Source of the DNA: Hysterangium stoloniferum
Lineage: Eukaryota > Basidiomycota > Agaricomycetes > Hysterangiales > Hysterangiaceae
Direction of reading: 5' to 3'
Assembly (NCBI GenBank): GCA_015178975.1
Contig: WHVD01000011.1
Location: 1,302,001-1,366,000, forward strand
Length of the DNA: 64,000 bases
Numbering within the stretch: position 1 is the first letter of the stretch; every line of letters starts with the position of its first letter. This document shows positions 1 to 64,000 of the stretch, piece by piece. The notes beneath the pieces were generated by a model. That model was not told the DNA's origin. It ran no database searches and saw only the letters and a list, made by a program, of their open reading frames with translations. A program made the position numbers and the translations under genes.

Positions 1-1012
1 GATTGCCGTATATGCATTCCTGAGTCAAAATAGAGGAGAATAGTGTCAAAGCAACAACCGGGGACAAGATTGTATCAGGAATGATCTGGGATTGTAAGCG
101 CGAGGGTATGCGTAAGGCATTAAGCACGAACCTGCAAATTGGTTGCAAGTAATGCTGTCGACAACGAAACGAACGTGATAACGGTGACAAACACCCCGGA
201 TTCCTTCAGTTTCAGATATCAATGATGTTAGCCTAGATTGAAAAAACATCGTGCATACCCCGACAAAGATAAGTATGTTAGTTTTCCAAGTATATTTAGA
301 CTGCTCCAATAGGTGGCCAATCGTGCATAGTTTGACTACGACGAAGATCGTAACCCATAAACTTGTCGCAAAAAGCATACTTAAGTGGGTCGGGATGAAA
401 ATACGCAAAACAGACGATAGTGAACCAAAGTAGCTGATGAATTGAGGGGACCCCTTAGAGAAATCGGCTATCTCTGTAACCTTGAGTGAAAGCACGATGA
501 TACCAATTCCGCTGGCTGTGGACAAGACAAGAGTCAACATTGGTATGATAATTACGAGCAAATGGCGGTTCCAAAGTATGTAAACACGGTGCATCTTAAG
601 GCAAGGGTCAATTGTAAATTATACATGTACATTATCAAACAAGCTAAAAACATACCATAAAAGCGTCGACAATTGAGATACTAACCAAGAATGAAGTTGT
701 CCTCAATATCAGCAGTGGGTTGGCAGTACGGGAAAAATATAAATCGCTCGTGATGCCTTGTATTAGGATGAACGCTTCTAATACCATGGCAAGACTCGAT
801 ACCAGATGGACCGTGGACGTTAGGAATAAGGCAAAACATCCTGCCACATGCGTCATGCGAATTTTCTTCAGTGATCGAGGTGAATGGCCATTTGGTAAAT
901 TATAAAGGAGAACATAGATGGTTGGAAGGAAAAATGTGACAGAAATACCATAAAGAAGGGTCTCCACCCAGACACCGAGTAAATTGGAAAGGGAGAGGGA
1001 GTGGGCTGTCAT
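1..1012 (-). CDS. Polytopic membrane protein of a basidiomycete-specific family, 3' end outside window
   Basis: Exons on the minus strand: 1012-656, 594-259, 203-132 and 85 to the window edge, each closing in phase 0 with GT-AG introns. The protein begins MTAHSLSLSNLL and has successive hydrophobic stretches (first near residues 10-30), the motif HRVYILWNRH at the start of exon 2, then ESGVFVTVITF in exon 3 and ILSPVVALTLF in exon 4. This is the layout of a large family of roughly seven-helix proteins in Agaricomycete genomes. As far as I know the family has no established function; a receptor or transporter role would be guesswork. The reading frame extends upstream of the chosen Met without another ATG that I could place, so the start is reasonable but not proven. 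The C-terminal tail is missing. Confidence 0.75.
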
Positions 1013-1307
1013 CCAGCCGTCACCTCGTTGGTAGCCGTGGCTAATTATTAGAAATTAAATGGTCAACTCCTATAACAACCCGGATCAATATTTGTAAATT
1101 CGAAATGTACGTTAAGTGCTCACAATGGTAATGAACGAAGAGGTTTAGAAGGCCCGCCTTCTTGTCTTACTTGTGGTCCAGTTGATGGCCAGCGTAAAGA
1201 AAAACGGGCATACAAGCTTAAAGGGATGTATATAAGGTCTAGACTGCTTATCGAATGTCAGCAATCATCATGCTGACATGGGAGCGAAAAACTGAATTAA
1301 AGCTAAC

Positions 1308-1406
1308 CTTGATCTCATCATGGAAACATGTGATGGTCGCCACAGCCACACCTTGCTCGTCATTCGGATCACCGAAGGTTCCCCGGATTGGTATGTTACT
1401 TGACAT
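1308..1406 (-). other. Possible first coding exon, unidentified
   Basis: An ATG at 1406 opens a 33-codon frame beginning MSSNIPIRGTFGDPNDEQG. It ends at a good splice donor (gttagc) at 1307. The composition is protein-like and the opposite strand gives nothing better. I could not join it with confidence to a downstream exon. It could be the start of a small separate gene or an alternative upstream exon of the membrane protein below it. Confidence 0.3.
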
Positions 1407-1412
1407 GCCATT

Positions 1413-2096
1413 TTCTAGCACATCTTGGCGAGAGTGTTGCTAGTAGTTACTAAGTAGTAAGCATAACAGGATGGGATAGATGATGGAGCGGAGCCGTCAG
1501 TAGTCATATTGCGTGCTAGATGAACGAAGTATTTGTCGCTGTACTATGAGGCAGCTGAACTGTGGCCAGGAGGATAGAAAAGTTTTTATTCATACCGACG
1601 ATGATGACTTCTCAACTCTAATAGTAAGTGTGATTTGACTTCATCAATAAGTTCAGGAGGTAAACAGGAGAAAGCATCTTGTCTGTCTTCAAGCTAGGTA
1701 TCCGAGTCGGCAGTTCAACCAGGGAGATGACCCTTAGTATTATACTACATCATGCATTCATGATCAACCGATGTACATCGACCTCGTGTATGCTTGTCAT
1801 ATGTGAGAATTTCTTTGGAAATGAGGGCTTTCAAGTTATTTATCTACCAGAAGAGAAAATGACCTGGCTCGCGTTTGCTGCTGTAAAGTGTCAAAGTAAA
1901 TACTTGTAATGAATGCACAACCAGTTACGTTGAATACTTATAGTACTTTCCCATCATAAGAGAAAGTATAAATAAATGACGGATGCTTCCGTATGAGATA
2001 CCTTGCCGTTACATAAGCAACAATGTTCAGTGTTTGGCCCGTGCCCCCCCTAACTCACTGGAATTGACTTCTTCGTGTAATATTGATCTACTCATA
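1413..2096. other. Intergenic, no feature recognised
   Basis: About 680 nt between the minus-strand membrane-protein side and the SWIB gene. A short plus-strand open frame (1679-1909) has no recognisable domain and no splice support. The stretch presumably holds the SWIB promoter; no clear TATA element was seen. Confidence 0.4.
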
Positions 2097-3083
2097 ATGA
2101 GTGTCCAGAGTCTCGCACCTACAATCCTCATAATATTAACTGCACCCGCGACCGATCTTTCAACCGTTTCCGCGAAACAAGTCCGGAAGCAGCTCCTCGA
2201 GCTCAGGCCTGACATCACTATCGATTTCATAAAGCAGAACAAGAAGGCTATTGACCGACTCATTGGTACTATTTTTGAGTCGTTGAATAATACCACAGAT
2301 GGGTCCGCGTGCGTCCAAGCGGATCTGCCACCTGAACCGCCCAGAACTAATGGGAAGCGGAAGCGGGAGTCAGAAATCAAGGAAGAGGAGGACGATGAAG
2401 AAGATAATGGCGAAGAGGGTAGCGGGGGTTACGGAGATGGGGACATAGCGTCGCCCCCGCCGCCTCTGAAGAAGACCAAAAAAGGGGCTTCCCAAAAGCT
2501 TACTGATGAAGAATATGCCAGGCAGCTTTCTTCAGAACTCAATCAGCGACCGTCGAGAGGGAATAGAAAGTCGAATGGCTCATCCAAAAAGGGGGCAAGC
2601 AGGTCACCAAAGAAGAAAAAGAGTAAACCAGAGATTGAAGATTCCGACGAAGATGACGAAGATGGCGGCTCAAGGATACGTAAACCTAAGAAACGGAGCG
2701 CCGGGAATGGTGATGCGAAGGGTGGTTTTGCAAAAGAATTTACGCTAAGGTCTGTATTTTTACTCCTTCACTTGAAATTTGGATCATACTTATCGTGTCT
2801 CGGCTTGAAGCGACCCGTTGTCTGTTGTCGTTAATGCCCCACAGCTCTCAAGGCCGCAAGTTGTAAAGAAGCTTTGGGAGTATATCAAATCCAATGAGCT
2901 TCAAAATCCTTTAAACAAGAGGGAAATTGTCTGTGATGATACTTTGCGGGCTGTCTTTAATGTGGAAAAGATTGACATGTTTACGATGAACAAAGTTCTT
3001 AGCGGGTGAGTGTTTATTACTAGTATGAATTGATCATTAATATCAAAGCGTTTACAAGGCATCTTTATGAACCTGAATTATAG
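2097..3083 (+). CDS. SWIB/MDM2-domain chromatin protein with DEK_C-like N terminus
   Basis: Exons 2097-2749, 2811-3005 and 3059-3083 encode 290 residues. Residues 1-60 resemble the DEK C-terminal domain seen in fungal Uaf30/Tri1-like proteins (VSAKQVRKQLLEL core). Residues 80-205 are a lysine-rich and acidic low-complexity linker with nuclear-localisation-like KKKK runs. Residues about 212-290 form a SWIB domain (LSRPQVVKKLWEYIK, KREIVCDD, IDMFTMNKVLSGHLYE). Family members act in chromatin or RNA polymerase I upstream-activation complexes. The start at 2097 was chosen because the DEK_C-like domain begins directly after it; an in-frame extension upstream has no domain. The tiny last exon (25 nt) supplies the final SWIB residues and the stop. 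Confidence 0.9.
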
Positions 3084-3721
3084 CGATGGCTCCGTCTTCT
3101 CTCATTTCCATGTCTTTGCTTGTGTCATGCTCCATTTATCTAATATCCTTGAGCTCCGTTATACTGGGATTAACCCCATCACTATTTTTTCTCTCTCTTG
3201 AGTCTGTCGCTGCATTTATCATCATTTATTTCAACGTCATTCTGTCTGTTAAAATCAAATAAATTGCATTCTTACGAATACCTGTAGTGCCGGGTAATTG
3301 CATCTACGTTACAACTTCAAGTAGATCTGCTACTACACATATTTGAAGATTATATGCACAAAGTAGTCGAAGCTAAAATCTAAAACCTTGACTACAAGAC
3401 AGTTAGCTAAACAAACATAAATAAATCTTTGATAAACTAATTACTAACCTCAGTCTTTCGCGGATGAGTGCGGTTCTACTCTTAAAGAATTACCTATTGA
3501 AAGAATGCCATGTATAATGATTATTCTTCGGTGACCCGCGTACTACTTTGTATATATTATCTCAGTTGTAAGTGGACCACGCGGCATAACCGCTCCGCCC
3601 TCTGGACTACTGAAGGTCACCTGATGTTAGATTAAGCGTGATAAGTGTTATATAAAAAGACTTCTTCATTTCTAGCTAGTCTTTAGTGAGATTGTGCTTA
3701 TAGTCTCGCACCTGCATTACG
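3084..3721. other. Intergenic, no feature recognised
   Basis: About 640 nt of AT-rich sequence between the SWIB gene and the dehydrogenase. I see no open coding segment, tRNA or repeat. The 3' part should contain the promoter of the dehydrogenase. Confidence 0.4.
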
Positions 3722-5002
3722 ATGTCCAAACCTCTACCAAAGATCCTCATTTGTGGTGGGTAATTATACTATAATGTGTTGTTCCATGTTAAGCGTCAAG
3801 TCAAATTCATGACATCGAAGGCGACATTATTTGGGCACACGATGATGTCAAAGAGCTCTTGGGCGGTATAGCTGAAATCGTGGTGTGTGGTTAATCCTCT
3901 TCATTGATTGGAGGTGTCAATAAATATACCATCCATTCCCAGCGGGTCGATTCACAAACCAGGTCTGAATTCTTCACACAGTTGTCTGACAGTGGGAAAT
4001 TCGCAAATGCAGTTGGGATCTATCGACATAACTCGTCTGAAGGTCGCATCGGCATTTTCGATAAGGAACTAGTTGAAAAATTGCCATCCACCGTCAAATG
4101 GATCGCTCATAATGGTGAGTTATTACGTTGTCACAATGGATTATCAATACTCAGTATATAGGGGCCGGTTATGACCAGATTGATGTCCACACTACGAAGG
4201 ACAGAGGTATGTATTATTAGATCACTTGGAGTATCTTTTGTTTAATTTTCTAGGTATCTGCGTTTCGAACACTCCTGGAGCGGTCGACGACGCCACCGCC
4301 ACTACAGCTTTATTTTTGCTCATTGCAACTATTCGCCAATTCACTCGCGCTGAGCTTTCTGCACGAGCTGGGTCTTGGAAAAATAATTTACAACCTGCCC
4401 ATGACCCCTCCGCAATGACATTATCCATACTTGGTCTGGGCGGCATCGGGATGCGGTTTGCTCAAATGGCACATGCACTTCCCATGAAGCGTATCCTCTA
4501 TCACAATAGAAATCCGGTAAAAGACGCCCCAGAGTGGCTGGAATATTTTCCCAAGGAACGTTTGGCGGAAATGTTGAACGAAACCGACGTTTTAAGTATT
4601 CATGTCCCCCTTAGGAAGGATACAGAAGGGCTCGTAGGTGAAGCATTAATCAGGGGCTTGAAAAAGCATGCGAGGATCATTAATACAGCCAGGGGCAAAG
4701 TCCTGGACGAAGACGCGCTAATTAGGGCAATCGAGGACGGCCACGTATGTATCATCCATGATCTCATGCCCTGTAATTGCAAATCTCATTTCTTTCAGCT
4801 CTCTGCCGCAGGTTTAGATGTTTACCCCGATGAGCCAGCCATAAATCCGAAGTTACTGCAGTTTCCCCAGATAACCATACTACCTCACATGGGTACGGAG
4901 ACGGAAGAATCGCAGCGAAGCATGGAGGTTCGGGCGTTGACTAACTTGAAGGACTTCTTGGAGCATGGTGCTGGGAACGATTTGATCATAGAACATAAGT
5001 GA
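3722..5002 (+). CDS. D-isomer-specific 2-hydroxyacid dehydrogenase (glyoxylate/hydroxypyruvate reductase type)
   Basis: Exons 3722-3759, 3801-3882, 3943-4114, 4162-4206, 4254-4744 and 4799-5002 give 343 residues, the normal family length. The Rossmann motif GLGGIG lies at residues 173-178. The catalytic set is complete: Arg259 in TARGKVLDE, Glu288 in DVYPDEP and His306 in ILPHMGTE. The family reduces small 2-keto acids with NAD(P)H; yeast Gor1 and the hydroxypyruvate reductases are the closest type by motif. Substrate cannot be assigned from sequence. There is no targeting peptide, so a cytosolic location is likely. The first intron is short (41 nt). Confidence 0.9.
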
Positions 5003-5447
5003 GGGATTCAGCGGCGCGGGCATCCGTTGTCAATTTTCCGATTCTGCATTTTGATTTGGACACGGTTTACTTTCATACTTGAGTCTTTATAACCGCAATT
5101 CACCTTCTTGCATGTGGCCAGTTCAATGTGATGGATTTCAGCATATGACTCACATGGTGCACAAGGACGTACATAATCAACCGAGTGCCTTAATTTACTA
5201 AGGTTTTCGATATTGTAACTTATATTCGTCTCATCATCTGGGGCGTGGGGCACACATGTATTCATGAAAGGAGAGTTTTGCACGAAGGTCTCTCAAACGA
5301 TCAACGCTCTAGGCCTTCCGGCACGAGGCGCAGCTGATACGCCGTAACAGCCTACACACCGTTGAGCCCTAGCGCATTTGTTGGGTTGGTGCTGTGGGCG
5401 CCAGTGGTTATCAGTATGCAAGAAAAAATGAACGATAAATGCGTAAC
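5003..5447. other. Convergent intergenic spacer
   Basis: About 445 nt between the ends of the dehydrogenase (+) and the coiled-coil gene (-). A 91-codon minus-strand open frame (5008-5283) has no recognisable domain and is more likely 3' untranslated sequence than a gene. Confidence 0.4.
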
Positions 5448-6642
5448 TCACGAGTCAGGCAATAGGGGAATTGGGATAAGGTGGAATGGAATGCCTACAA
5501 TAATACAAGATAAGCTAAAACTATTTTGATACATTAAATGAAGAAATACCGATGTAAGACATAAATCGGTTCAGGTTCCTTTCGCGGGCCTCATGCTCTT
5601 GGAGACCAAAGTCATGGACCAACTTTTGGGCATTCGCCGCTATAACAAGTCATCAGCGTACATAGTGCAGGACCTCAGGGGACGTACCGTCGTATGCAAA
5701 TAGTGTCCTCAAATCAGTGGGGAAAAATTCGGATTGAGTGCCATCGGGTTTTAGGACCTGACTGAGTGGGTCATCCACTAGATGACCAACCTCAGAATCA
5801 GTATAACAATCATAATATAAGGACAACCCAAAAAAAGAAACCCACAGTTGCTGGCTCGTAGGGTTGAATTATGCCGACGGGCCTCCCTAGAGGGGGTTCT
5901 ATTTAGTTTGCCCTCATGAGTGAAGACGTTTGACGTACGAATTTACAAGAGATTGTTTAACATCCACCAGCTGACGCTTGCTTTGTTCCGCTTGTTCATG
6001 GAGACTAACGGGTAGGTGCTCAACTATCTGAGCTGCGACCTCCTGCTTGACCTGAAGCGCGATTTCTGCGCGAATCTGTTCTTCGATCTGTGCGCTAATA
6101 AAAGGCGAATAAATTTAGCATCACAAAGTGGTGGAAAAGCTTGGGTCTAGTCATTGACTCACCGCATATCATTCGCGATATGATCTTTCAACACGTCCTA
6201 TCGGAAGTGAAGTTTAGAAACATTATTTCTGGAGTCGATAACGAGTAATACCTTGATCATGTATTTAACTTCCATTACTCGAGCATCCTGCTTTTTATCT
6301 TGGTGACGGATCTGTCGACGTAGTGAGGCGAGCTGATGAGCGGAATCCTATTTTAAGAAACATGTATGAGAAACAAATGCATTTGTATTTAAAGCGAAAC
6401 ACACCACAGACGGTCCCATTTCCTGAATACGGTTCGATTGTTCCCCTAGAGTCTCAAACGTCGCACCTCTGTAATACAGGATATAAGAGACCATTACACA
6501 CATAAGAACAATGAACTCACAGAGTTCCGAGCGTACTCTTCATCATCACGAGTAGCTCTTTGACAGCAGCGGTATCCGCCCCCGGATAAGGAGTAATCGG
6601 AGTGCGTGGCGGACGAGGAGTACGATGTCCAGGCTCTGACAT
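5448..6642 (-). CDS. Coiled-coil protein of unknown function, 9 exons
   Basis: Exons on the minus strand: 6642-6521, 6468-6405, 6347-6252, 6197-6163, 6094-5939, 5898-5846, 5777-5688, 5639-5550 and 5494-5448. All junctions keep phase and yield 250 residues. The N terminus is Pro/Arg-rich (MSEPGHRTPRPPRTPITPYP). The middle (about residues 60-160) is highly charged heptad-like sequence (ASLRRQIRHQDKKQ, AQIEEQIRAEIALQ), so a long coiled coil is likely. The last part ends HLIPIPLLPDS. I recall similar proteins only as unnamed basidiomycete hypotheticals. There is no signal peptide or membrane segment. A structural or scaffold role is inference. Confidence 0.75.
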
Positions 6643-7481
6643 TATGGTTGTGTGGTTACAAGACGGGAAAGAAAAAAATGGGGAGAAGGTAGTAGGAAGA
6701 AGAGAAGGCGTAAAGGGAAACGTCCAAATGCCAGAGGTGCACTATCAGCAGGCTCAAGTGGATCCTTAAGTATTGAACACAACGAACATTGTCGAACACA
6801 GGTCTGGGTCAAGGAGCGTGTTTGCCTTGCGGGTTTCACATGTATGGCGACCCTCAAGCCACCCTGTGATATGTGATCATTAATCCTTCGGAGTCAATCG
6901 ATCATTTCAGTCCGGTATACTCTATGATCACACCCGCCCAGCACGAGAATGACTTCATGCGGCTGTTTGAACGAGCATTTGCAGCGAGCTAAACGGCCTT
7001 GATCGCCAGATTTTGAACTTTGAACATGGAAGCAACGTCAAGTACGGGGAAGTTAAATCATTAGATACACTCATGTTTCCAGCAAGGGCATTTGGGGGGT
7101 TTAAGGTCGTAGAGTTAATCGTAGTCAGTTATACAAAATGGAAGAATATTAATAAGTCGACAGTCACCGCGCGAGCTTACTAGGCTGAAATCAGTTTCAT
7201 CCACACTTCGACTCTGGATTTACGACAATGCGCAGTAGCGAATCGATACAAACATCTATGCCACAGGGTTACCATGAGCAATGGTGACTATAACAGATTA
7301 TGATCAGTATGATCTTGAAAAAAAGGAATGTGATTCTTAGGGAAATTAGCTGAATGATCACCAATACACACACTCACGTGATCATCATCGACACGTCGAC
7401 ATAGCGCATCGTGTTGCACTTTCGCCTCAACCATCTTAGAAGTAACTATTTTTGTTTCTTTTTAACAGAGAAAGATACTAT
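6643..7481. other. Divergent promoter region between the coiled-coil gene and the Hrd3 gene
   Basis: About 840 nt between two divergently transcribed genes. The first 230 nt carry short open frames on both strands with no domain. A pyrimidine run ending in an AG at 7468-7470, just before the Hrd3 start, could be the acceptor of an intron in the 5' untranslated region. Confidence 0.4.
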
Positions 7482-10400
7482 ATGTCGGTGGAAGATCGTC
7501 TACAAAGGAAAACGAAGAGGAGAAAAGCCACATGGGTTGCATTCTGTCTCGTCTTACTTTCAGTCACCGTAAGTGCAACTGCACCAGATACGACTGTTAC
7601 GACAGAGGTAGAATCTCCCTCGTAAATTGTATAATAATAATAATGATAAATTTCTATCAGGATAATGTAGCAACCGATGTAGCTCTCGTGCAAGATCAGG
7701 TAAGTCTTTACCAATCCTGTTTACTGAGCTTACATCGAAACTATTAGACAACTGTTTCATCCACATCTGAAGCACTACAGAAAGAGGCTGCGTTAGCTCA
7801 TTCTCAAGCCCTTCAGACGCTCTCGGGTCTTTCTACAACGCCAACGCAGCCTTCTGATCCATATTCACACTCCTCCGCTACCCAACCTTCCATTTTATCT
7901 TCGTTTTTGGGTTCTTTCCTACCCACGCCAAATCAAAGAGGACCTATTGCTACAGCTCTGCGTATAGTGCAACGGTTGCGTCAACAAACATGGATACCAC
8001 GACCTATATCAGCCCTTGCTGGATTTGGGGGATCTCCAGGTAAGGGGTCTTCTGGCAAAAGTAGAAGGAGTGAAGAGATGAGAGGACGGGCCGTCAAAAT
8101 TGTTGACCTTCTGGAACATGCCGTAGAGCTTGGTAATGTTGACGCCCTTTACAGCCTAGGAAGCGTTTCGCTAGTGAGTACCCTTTTAATTGTGCTTTTG
8201 CAACCTGTTGAATTTTGTAGTTTCCACCCGCGGCCCTTCCTCTCAATATTACCCGGGCATACTACGCTTTCGAACGGCATGCTCGTTTGACAGGAAATGC
8301 AACATCACACGCGATGGTGGCCTTTTTTCACGCCTCTGGATACGGTAACTTGCTACGCCAGTCACGTAATGGCGCTTTTGGGGATGACAGTGTATTATCT
8401 CTTCCAATTGACCAAGCTCGCGCCCTTTTATATTATACATTTGCAGCCCAAGCAGGTGACTACGGCTCACAAATGGCCCTGGGATATCGCCATTGGAATG
8501 GTATTGGAGTTAATGAAGATTGCATGGTTGCCCTTGATTGGTATGAGGCAGCGGCGGAGCAAGGCATATAATTCTTTTTTGATTATTGCTAACGTAACTG
8601 ACCCGACCAAAATAGCTATGGATCAATTCCTCTCCGGACCACCTGGAGGGCGTACGCTCCCTCTTACGCACACCAAACTATCGGACCTTGAGGGGGGAGT
8701 CTATGGACCTGGAGCCAGTGTAGCATCCACTGGCTTACATGCCAATAGGTGATTTTACCACCTGGAAATTATTATTCTTCGAGATCTGACTGTTATAAAG
8801 GCATGTTATAAAGGCAGCTAATGCCCGTGCCGCCGGTGAAACATGGGAAGATGTATTGGACTATTATCAAGTAAGTTTCATCCAATTCTAAATCCATCAT
8901 TTTTTTTCCATTTATATTTCGTGTGAAGTTCAATGCAGATCGGGGAGAAATTGATTTTGCATATCGTTTGGGCAAAATATATTACCAAGGCAGTGTTTAC
9001 CCCACACCTGGTGGTATTGCGTCAGGTGCCGAAGGAGTTGGCGCAGTACCGCGCGATTATCATCGCGCGCGAGCATATTTTCTTAGTATCACTCGTCACG
9101 TCTGGCCAGTCACTAAACAGAACAAAAAAGCTGAAGTTGATGATGCAACTCAAGCTCTCGCTGCGCAGTCTGCTGGTTATATTGGTCGTATGCTCCTTCG
9201 GGGAGAAGGTGTCCAGCAAGACTTCAGGCTAGCAAAAATATGGTTCGAGCGTGGAGTCGTATTTGGTGACCGAGAGTGTCATAACGGATTGGGTATAATG
9301 TATCGGGACGGCCTTGGCGTTAAGAAGGACGAGAAAAAGGCGTTAAGCAACTTCAACATCGCTGCTGGCCAGGACTTGGCCGAGGCGCAAGTGAATATGG
9401 GGAAATATCATTACCGTGCGTATAATTAATCAATATCGATAATTATTAGTTGCTGAATTTTAATATGTATAATAAGACCGCAGTGAGGTATCGGTGGCGA
9501 ATACTTATTTCGATGCAGCAATGCGTCACGGATCACCCTTTGAGGCATTTTACTATATCGCTTCACTCCATGCCTCTCGAGCTCAGGATCCTTCCACCCC
9601 TTCTGAATTGAGAGCGGGATCATGCCCAGTTGCGGTATCATTTTTTAAGTTGGTCGCGGAGCGTGGTTGTTGGAAAGAAGATCTCCTTGCCGAGGCAGAA
9701 AATTTCTGGCGTTCAGGAGAGGACAAGCGTAGAACAAAGTCTGGATTATCTGGCTCCACCATATTATCAGAGTTCTCCAAAGATCACGAAGCAGCCATGT
9801 TGCGATGGTTCCTGGCAGCAGAAAGAGGCTACGAAATTGCGCAGAATAATATCGCATGGATTCTAGACCAAGGTGAGCAACGGTTCATTCAGAACTGTCC
9901 CCAGTAGCATTTATTGGCCCCTTTCAAGATAAAAGTAGCCTGCGCAGTGCGGGATTTGCCCAGCTACCTTCCAATGAGACAGCCAGAATTGCGCTTACCC
10001 ATTGGACTCGGTCGGCGGCTCAACGGAATGTAGACGCATTGATCAAAGTTGGCGATTACTATTTCTATGGCCTTGGCGTGAATGATGAGCCGGAACCAAC
10101 TCGGTGGGAAAAGGCAGCCGGCTACTATCATTCGGCTGTGGCCACTCAAGTCAGTGCATTAGCCATGTGGAATTTGGGATGGATGTATGAGAATGGCGTC
10201 GGAGTGACTCAGGTTTTTCAGCGTACATCATTACACATGACGGTTCATTTAGACTCATTATTTTGACAGGATTTCTATTTGGCGAAGCGTTACTATGATA
10301 TGGCTCTCGAAACAAATAAGGAGGCCTATTTTCCTGTTATGCTTTCCCTGACCAAGTTGCATTTGCGTAGCTTATGGTATGAGCTTTGGGGCGGAAAGAA

Positions 10401-10875
10401 CAAGGGCGTCTCATTGTGGCGGGATGCGACAGATGACGATCATTGGTATTTGGGGAAAGCAAAAGCAGACCGAGAGCGTAGACTTCAGGATCGCAAGGCC
10501 GAGCCTGAAGGTGGAGAAGGAATCGCGGGAGATGGTGACCATGGAATCTCTGAGGTGGAAGACCCTGTGCAGTGGGCACGAGATCGCCGTGAAGCGGATG
10601 AGGGAGCTGGCGACTTTGGTCCTGAAGATTATTTTGACGCAGCGACCCGTGGCGGAAGACGGGATGTTGAAGAAGAAGAAGACGAATTGCTTGAAACGAT
10701 TTTCTTGGTCTTGCTGTGTGGCCTTATTAGTGGACTTATTTACCTAAGAGGGCGGTGGGTCGAGCGGAGGAGAAGAGAAGAGGAAGCACAAGCTCGCAAT
10801 CAACCACCTCCAGACGAGGGATTCTTCCCTCCAAGAGGTGACCCAGCGAGAGATAACTGGGCAATTCTGCGGTGA
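7482..10875 (+). CDS. HRD3: Hrd3/SEL1L-type ERAD adaptor with Sel1-like repeats
   Basis: Ten exons: 7482-7607, 7661-7699, 7748-8173, 8221-8563, 8616-8748, 8801-8870, 8929-9419, 9484-9872, 9929-10212 and 10270-10875, encoding 968 residues. An N-terminal hydrophobic signal segment (residues about 15-33) is followed by a lumenal domain with many Sel1-like repeats (for example WNGIGVNEDCMVALDWYEAA, LRGEGVQQDFRLAKIWFERG, ENGVGVTQ). The conserved GPPGGRTLP and YGPGASVAS blocks follow, then a C-terminal membrane helix (residues about 908-927) and a short basic tail. Hrd3 recruits misfolded glycoproteins to the Hrd1 ubiquitin ligase in the ER membrane. Intron 4 (8564-8615) starts with GC instead of GT; no GT donor there keeps the frame. 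The acceptor before exon 6 lies in a 13-bp tandem duplication. Confidence 0.95.
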
Positions 10876-11344
10876 TCAGCAGTAAGATATAGAAAAAATA
10901 TTATTAATCTTTTGCCATGTTAGAACCGCTAAATCTCGGAAACAAGGCGCCATCTGGCGTGTTTCTGGTCCATTCGCAAGGGTGTCATTAGCCGGTCATA
11001 CGCAAAAGGCATTTCTCTAATAACCATGATGTAATGTTGTGAGAAATTATATATGGACATCACATTAACCAACCGTTAGTGGGATTTCTGATTTATGGCT
11101 ACGCCAAACGATCAATATGGAAAGTCATAATACGTAAGATCCGGGGACGCGGCGGAGATCTCGATCAATCGCTAACGAAAGTGCGGACGGCCAGATACTG
11201 GGGAACAGGAGGGTGTAGAATTATATTGCAAAATACTGAATGCACCGGCGGTTGACTCAATCCAGGCGCCTTGACAGTATTCATTTATTTACATTATGCG
11301 GTACACAATGGAGTAATTTGAAATTCAGTAACTCGCAACACATA
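10876..11344. other. Convergent intergenic spacer, no feature recognised
   Basis: About 470 nt between the 3' ends of the Hrd3 gene (+) and the glutaryl-CoA dehydrogenase gene (-). It should hold both polyadenylation regions. No coding or repeat signal is seen. Confidence 0.5.
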
Positions 11345-13538
11345 CTAATTTGCGAAGGCGGCAAGTCCTGTTATTGCCTTACCCAAAATGAGGGCGTGAA
11401 TATCCTGTATGAAGTCAATTAATTCCAGAGATTTGTTCAGGTAATGGTCGTCAATACGTACGTGAGTTCCTGAACAAGTTGGTCAGGACTGCGATCAGCG
11501 ATAACCAAGAAATTTGCGGCTCACCTTCATAGGTATTGACAACTTGTAAATTAGCGACGTGTCTTCCCACATGGTATCTTATTGAGGTCACATTAATACT
11601 CGAGCGTAGGGCGCATAGATTTATACTCACTCGTCGCTACATGCATTCCCACCAAGGATATCCAAAAGAATACGAGAGTGTTGGAGAGCTTTTCCGGCGT
11701 TATTCCGTTTCACGAAACTGATCATCTCTGGAGCAAGTTCTCTTTTGTCTTTGAGTCGACCAACCTGTTAGATATCGGTTTAAGCACTCATTTATTCTCG
11801 TCATGTAAGCTGCAAACGAAACCACTGAAAAATCGCACCTGCAAGCTCGCCAATAGACCCAATCCAACCTCTACATGAGCATCTGCGAGTTTCTTTTGCA
11901 CCAACTGGAAAGAAGCCAGTGGTCGATTGAATTGATGTCTTTCTAATGCATAGGTACGAGTTCGGTCGATGCAATCTTCCAGTGCACCCATAGTACCCCA
12001 AGATATACCATACCTGATTGAATGTTATGGAACGTCCACCTATGGGAAACTAGTTCAACTACCTTGCACTATTTAAGCACGTAAATGGTCCTCCGAGTCC
12101 CTTTGTTTTTGGTAAAACGCCATCGTTTGAGATGCGCACATCATCCATAAAGATAGACCCCGTAAGGGACGCGCGGAGTGAGAGCTTGTTCTTTATGCTT
12201 GGTGCTGATAGACCTTTCATTCCCTACCATCGTCATCGATTTGACAGAGAAACGGACAAGGGTATCAATTTAAAAGATCTTCCGTCAGATACGAAACAGA
12301 AGACCTTTTCCAAAAGGAATCCTCGAACTTTATTGTCCCATTTGCAACGAGCCCAAACGACGAAGACGTCCCTATCAAATGTAAAATTAACATTAAAAAA
12401 AAAAATCTCGCAATGAAGTGAAGTCAGAGATGGTTCCTCACGCAACCGGGGCACTACTAATCCACGTCTTACTTCCATTTATAATAAAACCACCATCCGG
12501 AGCTTCAGTTGCGACCGTTTCCATTCCAGCAGGATCAGAACCGTGGTTGGCCTCGGTTAGTCCCTACAGAGAGATTGCCGCAATGAATAAAGTTGTAGAA
12601 CCGCCTCTTTCTGAGGATCAATACGTGAACAATGAACTTACAAAGCAACCTGCTAAAATGCCTTTGGCTGTCAAGGTCATATATCAGCCATCGAGTTGAA
12701 AACAAAGAAGAAAACAAGCCGATGGGGAAAATCCCTGGACCGGAAAAAATACTCACCCATCCTAGGCAGGTATTTTTCCTTCTGCGCATCCGAACCAAAT
12801 TCATAAATGGCTGTCATAGCCAAAGATGATTGAACAGACATGGTAGAGCGATATCCAGAGTCGATCCTATAGCCAAATACGATCAAACGATGACAAAGTC
12901 AAAACGAATTAGCGTATACCTTTCTATTTCTCGTGCAATCAAGCCATATGCTACGCTGCTTGCTCCAGCACAGTCATAACCTTGGATTGTAGGCCCTAAA
13001 AGACCAACACTTCCCATTTCCTTGAGAATGTTGGGATTATACTCTGCTTACAGTGATTAAAACTACTGTGTCGATTTCCATCGAGATACAGCGTACCTTC
13101 CGTTCTGTATTGCTCAATGATGCGAGGAAGGAGCTTCTCCTAAAAGATAATTTGAACAATAAAGTAGATATGACATCTATGCACATTGAAACCTGGGCAA
13201 ACTCTCTTGCTGTATCTCTGTTAACGAGATAAGTCTTATAGAGCAAATGCATCCAACCCCATACATACCTTATGGCCTTCTCTTCATCAGTCAACATAGA
13301 CTCGAGATTCAGAGGATCCTTATTAAGGCTTAACTACAGCTCCAGAAAGGACTATATAATGACCACACCTCCCAATTGTATGCTACAAAAGCTAGATCAT
13401 ATGGAGTTAGATCAGAATGCTATGGTATGTTGAATCAGGAACCATATTACAAGACGCATTTCTCCTGCCCGTTAGATTGGCCTGCCAAGGGATTGATAGA
13501 GGAGAACGACGTGCAGTAAATAGTCGTACAGGGCGCAT
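11345..13538 (-). CDS. Glutaryl-CoA dehydrogenase, mitochondrial
   Basis: Sixteen exons on the minus strand: 13538-13451, 13391-13369, 13318-13269, 13217-13193, 13139-13097, 13043-12920, 12866-12757, 12667-12642, 12563-12442, 12371-12305, 12223-12063, 12013-11839, 11764-11631, 11577-11525, 11469-11462 and 11404-11345, giving 422 residues. The N terminus ([12 protein letters not shown]) is a basic mitochondrial presequence. Diagnostic blocks are [52 protein letters not shown] and [15 protein letters not shown]. The last contains the catalytic Glu400 of this acyl-CoA dehydrogenase subfamily. The enzyme oxidises and decarboxylates glutaryl-CoA to crotonyl-CoA in lysine and tryptophan breakdown, using FAD and the electron-transfer flavoprotein. 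Exon 15 is only 8 nt and encodes GTH directly after the catalytic Glu. Confidence 0.95.
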
Positions 13539-13541
13539 TGT

Positions 13542-13810
13542 TTACGAGAAATATGACGATGTGAAAGTGAACGTTACAGAGGATGGTAGCCTATCACGTG
13601 CGATTACTTTGGCCCGGGGGCTATCAGGTTCGGCCCCGGCACTGACATTGGAGGCCTCCAGGGCCTGTTTGATCACATTCGCTCTATTGTCAACAGTGAT
13701 CACCGAGCTCCTCGTTCCACCGGCCTCAGGATTCGCTGATAATCCATCTTTTTTTAACCCACTGGATCGACGACAGCAGATCGATGAACATCATTCACAT
13801 AAACTATAAA
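13542..13810 (-). pseudogene. Unidentified coding-like segment with an apparent 1-nt frameshift
   Basis: Minus-strand sequence reads VNDVHRSAVVDPVG and then, after a one-base shift at a T/A run near 13755-13763, continues as KKDGLSANPEAGG, VITVDNRANVIKQALEASN up to a stop at 13544-13542. The two halves look like one protein in composition. The stop falls 4 nt upstream of the glutaryl-CoA dehydrogenase ATG. I do not recognise the family. It may be a decayed gene, or an exon whose splicing I cannot resolve. The plus strand is also open here, which weakens the call. Confidence 0.3.
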
Positions 13811-16800
13811 ATTATACATCAGTAATACTAGTAGACATAAAACGCGACTGGATGTACTGCGAAATAGGATGATTGTTAATAATCGATCCTGTTAATGATC
13901 AACAAGTTTCCCGAAAACTGGAACGTTCCCGCTAACCATTTGTTCTCAAATTTCCAGATGGCATTGCAACCACTATTATCATTTACATCCAAGCAAGTTT
14001 AATTGCACCGCTGAGGCAGTAATACCACACCCGATATAAGCTGAGCTCGATTTAAGGTGCTACATGGTATGCTCAAATTCAATATGGGAGTACATGGTGC
14101 TTTGCATCTCGATATGACCATAAAACCTCACCTACTGCATAACCATGCGAACACAGTTGCGGGTAAAGCTGAATTGCTAAAAAAAAGTGGATGGCGAACT
14201 TGAAGCCTATGGTGGTGGAGGACGGAACTTCCCGGCAAACTGTAGAATCTTTTCCATGACCAAATTGAAATCCTATTAGTATGACGATGTATGGTTTATG
14301 ATAAAAATGATAGTACAGGATAGGCAAAAAAAAAATTAGCCGAGACATGGCCAAATAAAAACCTTTTGATCATTCAGTTCCTTTTGGATACTGGCATTAG
14401 TAGGCTCAGTTAACTTTGAGTAACACCTGGAAGCGGTACTTGTGAACTGCGAATTTGCGAGAAGGCCAGTTGCACTGAGCCTGTCCACACTTCATAATAT
14501 ACATCGATTAGCCGTATATATTGTCTAGAGCCGTAGCCCGCTAACTCGGCTAGACACTACTTTTTCGAGATCTCTGTTTACTGGCCGATATAAAAGCTTA
14601 CTGTTAAAATTAACACGCTCGGTCGTCACAGTTGGGTTAATCCACTGAGGTATATCTCGAACTGGTACGACATATATACATGTGTACGACCCGAGATAGG
14701 GGTGAATGTGATAATCTACCTCCACACTTGGACGTATGCGAGCCTATTTCAAACACTTACTATAGATTCATAAACGTAGACATTCCCAGATCCCAGATTC
14801 TTTTCTTATTGGAGGCCATTTCTGTGGTTGAACGAAGGAAAAGTTTTAAGCAGTCACGTGACACGAAAATCTCAATATTTAACAAGCGTGCTCCGATCGG
14901 ATTCATCTCAAATAGTTCGAATACATGTATTTTGAGCCCATGATAGTTTCCGAGTTTAAATTTTGTGCTACAGCCTTTCGAGAAGTTTCGCCCCCCACCA
15001 TAAGATCAGCAATCTTGAGCGCATGACTCTTCTACGGATCTAGTTATATTTCGGTGGGGTGGGTGGTATGAGGCAGACACGAGTAAGCGCCTGTTGTGCC
15101 GATTTTGATATGCCACTGCAGTGACGTGATAGACTTGATATTTCTGAAGTTGTTGAAAAATTGATTATCGAAAAGAATATAAGGCGAATTGAATTATCCT
15201 TCAAACTACAAGATTACCTGCGTGGTGGCGACTATATCCGAGCATTTTTAGGGGTTAGGGTTTACAAGTGGCTTAGGGTTTAGTACTTATTTGAGATCTC
15301 CCAGATTAGTTAGGGGTTAATATTATATTATGTTTAGGACCAATGAGATATAAATTACGTGACATGCGCACCAAACGGACATTCACTCGGGTACAGAAAA
15401 GCTATCGCACAGAGTTAACATAGACTCCAGCTCGAGTCTAGCTCTACTACTCCAAAACCATCAGATTTATAACTTATATAGGTTGGACCTGTGGGTCTGA
15501 TCTTATCGTTTCTTTTCATGGAAACTATCAGTGACGGTGCCGGCACACATTATTTCTTACGAAACATCTTTCACTTACCCAGGCACAATTCCCATGGTGG
15601 TTTGGTTTCTCAGCGACACTGACGTCTGCAAGTCACTTGGCGTATCATTTGGTACATGGTGTTCGCGTGGTAGAAACTACGTTTTTGACAGCTCTGCTAC
15701 ATTAGATGATACCACCTGCCGGTGTCTTATGTACTGTCGGCGTAATGGGCTGCATGCAAGAAAATCGAAGCATTCGGCGAGGATCGTCCTTTTTAGACCC
15801 CTTGAATCGAGAGCCAAACAGCTTATCACCCGATAAGCATTCTGGCAGCTGTGTGAAAGGGGGGGCTAGTTGGCTCAGTTCAATCTGAGGTTACTCGGCA
15901 GATATGGAAGGATTATCTTGCCTCCAAAGCGGCCTTGAGGATTTGTAATCTACACTGCTCGAGATAAGACATTTCTGTTGACATCGGTGGCGAAGAGGCT
16001 GACTCGCAACGGTCGCATTTCTGAACCGTCGGGCCTTGAGGCATCACTCGGCTACTTGTCAACGGCATCTGGCCTCGCTACCATAACGCATATCCTCTCT
16101 TCAATTATACATTTGGTGGCGATCAAAGTTCTTCTTGATCGAGGCATTTGTCAGTTCAGCTAATCTATATTCGGTCTTCACACCGGCTCCGTATGCCGGT
16201 TAGATATTTTGTTTTCGTTTCTTCGCCGTCTTTCCCTTGCCATCAATTCCTCTTCTTTCCATATGCTGTACAAGCCTTATATTCTTCATATTCCCATGTC
16301 AAGTATCTTTCTTCCTTCAAGGCTTTTGCTGGCCTCGACTATCGGTGAAATTCTATGTGTTTCCGCATATACGTGACGAACAAGAGCTACAACTTAAAGG
16401 GATGTTCTGAATGAGGTACCTTCTCAGTAATACTATTGTTAAACTTGACAACCTTATCTGGTTTGTACTCATGCGACGTCATAATACAATCCTGATCTTG
16501 GTGCTGTCAAGTTCCGGAACATAGGAGACACGCATTGCCCGAGTTGGCAAGCCTAGAGGGCGCATGTATTGAGCGTGTTCTTTTGAAGGCCTGGGAGGTT
16601 GCTAATGGTATCGATCCGCATTTTACCGGTCCTCACATCTGTTCATAAATGATACCTCATGACAGTAAGGGTGTGATGAAAATATGGGTGCATAGGTTGC
16701 ACTGCTCACTACAAGACGACTGATTCCCTTTTAACTCCCCAACGAATGTGCCCATCCGAACTCCTATATATATTTTTCACGGCGGCACGAATGCACCGCA

Positions 16801-17242
16801 CGAAGGTCAAAAGCCCGTCGCGCCGATCGCATGTCAGATTTCCCGCTTTTATAACCAATACAGATGTTGCCATCGTCACTGCCTTGCATGCGGGGTTACC
16901 TTTTAGAAAATTTTCGCCGTCGTACGCTTCAACCTTCCATACCTATCCAGACTTTATTTTATGCTTTTTCGAAGACGGTCACAAACACGTCGCTAGGATC
17001 ACACCGTCCACGCCAGATATGGTCGTTTCAAGTGTGCGATTTGGGGCGCAAAATCTATATGAGTCACTTCAGGTGCAAGATCATGCACCGGGCGCGCTCA
17101 AATCCTAATATGGGGGTGAATCAGGTGTCATCAGTGTTCCTACTATTACTTCAGCTGTGATTCTCCTGTACTGCCCCAAACAGGCCCTTGGATTTCTGTG
17201 CAGTTCCTTAGGCCGCCGTACCGCGATCAATTTGTGGGCGGT
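13811..17242. other. Gene-poor, apparently decayed region
   Basis: No complete gene could be built. Short open frames occur on both strands. The most protein-like are a minus-strand run at about 16750-16920 (VWKVEAYDGENFLKG onward) preceded by another at about 16990-17080 (VTHIDFAPQIAHLKRPYLAW), which would join across a GT-AG intron, and a plus-strand frame at 15706-15888. None is recognisable and stops interrupt extension, so I regard the region as old, degenerated coding sequence plus spacer. Confidence 0.35.
15240..15330 (+). repeat. Short telomere-like TTAGGG tract, degenerate
   Basis: Three to four imperfect TTAGGG-type units lie within about 90 nt (ttaggggttagggttt, cttagggtttag, ttaggggttaa). 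TTAGGG is the usual telomere repeat of basidiomycetes. The tract is short and interrupted, so it could be an interstitial telomeric scar or chance. Confidence 0.35.
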
Positions 17243-17425
17243 ACGAGGATCCAGAAATGATAAGGGCTTCAATCGGAGGAGTCATCGTCGCCAGAATGTT
17301 CGCGCACACGAGGATCCAGAAATGATAAGGGCTTCAATCGGAGGAGTCATCGTCGCCAGAATGTTCGCGCACACTTGACTGGAGAAATCATAGGACTCAC
17401 TCATGACTTGAGGTGGAAGTGTCAT
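17225..17425 (-). pseudogene. Coding-like minus-strand fragment broken by the 65-bp duplication
   Basis: From an ATG at 17425 the minus strand reads MTLPPQVMSESYDFSSQ, then ANILATMTPPIEALIISGSS, through the first unit it meets. It then runs out of frame in the second unit and stops. Without the duplication the frame would continue. The family is not recognised. The sharp frame break at a recent duplication suggests a gene fragment that has lost function. Confidence 0.35.
17243..17372. repeat. 65-bp perfect tandem duplication
   Basis: Two adjacent 65-bp copies, 17243-17307 and 17308-17372, read identical by eye. The unit length is not a multiple of three, so it shifts the minus-strand open frame that runs through it. 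Confidence 0.9.
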
Positions 17426-18293
17426 CTTTAGGGAGCGTCGCAATAAGCATCACAACAGTGCGGCATTAAGGGTAGCCGCTCTCCATTAAGACACCTAACA
17501 TCGGTAACTATTATCTATTATGGGCCCATTACGTTTAGCGTCGGATACTGCAAGGCCGCACAGATCAATCAAGTTCTCTGTTAATCAATCGGTTGGGTAA
17601 TTTTTCAGGGCCCGAATTGGCTATGATAATGTGCAATGTACTCTTTCCTGCTGACTTCACCATCGACGGTAATCGTCCTTGTACCTCCCGAGACAATTAT
17701 TGAAAGTGTGTAAAACCTGATCACGTAGGTTTCCATACAGCCGCCCTCTATGTATGAGAAATATACAGAGCAAGCACTATCTGAAATTGATCCATGGAGA
17801 TAAGAACGACACGATTGCCACATCCCATGCAAGCATCCACCGTTGCTTACAACAAAAGAACGATGGTTGGAACGTAGTATATATGCTGGCATGTGTATAA
17901 CAGGTGGATTGAAGAGAAGTCGAGATCAACCTCTTGAGCTAATCCTTCAAATAGTAGGAGGCCCGATGATGTGTGCCGAATAAGTCCACACCATCCCAGC
18001 TAGCTATAAAAGAATTTTTCAAGAATAGTAGACAGCTAATCTGTCCAACCGGTTCGTCCCGATGAAGACACACATGGGAAAGTCGATGATAATTGCTCGA
18101 AGCCAATAGCCAATTGAGCAAAGACTGTGGGTTGATCTATACGTTTTTGGAAATGCTGCTGGAATTAAACGGAAACAAATTTATTGCATTGGATGCTAGT
18201 CGATGGCCTGAAAGAGCCCAACATGGCGAGCATAGGTATAGTGCATATGCGAAAACAGAACTTACTCGCCATCATGAGACATTGAATAATTCG
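17426..18293. other. No gene recognised
   Basis: Minus-strand open frames at 17605-17892 and 17939-18121 lack recognisable domains and cannot be joined into a convincing model. Confidence 0.35.
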
Positions 18294-18624
18294 TCAAGAA
18301 CGGCCGCAAGAAGCCACGTTTGTGCTTCTTACATCCTCCGTCAGATCCGCGAGAAGGAATGCCCAAAAGAGGTGTAAAAATGCAAACTTCACGGCCGATA
18401 ACTCAGATGACAGACTTTCTCCCCGTGCTTTTCGGAGGATTCTAAATTGACAAAGGAAAGGGAAGTTCAATGGTTGGGAGATATGACCAGTGTTGATAGA
18501 GGTGGATCGCTCACTGACTACCACCGCGGATTGCCATGATTCTGTCCCTCAGGGCCGTCGCCCTTTGGCTAGGATCGTGAATCAGGACTTCAGGTACCGC
18601 GGCGCTTATCCAAGCCTCCGCCAT
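18294..18624 (-). CDS. Possible small two-exon protein, unidentified
   Basis: Exons 18624-18515 and 18441-18294 join in frame across a GT-AG intron into 85 codons. Exon 1 reads MAEAWISAAVPEVLIHDPSQ; exon 2 has a hydrophobic stretch (FAFLHLFWAFLLADL). It could be a real small protein or a fragment of a larger decayed gene. No family was recognised. Confidence 0.3.
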
Positions 18625-19518
18625 ACGATCCGGTATAAGGCATTGTTATAGTCCCAAGGAGGCCCAAGGAGGCTTAAGGAGCCGCAGTTGTATTGATAAA
18701 GGCAAGGTAACTAATCCCAGGTTACTCAACTCTGCGAATTATATAGTTCTTTGGGTTTAGTAGTCTTTCGAGAGACCAGCCATAAAAGTTTTATTAAACG
18801 AATAATGAAAGTAACTCTTAAATATCCAGTAACTGGCGTGGGTGCCGATGTGTAGTTTTTGGGAAAGAACGCACACGCCCCGCAATGCGTTTTGGGATGA
18901 AATATATAGCGGCCGGACATAAGTCCGTAGTCGGTCGCTCAGTAATCATTATCTTCGCTAAACGTAAGCAGCGGAAGGCGATCACTGAGGTCTACATTTA
19001 TATTTGGCTTGACAAATCTGTAGCTCGGGGGAATCCTAGAGAGGCTGATGCAGTGTGTCCACATCGTTCATCAACTCGGAAGCTTACGGGCAGCATCAGC
19101 TGTAGCATTGCCCATTCGCAAGCGGGATTAAAATGAATAGGAGTTCTGTTCACCCTGGGATCCGTGTTGTCCAATGAGACTGACGGCTTTTCGACATGAA
19201 TCTGTCCACTCCCACTGATAGTTCGGAGTCTTAATCTCACTGCCACTGAGAGCGCTTGGTTTATACAAGTGGGGAGGCTGTTATCGTAAATATTTTAGTT
19301 TTAGCCGAGGGACCGAACCAGAAATCAGTCACACTCCACTGGTGGCGAGGTATATGGCTGCTCCAGATGCCTCGGAATCTGTTCACCTATAAGTGGATGG
19401 GAGGGAGGGTATTTTCTTGGCCCCTCCCTCAGTCTTGGTTCCGCTCATCACACCTTCCCCTCGTCTCTCCCCCCCTTCACCCGCTTTATTTCTCTTAAGC
19501 CTCCCTCCGTCAGCCGTC
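18625..19518. other. Upstream region of the membrane-protein gene
   Basis: About 890 nt without a convincing gene. The last 200 nt (from about 19310) contain a TATA-like CTATAAGTGG at 19388-19397 and pyrimidine-rich blocks running up to the start codon. This 200-nt segment is duplicated, in degraded form, at 22.5-22.8 kb. Confidence 0.45.
19388..19397 (+). promoter_or_regulatory. TATA-like element of the membrane-protein gene
   Basis: CTATAAGTGG sits about 120 nt upstream of the ATG at 19519 and is retained in the pseudo-copy at about 22561. Conservation between the copies only reflects common descent, so function is inferred from position. Confidence 0.4.
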
Positions 19519-21613
19519 ATGAGCACCCTCCCTCACCACGACAACGCTGAGAAAGGGATCCTAGATCCGTCCACGAACAAGCCCCAGTTAATTGCAGACG
19601 AAAAGCAGTCACTAGCAGTACCATTGGCAGCACTCCCAGTTGTCCTTCCCAAAGCCGACAAGCCCAAACCACCTAAGAGAAAAGTCAGTAAATGGATTCT
19701 ATGGAAATTATGGTTCAACACCTACCGCAAGTTCTTCACGTTCGTTATGACTCTGAACTTGACGGGAGTTGTGCTCGCCGCCACTGGACATTTCCCGTAC
19801 GCACGGAAGTATACTGGTGCACTCGTACTTGGTAATCTCTACTTCGCCATCCTCATGCGAAATGAGTTGTTTGGTCGATTCCTGTACTTGATTGTGAACA
19901 CCCTCTTTGCCAAGGTAAGCCTCAATTCCGCAGTCTCCAATCATCAGTCCAATCGTCGGAGACGCGGGAGCCGCCTCGTGCCTAACTCTCGAGATCTTCT
20001 GCAATATCCAGGGGGCTGCTTGGAAGAAAGAACTTCTTCCTGCCGCCCCCCGGATCAAAGAAGGCATTCTACTGATGACTCTGGTCCCTCGATTATTTCA
20101 CAATATCTAACGATTCCATTATTTTACAGTGGCCACCTCTGTGGTGGAGATTGGGTTGCACGTCCGTCTTACAACATCTAGGAGGTATTCATTCCGGATG
20201 CGCGACGTCTGGTTTCATCTGGCTTATTTTCAAGGTTACGTGAGTCAATTTCCCCAGATAAGGCGATACCCAGACTTTACATTTGTTTTATTAGTGAAGT
20301 AATCATTGACCGGGCTAACAATCATGAAGCGACAATCGTGATGGGCGTAGTCACCAATGTACTTATATTGATCAGTGTATTGAGCGCCTTCCCATGGATA
20401 AGAAATAACTTCCACAATGTGTTCGAGCGTCATCATCGGTTTATCGGATGGCTCGGTTTGATCTCGACATGGGTGTTCGTGAGTATTTTGTATCATTTGT
20501 TTTAATAGGTCATTGCTTAATGGCCCCTCTACAGGTCCTCTTATCAGATAGTTACGACCCAGTAACAAGGCGTTGGGATCCATCTGGAAGGATTATTATT
20601 GGAGATCAACAATTTTGGTTCGCCATCGGAATGACCACGTTGTAGGTGACTTTTATTTTGTGTATTAAATTGCATTTATCCCTTTCTTTCTAGCATCGTC
20701 ATTCCGTGGATTACAGTCAGGGAAGTGCCGGTTGACATCGAACTCGTACGTCTTTGTATTATGATCATCTCGACGCCTGTTCATTTTTTCTCGCAGCCGT
20801 CACCCAAAGTTGCAATTATAAGATTCAAGCGTGGCATGCAACAAGGGGTACTTGGGCGTATCAGTCGCTCCTCGATCATGGAGTACCATGCCTTTGGTAT
20901 CATCAGGTAAGACAGTACATCACCGTGAATATGGCATATTTCTGAGCCATATTTTTATAGTGAAGGAACACATGCGAAATATCATTATATGATCTGTGGT
21001 GTACAGGGCGACTTCACGCGAAGCCTTGTTAACGACCCCCCACGGACACTTTGGACCCGTGAACTCAAATTCGCTGCTGTTTCAAACACATCAACACTAT
21101 ATACGCAAGTTTAATTGACTTTGCGAAACCTACTTTAGACTTACCATCTCAATCCGTAGGCGTGGCATTCGTGTTTGCACAGGGACAGGCCTGGGAGCTG
21201 CTCTGTCAACATGTTTGCAAAGTCCTAATTGGTCAGTAAAATAAACTTTTGCTTTCCTCATGGGTACTAAAAGTGGGACGAACAGGTATCTTATTTGGAT
21301 CGGTTCTGACCAAGAAAAGACATTCGGTCCAACAATTTCAGGACTCATTCATCGCCATATGGGCCCTGAACGTCTATGCCTATGGGATTCGAAACAGCGA
21401 GGAGGTCGTCCAGACGTCATGAAGTTGGTCAAAGAAGCTTACGCATACTGGAAAGCTGAAGGTATGTAATTAATAAATACACGTGGACCGTTTTCACTCA
21501 AATTCTCTGTTCTAGTTGTTTTCATTACCTCCAACTACCAAGGCAACTCAGAGATCATGCAAGGCTGCAAAGAGGCAGGTATCCCTGCGTTCGGGACACT
21601 TTGGGACTTCTAG
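19519..21613 (+). CDS. Conserved basidiomycete membrane protein, ferric-reductase/oxidoreductase-like architecture
   Basis: Ten exons: 19519-19914, 20130-20239, 20295-20478, 20535-20641, 20694-20745, 20797-20906, 20961-21104, 21160-21231, 21286-21461 and 21516-21613, encoding 482 residues. After a cytosolic N terminus, a KWILWKLWFNTYRKFFTFV block opens a multi-helix region with conserved histidines (HSGCATSGF, FERHHRFIGWLGLISTW). A soluble half follows with CGVQGDFTRSLV, CTGTGLGAALSTCLQ and WIGSDQEKTFGPTISGLIH, and the protein ends FGTLWDF. The layout resembles the membrane plus dinucleotide-binding halves that also occur attached to fungal adenylate-forming reductases; a redox role is inference. 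Intron 1 is unusually long (215 nt). Intron 7 (21105-21159) has a GC donor (GCAAGT). Confidence 0.85.
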
Positions 21614-21712
21614 GTTTCTAATATCCCTTTGATATTTTTGGAGCAGATCTTTTTGTCCCACTGTTGTATTCCGTTTTTTTTAACTTAACATTCAAGTTAT
21701 TCATTACATAAT

Positions 21713-22487
21713 ACGTCAATCCTTCACCCACATCGACATCTTATTATTCCCAAGGACCCTCCCCTCGCATATTTAGATTGTCAGACTTTTTGAAATAGTA
21801 CTGACCAAGAGAATACCATTTATATTATTGGATCAATCGATAAATAATTTGAAATTTTACACAAGTACGGTTTAAACTACATGGTCACCGTGTGAAAATT
21901 TATCAGCGTCAGTGCTGGAGATGGTATCTCGCAGCCTATGTAATTATCTGCCACCCAAAAAAGATCTCATAATCTCCAGGAAGACGACCCTTTAGTTTAG
22001 GCAGACTGTGAAATGCCTGGTCTTGATTTGAAGAACAAATATAATAGTGGGTGTGTCACATACATATATGCTGGCGCGCCGTGCCACACCTACTTATCAT
22101 TAGCGAAAAGCTGACGGTGAGGTAAAAATAGGTGATTCTGCCTATCCGCATCATACGCTGAAAATCACCCCGAGGTGAGATGTACTAGTAGGAGCATGCC
22201 ATTCCAGTGGCATGAACCAATCAAGACGCTAAAGAGGGGGCGGATGGGTAAGAAGTCACTAGTTACCTTCGAAGAGGTTCGCATTTGGTTCAACACAAAG
22301 GCGGTGCCTTGTCTCACCTTGATCAACATTATCTTAACCCTAGGCTCGCGTTACTCGCCTGGGGTTCAGTAGCTAGAATCCAGATTAGCTGTAACATTCA
22401 TACTTGTGTGTAGAAATTTCTGTCTTAATTACCAATGACGGCTTAGATTTTGTGTGAGTCTGATTCCATCACAAACTAGTATTTTTT
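21713..22487 (+). pseudogene. Truncated copy of the 5' half of the oligoribonuclease gene
   Basis: In plus orientation this stretch matches the minus-strand oligoribonuclease locus (25440 down to about 24990): promoter region, start codon area (ATGGTATCTCGCAGCCTATG against ATGATATTTCGCAGCCTGCG), part of exon 1 (TTTAGTTTAGGCAGACTGTG), intron 1, exon 2 and the start of intron 2. About 40 nt of exon 1 are missing and in-frame stops are present. Intron 1 is interrupted by about 315 nt of foreign sequence (22066-22380). The copy ends abruptly where the next pseudo-copy starts. Confidence 0.85.
22066..22380. other. Foreign insertion inside the pseudo-oligoribonuclease intron
   Basis: About 315 nt separate the two matching parts of intron 1 in the pseudo-copy and are absent from the parent gene. 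No terminal repeats or coding motif were recognised. It could be a small non-autonomous element or filler from a repair event. Confidence 0.5.
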
Positions 22488-22900
22488 CGGTCCAAACCAT
22501 AAATCAGCCACACCCCACCGGTGGCGAGGTATATGGTTACTGCACTAAAGCTCTGTTCGCCTATAAGTGGGTGGGAAGGAATATTTTCTCCTTCAATCTT
22601 GGTTCCGCTCACCACACTTTCCCCCGGTCTCTTTTCCCCCTGTTCACCTATAGGAGTGATATTTTCCTAGCCCCTCCCCCAACAATCTTGCTTTCGCTCA
22701 CCACACCTTCCCTTGGTCTCTTCCCCCCTTCACCCGTTTTCTTTCCCTTAAATAGCGGCTCATTTTATTTACAACGTTCCCCCGTTTGTCAGTTGCCATG
22801 ACCACCCTCCCTCGATGACGCTGAGAAAGGCGTCCCAGACCTTTCCATGAACAAGCCTCCGCTAATTACGGACGAAACGAAGTCACTAGCAGCACCTGGC
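22488..22900 (+). pseudogene. Truncated copy of the promoter and first exon of the 19.5-kb membrane-protein gene
   Basis: Sequence from 22488 matches 19315-19640: the CTATAAGTGG element, the pyrimidine blocks, the start (ATGACCACCCTCCCTC) and the first 35 codons or so. A 5-nt deletion after the first codons shifts the frame to an immediate stop. The pyrimidine/TATA block occurs twice in tandem here (about 22555-22640 and 22650-22740) but once in the parent. Similarity ends near 22890. Confidence 0.85.
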
Positions 22901-24104
22901 CCGGCCAACTCGATTTGTTGGTCAGGTTGGTGCTATTATTTAATTTTTTACCCCATAATAATGCTTTACAATTTGGTGCCACAGGGTGAAGATTTACAAT
23001 TTACTATAACTCAGGTTCCAGGACTGATAGGAAGTTTTATCATGATACTGATACGGGCTAATCATCAATCTATATAGCCACTGGAACATCATGGTCGTCC
23101 CTGTAACTTTCTCACCCCTCTTTGGACAGGAAATTACCAACGGGCCACAGTTTTCGCATAGAACCGGGGATTTCTCGCATCATCAGTGTCAATCATCGTG
23201 CGTCTACGCCGAATTCCCCCCCAATGCAGGTGCAGGCTGTGGCATCTGCTAGGTCCTACTGTAAAACTCGGACCAGTAGCACGACTGAGATATGCTCCTC
23301 TCAAGGGCTTCCATGTGAATGTTGATAGGCCTACTCACTCCAACGGATTTCAATTGCAAATGCACGTGTGCACTGTTCTACACTAGGCTGCGGAGCTACG
23401 AATATAGATGTGACTTTGACATGCCCCCATCAACAACTGCGGGACTACCATTTCTATAAGTAGTTTATAGATGTGACCTTATTGGAAATATCCAGTCTAC
23501 GAATGCAGTTAGCTTCAAGTTCTCACTTGGGAAATTCTGAGTAATGCATTGCTGGCTTGGCTGATGCCACGGTGGTTCGGAAAACTTTCTTTTGCCATTA
23601 TAAATCAACAGATTTCGCTCGTCACCGCCTTAGCTGTGGTCAAATATGTGAGGATGATGCTAATGAAAGGAATAGGTCTATATTTTAACTTGGTCGATGT
23701 GTGTGTACCATGAGATCGGTTTAGAACAAGGCGAAGATGATATTACATTTGCTGTCGCATTCACATCACACACATTCAGTTCCTAACTTGTGATGTATCC
23801 GCAAAAACGGTTAAGAAGAAAGGAGAATGCGGTGAAGGTACAGTTAGAACTATCGAACAGTTAAGTTACTCGGCGTTATATAAAGTTATGGAGGTCCAAG
23901 GATGACACCAGGGAAAAAACACTGTTTAATGTTAAGGTTGCATGACACTACCGCTAATTGTAAGCGGTGCCTTCAAAAATGCAATTCATTTGTAAAGCTA
24001 AGAGCGTTCCATTCCTATTTTTTAGGACATATTCTGGCTGACTAGAACTACACGACCCCTGAGTCAGGAGTAACTCTGGAAGTCAACTATGGCCACTAAT
24101 TTAT
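22901..24104. other. No gene recognised
   Basis: About 1.2 kb without a supportable gene. Short plus-strand open frames at 22847-23386 are not recognisable and lack a consistent splice pattern. The end of this region should contain the oligoribonuclease polyadenylation signals. Confidence 0.35.
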
Positions 24105-25273
24105 CTACTCGTTACTCCTCTTATTCATCTCGATGAAAACATTCTCCTGGTACCACTTCAATTCTGCGAAAATCGTAAGGACAGAGAAAGCTTGGAAGGA
24201 GACATGCTCACCTTCTATAGATGCTCTGATATCATCAAGCGCCCTGGTATGAATTATGTGACAAAAGAGGATACCGAAAACACCCCAAGACTCACCGGTG
24301 ATTGCTCACAGACTTTGGAACGAGGGTATCTGGGTACCAGCGACGTACCAGCTCCTGGACATCGATGTAATGCATATACGTCAATGGAAATATTATGATT
24401 ATCTTTCACCTTGATCGAGGACACATCTTTGCAAAAAGTCTCAGTGATGTCAGTAAAAAAATTATACAACCAAAACATACCAACTATTCTATAGATAGAC
24501 AATTTAAACTATCAAAGGCCAAGGTCTTATGAGTGTCGATTTTAGTACGAACCTATAATGCAACCAGTCTGGGCAGGTAGATTGAGAACAAGATGATGGC
24601 GAGTTGACGAAATATACCTGTGACCTCACTCATGTGCAGAGCCAGAAAGGACCGATCAGCATGTACACTGTTTCCGGCAAGCACACCCACACGGGGATCT
24701 GGGATCCATTTTTTAATATAAGACAAGACCGACTGTTTAACAAATTCATGAGAGTGAGGAGAATCCAAGCAGGCCTGCGCAAGGCCAGACTTGAAGGAAT
24801 GTTAGCTAGGACGCTAAAACCGACACCTGTCGATTGCTCACGGAACCATGCTGAGCAACACACCAACTATCCATTCTGAAGATAAAATATCAGGCCGGAT
24901 AATCAAAAAAGAAGTCACAACAAACGTGTCAAGGTCTGTTTTGTCTGTTTTTATCACGTAGTGGAGACTTTCATCGCTAGCCCAAGTTGAGAAAACACCA
25001 GTTCGTGATAGAATTAGACTCACACAAGCTCTAAGTCACCATTAGTGATCAAAATAGCAATTTCTACACAAGTATGAATGTTATAACTAATCGGGATATA
25101 CATGACATACCCATTATTTTATTTTTCTGCGGATCGAGGCCAGTCATTTCACAGTCTACCCAAACTAAAGGACCATTTGAAAATCGTAATGGCGTGTGTA
25201 TCAGACGAGACATTTTCCTGGTGATTATAATATCTCCTTTGGACGGCAGATAACGCAGGCTGCGAAATATCAT
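24105..25273 (-). CDS. REX2: Oligoribonuclease / RNA exonuclease (Rex2, REXO2 type), DEDDh family
   Basis: Eleven exons on the minus strand: 25273-25111, 25063-25024, 24976-24926, 24875-24842, 24789-24618, 24568-24553, 24488-24481, 24426-24410, 24354-24296, 24243-24212 and 24163-24105. They give 216 residues, the normal family size. The exonuclease motifs are complete: WVDCEMTGLD, MDSWCVAQHG, AGNSVHADRSFL and HYRIVDVSSIKELVRRWYPD. The enzyme degrades 2-5 nt RNA remnants to mononucleotides; yeast Rex2 acts in mitochondria and RNA maturation. The N terminus (MIFRSLRYLPSKG) is basic, so mitochondrial import is likely, with a second in-frame Met at MSRLIHTPL as a possible cytosolic start. Three consecutive micro-exons of 16, 8 and 17 nt encode the catalytic HYRIVDVSSIK block. 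Confidence 0.95.
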
Positions 25274-26166
25274 GTTGAAATTGGCGCTGACTGCATTTTC
25301 ACACGCTGACTATGTAGTTTATGTAAACCCGACTTGGTGGTAAAATTTCAAGATTATTTATCGATTGATCCAACAATTCAAATGATATTCACTTGGTTAG
25401 TAGTAAAATAAGATGTCGATGAGGATCGGTGAAGGATTGTATGGTGCGAGAGATGGCGAGCCCTGGTAGATGAAACGCACATATTGACCCGAGTCCTTGG
25501 TCTGCCGCGTTGTAGTGGGATTGTAATCATCCGCGCACTGTTAGATTTTTGGGTAAAGCGAGCAGCCGGAGTCGTATAGTGACTGGGGGCACTAATTCTC
25601 ACATTAATTAGCGCTCTTGTTATTAGTATATAAACCCCGTAGTTACGCATGTGACCCCCATGCGTTTATAACCAACAATATTATTCAGACAGGATCGCGC
25701 TTGTCCTCTATAGGTCTGGTCATATTTTCGCTGAAAGGTTAACACGCACGCCGCGGAGGGTGGTTTTGTCATTGAAGTATTAATGAGTTAAATGTTTAAG
25801 TTAAAAAAAAAACGGAGGCCACTGATTGGACGGGACGATGTGCTCCTGAATTCACCAAAGAGATATCAGTACCTGTTCTTATTTAAGAACTAAGCGTGGG
25901 AACAAAAATGAGACAATGTGTCTCGAAATGACACAACAAGTTTTGGTTGATTTAAATCTCTTTCTGAATGTATTATTATATATGCATAGTCTCATAAGAA
26001 AAAGTTTCTCAGTGATTTTATCGACACTGAGAGTACATAGTCATATTGTTTTCTCTTTTTTCAAAGTATAACTCATTATACATATATATTTAATACTATA
26101 CTATTAAGTTATTGGGCCTCAGCTCTTCATTAAATTTGAGTAACAAGTCCTGTCTAAATTGTGAAC
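25274..26166. other. Upstream region of the oligoribonuclease gene, no further gene
   Basis: The first 170 nt (to about 25440) are the promoter region that is also present, inverted, at 21713-21930. A minus-strand open frame at 25378-25650 overlaps this promoter and is unlikely to be real. The remainder is AT-rich and featureless. Confidence 0.4.
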
Positions 26167-26519
26167 ATGGCCACTCTGGATAAGATTAAAGACTATGAAA
26201 TAAGCACTGGGAGTACTTACCAGGTTTTCCTGAAGTTATGCAAGGATAATTAGTTGAGTGCAAGTATGAAAACCATGCTCAAATCACTGAATCAATGGAA
26301 AGTTATAACTGGAGAACTAAACATCCCCACCCAAAAGTTCCTACTAAGGAGGAGCTTGAGATTGAGGAGGCTTGGGAGCATTGTAAGAAAAGGGTTGACA
26401 GTGAAATAATGTTGTGTGTCAAGGATGAACCTAGAGTGGCAATTATGGTCAACAGCAATCCAGTAAGTGCATGGGAAACTTTTAAAATGACATACAGGTC
26501 ATGTTTAGCCAATAGTTGA
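26167..26519 (+). pseudogene. Copia-type gag relic
   Basis: An ATG at 26167 starts MATLDKIKDYEISTGSTYQV, and after a frame break a segment reads LEIEEAWEHCKKRVDSEIML and AWETFKMTYRSCLANS before a stop. This is the pattern of the N-terminal gag region (UBN2 type) of Ty1/Copia elements. No protease, integrase or reverse transcriptase follows; the sequence runs into LTR debris. Confidence 0.6.
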
Positions 26520-26640
26520 GCGACTTTACTTTCAGAGCTCATTGTTAAGATCTAAAGTCTAAAGACAAGGGGGAAGTGATGTTGGAGGGCTGACAGGTAT
26601 TTTGTACTCAACCAGGAGGTTTGGTTCTACAAAACAAGTG

Positions 26641-26680
26641 GAGCTTGGCTTCAACTTATGTGATGCACCCTTGTACAAAC
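26641..26680 (-). mobile_element. LTR fragment carrying the shared core
   Basis: The sequence gagcttggcttcaacttatg is a degenerate minus-strand copy of the LTR core described in the findings. It directly precedes the larger minus-oriented LTR starting at 26681 and probably belongs to an older LTR interrupted by it. Confidence 0.45.
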
Positions 26681-27335
26681 TGTTAGGGTGTTCTGGTATT
26701 TCAAAACAGAGTGGATAGTATGATAGAAGAAGAGATCAACAACTTAGCTCAATTGACTGGAGGGCCAAATTACTAAAGTCATGAGGTAAAGGGTTGTGGC
26801 TTGCTGTTAAGAGTTGTGCATGGAGCTTATTGGAGGGTTTCTGGAGAAACCCACAGGAAAGCTGGTAGGACTTGGCTTCAGCTTACATATAGGCTGTGCC
26901 CTCATGAGATTGTCTTGTCCAATTTCAAATGGGTGGATGGGAATCCTGGGGAGTCTGGGAGGGGTTTGTGGGTTGTGAGGTCAGGGAGTCAACTGTGGGA
27001 AGTCCATGGAAGTCGAGGGGTCGGGCGGAGATGAGTCGGGGGTCGAGATAGATAAGTTGGAGGTCGAGTGATAGATGGGTCGGAGCCTGTGGGCTCTGAC
27101 CAGGTAAAGCGGTGTGTTTCAAAGAGGAGAATAGAGTGGAAAATATACTTGAGATTACTGGGGAGAATCTAAGCTCATTTTCTGACTGGATTGTATGTAC
27201 AACATCTGCCAGACTATATAGACTATGGAATGTATAACATACCAAATCCAGTAATAATGAAAACTAAACTAGCAAACATGAAATGAGATAAGTAAACACC
27301 AAACTTGGTGTTAGGAATGGGACGGAGCGGAGCAG

Positions 27336-27475
27336 AGTCCAAATTGTGACAGGTCATTAAACCATAACGGGAATGGGGTGGGAGTGGAGTCCAAATTGTG
27401 ACAGGTCATTAAACCATAACGGGAATGGGGTGGGAGTGGAGTCCAAATTGTGACAGGTCATTTGACCATAATGGG
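27336..27475. repeat. 52-bp tandem repeat inside the LTR, about 2.7 copies
   Basis: The unit beginning agtccaaattgtgacaggtc repeats at 27336, 27388 and 27440 with few changes. The other LTR copies have one or two versions of this block, so copy number varies between insertions. Confidence 0.75.
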
Positions 27476-29087
27476 AATGGGGCTCAGTTAGAGAGCTGAT
27501 AGGTTGTCCAGGGAGTCCAGTGAACTGGTACTTGGGACAGGGTTGGATATAGACAGGGTTGATATATGCAGGTCCTGGTGGGTATTTTGATGACTGGTGC
27601 ATGAGACACAGAGGGTTGGTGTCACGAATCGAATTTTACTCAATAAGTTGAATAAACAATCGAAGAATATTCAACAATATCGAATAAAGATGCCTCATTC
27701 AATGAAGTATTAATTCGTCCTGTTGATAAAGCATGAGGCAAAGATAGGACACAGAGGCTCACGAATAAATAAGTCAAAGAAGGACTTGGAAAAGTTCGAT
27801 GATTATGTAATACAGTATATAATATAATATAGTACAGGTTTTCTGACTGACTTCCTTCATTCCTATTATTGCCCTTATATACTATATATCATTTACCTAT
27901 GATGATAATATGATATCAAAGTGAAATCATCAATGACATCAACCTGAGACAAGTTGAAGATATTCGAGATTGTCGAAGATATTGTTGAAGAATAGTCGAG
28001 TCGGAAGTTGAAGGAATGTCGAAGAAATATTAAATTGAATATTATCAAAATTTGAGTTTGTGTTATGACCGGACAATCCCGCCGGACTCCGGGCACTAAC
28101 CCGTACGCCCCCACGCGCTACAAGCACCAATCATCTGTTTATAGGATTTCCCGCCTGGACTCCATTACGTCAAGACTCATTACGTTCGACCTCATTACGA
28201 CACATATCAGTACCAGACTTCCCCCGAACTCCGTCTCTGTCTATGTCCATCTTCGTCCCACGCACCAGTCACCGGACCCCGCTTAGAATCCCGTCACCAC
28301 TCTAATCGAGCCCCATTCCCGTTTTAGTCAAATGACCTGTCACGATTTAGGACTCCGCTCCCACTCCGTTTCCTGTTATGGGTTATGCTTTGTCACGATT
28401 CGGACTCCGCTCCGTTCCTAACACCAATTTGGTGTTTACTATTCCCGTTTCATGTTTTGTTAGTTTCGTTTCACCATTACTGGATTTGGTATGTCATTGT
28501 TACGACCGTGTCATAACCCATGTCGCAACCCGATGGTCTCCGAGAATACTACAGTCTATCGATGTTCCAAGTTATTGATCAAGTCATCATTTCGGCAACC
28601 TTCGGAATACCGACACTGACATATACCTTCACGGCGATCAAACCTCATTTACGCCCCTGTCAAAATATACTCTACCATCTGGTTATGCTTTGATACGTCC
28701 CCTTTCATTATGATGATCCGTTTTACTCTATGTTTCACATATGCCCATATATACCTGTAGCCCGTGGACTATTCCCTTTTCTCGTAATCCCGCTCTCGGC
28801 TAAATCTCGGCTTCCGATCTTATCGTAACCTTCCGGTTCCTAGTCAAGCTTATTTGTCAATGCCGTTTTCCGCTCTTCCCTTAGTTAGTAGTTTCTAGAC
28901 GCCGATAACTCGTATATAAGACCCGCTGTAATGTAACTACTAGACAATCAGAATATCAACTTAGAATATCAACTTAGATCAACTTAGATACCCCTCTAAT
29001 TTCCGACTCCATTATCTATTCACGACCACCACATTCCGACTCCCTCCGATTTACGATTCAACCTACATTTACGACCGCAACCTCTAA

Positions 29088-29295
29088 TCTCCGACTGTCT
29101 CGGTCTCCGACTGTCTCGGTCTCCGACTGTCTCGGTCTCCGACTGTCTCGGTCTCCGACTGTCTCGGTCTCCGACTGTCTCGGTCTCCGACTGTCTCGGT
29201 CTCCGACTGTCTCGGTCTCCGACTGTCTCGGTCTCCGACTGTCTCGGTCTCCGACTGTCTCGGTCTCCGACTGTCTCGGTCTCCGACTGTCTCGG
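29088..29295. repeat. 16-bp minisatellite, 13 copies
   Basis: The unit tctccgactgtctcgg repeats 13 times without visible change. It lies inside the innermost LTR and abuts a 23-bp array that begins with the same tctccgact. Confidence 0.95.
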
Positions 29296-29926
29296 TCTCC
29301 GACTCTCTCTCTTCTCAGTCTCCGACTCTCTCTCTTCTCAGTCTCCGACTCTCTCTCTTCTCAGTCTCCGACTCTCTCTCTTCTCAGTCTCCGACTCTCT
29401 CTCTTCTCAGTCTCCGACTCTCTCTCTTCTCAGTCTCCGACTCTCTCTCTTCTCAGTCTCCGACTCTCTCTCTTCTCAGTCTCCGACTCTCTCTCTTCTC
29501 AGTCTCCGACTCTCTCTCTTCTCAGTCTCCGACTCTCTCTCTTCTCAGTCTCCGACTCTCTCTCTTCTCAGTCTCCGACTCTCTCTCTTCTCAGTCTCCG
29601 ACTCTCTCTCTTCTCAGTCTCCGACTCTCTCTCTTCTCAGTCTCCGACTCTCTCTCTTCTCAGTCTCCGACTCTCTCTCTTCTCAGTCTCCGACTCTCTC
29701 TCTTCTCAGTCTCCGACTCTCTCTCTTCTCAGTCTCCGACTCTCTCTCTTCTCAGTCTCCGACTCTCTCTCTTCTCAGTCTCCGACTCTCTCTCTTCTCA
29801 GTCTCCGACTCTCTCTCTTCTCAGTCTCCGACTCTCTCTCTTCTCAGTCTCCTCTCTCTCTTCTCAGTCTCCGACTCTCTCTCTTCTCAGTCTCCGACTC
29901 TCTCAGCCTCCGACTCTTGGTCTCTG
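29296..29926. repeat. 23-bp minisatellite, about 27 copies
   Basis: The unit tctccgactctctctcttct plus cag repeats almost perfectly, with a shortened unit near 29850 and degenerate units at the end. It shares its first 9 nt with the preceding 16-bp array, so one array probably arose from the other. Confidence 0.93.
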
Positions 29927-30756
29927 ACCCCTCAACCCAACCCTCAACTTATCCTTCGGTTTCCGATCGGTAGTTTACCGAGAGGTTTACTTGACAGGAC
30001 TAGTTTTCGCCTGCCCGAAACTTAAGGACACCTGACGGTAACTTGCGAGGGCGCAGCACATAAGCTGAAGCCAAGTCCTTCTGTTCGGTCCCTGTCGGCC
30101 AGCCGACATCCGTCAGTTTCTGCTCTTAACAGTCATTCACTCCATGGTCTATATAAACTGGCAGATGTTGTACATACAATCCAGTCAGAAAATTAGCTTA
30201 GATTCCCCCCAGTAATCTAATAATATTTTCCGCTCTAAAACCTTACTCAATTCACATCGCTCGCACTAGTCGGAGCCCACGGGCTCCAGCACATCTACCT
30301 CTCTCAACCAACTTGACTCACGACCCACGACCCCCGACCTACGACCCACGACCTCCGACTTACGACCTACGACCCACAAACCCCACCCGGACTCCCCGGG
30401 ATCCCCATCCGTCCATTTGAAATTGGACAACACAATCTAGCGAGGGCGCAGCCTATAAGCTGAAGCCAAGTCCTACCGGATATCCTGCGGGTTTCTCCAG
30501 AAACCCGGCCTGTGTGTGTATCCTAACAGTTTGTACATTCGTGACAGTTGGGCATAGACAGGTTTGACATCCAGGTACTGGCAGGTTGTCTGGTCATGAA
30601 CTTTGACCTGGTGGGTATAAGAGTCGGGTGCATATAAGGCAGGGTCCAGATTCTGGTGGGTTCTCCAGTTAGCTGTAACCCGGTATAGAGAGTCAGATGC
30701 ATGTAGGATGGGTTCTGGAGCCTGGTGGGTTTTCTGGTCCTAACACAACCCCTGTA

Positions 30757-31105
30757 TGTTAAAACTGCCTCCACTGTCTCCAAAACCTTCTGGAACCTTC
30801 TAGAACCTTCTAGAAGCTTCCAGCATGTTCCAGGGTATTCCCAGTTCATTTCCCATGACAGCTGTCAATCAGCTGTCACTTTGTATTCCAGCTGTCAATC
30901 AGCTGTCAGTTTCCATTCAAGCTGTCAATCAGCTGTCACTTATGACAGCTGTCAACCAGCTGTCAACCAGCTGTCACTTGTGACAGCTGACAAGCCTACT
31001 GATGTATAACATATATAAGCTTGTAGTTAGTGACCTGAATAGTAACAACTTTCCTCAGACTTGTGTGTGTCACGTGTCACAGTAAGTCACAGGTCACTTT
31101 TAACA
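30757..31105 (+). repeat. 5' LTR of the Copia element
   Basis: 349 bp, no difference from the 3' LTR found by reading. It contains seven or more copies of the CAGCTGTCA motif between about 30858 and 30980 and a TATA-like element near 31010. Confidence 0.93.
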
Positions 31106-31347
31106 GGTTATGGGCCCCGCGCTCTAAGCGCTCTAGTACAGTATAACGTTTTGCAAACTCGCTTCTTTTGAGTAAGTTTCAGCCTATACTTTTATATTCC
31201 CCTGCCAGGCCCAGCCTTATTGCTGTTGCTAGTAGGGAGGAACTTGTACGCCACTAAGGCTGAGTTTCCCTCGAGACTACCGTCTGGACCTCGAGTTAAA
31301 TACCTTTTTTCTCAACTTCTTTGCGAGTTTGCTCTGTCTATACTACA

Positions 31348-34300
31348 ATGTCATCTTCCATCCCCCAATTCCCTAAACTCAACTCTCATAACTACAACAC
31401 CTGGTCTGGTGAGATGCAGGCTTGGCTTCGTGCCCAGGGTGTCTGGCGCATTGTTGAGGCCACCTCCATTGCACCTGCACTATCCTCATCTCCCACAGAG
31501 GCCCAGCAAACTGCATTTGATGCTTGGGCTCTCAAGTCAGACAAAGCAGCAGGTTGGATGTACTTGAGTGTTGAGGATGATCAAAAGATTCATCTTAAAG
31601 GGATTGAGGGTGATCCGGTCAAGATGTGGACCAGTCTGTGTGATGTACACTTGCAGAAGCGCCCTGGCATGCGCTTCAATGCGTATGATGATCTTTTCTC
31701 CATCAGAAAGGAAGAGAATGAGAATTTGCAAACTCTGATGAATCGGGTGGATCTAGCCATCCGTGCCATCCAGGATCTGCGCCCATTGAATTTTGATCTT
31801 GCCAAACTTGATGAGGAACTTGCATCAATGGCAATGATCAGGGCACTTCCTGAGCAGTTTGACAACTTTGCCTCTTCTCTCCTTCTGATGGACAAGCTGG
31901 ACAAGGCTACTATCCAACAAGCTTTTGTCACAGAAGAGTCACAACGCCGTCATCGGGCTTCACAAGCTCCTGCAGTTGCATCTGCACTTACTGTAAAGGG
32001 CAATGCATCCACTGCATTTCTCAAATGTACTTTCTGCTCTATGACCAACCATACTATGGACAAGTGTCATCGCTTCATTAAGAAGCAGCAGGAAGCACAG
32101 GAGAGTGTCCTTACCAATCGTGCTAAAGGGAAGAAGAAGCCAAATAGGCCTCAGAAGACAATGTCTCAGAACAATGTTGAATATACTGGAAATGCACTTG
32201 CTTTCTCCTCATCCGATTCCTCCACCCTGCAGAATGGTTCTGACTATGATTGGCTTGCTGATACAGGTGCTAGTAGTCATATGACTCCTCATAGTCATTG
32301 GCTGCGTAACTACACACCATTATGTGTCCCAATCAAGTTAGCAGATCATACTGTTATCTACTCTGCAGGAGTTGGTTCTGTGGTATTCAACCCAGTTATA
32401 AATGGAAGGAAATCGCGATCTGTGGAGCTTACAAGAGTTTTGCATGTACCACAACTGCGCAGTAACCTACTGTCTTGTCTTTATCTCACAAGGCACAAAG
32501 GACTACTCATACACATTGATCGAACAACCATGCATTTCAAACTCTCTGGCCAGACTTTGTTTACAGCCAGAGTTACTGCACAGAATGCAGGCATCCTCAA
32601 TGGTGCCACTGCACCTATTATTGAGCAAGCTGGTGCTGCCTCCACTCTTCCCTTTGATATCAATCTCTGGCATCGCCGTCTTGGACATCACAGCTATGCT
32701 GATGTCCAGAAGATGATCAGAGAAGGATTGGTGGTTGGCTTAAACCTTGACTCAAAGGAACAACCTGATCCCATCTGTGAACCTTGCCTTGCTGGCAAAA
32801 TGACTGCCAATCCATTTCCTACCTCACCAAGTCAATCTCAGACACCACTTGAGCTTATTCATAGTGATCTACATGGACCACTTCCTGTGCAAACAACTGA
32901 GGGTTATCACTACTGGATCACCTTTATTGATGATTGTACTAAGTTGCGAGCTGTTCTGTTCTTAAAACGGAAGAGTGATGCATTTGAAGCATTCAGGAGA
33001 TACAAAGCTTATGCTGAGAATCTTCTGGGTTGCAAGGTCAAAGCTCTGCAGGATGACAAAGGGGGTGAATACATGTCAAATGCTTTCATCAAGTTTACAG
33101 ATGAATGTGGAATAGCACGCCGTCATACTACTCGTAATCGCCCTCAACAAAATGGAGTTGCAGAACGAGCCAATCGTACCTTGGCTGATCATGTCACTGC
33201 CATGATGCATGAAGCGCGTATGCCTGCCTCATTCTGGAACCATGCTGTGGCATCTTATGTCTATGTATGGAATCGTCTGCCTACTGCACCATTGCCTAAA
33301 ACTACACCCTATGAGCAATGGTACAAGCAGAAACCAGATGTGAGCAACTTGCGAGTGTGGGGGTGTACTGCCTATGTTTACATTCAAAAGGACAAAAGGA
33401 AGTCACTTCAGTCACACATGGAGAAATGCCTCTTTCTAGGCTATCCTGTGGGATACAAAGGTTGGCAATTCTACAACCCTGTTACAAAGAAGTTTATCAT
33501 CTCTGAACGGGCTGTATTTGATGAACGCCACTTTCCTGGTCTATCTACTACTGGACCAATGCCTAATATTAGGCTTTTCCCAAATATACCAAACTCTGAC
33601 ATTCCTTTATTTGTGCCAGAAGTAGAGGGGGATAATGATATTTCTGTCCTTCCTACTCATATTCCTGCACCTCCTGCTTATATTCCTGCACCTCCTGTTC
33701 AGATTCCTGCACTTCCTGAACCCATTCAACTACCTCCTCCACCTGCACCAGAACCACAGCTTCGTCGCTCTCAGCGTGTTCCAAAGCAACCTGGTGAATG
33801 GTGGAAGGTACAACCAGCTCCAGCTCTAGCTGAAGATGATGATGAGGACATTGATTATGAGGAAGTACAGTTTGTTGGAACAGCTTCAACTGCTGATCCA
33901 CAAAACTACAAGCAGGCTATGAAAGGTGATGATGCAGATAAATGGCAAGAGGCTATCAATGCAGAGTACAATACACTGGTAGAAAACAAGACATGGGAAC
34001 TTGTTGACCTCCCAGTTGGTGCAAAGGCAATTGGTTCTGGTTGGGTGTTTAAAGTCAAACACAATGCAGATGGCACCATTGAGCGTTATAAAGCTCGTCT
34101 TGTTGCCAAAGGATACTCACAACGTCCTGGCATTGACTACAATGAAGTGTTTGCACCTACTTTTAGACCTGCAACTCTGCGTTTGATTCTGGCCCTAGCT
34201 GCCATTGAAGACATGGACTTGCGCTCTGTTGATATTTCTGCCGCTTTCACTCATGGTGACCTTGATGAGACAATCTATATGAGACAACCTGAAGGCTTCC

Positions 34301-35454
34301 ATCAAGGAGGTCCTAATAAGGTTCTCAGACTCTTGAAATCACTTTATGGTCTCAAGCAGGGATCTCGTCAATGGAACATCAAATTACATGGTGCACTTAC
34401 TGAAATGGAGTTCAAACGAATTGAATCTGATACCTCTGTTTACATTTATTCAAATGGAGAGGTGAAGATCTTTGTACCCATTTACATTGATGATATTACA
34501 TTTGCATCCAAGTCCACTCTTGCCATTGACCAAGCTGTCAAGCAATTGTCCCTGCATTTCAAATGCCGTGATCTTGGACCCACTGTTTATTTACTTGGTG
34601 TGGGAGTTGGTAGAGATCGCTCTAAGCGACTCCTTACTCTTGATCAGCGACAGTTTATTCTCAACATGCTTGAGCGTTATAAAATGTCTGATTGTCATCC
34701 AGTTCTCACACCTATGACACCTGGTACATCTCTTTCCAAAGAAATGGGTCCTGAGAATGCTGCAGAGGTGGATTTCATGCGTAGTGTTCCTTATCTCAGT
34801 GCTGTTGGGTCTTTACAATACCTGGCTACTATGACCCGTCCAGATATTGCTTATACTGTGTCCTACTTGGCACGTTTTAATGGCAATCCTGGACCAAAGC
34901 ATTGGACAGCAGTGAAGCACTTGTTCAGATACCTAAAAGGTACACTGGAATACAAGTTGCATTACTCTGGTAAATGTGGCTCTGAATTATTCACCACATA
35001 CACTGATGCTGCTCATGGTGATTGCATTGATTCTGGAAGATCCACTGGTGGTTATGTAACTATGATGGCTGGAGGTGCTATTGGCTGGAGTAGTAAACTG
35101 CAAAGTATTGTCACACTTTCTACAACTGAAGCAGAATTTGTCTCTGCTGTAGAAGCTGGCAAGGAGATTGCCTGGATGCGGCAAATCCTAGGTGAATTTG
35201 GCTACCAAGTTGATCAACCCTCCACTCTACACATTGACAACCAGTCTGCCATCAGTGTTGCTAAGAACCCTGAGCATCATGGAAGGATGAAACATCTTGA
35301 CCTGCGCTACTATTGGCTTAGGGATGCTGTAAATGCCAAGTGTATTGCTCCTTCCTATATTCCTACTGCAGAACAAATTGCAGATATTCTAACCAAGCCT
35401 CTATCTACTCCCAAGGTTCAATTTTGCCGCGATGGAATGGGTATAAGGACTTAG
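31348..35454 (+). CDS. Copia gag-pol polyprotein
   Basis: A single uninterrupted frame of 1368 residues from the ATG at 31348; the frame is open 27 nt further upstream but without an ATG. Order of domains is that of Ty1/Copia: gag of the UBN2 type (residues 1-220), a CCHC knuckle (CTFCSMTNHTMDKCH, about 226-240), aspartic protease (WLADTGASSHMTP, about 303), integrase zinc region (HRRLGHH ... CEPCLAGK, about 440-480) and D,D35E core (HSDLHGP, QDDKGGEYMS, about 505-580). Reverse transcriptase (APTFRPATLRLILALAA, YIDD near 1045) and RNase H (YTDAAHGD, TTEAEF, IDNQSAI, about 1218-1330) follow. All key residues seen are intact, so the element may be mobile. Gag and pol are in one frame; no frameshift or stop separates them. 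Confidence 0.96.
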   Translation: MSSSIPQFPKLNSHNYNTWSGEMQAWLRAQGVWRIVEATSIAPALSSSPTEAQQTAFDAWALKSDKAAGWMYLSVEDDQKIHLKGIEGDPVKMWTSLCDVHLQKRPGMRFNAYDDLFSIRKEENENLQTLMNRVDLAIRAIQDLRPLNFDLAKLDEELASMAMIRALPEQFDNFASSLLLMDKLDKATIQQAFVTEESQRRHRASQAPAVASALTVKGNASTAFLKCTFCSMTNHTMDKCHRFIKKQQEAQESVLTNRAKGKKKPNRPQKTMSQNNVEYTGNALAFSSSDSSTLQNGSDYDWLADTGASSHMTPHSHWLRNYTPLCVPIKLADHTVIYSAGVGSVVFNPVINGRKSRSVELTRVLHVPQLRSNLLSCLYLTRHKGLLIHIDRTTMHFKLSGQTLFTARVTAQNAGILNGATAPIIEQAGAASTLPFDINLWHRRLGHHSYADVQKMIREGLVVGLNLDSKEQPDPICEPCLAGKMTANPFPTSPSQSQTPLELIHSDLHGPLPVQTTEGYHYWITFIDDCTKLRAVLFLKRKSDAFEAFRRYKAYAENLLGCKVKALQDDKGGEYMSNAFIKFTDECGIARRHTTRNRPQQNGVAERANRTLADHVTAMMHEARMPASFWNHAVASYVYVWNRLPTAPLPKTTPYEQWYKQKPDVSNLRVWGCTAYVYIQKDKRKSLQSHMEKCLFLGYPVGYKGWQFYNPVTKKFIISERAVFDERHFPGLSTTGPMPNIRLFPNIPNSDIPLFVPEVEGDNDISVLPTHIPAPPAYIPAPPVQIPALPEPIQLPPPPAPEPQLRRSQRVPKQPGEWWKVQPAPALAEDDDEDIDYEEVQFVGTASTADPQNYKQAMKGDDADKWQEAINAEYNTLVENKTWELVDLPVGAKAIGSGWVFKVKHNADGTIERYKARLVAKGYSQRPGIDYNEVFAPTFRPATLRLILALAAIEDMDLRSVDISAAFTHGDLDETIYMRQPEGFHQGGPNKVLRLLKSLYGLKQGSRQWNIKLHGALTEMEFKRIESDTSVYIYSNGEVKIFVPIYIDDITFASKSTLAIDQAVKQLSLHFKCRDLGPTVYLLGVGVGRDRSKRLLTLDQRQFILNMLERYKMSDCHPVLTPMTPGTSLSKEMGPENAAEVDFMRSVPYLSAVGSLQYLATMTRPDIAYTVSYLARFNGNPGPKHWTAVKHLFRYLKGTLEYKLHYSGKCGSELFTTYTDAAHGDCIDSGRSTGGYVTMMAGGAIGWSSKLQSIVTLSTTEAEFVSAVEAGKEIAWMRQILGEFGYQVDQPSTLHIDNQSAISVAKNPEHHGRMKHLDLRYYWLRDAVNAKCIAPSYIPTAEQIADILTKPLSTPKVQFCRDGMGIRT

Positions 35455-35556
35455 TTTCTTGTTTTCTTTCTTACTCTCTGTAGTTTAGCAAAGTCTCTCT
35501 CTCTCTCTCTCTCTCTGTTTCTTTTTCTTTGGAGACATGTGAGATCAGGGGGGGTC

Positions 35557-35905
35557 TGTTAAAACTGCCTCCACTGTCTCCAAAACCTTCTGGAACCTTC
35601 TAGAACCTTCTAGAAGCTTCCAGCATGTTCCAGGGTATTCCCAGTTCATTTCCCATGACAGCTGTCAATCAGCTGTCACTTTGTATTCCAGCTGTCAATC
35701 AGCTGTCAGTTTCCATTCAAGCTGTCAATCAGCTGTCACTTATGACAGCTGTCAACCAGCTGTCAACCAGCTGTCACTTGTGACAGCTGACAAGCCTACT
35801 GATGTATAACATATATAAGCTTGTAGTTAGTGACCTGAATAGTAACAACTTTCCTCAGACTTGTGTGTGTCACGTGTCACAGTAAGTCACAGGTCACTTT
35901 TAACA
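35557..35905 (+). repeat. 3' LTR of the Copia element
   Basis: 349 bp, matches the 5' LTR throughout by eye. Followed by the target duplication ctgta at 35906-35910. Confidence 0.93.
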
Positions 35906-36816
35906 CTGTACTTACAATCCAATCAGAAAATCAACTTAGGAGGATAACCCAAAACTTTAAAAGTTATTTATCCACTAAAGTATATATATTTATATTGTTT
36001 GCTGTAGAATTAAGATTTAATCAAATTCAGTCTATCGGATGACATTCAGGATAATAAGAATAAGGAAATATTAGTATTTATCTTGTATCTGACAAAAGTT
36101 AGTCAAACAAACATATATAGATTATCCTTTTGGGGATAAATTCCACAACATGGATTGGTTGGCCAGATAGTTCTGGTTAACTTTCTAAACCAAATAAATT
36201 TAAATTATATGAACTACATTTGAAGGTTCACATGTATACAAGAGAATGCATCTTATCCCAAAGATTAACTCATAACCCAAATAATTTTGTTTAACCATGG
36301 TATTTGTGGATATTTTAAAAGTCACAGAGATACTAGAGAATGAATCTCATCCCAAAGATTAAGTCATAACCCAGATAATCTTGTTTAACCATGACATTTG
36401 TGTATATTTTAAAAGTCACAGAGATACTAGAGAATGCATTTTATCCTAAAGATCAGGTAACAACCCAGAGAATCTTGTTTAACCATGACATTTGTGCATA
36501 TTTTAAAAGAGCATACAAGTCTTCAAGATGAAATTTTGGGGTAATGAAATATAAATCCCTAAAACATGCATAGCCAGAGGAAATAGTCTCATTTAAAGAT
36601 ATGAGGACTTTTCCATAAAATTTTGTATATTCAATGAATTGTGACTATCCTCCTTAGCTTTGGCTTAGTATCTGCCTCAGCATATTCTCAGAACCCATGG
36701 GTTTCCCATCCACTCCTGATCTTGCAAGGGTGCAGCACATAAGCTGAAGCCAAGTCCTTCCCCAGAACTTCCACAGGTTTCCCCCAGAGACCCACCTGTG
36801 AGTCCCATGCTTAACA
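35906..36816 (+). mobile_element. Remainder of an older LTR split by the Copia element
   Basis: Resumes with CTTACAATCCAATCAGAAAATC, the block that follows the TATA region in the other LTRs. It carries the shared core at 36724-36757 and ends CATGCTTAACA at 36816. Its 5' part should lie before 30757, but nested insertions obscure it. It contains three imperfect 94-bp tandem repeats. Confidence 0.6.
36228..36512. repeat. 94-bp imperfect tandem repeat, 3 copies
   Basis: Units beginning cacatgtatacaagagaatg, cacagagatactagagaatg and cacagagatactagagaatg share the AATCTTGTTTAACCATG block and the TATTTTAAAAG end. Divergence between units shows the array is older than the minisatellites at 29 kb. 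Confidence 0.8.
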
Positions 36817-37201
36817 ACTGAAGACTAAATGGGGGTAATCTAGGTCAATATTAGAACTGAGGAGTAGTAGCATGCATGGTAGGAACTTTATACAAAAATG
36901 TAATGGATGAGTGGAGGGCTAATCAAGGAAGCAGGAAGCAGTAACAGGTCAAAGGAAGCACAGGAAAGGGTAGGGATCATACTAGAACTAAATATGATGT
37001 AGTAAAAGCATTCTAGAAGGTATGAGGTGGTGTGAAGATCTGTTCCCAGAGACTCCATGGAGTATTTCCCAGAAATCATATCAGGTTCTGAACTTTCTTC
37101 TGGACAAGCATCAAGATCCAGAATCCACTGGAATCTGACCCTTACCCCTCAAGCACCCCTCACATTCCATTCTGGTATTCTGCCCTCAACTAGATACCTC
37201 C
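36817..37201. other. Spacer between LTR relics
   Basis: About 385 nt with no coding signal. The minus-strand open frame at 36888-37079 has no domain. Confidence 0.4.
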
Positions 37202-37438
37202 TGTTATGACCCAGAATCCATTGGACTCCACCCTTTGACAGTTGGCTTCTCCACATGTCCCTAGCCAGTTCCCAGCCTGGACTCCTGGCATTTGTTCTAG
37301 ATACTTTGGTCCATGGCCCAACCTCCACCAGATCATCCTCATCAACCCTTCTCTATGCCAATATTCCAACCTGTCTGGAACCCATGGCTTTCCCAGAAAT
37401 ATGCACACTTAGTCATTATAGTATTAGGATCCATTTCT

Positions 37439-37575
37439 GGGTGAGCCTAAATACCCACTCTGACGTGGGAATATTACATTAGGCGACAGCACCCACATGC
37501 TTTGTAACACATATTCGCGTCGTTCGCGTCGCGTTTGTTTGGTCACACCATCAAATTAAATTAATTTTCACCAGA
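37439..37575. repeat. Left terminal inverted repeat of the MULE
   Basis: 137 bp, pairs with 38905-39041 in inverted orientation. Confidence 0.88.
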
Positions 37576-37589
37576 CAACCCAGATCTTC

Positions 37590-38220
37590 TGCGACGAGGA
37601 AAAATATGACCTGGGGATACAGGAATATACTTTGCCACCCATTCCCTTGCAAGTACAGCACAAAATGCACTGAATATTGGCCTTACTGTACTCCGTGATG
37701 CTCTGCAATATGACAATGTCGAAGTGGACACTTATGATCCCAAGTACACTGTTGTAAGTGTTGTTTTTGGTGTATTCTAGGCTATCATTTCTGACATCTC
37801 AGCCAGATTTCGAATGTGTCCTATTCTCGCAGCGAATTGCAGCTCAAAGATACTTACGCCATCAGAGTCCTTAGGAGCAGTGACAAGTGGTGCTGTACTG
37901 CCTTCGCACCCCAACTGCGTCTATCTCGGACATGAAGGTGGTTTCGTTTTGGTCTGGACAGAGGGCACAGATACTTTCGACTCCGGAAAAGTTGTACCCA
38001 TTTACGTTGGGATTGTTAAGATTTCGAATTCAGATGTGTTGGCATTGGAGGGCATGCTGGATAAGTTGTGGACTGGATCGAGAAGCGGTGTGATTGCAGC
38101 GTATAGCGTCGATTCTGGTGATGAGAGAAGTGAAGGGTGGCGTATGACGAATGCATAGAGGGCGCATGAAGAGTTGCCTGTTTCGTGGATTACGCTGGAT
38201 CCATTTAGCATTGCGAAGGT
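37590..38220 (+). pseudogene. Captured fragment of a WD40-type gene, probably inositol polyphosphate 5-phosphatase
   Basis: Plus-strand exonic pieces are separated by a GT-AG intron after 37753. The second piece reads HPNCVYLGHEGGFVLVW, VKISNSDVLALEGMLDKLW, GSRSGVIAAYSVD and then AHEELPVSWITLDPFS. This succession is what I know from the WD40 region that precedes the phosphatase domain in basidiomycete inositol polyphosphate 5-phosphatases. A TAG replaces the expected Trp codon before RAHEELP (38156-38158), so the fragment cannot encode the full segment. The first piece (LNIGLTVLRDALQYDNVEV) may come from the same or another gene. No phosphatase domain is present. Confidence 0.65.
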
Positions 38221-38904
38221 GAGTTGTAACTGTTCTGTATGCCTGCACAACCAACTGTCTCACTCCCCTTGCAAATTATCATACACTCAGTATCATCTCA
38301 CCACCCACCATCGTCGGTGACTTCCTTGCAACTCCTGGCCTATTTCCATTCATATTCCAAATGTCATATTCCCACTGCCTCCTACTCTAACCACTCCCTT
38401 TCACTGGACTCTATGGGTCAAATCCGAGAACCTGAATGAGCTATGCCACAGCCTGCTTGCAGGTAGCTATTCTGTCTCTACTGCATCGTCTCCCATCATG
38501 TCGATTATCAAAGTTTGATTATATTAATAAAGATATTTGATACTTGCACTACATTGGCGTTGTTTGCTAGGACTTGTATCCTTGATAGTCTGACATCGGT
38601 ATGAACCAGCATGGTCACACTCATAAGTGTTTTTCCACAAATATCTACTTGGCCATGTAGTGTCTTTTTCTGAATATATTCATATTAGATGTGGTTTGTT
38701 AATTCTAGCAGGCACATACTGGGAACATAATGTTTTTTAAAATGCCAATTGGTCATTCGAGATTGTATTTTCAACCATTCCTTCCAAGTGTCACCTGGCA
38801 ATTGAAAACAATAAGGGTTTTCAGAGTATACTTCTTCAGTGAGGAGTCACTTGATAGCTAGCTTCACTGCTTCCACTATCATAATTATGTGGATATCTGA
38901 GTCA

Positions 38905-39041
38905 TCTGGTGAAAATTAATTTTATTTAATGGTGTGACCAAACAAATGCGACGCGAATGACGCGAATATGTGTTACAAAGCATGTGGGTGCTGTCGCCTA
39001 ATGTAATATTCCCATGTCAGAGTGGGTATTTAGGCTCACCC
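38905..39041. repeat. Right terminal inverted repeat of the MULE
   Basis: 137 bp, inverted partner of 37439-37575, followed by target duplication tccatttct at 39042-39050. Confidence 0.88.
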
Positions 39042-39647
39042 TCCATTTCTGGATAGTATTGGATATCCATGGATATTCTGACTCACTTCCTTTGTTCCAC
39101 ATTTGGTAACTGACTGGTTGACAGATGTTCATTTGTCTGTTTATTGTTCTTGCTCTTACTCCCTGATCTGTCCCCATCCTTGTATCCTCATTTATCTGAC
39201 TTTTTATTATATCCTTAGTTTGGAAACAGTTCCAAATAGGTATTATTATACTCCCAGACTTGTAGTACAATAATTGGAACATCTATATGTATAGTCTTCC
39301 ATAGTCATGTACTTACTCTTTAGTTTTAATCTCAAATTAGTCTGTATCTCATTAGTTCTTATCCCTTCTGTCTTTCTGTATGCTCAATATCCAGAACTCT
39401 CCAGACTCTGGACATCCAGAGCCCCTGGGAACTCCAAGTATCTGTAAACACTCCAGATATATCTGCCCTCTGAAATATGGACACCTGAGTGCATGAGGGT
39501 GTAGCACAAAAGCTGAAGCCAAGTCCATCTGTACTCTATTAATATTCTGATACTCCCTGAACTAATCCCTGGGAACTCCATGGACACATTCCAGGAAGTG
39601 TCCAGAATATCCACTGGAAAATCCGCCTGGAGATCTAGAACTTAACA

Positions 39648-40082
39648 GATGGCAAAATATTGTTTACAAGTAGAATGGGTGACAGGAGAGCATTGGGATG
39701 GAGATGGGACAGGATGACAAGAAGGGAAAACCACGGTGAAACAAGTGTCAGGACACCATGGGCAGTTACACTGTGGTTGGGGGTACCAATGACAGGATGC
39801 CAGGGTGTGGGAAGAGTAGAAATGAGGTTGTGGGGGGCTATACCCTAACAGTGGGCCACAAAGGACAGTAGATGTGATGAAAGTGGGAATGGAGGGGAGG
39901 AGTAGAGGAGGAGCTATGTAAGACAATAGGAATAGCAGATGATGGGGTAGAAATGGCAGAGGGGCTGATTCAATGGGGACTAAAGACTAGAATTGAGGAT
40001 AGTATGGATGTTCCAACAACTCAAAGTATATGAATGCAAGGTGAACAAGCAATCAGAGGGCTGAAAAGGCAAAAAGGGTGAT
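39648..40082. other. Purine-rich spacer between two related LTRs
   Basis: About 435 nt rich in G and A on the plus strand (GGGACAGGATGACAAGAAGG). It lies between two LTRs of one type and could be the last remnant of the internal region of that element. No coding motif was recognised. Confidence 0.4.
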
Positions 40083-40626
40083 TGTTACGACCCGTTCCCG
40101 GATGTTTCAATATCCGACTTCTGATCCCCAACTACAGAACATCATGGTTACCGTATCATCCACGTTATTCCCTTGTTCCGCATTTGGTAATTTGTCTGTT
40201 GACAAGTATTCACTCATTTGTTTGTTGTATTCCCGTTTCGGAATATTGTCTCCCTAATGTGTCTTATTGTATTTCCATTTTAAGAACATTCCCGTTTCCG
40301 TCTTATTATGGTCTTAGTTTGTAGTACAATAACAAGTAGACTTATATTAGTTTCCGCAAATTTGTACTTTACCTTAGATCTGATATTGACTTAGTTTCTT
40401 ATTCCTTCTCCCGTCTTTCTGTACGCTTATTATTCAGAACTCTTCAGAACTCTGAATATTCGTATCTTCCATTGTAAGTCTCACCTCTGAAATTAAGGAC
40501 TTTGAGCGTTTGCGTAGAGGTGCAGCACATAAGCTGAAGCCGACGTCCTGACCCTATCCGATAGTTCCCGACTTCCCGGTGACTTTCCGATAGTTCCGGA
40601 ATAAGTTCCCGACATGGCACTTAACA
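40083..40626 (+). mobile_element. Solo LTR of the TGTTACGACCC...CACTTAACA type
   Basis: 544 bp, same type as 37202-39647. The core lies at 40513-40548 with a 3-nt insertion (GAAGCCGACGTCC). No matching 5-bp duplication (gtgat against aacag), which could mean an internal deletion between two LTRs or old age. Confidence 0.7.
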
Positions 40627-41089
40627 AACAGTATATTACATAGCTAATATATACAGGATGAAAAACTACTCACCTAGCACTGGGATATTGAAAGAGAAAA
40701 GGATAAGGAGTGGGCATTTGCTAGGTACTTTGAAATATGGGGTGCCTAAAAATAGAATGACAGCTCACCCCCAATGGGCACTAACTATCAGGAAAATATG
40801 AGAAAATTACAGGGAACAATACTAAAGAGCCTCTAAGGGCTAAAGCAGTGGGAGGAATTTATAAGAGATCTGGTTATAAAAATGATACAGAATTAACATA
40901 GGCAAGAAATTGAACATCCCCTTACACTCTCAGTCTTTCACCTAGTCCCCTCTGTTTCTCAACAACACTTTAACACATCTACACACTGCTGTCTTCTCAC
41001 ATGTACAGTTTGTTAATATTAATAAGTCTTTACATACTGTAAACCAGGACTGGGATTGAATCTGCAATGATGAGTGTATGCACATATAT
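40627..41089. other. Spacer, no feature recognised
   Basis: About 460 nt AT-rich, no coding signal. It provides the target site of the solo LTR that follows. Confidence 0.4.
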
Positions 41090-41903
41090 TGTTAGGATAC
41101 GTACAGGGCGGGTCTCTGGAGAAACCCGTGGGATATCCGGTAGGACTTGGCTTCAGCTTATAGGCTGCGCCCTCGCTAGATCGTGTTGTCCAATTTCAGA
41201 CAGGCAGACAGGAATCCTGGGGAGTCCGGGCGGGGGTCGTGGGTCATGAGTCGTAAGTCAGAGGTTGTGGGTCGTGAGTCGAGACTGGTGAGAGAGATAG
41301 ATACACCGGAGCCTGTGGGCTCTGACTAGTGCATACGGTGTGAATCAAGCAAGGGTTTAGAGCGGAAAATGGATTAGATTACTGGGGGGAATCTAAGCTA
41401 ATTTTCTGACTGGATTGTATGTACAACATCTGCCAGTTTAAATAGACTGTGGAGTAAATGTCATACTGAATCCAGTAATAATGAAACGAAGCGAGCAAAA
41501 CATAAAACGGGAATAATAAACACCAAATTGGTGTTAGGAATGGGATGGAACAGAGCGGAGTCCAAATTGTGACAAAGCATAACCCATAACGGGAAATGGA
41601 GCAGGAGCAGAGTCCAAATCGTGACAGGTCATTTGACTAAAACAGGAACGGGGCTCAATTAGAGCGGTGATGGGATTCTGAGCAGGGTCCGGTGACTGAT
41701 GCGTGGGACAAAGATGGACATAGACAGAGATGGAGTCCAGGGGAAGTCCGGTGACTGATATGTATCGTAATGAGGTCAAATGTAACAAGTCTTGATGTAC
41801 AGAGTCTGGGTGGGAAATCCTATAAACAGACAATTGGTGCGTGTAGGGCGTGGTGGCGTACAGGTTAGTGCCCGGAGTCTGGCGGGATTGTCCGGTCGTA
41901 ACA
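41090..41903 (-). mobile_element. Solo LTR, 814 bp, with perfect target duplication
   Basis: Starts TGTTAGGATACG, ends GGTCGTAACA, flanked by tatat on both sides (41085-41089 and 41904-41908). In minus orientation it has the TATA-like block, stem-loop (about 41305) and core (41143-41176). It is the most compact copy of this LTR type in the window and serves as reference for the interrupted copies at 26681 and 28061 and the longer copy at 59787. Confidence 0.92.
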
Positions 41904-42900
41904 TATATGCACATATACTATGGTGCCATAAGGGGGAACTAACTCCTTTGATCATATATTTCTCCTTTAATGATGCAATTAGCTAGAAACTTCGAGTATC
42001 TAAATTTCTCCTTTTTTACTCTCCTAATGACTCCTCTAAACAATTACAAAGTAAATAAAAGGACACAATATTCACCATATACCTCAGTGAAAGTTATTCA
42101 CTCACTGAGATATGTGTGCAATCATTTACTATTATCCTATTACTTATGAAACATCTTGTAGCTGCATATACAGGTACTATAATATATAGTGAAAGTTATT
42201 CACTCACTGAGCTGCATATACAGGTACTATAATATATAGTGAAAGTTATTCACTCACTGAGCTGCATATACAGACTCTATCCTTTCATATTCTTGTCTTA
42301 AACTTAACACAGTTTTATGTTGATGTTTCAAGAGGAACAAGTTGGGGAAGAATGAACATTCAAGACACAGGTATGACTGCTGATGTAGTGTTGGGGACAT
42401 TATTATTGACCCATACATAAGTATTCAGGCCCAGTTGCAAAGAGAGACTGGCTTATGTGTGTCTTTTAGGTTCAATGAATTCAAAAAGTATATATAAAGA
42501 ATTATAATTAATAAAATTTAAAAGTGGGTTTCTGAGTTAGATCACATGCCCTGATAAATGAGGAAAGTTGTGGGGGGTATGTGGGGCTTTCCCCCTACGG
42601 GTTCACCCCTTATTCTGGATCCCGGTTCTTTACTTTAGCTTACTAATCTCAACTTTCTCGGCATTCCCCCCTTTGGGTCAAAAACATTCACTACTGGCCT
42701 ATTAACAGATCAGTGGGAGTTTGCTGCAGATCAAGTCGGAGTTTACTTTATGTTAGGAACCACTAAGCCGCGCGGAGCTTGAAGAGAGTGCTGTGCGCCA
42801 TGCCCATGGATCACAGCAGTTACAGATGAACATGTGATGCAGTGCATTGCTAACTGTCTTCACCTTGCTTGCCTTCAACCTGCTCTCGTCTTTGTCTTTT
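41904..42900. other. Upstream region of the F-box gene with short repeats
   Basis: About 1 kb without a gene. It contains the 50-bp tandem repeat at 42160 and a C/T-rich stretch at 42590-42690 before the F-box gene. Confidence 0.4.
42160..42274. repeat. 50-bp tandem repeat, 2.3 copies
   Basis: The unit agctgcatatacaggtacta ... cactcactg repeats at 42160 and 42210 and partly at 42260. Each unit holds AGTGAA and TTCACT as inverted arms around AGTTA. A related single copy of this palindromic part is at 42088-42108. Confidence 0.88.
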
Positions 42901-43992
42901 ATGGTTCAAGATATACCTATAGATGTTCTATATGCCATCGCTGAGGAGATGTCGAACAACAAAGCAGGACTTGCGAGATTATGCCAAGTCAATCGCAATT
43001 TTAAAACTGTGGCCCAGAGCGTACTCTACCGCCATATAGAGATGTCACTCCCGGCCAAGTGCAAAGTCTGTCCATCGGTTACCTTTGAGCAAGTTGCCAT
43101 CCACGTACGGCACTTTGAGGCTAGTAAAGTAGTGGGTTGGAAGCCACGAGACCATACACATCTGCTGCAAATGCAGAAAGGTCTCCAAAAGATGACTGGC
43201 CTTCGAACACTGAGAATACATTTTGGGGGTCCAATGGCTTGGATCCTTCAAGGTTGCACATTTCCCGAACTACGCACTTTATTGTGCAATGTATCGTGCG
43301 ACTATCACCTGTCTCAGTTTTTGCAGAGACATAGTCATTTGACAGATGTCACACTGTCCTCAGTGCATACCCCCCACTCTTCCACATGTATGATTGATCG
43401 CAGCTGTCTACCAAATCTGACACATATTTCTGCTGAACCCTCCTGGCTGCGGTTGCTAATGCCCTCCCGACCTGTCACCAGCGTGGATATATGGGATTTT
43501 GTCGAAAGTGGGGCAACCTATATAGACTGGTTAGCAAAGTCATCTGCACCCACGACAAACTTATCCATTTCCGAAAATCTTCTGCGCCGGCAAACCGTCT
43601 ATAAAGTCGTTTCAATGGTACCAGATGTCCGTCGATTAACTGTTAAATGCGAGCAATCAATGATATTTGACCCAGAGGTGCGGTTTGGGTCATTCATTTG
43701 AGTAGACATTGGAACTAATGTAGCTTGCCAGGGGGAAGAGAGAAAACAAAATTTTATCGACCTTCTCTCACAGATTTCCCTTCATTTTCTCCAACTTCTC
43801 GACTTGGAAATTCATTTCACTGGGGGTTTTGTACCAGAAGACGATAATCATTTATGGCCACTTATTGAATGGGTGTGCACAGAAACAGACAATATAAGAA
43901 CGGTCGCAATGATGTTTTCCTGGTTCGTTGACGAACCGCCTACGAGGGTTCTTTGGCGACGAGTGTCACACGGATGGGAAATGGTGGTGTAA
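42901..43992 (+). CDS. F-box-like domain protein
   Basis: Exons 42901-43677 and 43732-43992 encode 345 residues. The N terminus (IPIDVLYAIAEEMSNNKAG, then LCQVNRNFKTVAQSVLYRHI) is the F-box-like domain common in Agaricomycetes; F-box proteins link targets to Skp1-cullin ubiquitin ligases. The rest has weak leucine-rich spacing (LRTLRIHFGG, LTDVTLSSVH, VRRLTVKCEQ). The Met at 42901 was chosen because the domain starts four residues later; upstream in-frame codons have no other ATG. The intron was inferred from phase: the frame stops soon after 43677 unless removed. These genes form large fast-evolving families, so the target is unknowable here. Confidence 0.8.
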
Positions 43993-44510
43993 TTCACGAA
44001 GTGATGTATCATGACTATGAACAATAATATATCTCAGGCTGCAGTTTATCATCATTCAGTCCTCACTTACATTGTTCTGCTCACGTTTGGTGAGATTTCA
44101 CCAATTAAAACCTGACTTATCCATAGATGTACTTTTCCGTCTCATTGATCACAGTCAGGATCTTGCAGGGTATTTAGTGGTTGGAGCTGTTTCATACATG
44201 TCATTGTAAGGGAGTGTAACTCCGTACACTGTGATTTGGTAATATTTGGTTACATTGTTCTCACATCTCATTGTCCTCACATCCCATTGTTCCCCATTCA
44301 TATATATTATGTACATATGGATTTTCAATAAGTAGTGGTTTGTTCCCCATCACTCATTCTAATTTCTCTCTGCACCAGTCTTACATCACATGTGAAACAA
44401 TGTTGTAGGAGACGAAAGTATGTATCAATCGAACAAAATTTATATAGACTTCGTATCAGTAATGTGGGGTATCATAAGCCAAACAGTATAGGCCTCCTAG
44501 AACAGATGCT
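43993..44510. other. Convergent spacer
   Basis: About 520 nt between the F-box gene (+) and the acidic-protein gene (-). No coding signal beyond shadows of the neighbouring frame. Confidence 0.45.
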
Positions 44511-46947
44511 TCATTTCTTCCTCTTCTTAGGAGAAGGGGAGTCCATGTCACTCTGTTTGTCTGTAGAACTGGACAATTGGCCCTTCTTGCGTTTGAGACG
44601 GCGGCCGCCTCCCTGTCTTTCCGCCTCTCCATCAGAATTGGAACTAGGCTCGTACAGGGAGCCCTCGTGGACAGAAGACCTTGATGTTGAATCTGACGGA
44701 GCGGGGGAATCGAAATTTGTTGGCGAAATGTGGGACGATGGTCCCGATAGTCCTGAAGACTCTGGCTCGATTTCCGGTTCAAGGGAAGGTTCGCGGAGAG
44801 GTACTCGCGATACCTTGGGTCGCGCTCGATGACCGATACGTTCTCCAGATCTGGGAAGATATCCAACCTGCCCTTCTCGCATTAACATGACACCAGTTAA
44901 CTGCCGAATGACCCGTAAGGTTGACGAATCTAATCCGATTGCCTCAAGATCACCAATGGCGCTTTTGACTTCTGCTGTGGTCGCTACACCACAATCAACA
45001 ATACCTGCATCTTTCTCCACCTCGGGGTTAAGCAAAGAACATCTAGGAACCAAGAAGTATAACAGGCCATCAGGACCGGGAAATGATATTTTATGATCTG
45101 TACAACGTGCTCTAGTCATATGTGCCGAGGTAGGTTGGGAAGGCGACACATTGAGCGAGGGAGAAGGGGATGACTTCCAGGATGTAGGAGCTTGAATTTG
45201 TTTAGACACCGGGGTTGAGAGTGATGCGGTCATTCCAGCATGAGAGTGGTTATGTGGAACGTACGGACGAATAGACGGCACAAAAATTGAGGTGGTTGTC
45301 CCCACAGGAGACATCTGTGTCCCTACGGACGGAGATCGGCTCCCTGCGTGGGATACAGGGGACGGAGAACGTGAAATTAGCAGCCGCGAAACTTTGGTGG
45401 AACTGGAGATAACGGATGCTACATCGCTCATACCGTCGCTCTGGTCCGAAGAGGGTGTCACATTCTTAGCCAGAGTTGGTTGTATGATACGAGGTGGATG
45501 AGCTGGCTCCATTATCTCACCGGGTGCAGGCATAGAAATATCGGGCAATGTAGAAGCATCCACTACTATATCAGTGGAAGTAGAAGCACCAGACACTATG
45601 TCTTCATGATCAACCATGGACACAGAGCCTTCGTGAATGTCATCGGGCTCATAAGAACCAGCTTTCGTAGCAAATGGTGTGTGATTAACTGCAGCTTCGG
45701 GTATTATGTAGTCGGAAAGAATGACGTCGCCTGGATGTTCTGTCATAACCTCCGACATCACTATGCCCATTGCATCTTGCGAAAGAGGGAGCTGGTAGGG
45801 AGTCGAAGACATCTCTCCGATAACAGGCTGATCGTGCGCTTCGTTAAGAGATGATTTACGAACGATTGTTGTTGGGACAGGTGGGGAGTCGACGGGGCGT
45901 GGTCAATTTGATAACAAAAACAATAATAACGCAAAAATTAACTTACCGGAGCTACATCCGAAAAGGGGGAGATTATACATTTCCTCGTCTTCAATTACAC
46001 CACCACCCTCATCGTCTGATTCTTTCCCAAGTCTATGACACATGTCAGGCAGCTGTCGTTCCTCATCATCTATGGCCCGAAGACTGTTTCCTTTCAGGTA
46101 GGAATTGTCTACTGCCTCGGGATTTGATCTGGAATCATGGATTGAACCCTCATCATAGTCCCCATCCCCGTCATCATCGCGGGCTGTCCGGTGGATCCAT
46201 TTGGAGTCGTTGTCCGGACGAGCAGGGTCAAGGTCAGATACGGCCTGCATGCTGTCCTCTTCGTCAGAATTATATATATAGGTAATTTCGGCTGGGTCGG
46301 ATGCACGAGGGGGTTGTGTTCCAGTGGAAGAAATCGATTGTACTTCATCCTCGCCATCTGTGAGACGGTCCAGTCCAATAGAGCAACAAGTGAATTAAAT
46401 ATATACCACACACACCATCTAACCTTCCCTGGTCATGTAGTTCTTGATCCTCATATTCTTCGAAAGAACCGTCTGTATCTTCATACCCAACATCGTCGTG
46501 AACCGATTCGTCAGAGTTATCATCGTCGCTTAGAAGATTGATAGTCTCGACGCCGTTAGCACTCAAAGGAACTGGATGTTCGCTCTGATCAACGTAGCTC
46601 CAAAGACCACTCACTCCCGGACCTTCCCGCTCATCCCTTCCCTTCCCTTTGTCAACCTTCTTCAGCTGATAGTCTGGGTACCTGTCGTCGTCGTCTTCAC
46701 TCACATTGCTTTCCTCTGCTGGATCACGAGGCGCGATATTATCTGATGCACCGGTCTGGGTACGTGTAATAATTTGTGATGTTTCCCTTACATCCTCGAC
46801 ACTAGCGCCATTAACGAATGCTAGCCCAGTGTTTAAAAAATCCTGGATGAGGTTGTTCAGCCGTTCCTGGGCTGCATCAGAGAAGGGATCTGTTTCTGGG
46901 TAATGCAAGAGAAGTTCGGGACAATATGCGCTGTTATTTATGGACAT
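44511..46947 (-). CDS. Large acidic, mostly disordered protein, probably nuclear, function unknown
   Basis: Exons on the minus strand: 46947-46416, 46357-45947 and 45838-44511, encoding 756 residues. The N terminus (MSINNSAYCPELLLHYPETD) is followed by long Asp/Glu/Ser-rich stretches (for example SEDDDDRYPDYQLKKVDKG). A Ser/Pro/Thr-rich middle follows, then a compact block near residues 550-640 (GPDGLLYFLVPRCSLLNPEV, STLRVIRQLTGVMLMREGQV) and a basic tail ending SPKKRKK, a good nuclear-localisation signal. I know no named family with this block. The second intron (45946-45839) is the least certain: it is about 108 nt and its acceptor was chosen by phase. A partial inverted copy of exons 1-2 lies at 48.0-49.15 kb. 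Confidence 0.7.
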
Positions 46948-47209
46948 GGAAATCCAAAAAAGTTAGAGAATCTGGCTAAGTTGCAAAACAACGAGGAAGT
47001 TGTGTGAGGAGGTTATGGGCGCTAATCAGTTGACGCGTGACAAGGAAAGTTAGTACAATAGTTGTCCGGTTCACCTGTGTATCTTCTATTTGCAACCTAA
47101 TTAGCTTGCCGCATAGCCCCCTGAGCTCCGACCTATACGAGTCACCCTTCGCTTGCAATCCATGTGACACCGAATCTCTAATTGTACACAGCTGTATATA
47201 GCTGACATA
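46948..47209. other. Upstream region of the acidic-protein gene
   Basis: Short spacer, possibly a divergent promoter for the small plus-strand frame at 47210. No element recognised. Confidence 0.35.
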
Positions 47210-47422
47210 ATGCGTCTCCGCACTTTGCCTGTCCCCCACCTGCCGCCGTTTCATTCCTGGGCTTCGCATTTCATGGGCAAGAAGCGCAAATTAGGGCTTT
47301 CTTCAAAGGTCTCTGTATCTAGTGTTGGGCCAAATGGATGTCTTGTAACTTCTAGGATTACTACTGCGCACATATGTCAGAATGCCGCCAATTTTATTCA
47401 AGAACGTCAGGAAAGGTTGTAA
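47210..47422 (+). CDS. Small basic open frame, uncertain
   Basis: A 70-codon frame; an internal Met starts MGKKRKLGLSSKVSVSSVG and the frame ends ANFIQERQERL. The sequence looks more protein-like than its surroundings and may be the first exon of a longer gene or transposase that is no longer present downstream. No family can be assigned. Confidence 0.25.
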   Translation: MRLRTLPVPHLPPFHSWASHFMGKKRKLGLSSKVSVSSVGPNGCLVTSRITTAHICQNAANFIQERQERL

Positions 47423-48008
47423 ATTACACTTTATTACATATAATAACATAATGACTTTATGATGCCAACATCAAATTGTTTAGAGATATTTCAGGGATTT
47501 TGAATGCGGAAGATTTGTGTGCTGGTGTACCACACCCCCGCAGGTTTCCTGTCGATGTTGAAATTTGATGCCCATGCCCTTTGACTGTTGCCCCCGAATT
47601 GTCACACACCGTCGCCCACGTTTTGGATCATCGCTATCACCATTTCCATGCCGATTTACTGGCTGTTGTCGCCGCTGCATTTTTCCCGCTACATTTTGCC
47701 CTGCTGCTACATCTTGCCACCAATGCCACCGTGTTTCACCACTATCGCCCATTCCTCCAACATTTCCATGGCGTTTTTTTTCACTATCACCGTGTTTTCC
47801 AATCATCTTCGTGTTTTCTACTCATCTTCGCATTTTCCACTCATTTTTGCTTTTCCACTCATCTTTGCGTTTTCCACTCATCTTCGCGTCTTCCACTCAT
47901 CTTCACATTTTCCACGCATCTTCGCATTTTTCACTCGGCGTTATATTCTGGTTGCCATGCTGGAGCTAGAAAATCAAAGACTTCAAGACTTATTTGGTTG
48001 AGGGAGTA
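47423..48008. other. Low-complexity region, overlapping open frames likely artefacts
   Basis: All three plus frames are open across much of 47560-47990 because the sequence is pyrimidine-rich and repetitive. No codon-specific pattern or domain supports a gene. Confidence 0.45.
47805..47935. repeat. Degenerate 17-18-bp minisatellite
   Basis: About seven imperfect copies of a ttttccactcatcttcgcg-like unit. It explains the repeated STHLRIFH-like residues in the overlapping open frames. Confidence 0.75.
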
Positions 48009-49150
48009 AAGCTACGCTGATCAGAGCGAACATCCAGTTCCTTTGGGTGCTAACGTCGTCGAGACTATCAATCTTCTAAGCGACGATGAGACGATGATAA
48101 CACTGTCGAATCGGTTCACGACGATGTTGAGTATGAAGATACAGACGGTTCTTTCGAAGAATATGAGGATCAAGAACTACATAACCAGGGAGGGTTAGAT
48201 GGTGCGTGTGATATATATTTCACTCACCTGTCGCTCTATTGAACCGTCTCACAGATGGCGAGGATGAAGTACAATTGATTTCTTCCACTGGAACACAACC
48301 CTCGTGCATCCGACCCAGCCAAAATCACTTATATATATAATTCTGACGAAGAGGACAGCATGCACGTGCCTCGTCCACGCCCTCTGTCGAAACCGCGAGT
48401 GGCAAATGGCCCGCCTCTCCCACGCATCCCTGGGCCAAACAGACATGATACATGAGCACGATACAGCGTTAACTTGAGCCCAGAGTACGTACCACCGCCA
48501 CTGGCTGCGAGTTCTTCTTTCAGCCTCTCTCGCTCTATCCTCTTCAGCTGTCTCTTGTAGTCCCCACAGACTTGTTCTTTACAGACTATCTGGTGCGTGA
48601 TGCAGAGGGACTCCTTTGTGGCAACTGTGGGAGGATTGATAGTGAGCGTGCCAAAGTCCTCTATGAAGGTTGAACCGCTTTGATGATCTGTGTGGTATGG
48701 CAAGGGTCAGTTACGTGTTGATTAAAAGTGCAGACATGAATCACACGTCTAGCAACGTACTTTTGCTGCTTTCAGAATCTGCAGGGATTCAACACGGCCG
48801 TTATAGGTAGATCTGTTATTAGAAACCTAGCAATGCTTACCTGCTGGATCAACGCCATTATACCCTAATGGGTCATTGCTCGTGGAGTTATTAAGAGAAA
48901 CCAGGGAGGAGGGTCTAGACATGTTTGGAGGACTGATCATGACGATCTGGCTTTTCCTTGGTTCGGCTAGGAACGCTAGTTCAGAGCGGCACAATGCAAG
49001 CGCTAGCGCGATAGCTCCTTACCTCTGGGTGGAAGAAGAGTGGAAGCAGATGCATATGACCCCCGCCGAGGACTCGGTATCCTATATCCCACCCTGACCC
49101 TGCTCGTCTAGACAACGACTCCGAATGGATCCACTGGACAGCCCGCGATG
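48009..49150 (+). pseudogene. Inverted, interrupted copy of part of the acidic-protein gene
   Basis: 48009-48364 matches the minus strand of 46605-46250: end of exon 1, intron 1 and start of exon 2 of the acidic-protein gene, with small deletions and substitutions that break the frame. The match resumes at about 49090-49145 with the next 55 nt of exon 2. Between them about 725 nt of unrelated sequence is inserted. Because the intron is retained, this is a DNA-level duplication, not retroposition. Confidence 0.85.
48365..48703 (-). pseudogene. Fragment of an RGG-box protein gene inside the insertion
   Basis: On the minus strand a segment reads KRQLKRIERERLKEELAASG and, after a GT-AG intron starting with gtacgt, continues in frame as GMRGRGGPFATRGFDRGRGRG. 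A charged helix followed by an RGG-box is typical of RNA-binding proteins. The fragment stops exactly at the border with the acidic-gene copy. Parent gene not in the window. This may be a second case of gene-fragment capture. Confidence 0.6.
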
Positions 49151-49829
49151 TCCACTCGGGCTAATTTGCTCATAAATATTGACGTGCTAGTGGGTATTTT
49201 TCCGGCATCTTGCTCTCAGCAAGCGCCCAGAGCCCATAAGGTTTTCTGCAGTATACTGCATTACCTGGCCTGACAGACCCCGAATCAGCGTTGTGTAAAT
49301 GGTATTTTGGCCTTCCCTCCTCCTCCACCCTGTATATTTCTACGTTTACGAGGTGTACGATTACTTGAAATATAATCGCGACCACCGCTTACTGCCGCCA
49401 CAATCGTTATCGATTAGATCGTCGAAATTCGGTTTCGTCACGCGTCACGGCGGGGTTTGAAGAATATTGCAGGGTGTGAAAAATTTGGGCCATTCCAGGC
49501 TAATTTTAATTGCTTTATTTTTAAGCTGTAAAATGAACACTAAATTATAGAATTTTAAGAGGAATATCACCCATCACGCCGGCTTTCGAATTTGAAGCTT
49601 GAAGAACCGGTAAAAAATGTCACGCTCGAGTGTGGCATAATGTTTTCGTTTAACTATAAAAATAGACTTCATTATTGTCATCCAGTAAGCATTAGGACTT
49701 ATTTGTACCCCGCGCTTCGCCCAAAGTCCTTTCCATCACCGGATCCCCGGACACCGGTGATGTTACTATCCAAAATTGAGATTGCGTGACTGCCGATCAC
49801 TCACTGCATCCTTCATAAGCCAAGGTCGT
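49151..49829. other. Upstream region of the MsrA gene
   Basis: About 680 nt with no recognisable gene. An open minus-strand frame at 49170-49385 lacks domain features. Confidence 0.4.
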
Positions 49830-50663
49830 ATGCTCACTCGCTTGAAAGCCATCCGTTCATCCCTCTTCTCATTATCCCTGTTCAGCACATACACACCACA
49901 AAACACAGGCATTTCCTCGACCGGCATGTCAACAGGTGGACTTTATTCTGATTCTCATGGTAGAATTTCTCTGAAATTAAAATAGAGACCGCTACGTTTG
50001 CGAATGGATGTAAGTCACATTGCATGGCAGAATTGTACCTCCCCTGAAGTATGCTCTGAATAGGTTTCTGGGGAACAGAACACATGTTTCTCAAAGTATG
50101 AAATAACGCTTGATCCACGCCTTCTCCTTCTCAACTCTCGTAGCACTATCCCCCCAAGGAGAATAAAGGCATTTTGAAAACCTCTGTTGGGTATACGGGA
50201 GGTCGCGATGATGTCAAGAACCCCTCCTACAAGGACGTTTGCACAGGTCGGACAGGCCATGCTGAAGCTGTCCAGATTGAGTTTGACCCTCAAATACTTA
50301 AGTACGAGGAGCTAGTAGGCAAGTATGCATTGCTTGAATGGTGTCTTATTTGTTTTCCCACAATCCTTTGTTATTTAAGAGTTCTTCTACCGTACTCACG
50401 ACCCTACGACGAAAGATCGTCAGGGTAATGATATGGGGACGCAGTACCGCTCCGCTATTTTCACGCACTCGGACGAACAAGCTCAAATCGCGAAATCAGT
50501 TACATCAGACATTCAAGCTAAACACTTCGACAAGAGAGGCCAGACGATTGCCACCATTATCGAGCCGTTCAAGGAATGGTTCCCTGCGGAGGATTACCAC
50601 CAGGAATATCTATTCAAGAATCCGACTGGCTATCAATGCCCTACTCACAGACTCCATTGGTAA
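49830..50663 (+). CDS. MXR1: Peptide methionine sulfoxide reductase A
   Basis: Exons 49830-49935, 49986-50009, 50064-50095, 50144-50318 and 50380-50663 give 206 residues. The active-site motif GCFWG is split by intron 2. TSVGYTGG, NPSYKDVCTGRTGHAEAVQI, FFYRTHDPTT, GTQYRSAIF and the C-terminal GYQCPTHRLHW follow as expected for MsrA, which reduces methionine-S-sulfoxide in proteins with thioredoxin. The first 33 residues (MLTRLKAIRSSLFSLSLFS) look like a mitochondrial presequence. A second Met (MSTETATFANG) directly before the catalytic domain could give a cytosolic form. Intron 4 (50319-50379) has a GC donor, GCAAGT; no GT donor keeps the frame. Confidence 0.95.
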
Positions 50664-52392
50664 TATACAATAGGTGGTTATCATGTCGATGGAAAATCAT
50701 TTTTCAGATAGTGGACTGATTTCTATTTTCCTACAGCTCGTCGGTTTCAATTACACGGTAGATGTTGTCGAAACAAGCAAATAAATTTCCAGTTCCTGTT
50801 TGTGCATTCTGTATGAATGAATATATCCAGACATGGTGCAAAGTATTGTGAATTTAACGGTCACCCATAAGTCATAAAAAAGTGCGATCTGTCGCGGTCT
50901 AAGTATACCTCGAAGGATTAGATGTCACCGTGGAAGAATTGATTATAATGTTATTTAAGTCATTGATGCAATCATTGAGGGCGATCGCTCAGCTCATGGA
51001 TAAATTGGAAAAGACATGAAATCACTGCCAGTTTGAATCGACCACACCCAAAACAGCGGTGGTCCCGGGGAGGATCCGGAACATTCATGACAATAGAGAA
51101 GGATGCCATTGGTCCGTAGTGTAGTCATGAGATCTTGTAAAGGGGTGGGAAGAGATGTGATATATTTACATGCACGACCTAAAGATGGATCCAAAAGGCG
51201 CCAGATCCTATATAATCTGATATAACCATTAGGCTACGGAACCTTGCAGTTCTTATCACTATCTTAATGTATATGTTGTCGTTTGGCAACTTATAATTTA
51301 GATTAGTTTTCAAGGATATTGCTTCATCAAAAAAAAATGTTAAGTAGGTTTGCAAAGCTATATCCAGTAAAGGATATGCGTTGTATTATGTACATACTAC
51401 CTCAATGTCGTCGTCAACGCAATTTATTGTTGGAGGCGTGGGAAGATTGCAGATCCGGAGGCAAAAGGTTATCCGAGCTCTAAAATCCTGGTTTGAGCAC
51501 TGATTGGAATCAATGTACGCTCAATCTTGATCAATTATAAAATAAAAAAATATCACAAAGTTTATAAACTGTCCTGGCTCCAAATATTCGAGGTAAAGAC
51601 CCGTCTTGGCGAATGTCAGATGAACTGTGGCTTGCTATTTGTGACCGCATCAGAATACTTCCACCACGACAACTAGTCATGGTGCATCTTGGTCTCGGTA
51701 AGCTTTTATTATTAGTCAGACATAAACATATAAGTTAACTTGACGATTATCTCATTTGTATTTTTTCGAGGTCAACCTTATTTTACTTGAGTTGTTTGCC
51801 CTCGGCTTTTAGCTATAGGCTTTTATTCAATTTTGAGGAATAAGTGATCCAATTTCTCTGTTATTTACCGCCTTCCCTACGGATGGCGAAGCTCACCTAC
51901 CGCCATTTTCTTATTGAAGATGCCATGGGTTTCAACTCAGATTTCCACTTGATATGACCTGTTGTGTGAAATCACTGTCATGTTGATGTTTTATATCGAT
52001 ATTTTAGTCTTATATGGGATTGTACATTGACTGTAGAGCGGTCTGAGTATGCAGGTCACAAACCAAAATGATCTCAGCTAACATAATTAAGACATTGCTA
52101 ATATTTTATTAGAAATCCGAGTACTCCTCATCTACGCGGATGCATAAACTCAAGGTACACCATCGAATTGCTGCATATTGCATCATCCGCTAATTTAGAT
52201 CAAGCCTAGGAATAAGGTAACACGGGATATACACTTGAGAGCGGTTGGGGACGGATGGATTAATGGGAAGTGCCTTATTTATTTATTTCAAGCCACGATT
52301 GGAAAAAGCTTATGATGTGCGAATACCCCACCAGGGGATTATCTTTGTAGTATTTAAGACCTGATGGGAAAATCTGTCTTCCTCAAATAAAA
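50664..52392. other. Mostly non-coding, one F-box-like exon fragment
   Basis: About 1.7 kb without a complete gene. At 51607-51697 a plus-strand segment reads WRMSDELWLAICDRIRILPP and ends at a donor gtaagc. It resembles the start of an F-box-like domain, but no matching second exon was found downstream, so it is probably a relic. Confidence 0.4.
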
Positions 52393-52925
52393 ATGTCAAA
52401 ACCCATAACTCTTTACACTGTGAGCACCCCCAATGGTCTGTTTCAATATGTAGCTTGGATCAATATTCGCTGATGTTAATATACTAGGTGATCCCATCTC
52501 AATTGCATTGGAAGAACTTGATGTTCCTTGTGAGTGCTACAATTCCCTCCCTGATTTAAACTATAACAAGTAGAAATTTCAGATGAGGTCAAAGCCATCT
52601 CATTCAAAGGTAATTATTGAACATTTTGGGAGACTTAATGTAAAAGGGCAAAGAACATTATTGTATAACACTGACTACATGACCTTTATTATATACCCAG
52701 ATACTCAATTCAATCTCAGAATCAAACATCTGAGACAACACAGGGGTCACACAGCTTCTATGGCTCACAGACTCCAACAGTAATCCCAATGGTCAGCACC
52801 TATGGTTATCATGGGCCTGACATAACACTAATTTAAAAGTAATGACAGGTCATATTCCCGCCATAGTTGACCACAAGGATGGAGATTTCGCTGTCTTGGA
52901 GACCACTGCAATTTTGATTTGTAGG
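52393..52925 (+). pseudogene. Glutathione S-transferase-like N-terminal domain, decayed
   Basis: Pieces at 52393-52436 (MSKPITLYTVSTPNG), about 52488-52531 (DPISIALEELDVP), 52583-52610 (EVKAISFK) and 52854-52920 (GHIPAIVDHKDGDFAVLETT) are joined by plausible GT-AG introns. Together they form the thioredoxin-like half of a Ure2-type glutathione transferase. The segment that should encode the KEPWFLKINPNGR region is replaced by out-of-frame sequence, and the helical C-terminal half is absent. I infer a degenerated, truncated gene. Confidence 0.65.
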
Positions 52926-55438
52926 CAACATCCCGATTGTTCCACTACATGGCACACAACTGAACCAGTTTACGAAGCTCACACATAACACTCAACAACA
53001 GGATGATGATTCCGCTGTAAGTTTGTTACTAGGAAAAGACCTAATAACCTGTGTGCAACGGTCAAGTCTTTATGACGGTCACTGACACAGTCGTTCTTGA
53101 AACCAGTCTATAACCAAACACACTTGGAGCGAGAGGCTAGAGATCGGACCTTGGATGATGTAAACGAAGATGATATCAAAAGGCTGACATAAGCCTAATG
53201 TTGAGGAGTGTAGAACTTCAACAATAAGAGACACTACAGTATCCCTTACTGGTTGTAGGAGTGAGACTGAGAGTAAGACTTAAGAGATTGTCCTTAAGAA
53301 TGAGCTTCAAAATGAGATACAATGAAATTGCTTGTTCAATAGTGGGCAAAAGAGAGGCCCTTATATACATGAGAGAGCACAGGTCAAATCAAACATCTAC
53401 AAACAATGACACAATAACGATGCGATATGGTGTGAGTCATCTCTGAGTCATCACAATAGGAGTGTTAGTAAAGCTGTGAACAATAATAGGGGGAGGCTGT
53501 GCTGAACAATAAGAGAATGACAAACAAAAGATGAGATCAGACATGTGATATGGATAAATGGGGAAACACAATAGAACAATAGGGGAAGTGAGTCAGACAA
53601 TAGGGATGATGGAGTAATAGAAGTGATGGCTGATGAAACATCAATGATATGAGTCAGAAACACAAGAATCCCATGATAATGTGTCACCCTCAAATGCTAT
53701 GCTTGATTTCGAAATCTTGACAATATTACCAATCGATGAACTGAGATTGGACGTATTGTGTTCCTAGTTTTGCAGTATAAGGAGGGGACACAATCAATCA
53801 CCATTTTAGAACCAGGTGGTGAGTAGGCTCCACAACCACGCAAGGAACACGAATTGATGACGACCTCGACGAGGCTCTACTTGGCTTCCCTCTGGAACCG
53901 GGGTCCTAAATAACTTGGGTCCTATGTGATCTCCTATTGGAGTGAACATTGCCATGTAACAGATTCCCGATGACAGTGGGGAACAGTCCTGCTTGAACAC
54001 TCAATTGAATCGATAGTGGAGGATTTCGGAGGAGCCATCATAGTGCTCTATACGAATGAAGACAGGATCGTCTGGAGCATATGGGAGTCGAATACCTTGT
54101 CAACGGAGGAAACAATGGTATTTCTTGGAGGAGCATGAGTGGGTTGGTAGGGGCTTGGAAATGATGTCTGAGGATGAGGAGAAGCGAGATGTTATTGGCT
54201 GGAGTTCTATTTGGGAGTGAAGAGTCGGTTTCGAGTAGGAACTGAGGGTTACTTTGGAGGACGATGCAGTGTTGAACATGATGGAGTTTTGGTCATCTGT
54301 TTGATGAAACTGATTTGGCTGTGTAGAAGTCGTCTTGAGTGCCAAAGTATATATAAGAATTTGTGCTTGTGACATGACTTGAACTATTGCCATATAGGTT
54401 ACTTTCCGATTGAACTCTCTACACTGCCATTCTCAGACAGCTCAGTCTCGAACATGAATTATGAAGAGAATTCACAAGGTTCAGCACGATATCACTCAGT
54501 ATGGTCATTATGGGGTGTCTCACTGTTCTCTTTATCAAATTAATATTTCTCCCCCTTCTCAAACTTCCTTCAAGTTGTGCCCAGAGTATTGCACCGATGG
54601 CCAATACTTTGGTCTTGGGCAGTTGGTTTGGTTGGGTTGGTTGAGTCCATGCCTATTGCTACTTCTGTTGCAGGTAGGAACTTGAACTTACCATTGTATG
54701 AAAAGCAATCTTCCCTTCATTATCAGAGCACCTGCCACATTCAGATCGGTGCTGACGAAATCAACCTTGCCTGCCCATTCCTGCTCAAGCCAGTCCAGCA
54801 TGAGGTTCACAAACTGCAGGGACGAGTCACAGCTCGAGTATGGGGTGCCATAATACCCCGACATGTACGCTGCTGTGGACATCTCTGTGTCAGTGTCTGT
54901 CACGGGTGTGAGCACATTCTGCACAAATGACTGCACATGATTGCTGCTACAGACCATGGTTTGGTGCATGCTTGCCGCATTTGGGCTGAGCCTTGGCCTT
55001 GGGAGGCCAGTGGCACGATGAAGTGATGGTGGCATTGAAGCGGTACAGTGGGTCAGCCCTGTGTGTGTTTGTAGGGACAGGAGACAGTGTGAGGTATGTC
55101 ATGTCTATCTATTGCAGGGATGATGCAGGACTGATGTGTGCCGTGTGTGGTAGTGTGAGTTCAGACACGACAATGATAATCTCAATCCTTGCACTCTCAC
55201 AGAGATATATGCCATGAACACATACGTTGCTGCACACATGGAGCAAAGCTTCACAAAAAGGGGCATCCCCATTGTGCCATTGCTAGGTGCACACACGTCT
55301 CATTTGCCATTTTTCTGCCCAATCTAATTACAGCTAACTACTAGTATCATCATCCTTTGTCTCCCTCCTTGTTACAGTCATGGGAATCATCCTACCTACT
55401 TCCAGTGTTTCCCTCCCATATTCACCTCAGCACTATTT
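52926..55438. other. Degenerate region, no supportable gene
   Basis: About 2.5 kb. Minus-strand open pieces at 53806-54000, 54100-54393 and 54688-55035 have protein-like stretches (PEGSQVEPRRGRHQFVF; NLMLDWLEQEWAGKVDFVST), but I cannot link them into a model or name a family. 53230-53660 is purine-rich. The pieces probably derive from mobile elements. Confidence 0.35.
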
Positions 55439-57594
55439 TCACACTTTTTTCTCCTGTTCTTTGGGAGTGCCATATTGGCTTCTCCATGGTTTAGAAGTAT
55501 CTTCTTCTTTGAGAGCATCCCTTAGTGCAAGGGTGAGCTCTGTTGTACCATTTACTGCCATCAGCCACTTTTTTAGAAAGACCTCAGTGTCACGTCCGCA
55601 TCTGTTCATGGAATTAGAATCGAGATACTTTGAGTCTAATAAATAGAAGTTTAACACACATTAAGATGTACTCTTCAGCTATTAGTTTATGAGCATGGTA
55701 GCTCATCGCAAAAGCTGGGTGAGTCTTCCATTCGGTGGGCCGATCCTTCAGCAGTTTGTGGAGACCTCGACTTTCATCTATATTTTCCCAATCATGTACA
55801 AATGTGAGCCATCGCTCATGCCTTGGAATGCCTTTTCGTGCAGCTGGAATGCATAGCCCAGGAGGGGGAGATGGTGCTGATAATGATGATAACAGAAGTG
55901 GAATTGGGGTCACATTGGTTGCATTGGTGGTGGTGTTGTTGGGTTGTATTCCTGTGTGTTCACCATGCCGGTGGGAGGCTGCTGCTGCCCCAGAAATTGA
56001 ATGGGAGAATTCAGCTTTAATTTTTTTCCCCATAGATCTCTCCATAGAAGACCACAACTCTTTCATTTCTAAGAGTGATGCTGGGCAGATATCCTTATGC
56101 TCACCAAGGAATGACATGTTGACTTCACATTGAAGGGGTCGCAAAGCATCACCATGCCCCTCCTCATAATAATGGAGCTCATCAAGTAGGTATCCTATCA
56201 GAGTATCTCGCTTTTTCCCAATATTAGCTCTGATCAATCTCTGTCCAATATTTAATGAAACTTACATGCTTTCCCTCTGCCCATCCACCCCACCAACAGA
56301 TTGTTGCTAGTGTCCAATGCTTTCCGACTGATGCCAGCATGAAGTGATATTGAGAGCCACCTCTCCGGAAACAGTGAGTTGAAAGGTGAGTGAGTGTGAC
56401 ATCAATACCAGCCCCTGTACAAAACTCTTTGATCCATTTCTGCACCACATCATGAGACATAGCAGATCCAGTTGAACAATGCCACTGCTTCCTACAGATG
56501 GGAATAAAAAGTCCTCAGACTGCAATATTCAGCCATATACATGTGATTCAAGAAAGCTAATCCAGTTGCGCATGTGCTGATCCATATCAACAGATGGTAG
56601 TTCAGGCTGTGGATATATTTCATATATGTGTCCTATGCACTTTGTGTGTCAATTTCTCAAAATATATGTGACTGGGTATATACCTCGCAAATCCACCTCA
56701 TTGTTGAGCTTACTCTGCCAGTTCTTTCTCTCAACAAGAGATAATTTCCAGTGTGGTATCCTAAATTCATCTTCTGTCACACACCAAATGTGAAATGCTT
56801 CCACTTCAGCTTTACAGTCTCGAAATTCCTATTTTAAATGCCACAAAACCAGTTTACAATGGTACACATACATATTAATAGTGAAGAATTAATTGCATAC
56901 CTGGTCCAGACAGTCCATGCAGTGGCAGATAATGCATGCCAACCCAGATGCTTGTGTAAAATTTGCCGCTCATTCAAAGAGAGCTCTGTGGCATGATGCA
57001 GAGGGAAGGATATTGGAAAGACACTTTGTGACCACTCAAAAATGCATTCCATATAACTCAAGCTCATGGCCCCTGAGTGTGTCCAAATTCCTTCCTCACC
57101 ATGTTTCTTGCTTGCGGCATGGAGGGTGTCCATTACATCAGATGTAGTTGCTGGATTTCCAACTGCAGTGTTAGAAGATTCATCCCACCTCCATGGCCCT
57201 CGATAAAGACCTTCACTGTCTCTGGAGGGAGAAGGATTAAAATCCATTAGTGAGCACAGTCCAACCTGGAAATAACAAATAGTTAAACTTGTAAATTATC
57301 CCAATATTTCTTGAATGCAGCATGGGCACCATCTGCTGTTGACTTCCCCAGATTATTCTCAAAGCACTTCCAGCTAATAAAACTGGCCAGTGCCCATGGA
57401 GATGCTTGATTTGGTTTGATATCAAATGCATGGGCCAAATCTGCCATAGTCCATTTCACCCCTTCCAGGCTGTCAGGACAACCTCTTGGACTCTCTAATG
57501 TGCTTTCCAATGTAGAGCCTTCAACCAATCCCTTCAACCATTCCTTTCCATGCCGGACATATCCATCATAGCCATTAGAGCTATTACTCGCCAT
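55439..57594 (-). pseudogene. Tyrosine-recombinase-like gene, decayed
   Basis: Minus-strand segments in order: 57594-57286 (WLKGLVEG ... ADGAHAAFKKYWDNLQ), about 57205-56901 (GLYRGPWRWDES, AMSLSYMECIFEWS, TAWTVWTR), 56828-56684 (ERKNWQSKLNNEVDLR), 56632-56265 (YEIYPQPELPSVDMDQHMRN, LSTHCFRRGGSQYHFM, TLATICWWGGWAEGKH), 56210 to about 55660 (RDTLIGYLLDELHYYEEGHG) and about 55655-55439 ending EQEKKV. This succession is a family widespread in Agaricomycetes with a tyrosine-recombinase fold; HCFRRGG holds the His-x-x-Arg pair. An in-frame TGA at 56531-56529, where relatives have Arg, and a 1-nt frameshift near 56462-56480 break it. The first and last junctions do not resolve in frame either. Confidence 0.7.
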
Positions 57595-58758
57595 ACCATG
57601 CTTTCTTTTCGAGGCTTGTTTGAGTCATTCAGTATTGGCAACAGAGCTGCCTTTGACATTTTTTCTACAGCGCTTTCCTCACGGTGTTGAGCAGCCAGTC
57701 ATTATAGAATGCTTCAATAAAAGATTTACTGTGTGATTTAAATTTTGCTCCCATGTGTCTGCATTGAGTAGTATTATCGGATATATGTACATTGGGTAGA
57801 TGTCAAAAAAAAAAATGAAATTTTAACCTACAGATGAATTTCTGATGTCCAAAAGCCAACTTCACACCATAAATTAAGGACTCTGCAAATCCTATAATTG
57901 GTACTAAAAATTCCCAGTTGCCAACCCATACCCTGGGTCGGGGTATATACAGATAACATAGAATACACAAATATACACGTCCTCACAGGTGCACCATCAC
58001 AATGCCAATCCTTCCTTCCTTCGATCCCGATCCCGATCCACCCACCAATCGTTGTATGAAGTCACCAACCACTTCCCAATACCCCCGTTGCATACATGTG
58101 TCATCTTCACAGAAAATCAGTCAATACAGTTTGGTGAACACGAGGCAACCACACCACTGGTCGTCACCTCACAGTGGTGTGGTGTGAAATCCAACATACT
58201 ATGATGCCCAGACACAAAATCTACCCACGTGGTGTTCTTCCGCCCACTCGTCTTCACAATGTCCCAGAGTTCTTTCATGTGCCACGAGGGTATGATCTCA
58301 TCTCGTGATCCGCTATCATCCACACAAGTGATAAAAAGAGAAAAACAAAAGTGAGTAACTAGCCGACAATGCAATGAGACCCCTGTCCATACCTCAGCAT
58401 CAGAAGGGCCATCGTGGGAGGCAGCTTTGTGATTGCGACTGCATTATCCCAGCACTGGTGGCATAGAAATGAAACTGAGGTCAAGTAGGGCATCACATCC
58501 GGTATCAGGTGGGGCTAAGACAAAGACATGAGCAAAGGGTGTGTTTTTATGAGGCGGTGTGTGCAAAAGCGGGACAAGAAAAGTCAAGAGGCAACATATG
58601 ATAGAGTCCTAGGAATGTATTCTCGAAGATGATCCCTCGGATGGCATGGGGATGTTGGGCAGGTCCAAGCCCATGCTGCGCCGATGGATTGGCCATATAT
58701 GATTATATTGGACACGTGCTCAGTGTCACCTTGAGGTGAGTTGAAGACAGGGTGTGAC
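57595..58758. other. No supportable gene
   Basis: About 1.2 kb. A minus-strand piece at 58117-58374 reads IIPSWHMKELWDIVKTSGRK and looks protein-like but stands alone. The rest is featureless. Confidence 0.35.
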
Positions 58759-59161
58759 TGTCACGAATTGATTATTCTTCAATAAAGTCGAATAATATTC
58801 TACTAATTGAACTCGAAAGCCTCGTTTGATGAAGTATATATTTGCCCTGTCAATGAAGTAAGAGGCTAATACCAGTCACGAGAACTCACGGAAGTATTTG
58901 TCGAAGAAGTTACGACAAGATAGATTACTAATACCACTAATATACAGATATTTCGACTGACTTCCCTTGCTCTTTTCGTAGCCCTTTTATGCTTTTCTTC
59001 ATATCATTATGACTATGTTATGAACTAATAATGAAATCATTCATGACGTCGAAATGAGACATGTTGAAAGAGATTCAATGGTGTTGAATAATGTTCGGTT
59101 TTGTCAAGTTGAATTCGATAGGTTGAAGAGTTGTCGAAAGTTACCTTTGAATGTTTGTGAC
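58759..59161. mobile_element. Solo LTR, TGTCACGAAT type, right end uncertain
   Basis: Begins TGTCACGAATTGATTATTC and shares with the LTR at 27620 the AATAAAGTCGAATAAT-like start, the GATGAAGTAT block and the GACTGACTTCC block. A likely right end is TTTGTGACA at 59161. I could not find a clear target duplication; alternative ends within the next 30 nt also finish in GTGACA. Confidence 0.65.
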
Positions 59162-59786
59162 AATATTGTGACATGTGACAGTTGTGACAGTGATGTCAAG
59201 TAGTCGAGCGCAGTCTGTAGGAAGGAGACCATGAGTGTGGGTAACTGTTGGGATCTGCTCAATTACTATTACAATGGCAATTACGAACCTGCACATCAAT
59301 ACGGATTCCTGCAAGTGCCATATTAGTATGAAGATATTAATCGTGTGGGGGTAGATAAATCAATGCAGACCTTTCTCTAATGGACTGTGTCCGTAGCTGA
59401 CGGGCGCAACTGGGGCATACCCTACAAGCCGCAGGTCAGTTTGACAAGGGTACCACACATTAGATGCAGGTATGGGTGGATGTGGGTGCAGAGGTGCAGG
59501 TGCATAGTGCTTAGCCATGTATGTTAAAGGAGGACAGAGTGAAGAGAGTCCCATGGTGATAGGGAATGAATCAACCAATAAAGGACAGTTTCAAAGGACG
59601 AATGGGTATATGAGGAGAGGCGCAACACATAATAGCTCAGATAATGAAGGACAGGTAACTGGCAGTACTAGAGTCCCCAAACTCTGCTAGCTACCTCTCG
59701 AGTTAATCTTGTTGAGTGGTCACTCTGTGTCAGCTGGTGTTTGCAATGGTGGAGCGATGACTGCCCTGATGCACTTCCTGGTGCAC
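59162..59786. other. Spacer, no feature recognised
   Basis: About 620 nt between two LTRs. A minus-strand open frame at 59360-59578 has no recognisable domain. Confidence 0.4.
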
Positions 59787-60860
59787 TGTTACGACTGGAC
59801 AATCCCGCCAGACTCCGGGCACTAACCTGTACGCCATCACACCCTACACGCACCAAATGTCTGTTTATAGGATTTCCCGCCCAGACTCCATTACATCAAG
59901 ACTTGTTTCATTCGACCTCATTACGACACATCAGTCACCGGACTTCCCCCGGACTCCGTCTATGTCTATGTCCATCTTCATCCCACACATCAGTCACCGG
60001 ACCCCACTCAGAATCCTGTCACCACTCTAATCGAGCCCCGTTCCCATTTTAGTCAAATGACCTGTCACGATTTAGGACTCCGCTCCTGCTCCATTTCCCG
60101 TTATGGGTTATGCTTTGTCACGATTTGGACTCCGCTCCGTTCCGTTCCATTTCTAACACCAAACTTGGTGTTTATTATTCCCATTTTATGTTTTGTTAGT
60201 TTCGTTTCATCATTACTGGACTTGGTATGTCATTCACTCCACGGTCTATATAAACTGGCAGATGTTGTACATACATACAATCCAGTCAGAAAATTAGCTT
60301 AGATTCCCCCCAGTAATCTAATAACATTTTCCACTCTAAAACCTTACTTGATTCACACCGCTCGAACTAGTCGGAGCCCACAGGCTCCAGCGCATCTATC
60401 TCTCTCAACTATCTCGACTTACGACCTACAACCTCCGACTTACGACCTACAACCTCCGACTTACAACCTACAACCTCCAACTTACGACCTACAACCTCCA
60501 ACTTACGACCTACAACCTCCAACTTACGACCTACAACCTCCGACTTACGACCTACAACCTCCGACTTACGACCTACAACCTCCGACTTACGACCTACAAC
60601 CTCCGACTTACGACCTACAACCTCCGACTTACGACCTACAACCTCCGACTTACAACCTACAACCTCCGACTTACGACCTACAACCTCCGACTTACGACCT
60701 ATGACCCATGAACCCCACCTGGACTCCCCGGGATCCCCGTCCACCTGTTTGAAATTGGACAACACGATCTAGCGAGGGCGCAGCCTATAAGCTGAAGCCA
60801 AGTCCTACCAGATATCCCACGGGTTTCTCCGGAAACCCACCCTGTGTGTGTATCCTAACA
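59787..60860 (+). mobile_element. Solo LTR, TGTTACGACTGG...TATCCTAACA type, 1074 bp
   Basis: Flanked by perfect 5-bp duplications tgcac (59782-59786 and 60861-60865). Homologous along its length to 28061-30528 (+) and 41090-41903 (-): TATA-like CTATATAAAC near 60246, stem-loop GGAGCCCACAGGCTCC near 60375 and core at 60773-60806. It is longer than the 814-bp copy because of the 21-bp array at 60417-60705. Confidence 0.92.
60417..60705. repeat. 21-bp minisatellite, about 13-14 copies
   Basis: The unit acttacgacctacaacctcc-g repeats with a few substitutions. Because 21 is a multiple of three, one frame stays open on each strand (repeats of YDLQPPT and of GRKSEVV). The same short motif is present in one or a few copies in the sister LTRs at 30330 and 41240. 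Confidence 0.93.
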
Positions 60861-63800
60861 TGCACTTCCTGGTGTTAACTGGTGCACCATGCCATCCAGC
60901 GCACGTGACATGTCATAAAAGTTTGTGATAGATACCCGCAAGGACATCACCTACTGACAACACTGTACTGAGGTCAATGGGATAGATGTCAATGTGGTAG
61001 GGTAAGAGGCAGGATTGGAGTCAAAAGAAAGGAAGTGGAGGGGATGTGGCCAGTATGGCACCATCTTGAGGTCGTGTAGCTTCCATAGTTCCCCTGATCT
61101 GGGTTTCAAGCTCTTTGTATGGGAAAAATTGCTTTAAAGAGACTAGTTCGATAGCAAATAGGTCGTAGTAGCCAAGTCCCTTGGAAATACGTGCTAATTG
61201 TACTCCACATTCTCCAAGTGTGTTGAGACACTGCATCTAGGCGAACCAGTGTTAGTCAAAGCTATATAGTCAGACACTTTGTCATAAACCCCACATCCAT
61301 TATCCAACATCATCTATTGTCAAACTCCAGTGGCTAAGGCTGAACCAGATCAAAGAAATATGAGTGTTCTACCTCCCATGCTTGATAGTATGGCTGTGGC
61401 ATTTCTGGCATGGAGAAAGGTGTAGTTGGTTATGCTTCAGAACGATGACAGGAAAGAGGTACATGCAGGAGATGCCACTGAGGATAGCTACTTCTATTGT
61501 TGAACATAGTCAATGAGTACGTCACAGCCATGATTGCCATACCAATATTTAACCGTAATAATGAAGTACATCAACCAGTCATTGCTCCTCTCTGTGTTAG
61601 GGTTCAGACATCCACAGAACGACATCGACCATCAGTGTCCAGAGACATCCTCGGCACCATTCATGTGCAGGCGTGTTGTGGGGTTTGGGGCAAAGGTTTA
61701 TGTTACAAACTGCTGCTGCACAGGACCTTGAAGATGAGTTTGTGATTGGCATACAGCATGTAATCTGCACATATCTCTAGTGTGAATGCAAATACACATC
61801 AGCATCTTTGACTGTTCAAGAATTGCCTCATATAGACTCTATACTCACTAGTACCCAAAATGACCATTCAGAGATGGTTCAGTCCATTTTCCCTTTGATG
61901 AGTGGTTGTGGTAGACATTGAAAAAGGCGGCCCCCCAAAAATAGACATAGCCGTTAGAGAAATGACAGTGGTAAAGTTCACCCAGATGCACTAGTATGTA
62001 TGTATGATGATGGTGGAGTAGCACTGTGACACAAAAAAAACCCTCATGGTAGTGGTGATGTAAAAATATGCTCAGAGGTGAGGGTAAGATGTCGAGGCAG
62101 AGTGTGACACAAAGTTTCGCAAGTTGCTTACATAATCGAACATACTTCCCTTTCATAGGCTCGAGTAGTTTATTTGATTGATCACCTTTTTGCACTGAAG
62201 ATAATAATATATATTTTGATTTATAATGGTATATAATTAATAATAGGACATTATGGAGTTGGAAAGTGTGTTGGTTTCATAACAAACCACATGATAGCCA
62301 CTTTTGCCCATAATTGCAAGGCTCACCATCCAGCAGCCTCGAATGCAATAAAACTCGCTGAAAGGTTCTTTTGTATGTGAAGAGAATGAATAACAGTCAA
62401 TATAAGCTACACAGAATTCTTTAGGGATTTTAAGCATAAGTTGCAATTAAGTCACCTACAAGGCCTAATTAAGTTAACTGAGCTTAATTTTAAGGCAAAT
62501 TTTAAGGAATTTTAAGGGCTTGCATCAACAGACCAGGTGATTTTATAGTACAAAGATGGCTGCTAGACCTTTTCTCTACTATTAAAAGGCCAATTACCCA
62601 TTTTATATAATATTTGAAGTGTAATACAGGCCCAACACATCAAATAAATTTCATTGCACAGCCTGTGGCCTTAAGCATGCATCGAAGAAATGTAAGCTGC
62701 CCAATTTTGTATGACTATATGTATATATGATAAATGCTACATGAAAGATAAATTAAATTCAAAATTATTTCCAGTTTCAATGGCAATGCAGTTAACTATG
62801 TGTCTCATCCATTGTGAGATTTGAATAAATTCAAGAAACCGTCTAAATCAATATTTCTATGCATTAAAAAATCACAGCACCGACTTTGTAAAAAAGATCT
62901 AGAAAATTCCAAGAAAAATTTTGTGCCATCTTAAATTGATCTATTAATCTATTCATTCATTCAATTTTTTATTTATTTATTTTTCAGTAAAAAAACGAGC
63001 CATGTGAGCATGACTGATGGTGTTTAGGGCACAATGAAGGTGGTTAGAGTGGGTGTTTGAGCGGGGTCACGGCAGTTTCCGAGGGATAATCCTACACTAT
63101 CCCAACTATCACAATTTTAAGCGATTAGCGAATTTTAACACCAAAAGGCTTAAAATATCGGAGTTAAGGGAACTTAAGATGTGAATGGTTAAGTGATTCA
63201 TTTATCCCAATGAAGACATCTGGTGTCCAGAGACCTTTCCGAAAAAGGTAAAAAGTTATTCAACTCAAAATCCTCAAACCAGTTGTAGTTGAGTCAACCA
63301 CCACACAACTAGCTGGTATTTATGTTTATAGTTGAATCCTGTTTAATTACAAACAAGAAACTGTTGGTGTGAATTGGTACACTACACTACTTCCATCATG
63401 TACCTTTCCAGATCTTGACACGCCTTGTGGATAATCAGGTATGTTTGAAACTAGATGTGGCTCATCCAATGATTTACCCATTTCTTCACTAGGTTGATAA
63501 GCATGAGTGTGGGGTGGGATTTGAATCCTAAGCTGAGGCTTACTCGTTATTGGTTGTATTAAATGTATGTTTGTTATACCTTTGAACTGATCTTCATCCC
63601 TATATAGTACTGGTGATGGTAATGTCATTATGTCTTCATGGAATATCATGTCCCTCATTTTTTCAATTCACATTGCCCCAGGGAATCACACTAAATAGCC
63701 TGAAGAATGCAGCTCACAACCCACTATGCAGCCCATTCTCGAATGTGAGTCCTATTTCTGTCATTTTTGCTTTGGGATTGCCACACTAACTGGACTTCTG

Positions 63801-64000
63801 AATATTTGCAGGTATAACAAGTCTGGTTTCTCTCCCATAACATATTCAAGGTGGGTGTTCATTATTTGCTCAAGTTGGATTACAGTTCCTCAAGTATGCT
63901 ATTGTTTCACTGCAATTGACTATAAATATTTAGGAAGCTGAGATGCACATAACAAGGATTGGGCTCCTTCTGTTATTTTTGCTGCATATACCATGTATTG
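60861..64000. other. Right end of window, degenerate, no supportable gene
   Basis: About 3.1 kb. Short open frames on both strands do not join. A minus-strand piece at 63347-63658 (MRDMIFHEDIMTLPSPVLYR ... PDYPQGVSRSG) resembles the spacer between integrase and reverse transcriptase of Copia polyproteins and may be a retroelement relic. 62440-63180 is AT-rich with repeated TTTTAAGG motifs. Confidence 0.35.

Follow-up and report, generated by a model that had tools for sequence, protein, structure and literature searches.

Mutator-like elements (MULEs) create target duplications of about 8–11 bp, and many members carry long terminal inverted repeats; autonomous MULEs encode a MULE-domain transposase, often with FAR1 and SWIM domains. 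hAT elements have an 8-bp target duplication and a hAT transposase, and Helitrons, which work by a different mechanism, lack both inverted ends and target duplication. To our knowledge, the acquisition of gene pieces by Pack-MULEs is unsettled, because the donor, the empty element, and the filled element are rarely met together.

The plant Pack-MULEs (Jiang et al. 2004, as cited in the available portions of PMC6446971 and PMC8277862) are the closest known kind to the family described here. For animal Pack-TIRs, the available text of PMC8277862 gives microhomology, with a median of 2 bp, at one or both breakpoints in 67.6% of cases. Among fungi, the capture of histone H3 by a hAT element in Pyrenophora and its relatives has been called the first transduplication by DNA transposons (available parts of PMC3538342 and PMC6710886), and gene capture by Helitrons is described in Pleurotus ostreatus (PMC4289320, in part). 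In Rhizophagus irregularis, MULEs adjoin expanded gene families, with no fragments between the ends described in the available text (PMC8647823), and the accessible portion of a MULE survey includes host-derived inserts and one basidiomycete-containing group (PMC6446971). Fungal Mutator-type capture was not found in the available parts of PMC4522978, PMC10799480, and PMC13317346, and Mutator-type capture in a basidiomycete was absent from the matches listed in the open-access literature, a body of text that mostly leaves subscription papers outside.

The DNA analyzed here, termed the window, is a stretch of 64,000 nt, and coordinates are positions within it; the element at 37439-39041 is termed the window copy. 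A first-pass annotation had described this element as Pack-MULE-like, and this description holds, given the MULE-like transposase in longer relatives, the 9-bp target duplications, the long inverted ends, and donor genes that lack such ends. The window copy is very probably a non-autonomous deletion derivative of a Mutator-like family that captured host gene pieces successively, each nested in the previous ones, and the case is one of Pack-MULE-type capture with an unusually legible history. Its features are as follows, with L011 denoting a longer, transposase-bearing relative.

37430-37438: left copy of the target duplication, TCCATTTCT
37439-37585, plus strand: left inverted end, 147 bp, from arm comparison; its end motif is family-wide
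37586-37674: subterminal stretch, homologous to a stretch in L011
37675-37727, plus strand: GAPDH fragment, a piece of exon 2, ending at deletion junction 1 with the shared TGG at 37725-37727
37725-37822, plus strand: second GAPDH fragment, with an intron at 37754-37806; 87% identical to the contig 553 gene
37822-38238, plus strand: fragment of an inositol-polyphosphate 5-phosphatase gene, with 132 codons from a single exon (37823-38218) and 20 nt of the donor's next intron
38156-38158: stop codon TAG in the 5-phosphatase fragment, private to the window copy
38242-38275, plus strand: GAPDH fragment, which picks up again at the active-site codons behind a repeated CCT
38276-38534: family stretch; the homologous L011 stretch partly matches other loci, at 76–89%
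38535-38536: deletion junction 2, with shared AT; relative to L011, about 2.1 kb is gone here, including most of the transposase
38536-38915 (about 38536-38684 and about 38688-38915), minus strand: remnants of the transposase 5' exons, from peptide matches, with a stop in one
38895-39041, minus strand: right inverted end, 147 bp, from arm comparison
39042-39050: right copy of the target duplication, TCCATTTCT

The two arms are 95% complementary with 8 mismatches, so that the inverted repeats noted in the first-pass annotation are real, at a length of 147 bp rather than 137 bp. The perfect 9-bp target duplication that it listed is likewise present, identical at 9/9 positions on the two sides. 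The sources of 37586-37674 and 38276-38534 were not found among the matches of the homologous L011 stretches within the same genome. A 67-bp part of the first of these L011 stretches recurs at other loci, several of them on contigs with HEAT-like repeats; on contig 79, it recurs up to about 2 kb from several HEAT-like repeats, on the other strand. Elsewhere in the window, a 1377-aa open frame (31321-35454, plus strand) encodes Ty1/copia-type gag, integrase, and reverse-transcriptase domains. The Pfam hits for seven frames of the window are not specific to any taxon.

The genome searched comprises 111 Mb in 554 contigs, and search counts are lower bounds. With the window element as query, at least 119 matches were obtained (40 of 163 candidates scored), and the end motif, allowing up to 3 mismatches, matched at least 102 times, compared with 0 matches for a reversed control pattern, which excludes chance and confirms that the element is real. 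L016 is one full copy of the window element (97% over 1603 bp), L017 is built alike, with an extra insertion, and L025–L031 and L033 are short relatives of 0.9–1.1 kb. Among 21 elements with both ends, including L025, L026, and L027, which have common flanks and are non-independent, the 9-bp target duplication matches at 9/9 positions in 10, at 8/9 in 5, and at 7/9 in 2. It is weak in L012 and L013 (2/9; these two have common flanks, and share one left flank with L015) and in L036 (4/9), which counts against the preferred reading, as does the 10-bp repeat of L067, which scores 3/9 over nine bases and has TTAACTCAAT on both sides. L009 (contig 46, large) and L010 (contig 470, very short) represent the same insertion with mirrored identical flanks and are perhaps alternative haplotypes. 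L018 and L019 form one family element (contig 118:30243-39835) split by about 8 kb of other sequence, with a target duplication of 9/9 at its outer ends.

The longer members L009, L010, L011, L012, and L013 (4.0–5.2 kb) have matches to the L036 transposase peptides, on the opposite strand from the gene fragments. L036 belongs, with L037, L038, and L040, to a sister subfamily whose ends differ slightly and which contains transposase sequence without cargo; over 2.7 kb, L036 and L011 are 88% identical. In profile searches, the L036 peptides scored above the cut-off for SWIM (25.0 vs 19.6) and below it for MULE (16 vs 27.6) and FAR1 (19.5 vs 28.1), the latter two being further points against the preferred reading; a joined piece matched solely ZSWIM1-3 RNaseH-like, below cut-off, and no hAT domain was detected among the peptides scanned. 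A 153-residue transposase piece has at least 49 genome matches (39–100% identity). Those at the cargo-bearing loci C46, C142, C382, C470, and C533 either carry stops or are broken, and only C190 and C524:268373 match the whole piece without stops. The window copy itself retains only first-exon remnants, on the minus strand in the right arm, one with a stop. The earlier statement that the element has no transposase is right for a complete or catalytic one in this copy only; 5' exon remnants persist here, and longer relatives have a transposase. The duplications of 9 bp do not fit hAT elements, and the inverted ends and target duplications do not fit Helitrons; the window copy lacks a working transposase as a Pack-MULE does, a description that the longer relatives do not strictly share. 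Together, the ends and duplications argue for spread by a MULE-type transposase, which would have multiplied the composite element and may have mobilized the shortened copies in trans.

Compared with L011, about 650 bp is missing from the window copy at the TGG junction and about 2.1 kb at the AT junction. Both junctions also occur in L016 and L017, and a single alignment spans both in L019, indicating that the shortened build is present in four insertions. These common junctions suggest that the window copy is an internal-deletion derivative of transposase-bearing elements, in which two deletions would have taken out most of the transposase and yielded a short form that itself spread.

The cargo is a chimera of several nested gene fragments, of which GAPDH forms the older layer. 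The C-terminal GAPDH domain is found at one locus in the genome, on contig 553. Beyond this gene, the N-terminal domain scores above cut-off at five element-like loci and two scattered ones (contigs 257, 235, 279, and 79, and, with stops, 531 and 511), and cargo pieces also match at four of these other loci. Family copies are 78–94% identical in DNA to the contig 553 gene, introns included (positions 241-957 of the stretch read), and no element end motif lies on contig 553 among the matches listed. A hand-spliced cargo peptide matched GAPDH structures in the PDB (E 1.4e-15); its first half gave a Pfam GAPDH match below cut-off. The intron that had been attributed to the phosphatase-like piece is real (37754-37806), but the alignment to the contig 553 gene assigns it to the GAPDH fragment adjoining that piece. 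Capture through RNA is rejected, as GAPDH introns are retained and so is the start of a donor intron in the 5-phosphatase piece.

The 5-phosphatase fragment (37822-38238) aligns gap-free with a contig 179 gene across 417 bp at 94% identity and extends 20 nt into the next intron of this donor. The captured exon lies within a 786-residue open frame, and a downstream frame matches Exo_endo_phos2 (E 4e-43). The assignment to a 5-phosphatase gene, as proposed in the first-pass annotation, is therefore upheld, but its WD40 character is unsupported by profiles: the captured peptide matched no Pfam family, the donor frame hit only a WDR36/Utp21 propeller (E 0.095), and no PDB chain was matched at E 0.01. 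Two findings that could have spoken against capture, an interior matching only its own repeat family and an intact parent gene with the same ends, were also looked for. The interior matches GAPDH and 5-phosphatase genes elsewhere too, and in the 9 kb read around the contig 179 donor, there is one stretch matching the element and no element ends.

The premature stop at 38156-38158, formerly taken as the mark of an old capture, is real; however, it occurs in one of 8 aligned copies, the other seven being stop-free in this piece (L010 was left out of the alignment because its flanks, the same as those of L009, mark the same insertion). A stop confined to the window copy does not date the capture, and the phosphatase is among the younger layers, so this reading was rejected. 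On contig 1, a 123-bp relic (L069:330-452) crosses the phosphatase–GAPDH junction with 95% identity to L011.

Two additional pieces occur in relatives. In L067, a HEAT-like piece breaks GAPDH between gene positions 711 and 714. It matches HEAT_2 below cut-off (E 0.0048) and has at least 272 genome matches on many contigs, the family's own copies included. Its exact donor was not found, a point against the preferred reading: outside element-like loci, the best identity is 80%, or 87% for a 171-bp match next to GAPDH. HEAT-like repeats also form large arrays on contigs 79, 179, 212, 512, and 550, often at a spacing of about 166 bp. L067:323-2175 (contig 235) contains GAPDH and HEAT-like pieces, with the first GAPDH stretch inverted at the far end, and the order of matches on contigs 257 and 279 is similar. 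The other piece, carried by L012, L013, L015, and L056, derives from a glutathione S-transferase (GST) gene: it matches GST_N (E 6e-6) and GST structures (E 1e-11), several of phi class. Its best outside match (87% across 504 aligned positions, 47 gaps) lies on contig 519, among a group of GST-like stretches, and no element end motif on that contig is among the matches listed.

The order of these captures can be read from the breakpoints. By eye, about 20 bp of the HEAT-like sequence of L011 is split around the GST piece. GST is placed within the beginning of the HEAT-like piece on this short stretch, which weighs against the preferred reading. Since GAPDH is broken by the HEAT-like piece and the latter is split by GST, GAPDH precedes HEAT, and HEAT precedes GST. 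At the phosphatase insertion site, L012 and L067 read uninterrupted through the GAPDH active-site codons, and the window copy and L011 read CCT, the insert, and CCT again. The phosphatase piece entered GAPDH in a lineage that retained HEAT-like sequence. GAPDH would thus have been captured first, in the interval from the left end to the transposase gene's 3' end, and the HEAT-like piece then inserted into it; later, in one lineage the 5-phosphatase exon would have entered the active-site codons of GAPDH, and in another the GST piece would have entered the HEAT-like piece. Divergence was measured at non-CpG columns where all compared copies differ from the donor. Such fixed differences number 16/233, 7/84, and 6/105 in three GAPDH stretches (6–8%), 9/349 in the phosphatase piece (2.6%), and 8/394 in the GST piece (2.0%), an order that agrees with that of nesting. 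Left- and right-arm trees did not resolve the order and were set aside for it: support was lacking at most forks, several slices of the right arm extended into insertions, and only L036, L037, L038, and L040 grouped with good support. This lack of resolution is another point against the preferred reading.

The identity of most GAPDH pieces to the resident gene, 78–87%, might indicate that some cargo was picked up in a different species or in an ancestor, and that the family came in, or was passed down, already carrying it. This is improbable, because some of the GAPDH distance reflects CpG decay, identity between the phosphatase piece and the resident gene reaches 95%, and the GST piece shows only the eight fixed differences given above.

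The retained introns, the donors on other contigs, the short sequences common to junctions, and the 3-bp repeat all fit template switching. Under successive nested capture, the pieces would have been copied as DNA and joined at short matches, or with a 3-bp repeat, as a repairing or replicating strand switched template. The CCT repeat flanking the phosphatase insert is also what a filled-in staggered break would leave, and this compatibility with end-joining counts against template switching; the cargo could accordingly be read as free or mobile DNA that inserted secondarily and independently at breaks in a transposon that was only the target. Such an origin is unlikely, though deserving of some weight: the GST junction shares 7 bp (CCATTGC) between donor end and element, and the left phosphatase junction shares one base with the donor, both of which fit switching better, and no other element's ends were seen on the pieces. 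A further, rather unlikely reading is that the interval between the left end and the transposase 3' end is a recurrent capture site, where breaks are repaired from other genes. If true, successive host genes would have been written into one another while the transposase was still carried, leaving the capture order legible.

The copies have since decayed by CpG transition, which is strongly supported. Across 11 aligned rows, C-to-T or G-to-A changes from the majority base occur at 188/1137 CpG positions (16.5%) and 46/5035 other C or G positions (0.9%), an 18-fold difference between cells that are not independent events. This count excludes L013, L023, and L024 (the right ends of the latter two equal those of L012 and L009) and keeps both L018 and L019, overlapping stretches of one element; dropping L013 only, and thus adding two near-duplicate rows, gives 200/1213 vs 46/5270, or 19-fold. 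Between the window arms, 3 of the 8 mismatches are CG vs CA, and five are not, in agreement with the G/A changes at CpG sites pointed out initially. The decay suggested on that basis is borne out, and methylation is its putative cause.

Raw dN/dS values for the phosphatase piece (0.17–0.25 between donor and copies, 0.43 among copies) initially suggested constraint, and the piece is free of stops in all copies except the window copy, so that the element might be thought to encode it as a functional or selected product. Both CpG decay and donor constraint affect these ratios. Among the 68 CpG transitions possible in the piece, 57 are seen in at least one of the eight copies, and 26/57 are synonymous compared with an expected 31/68; as this share equals the mutational expectation, no selection is seen. 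Deletions lie within the piece in 3/8 copies, and interrupted GAPDH flanks it on both sides, making a selected product very improbable.

Collectively, donors of three among the four pieces occur in a single genome, together with elements from before and after capture whose breakpoints are resolved to the base, transposase carriers, and deletion derivatives that have spread. If the host is a basidiomycete, as the first-pass annotation took it to be, Mutator-type gene capture would be extended to that group. Like the Helitrons of the basidiomycete Pleurotus (PMC4289320, in part), the family carries gene fragments on a transposon. Its mechanism is a different one, as Helitrons are without inverted ends and target duplications. 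The hAT-H3 elements of Pyrenophora, in the available accounts, are likewise fungal DNA transposons with a host gene and with long transposase-bearing and short forms; however, they belong to hAT and carry a single gene, whereas the present family is Mutator-like and carries nested fragments of several genes. Animal Pack-TIRs share DNA-level capture, short microhomology, and multicopy forms spread by transposition, but their hosts differ, and nested serial capture is not described for them in the available text (PMC8277862).

Plant Pack-MULEs share Mutator-type ends and duplications, intron-bearing fragments of several host genes, donors elsewhere without ends, and short forms without a working transposase. 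Unlike them, the family described here has the same cargo in transposase-bearing relatives and nests successive captures with the pre-capture states preserved, in a fungus-like host.
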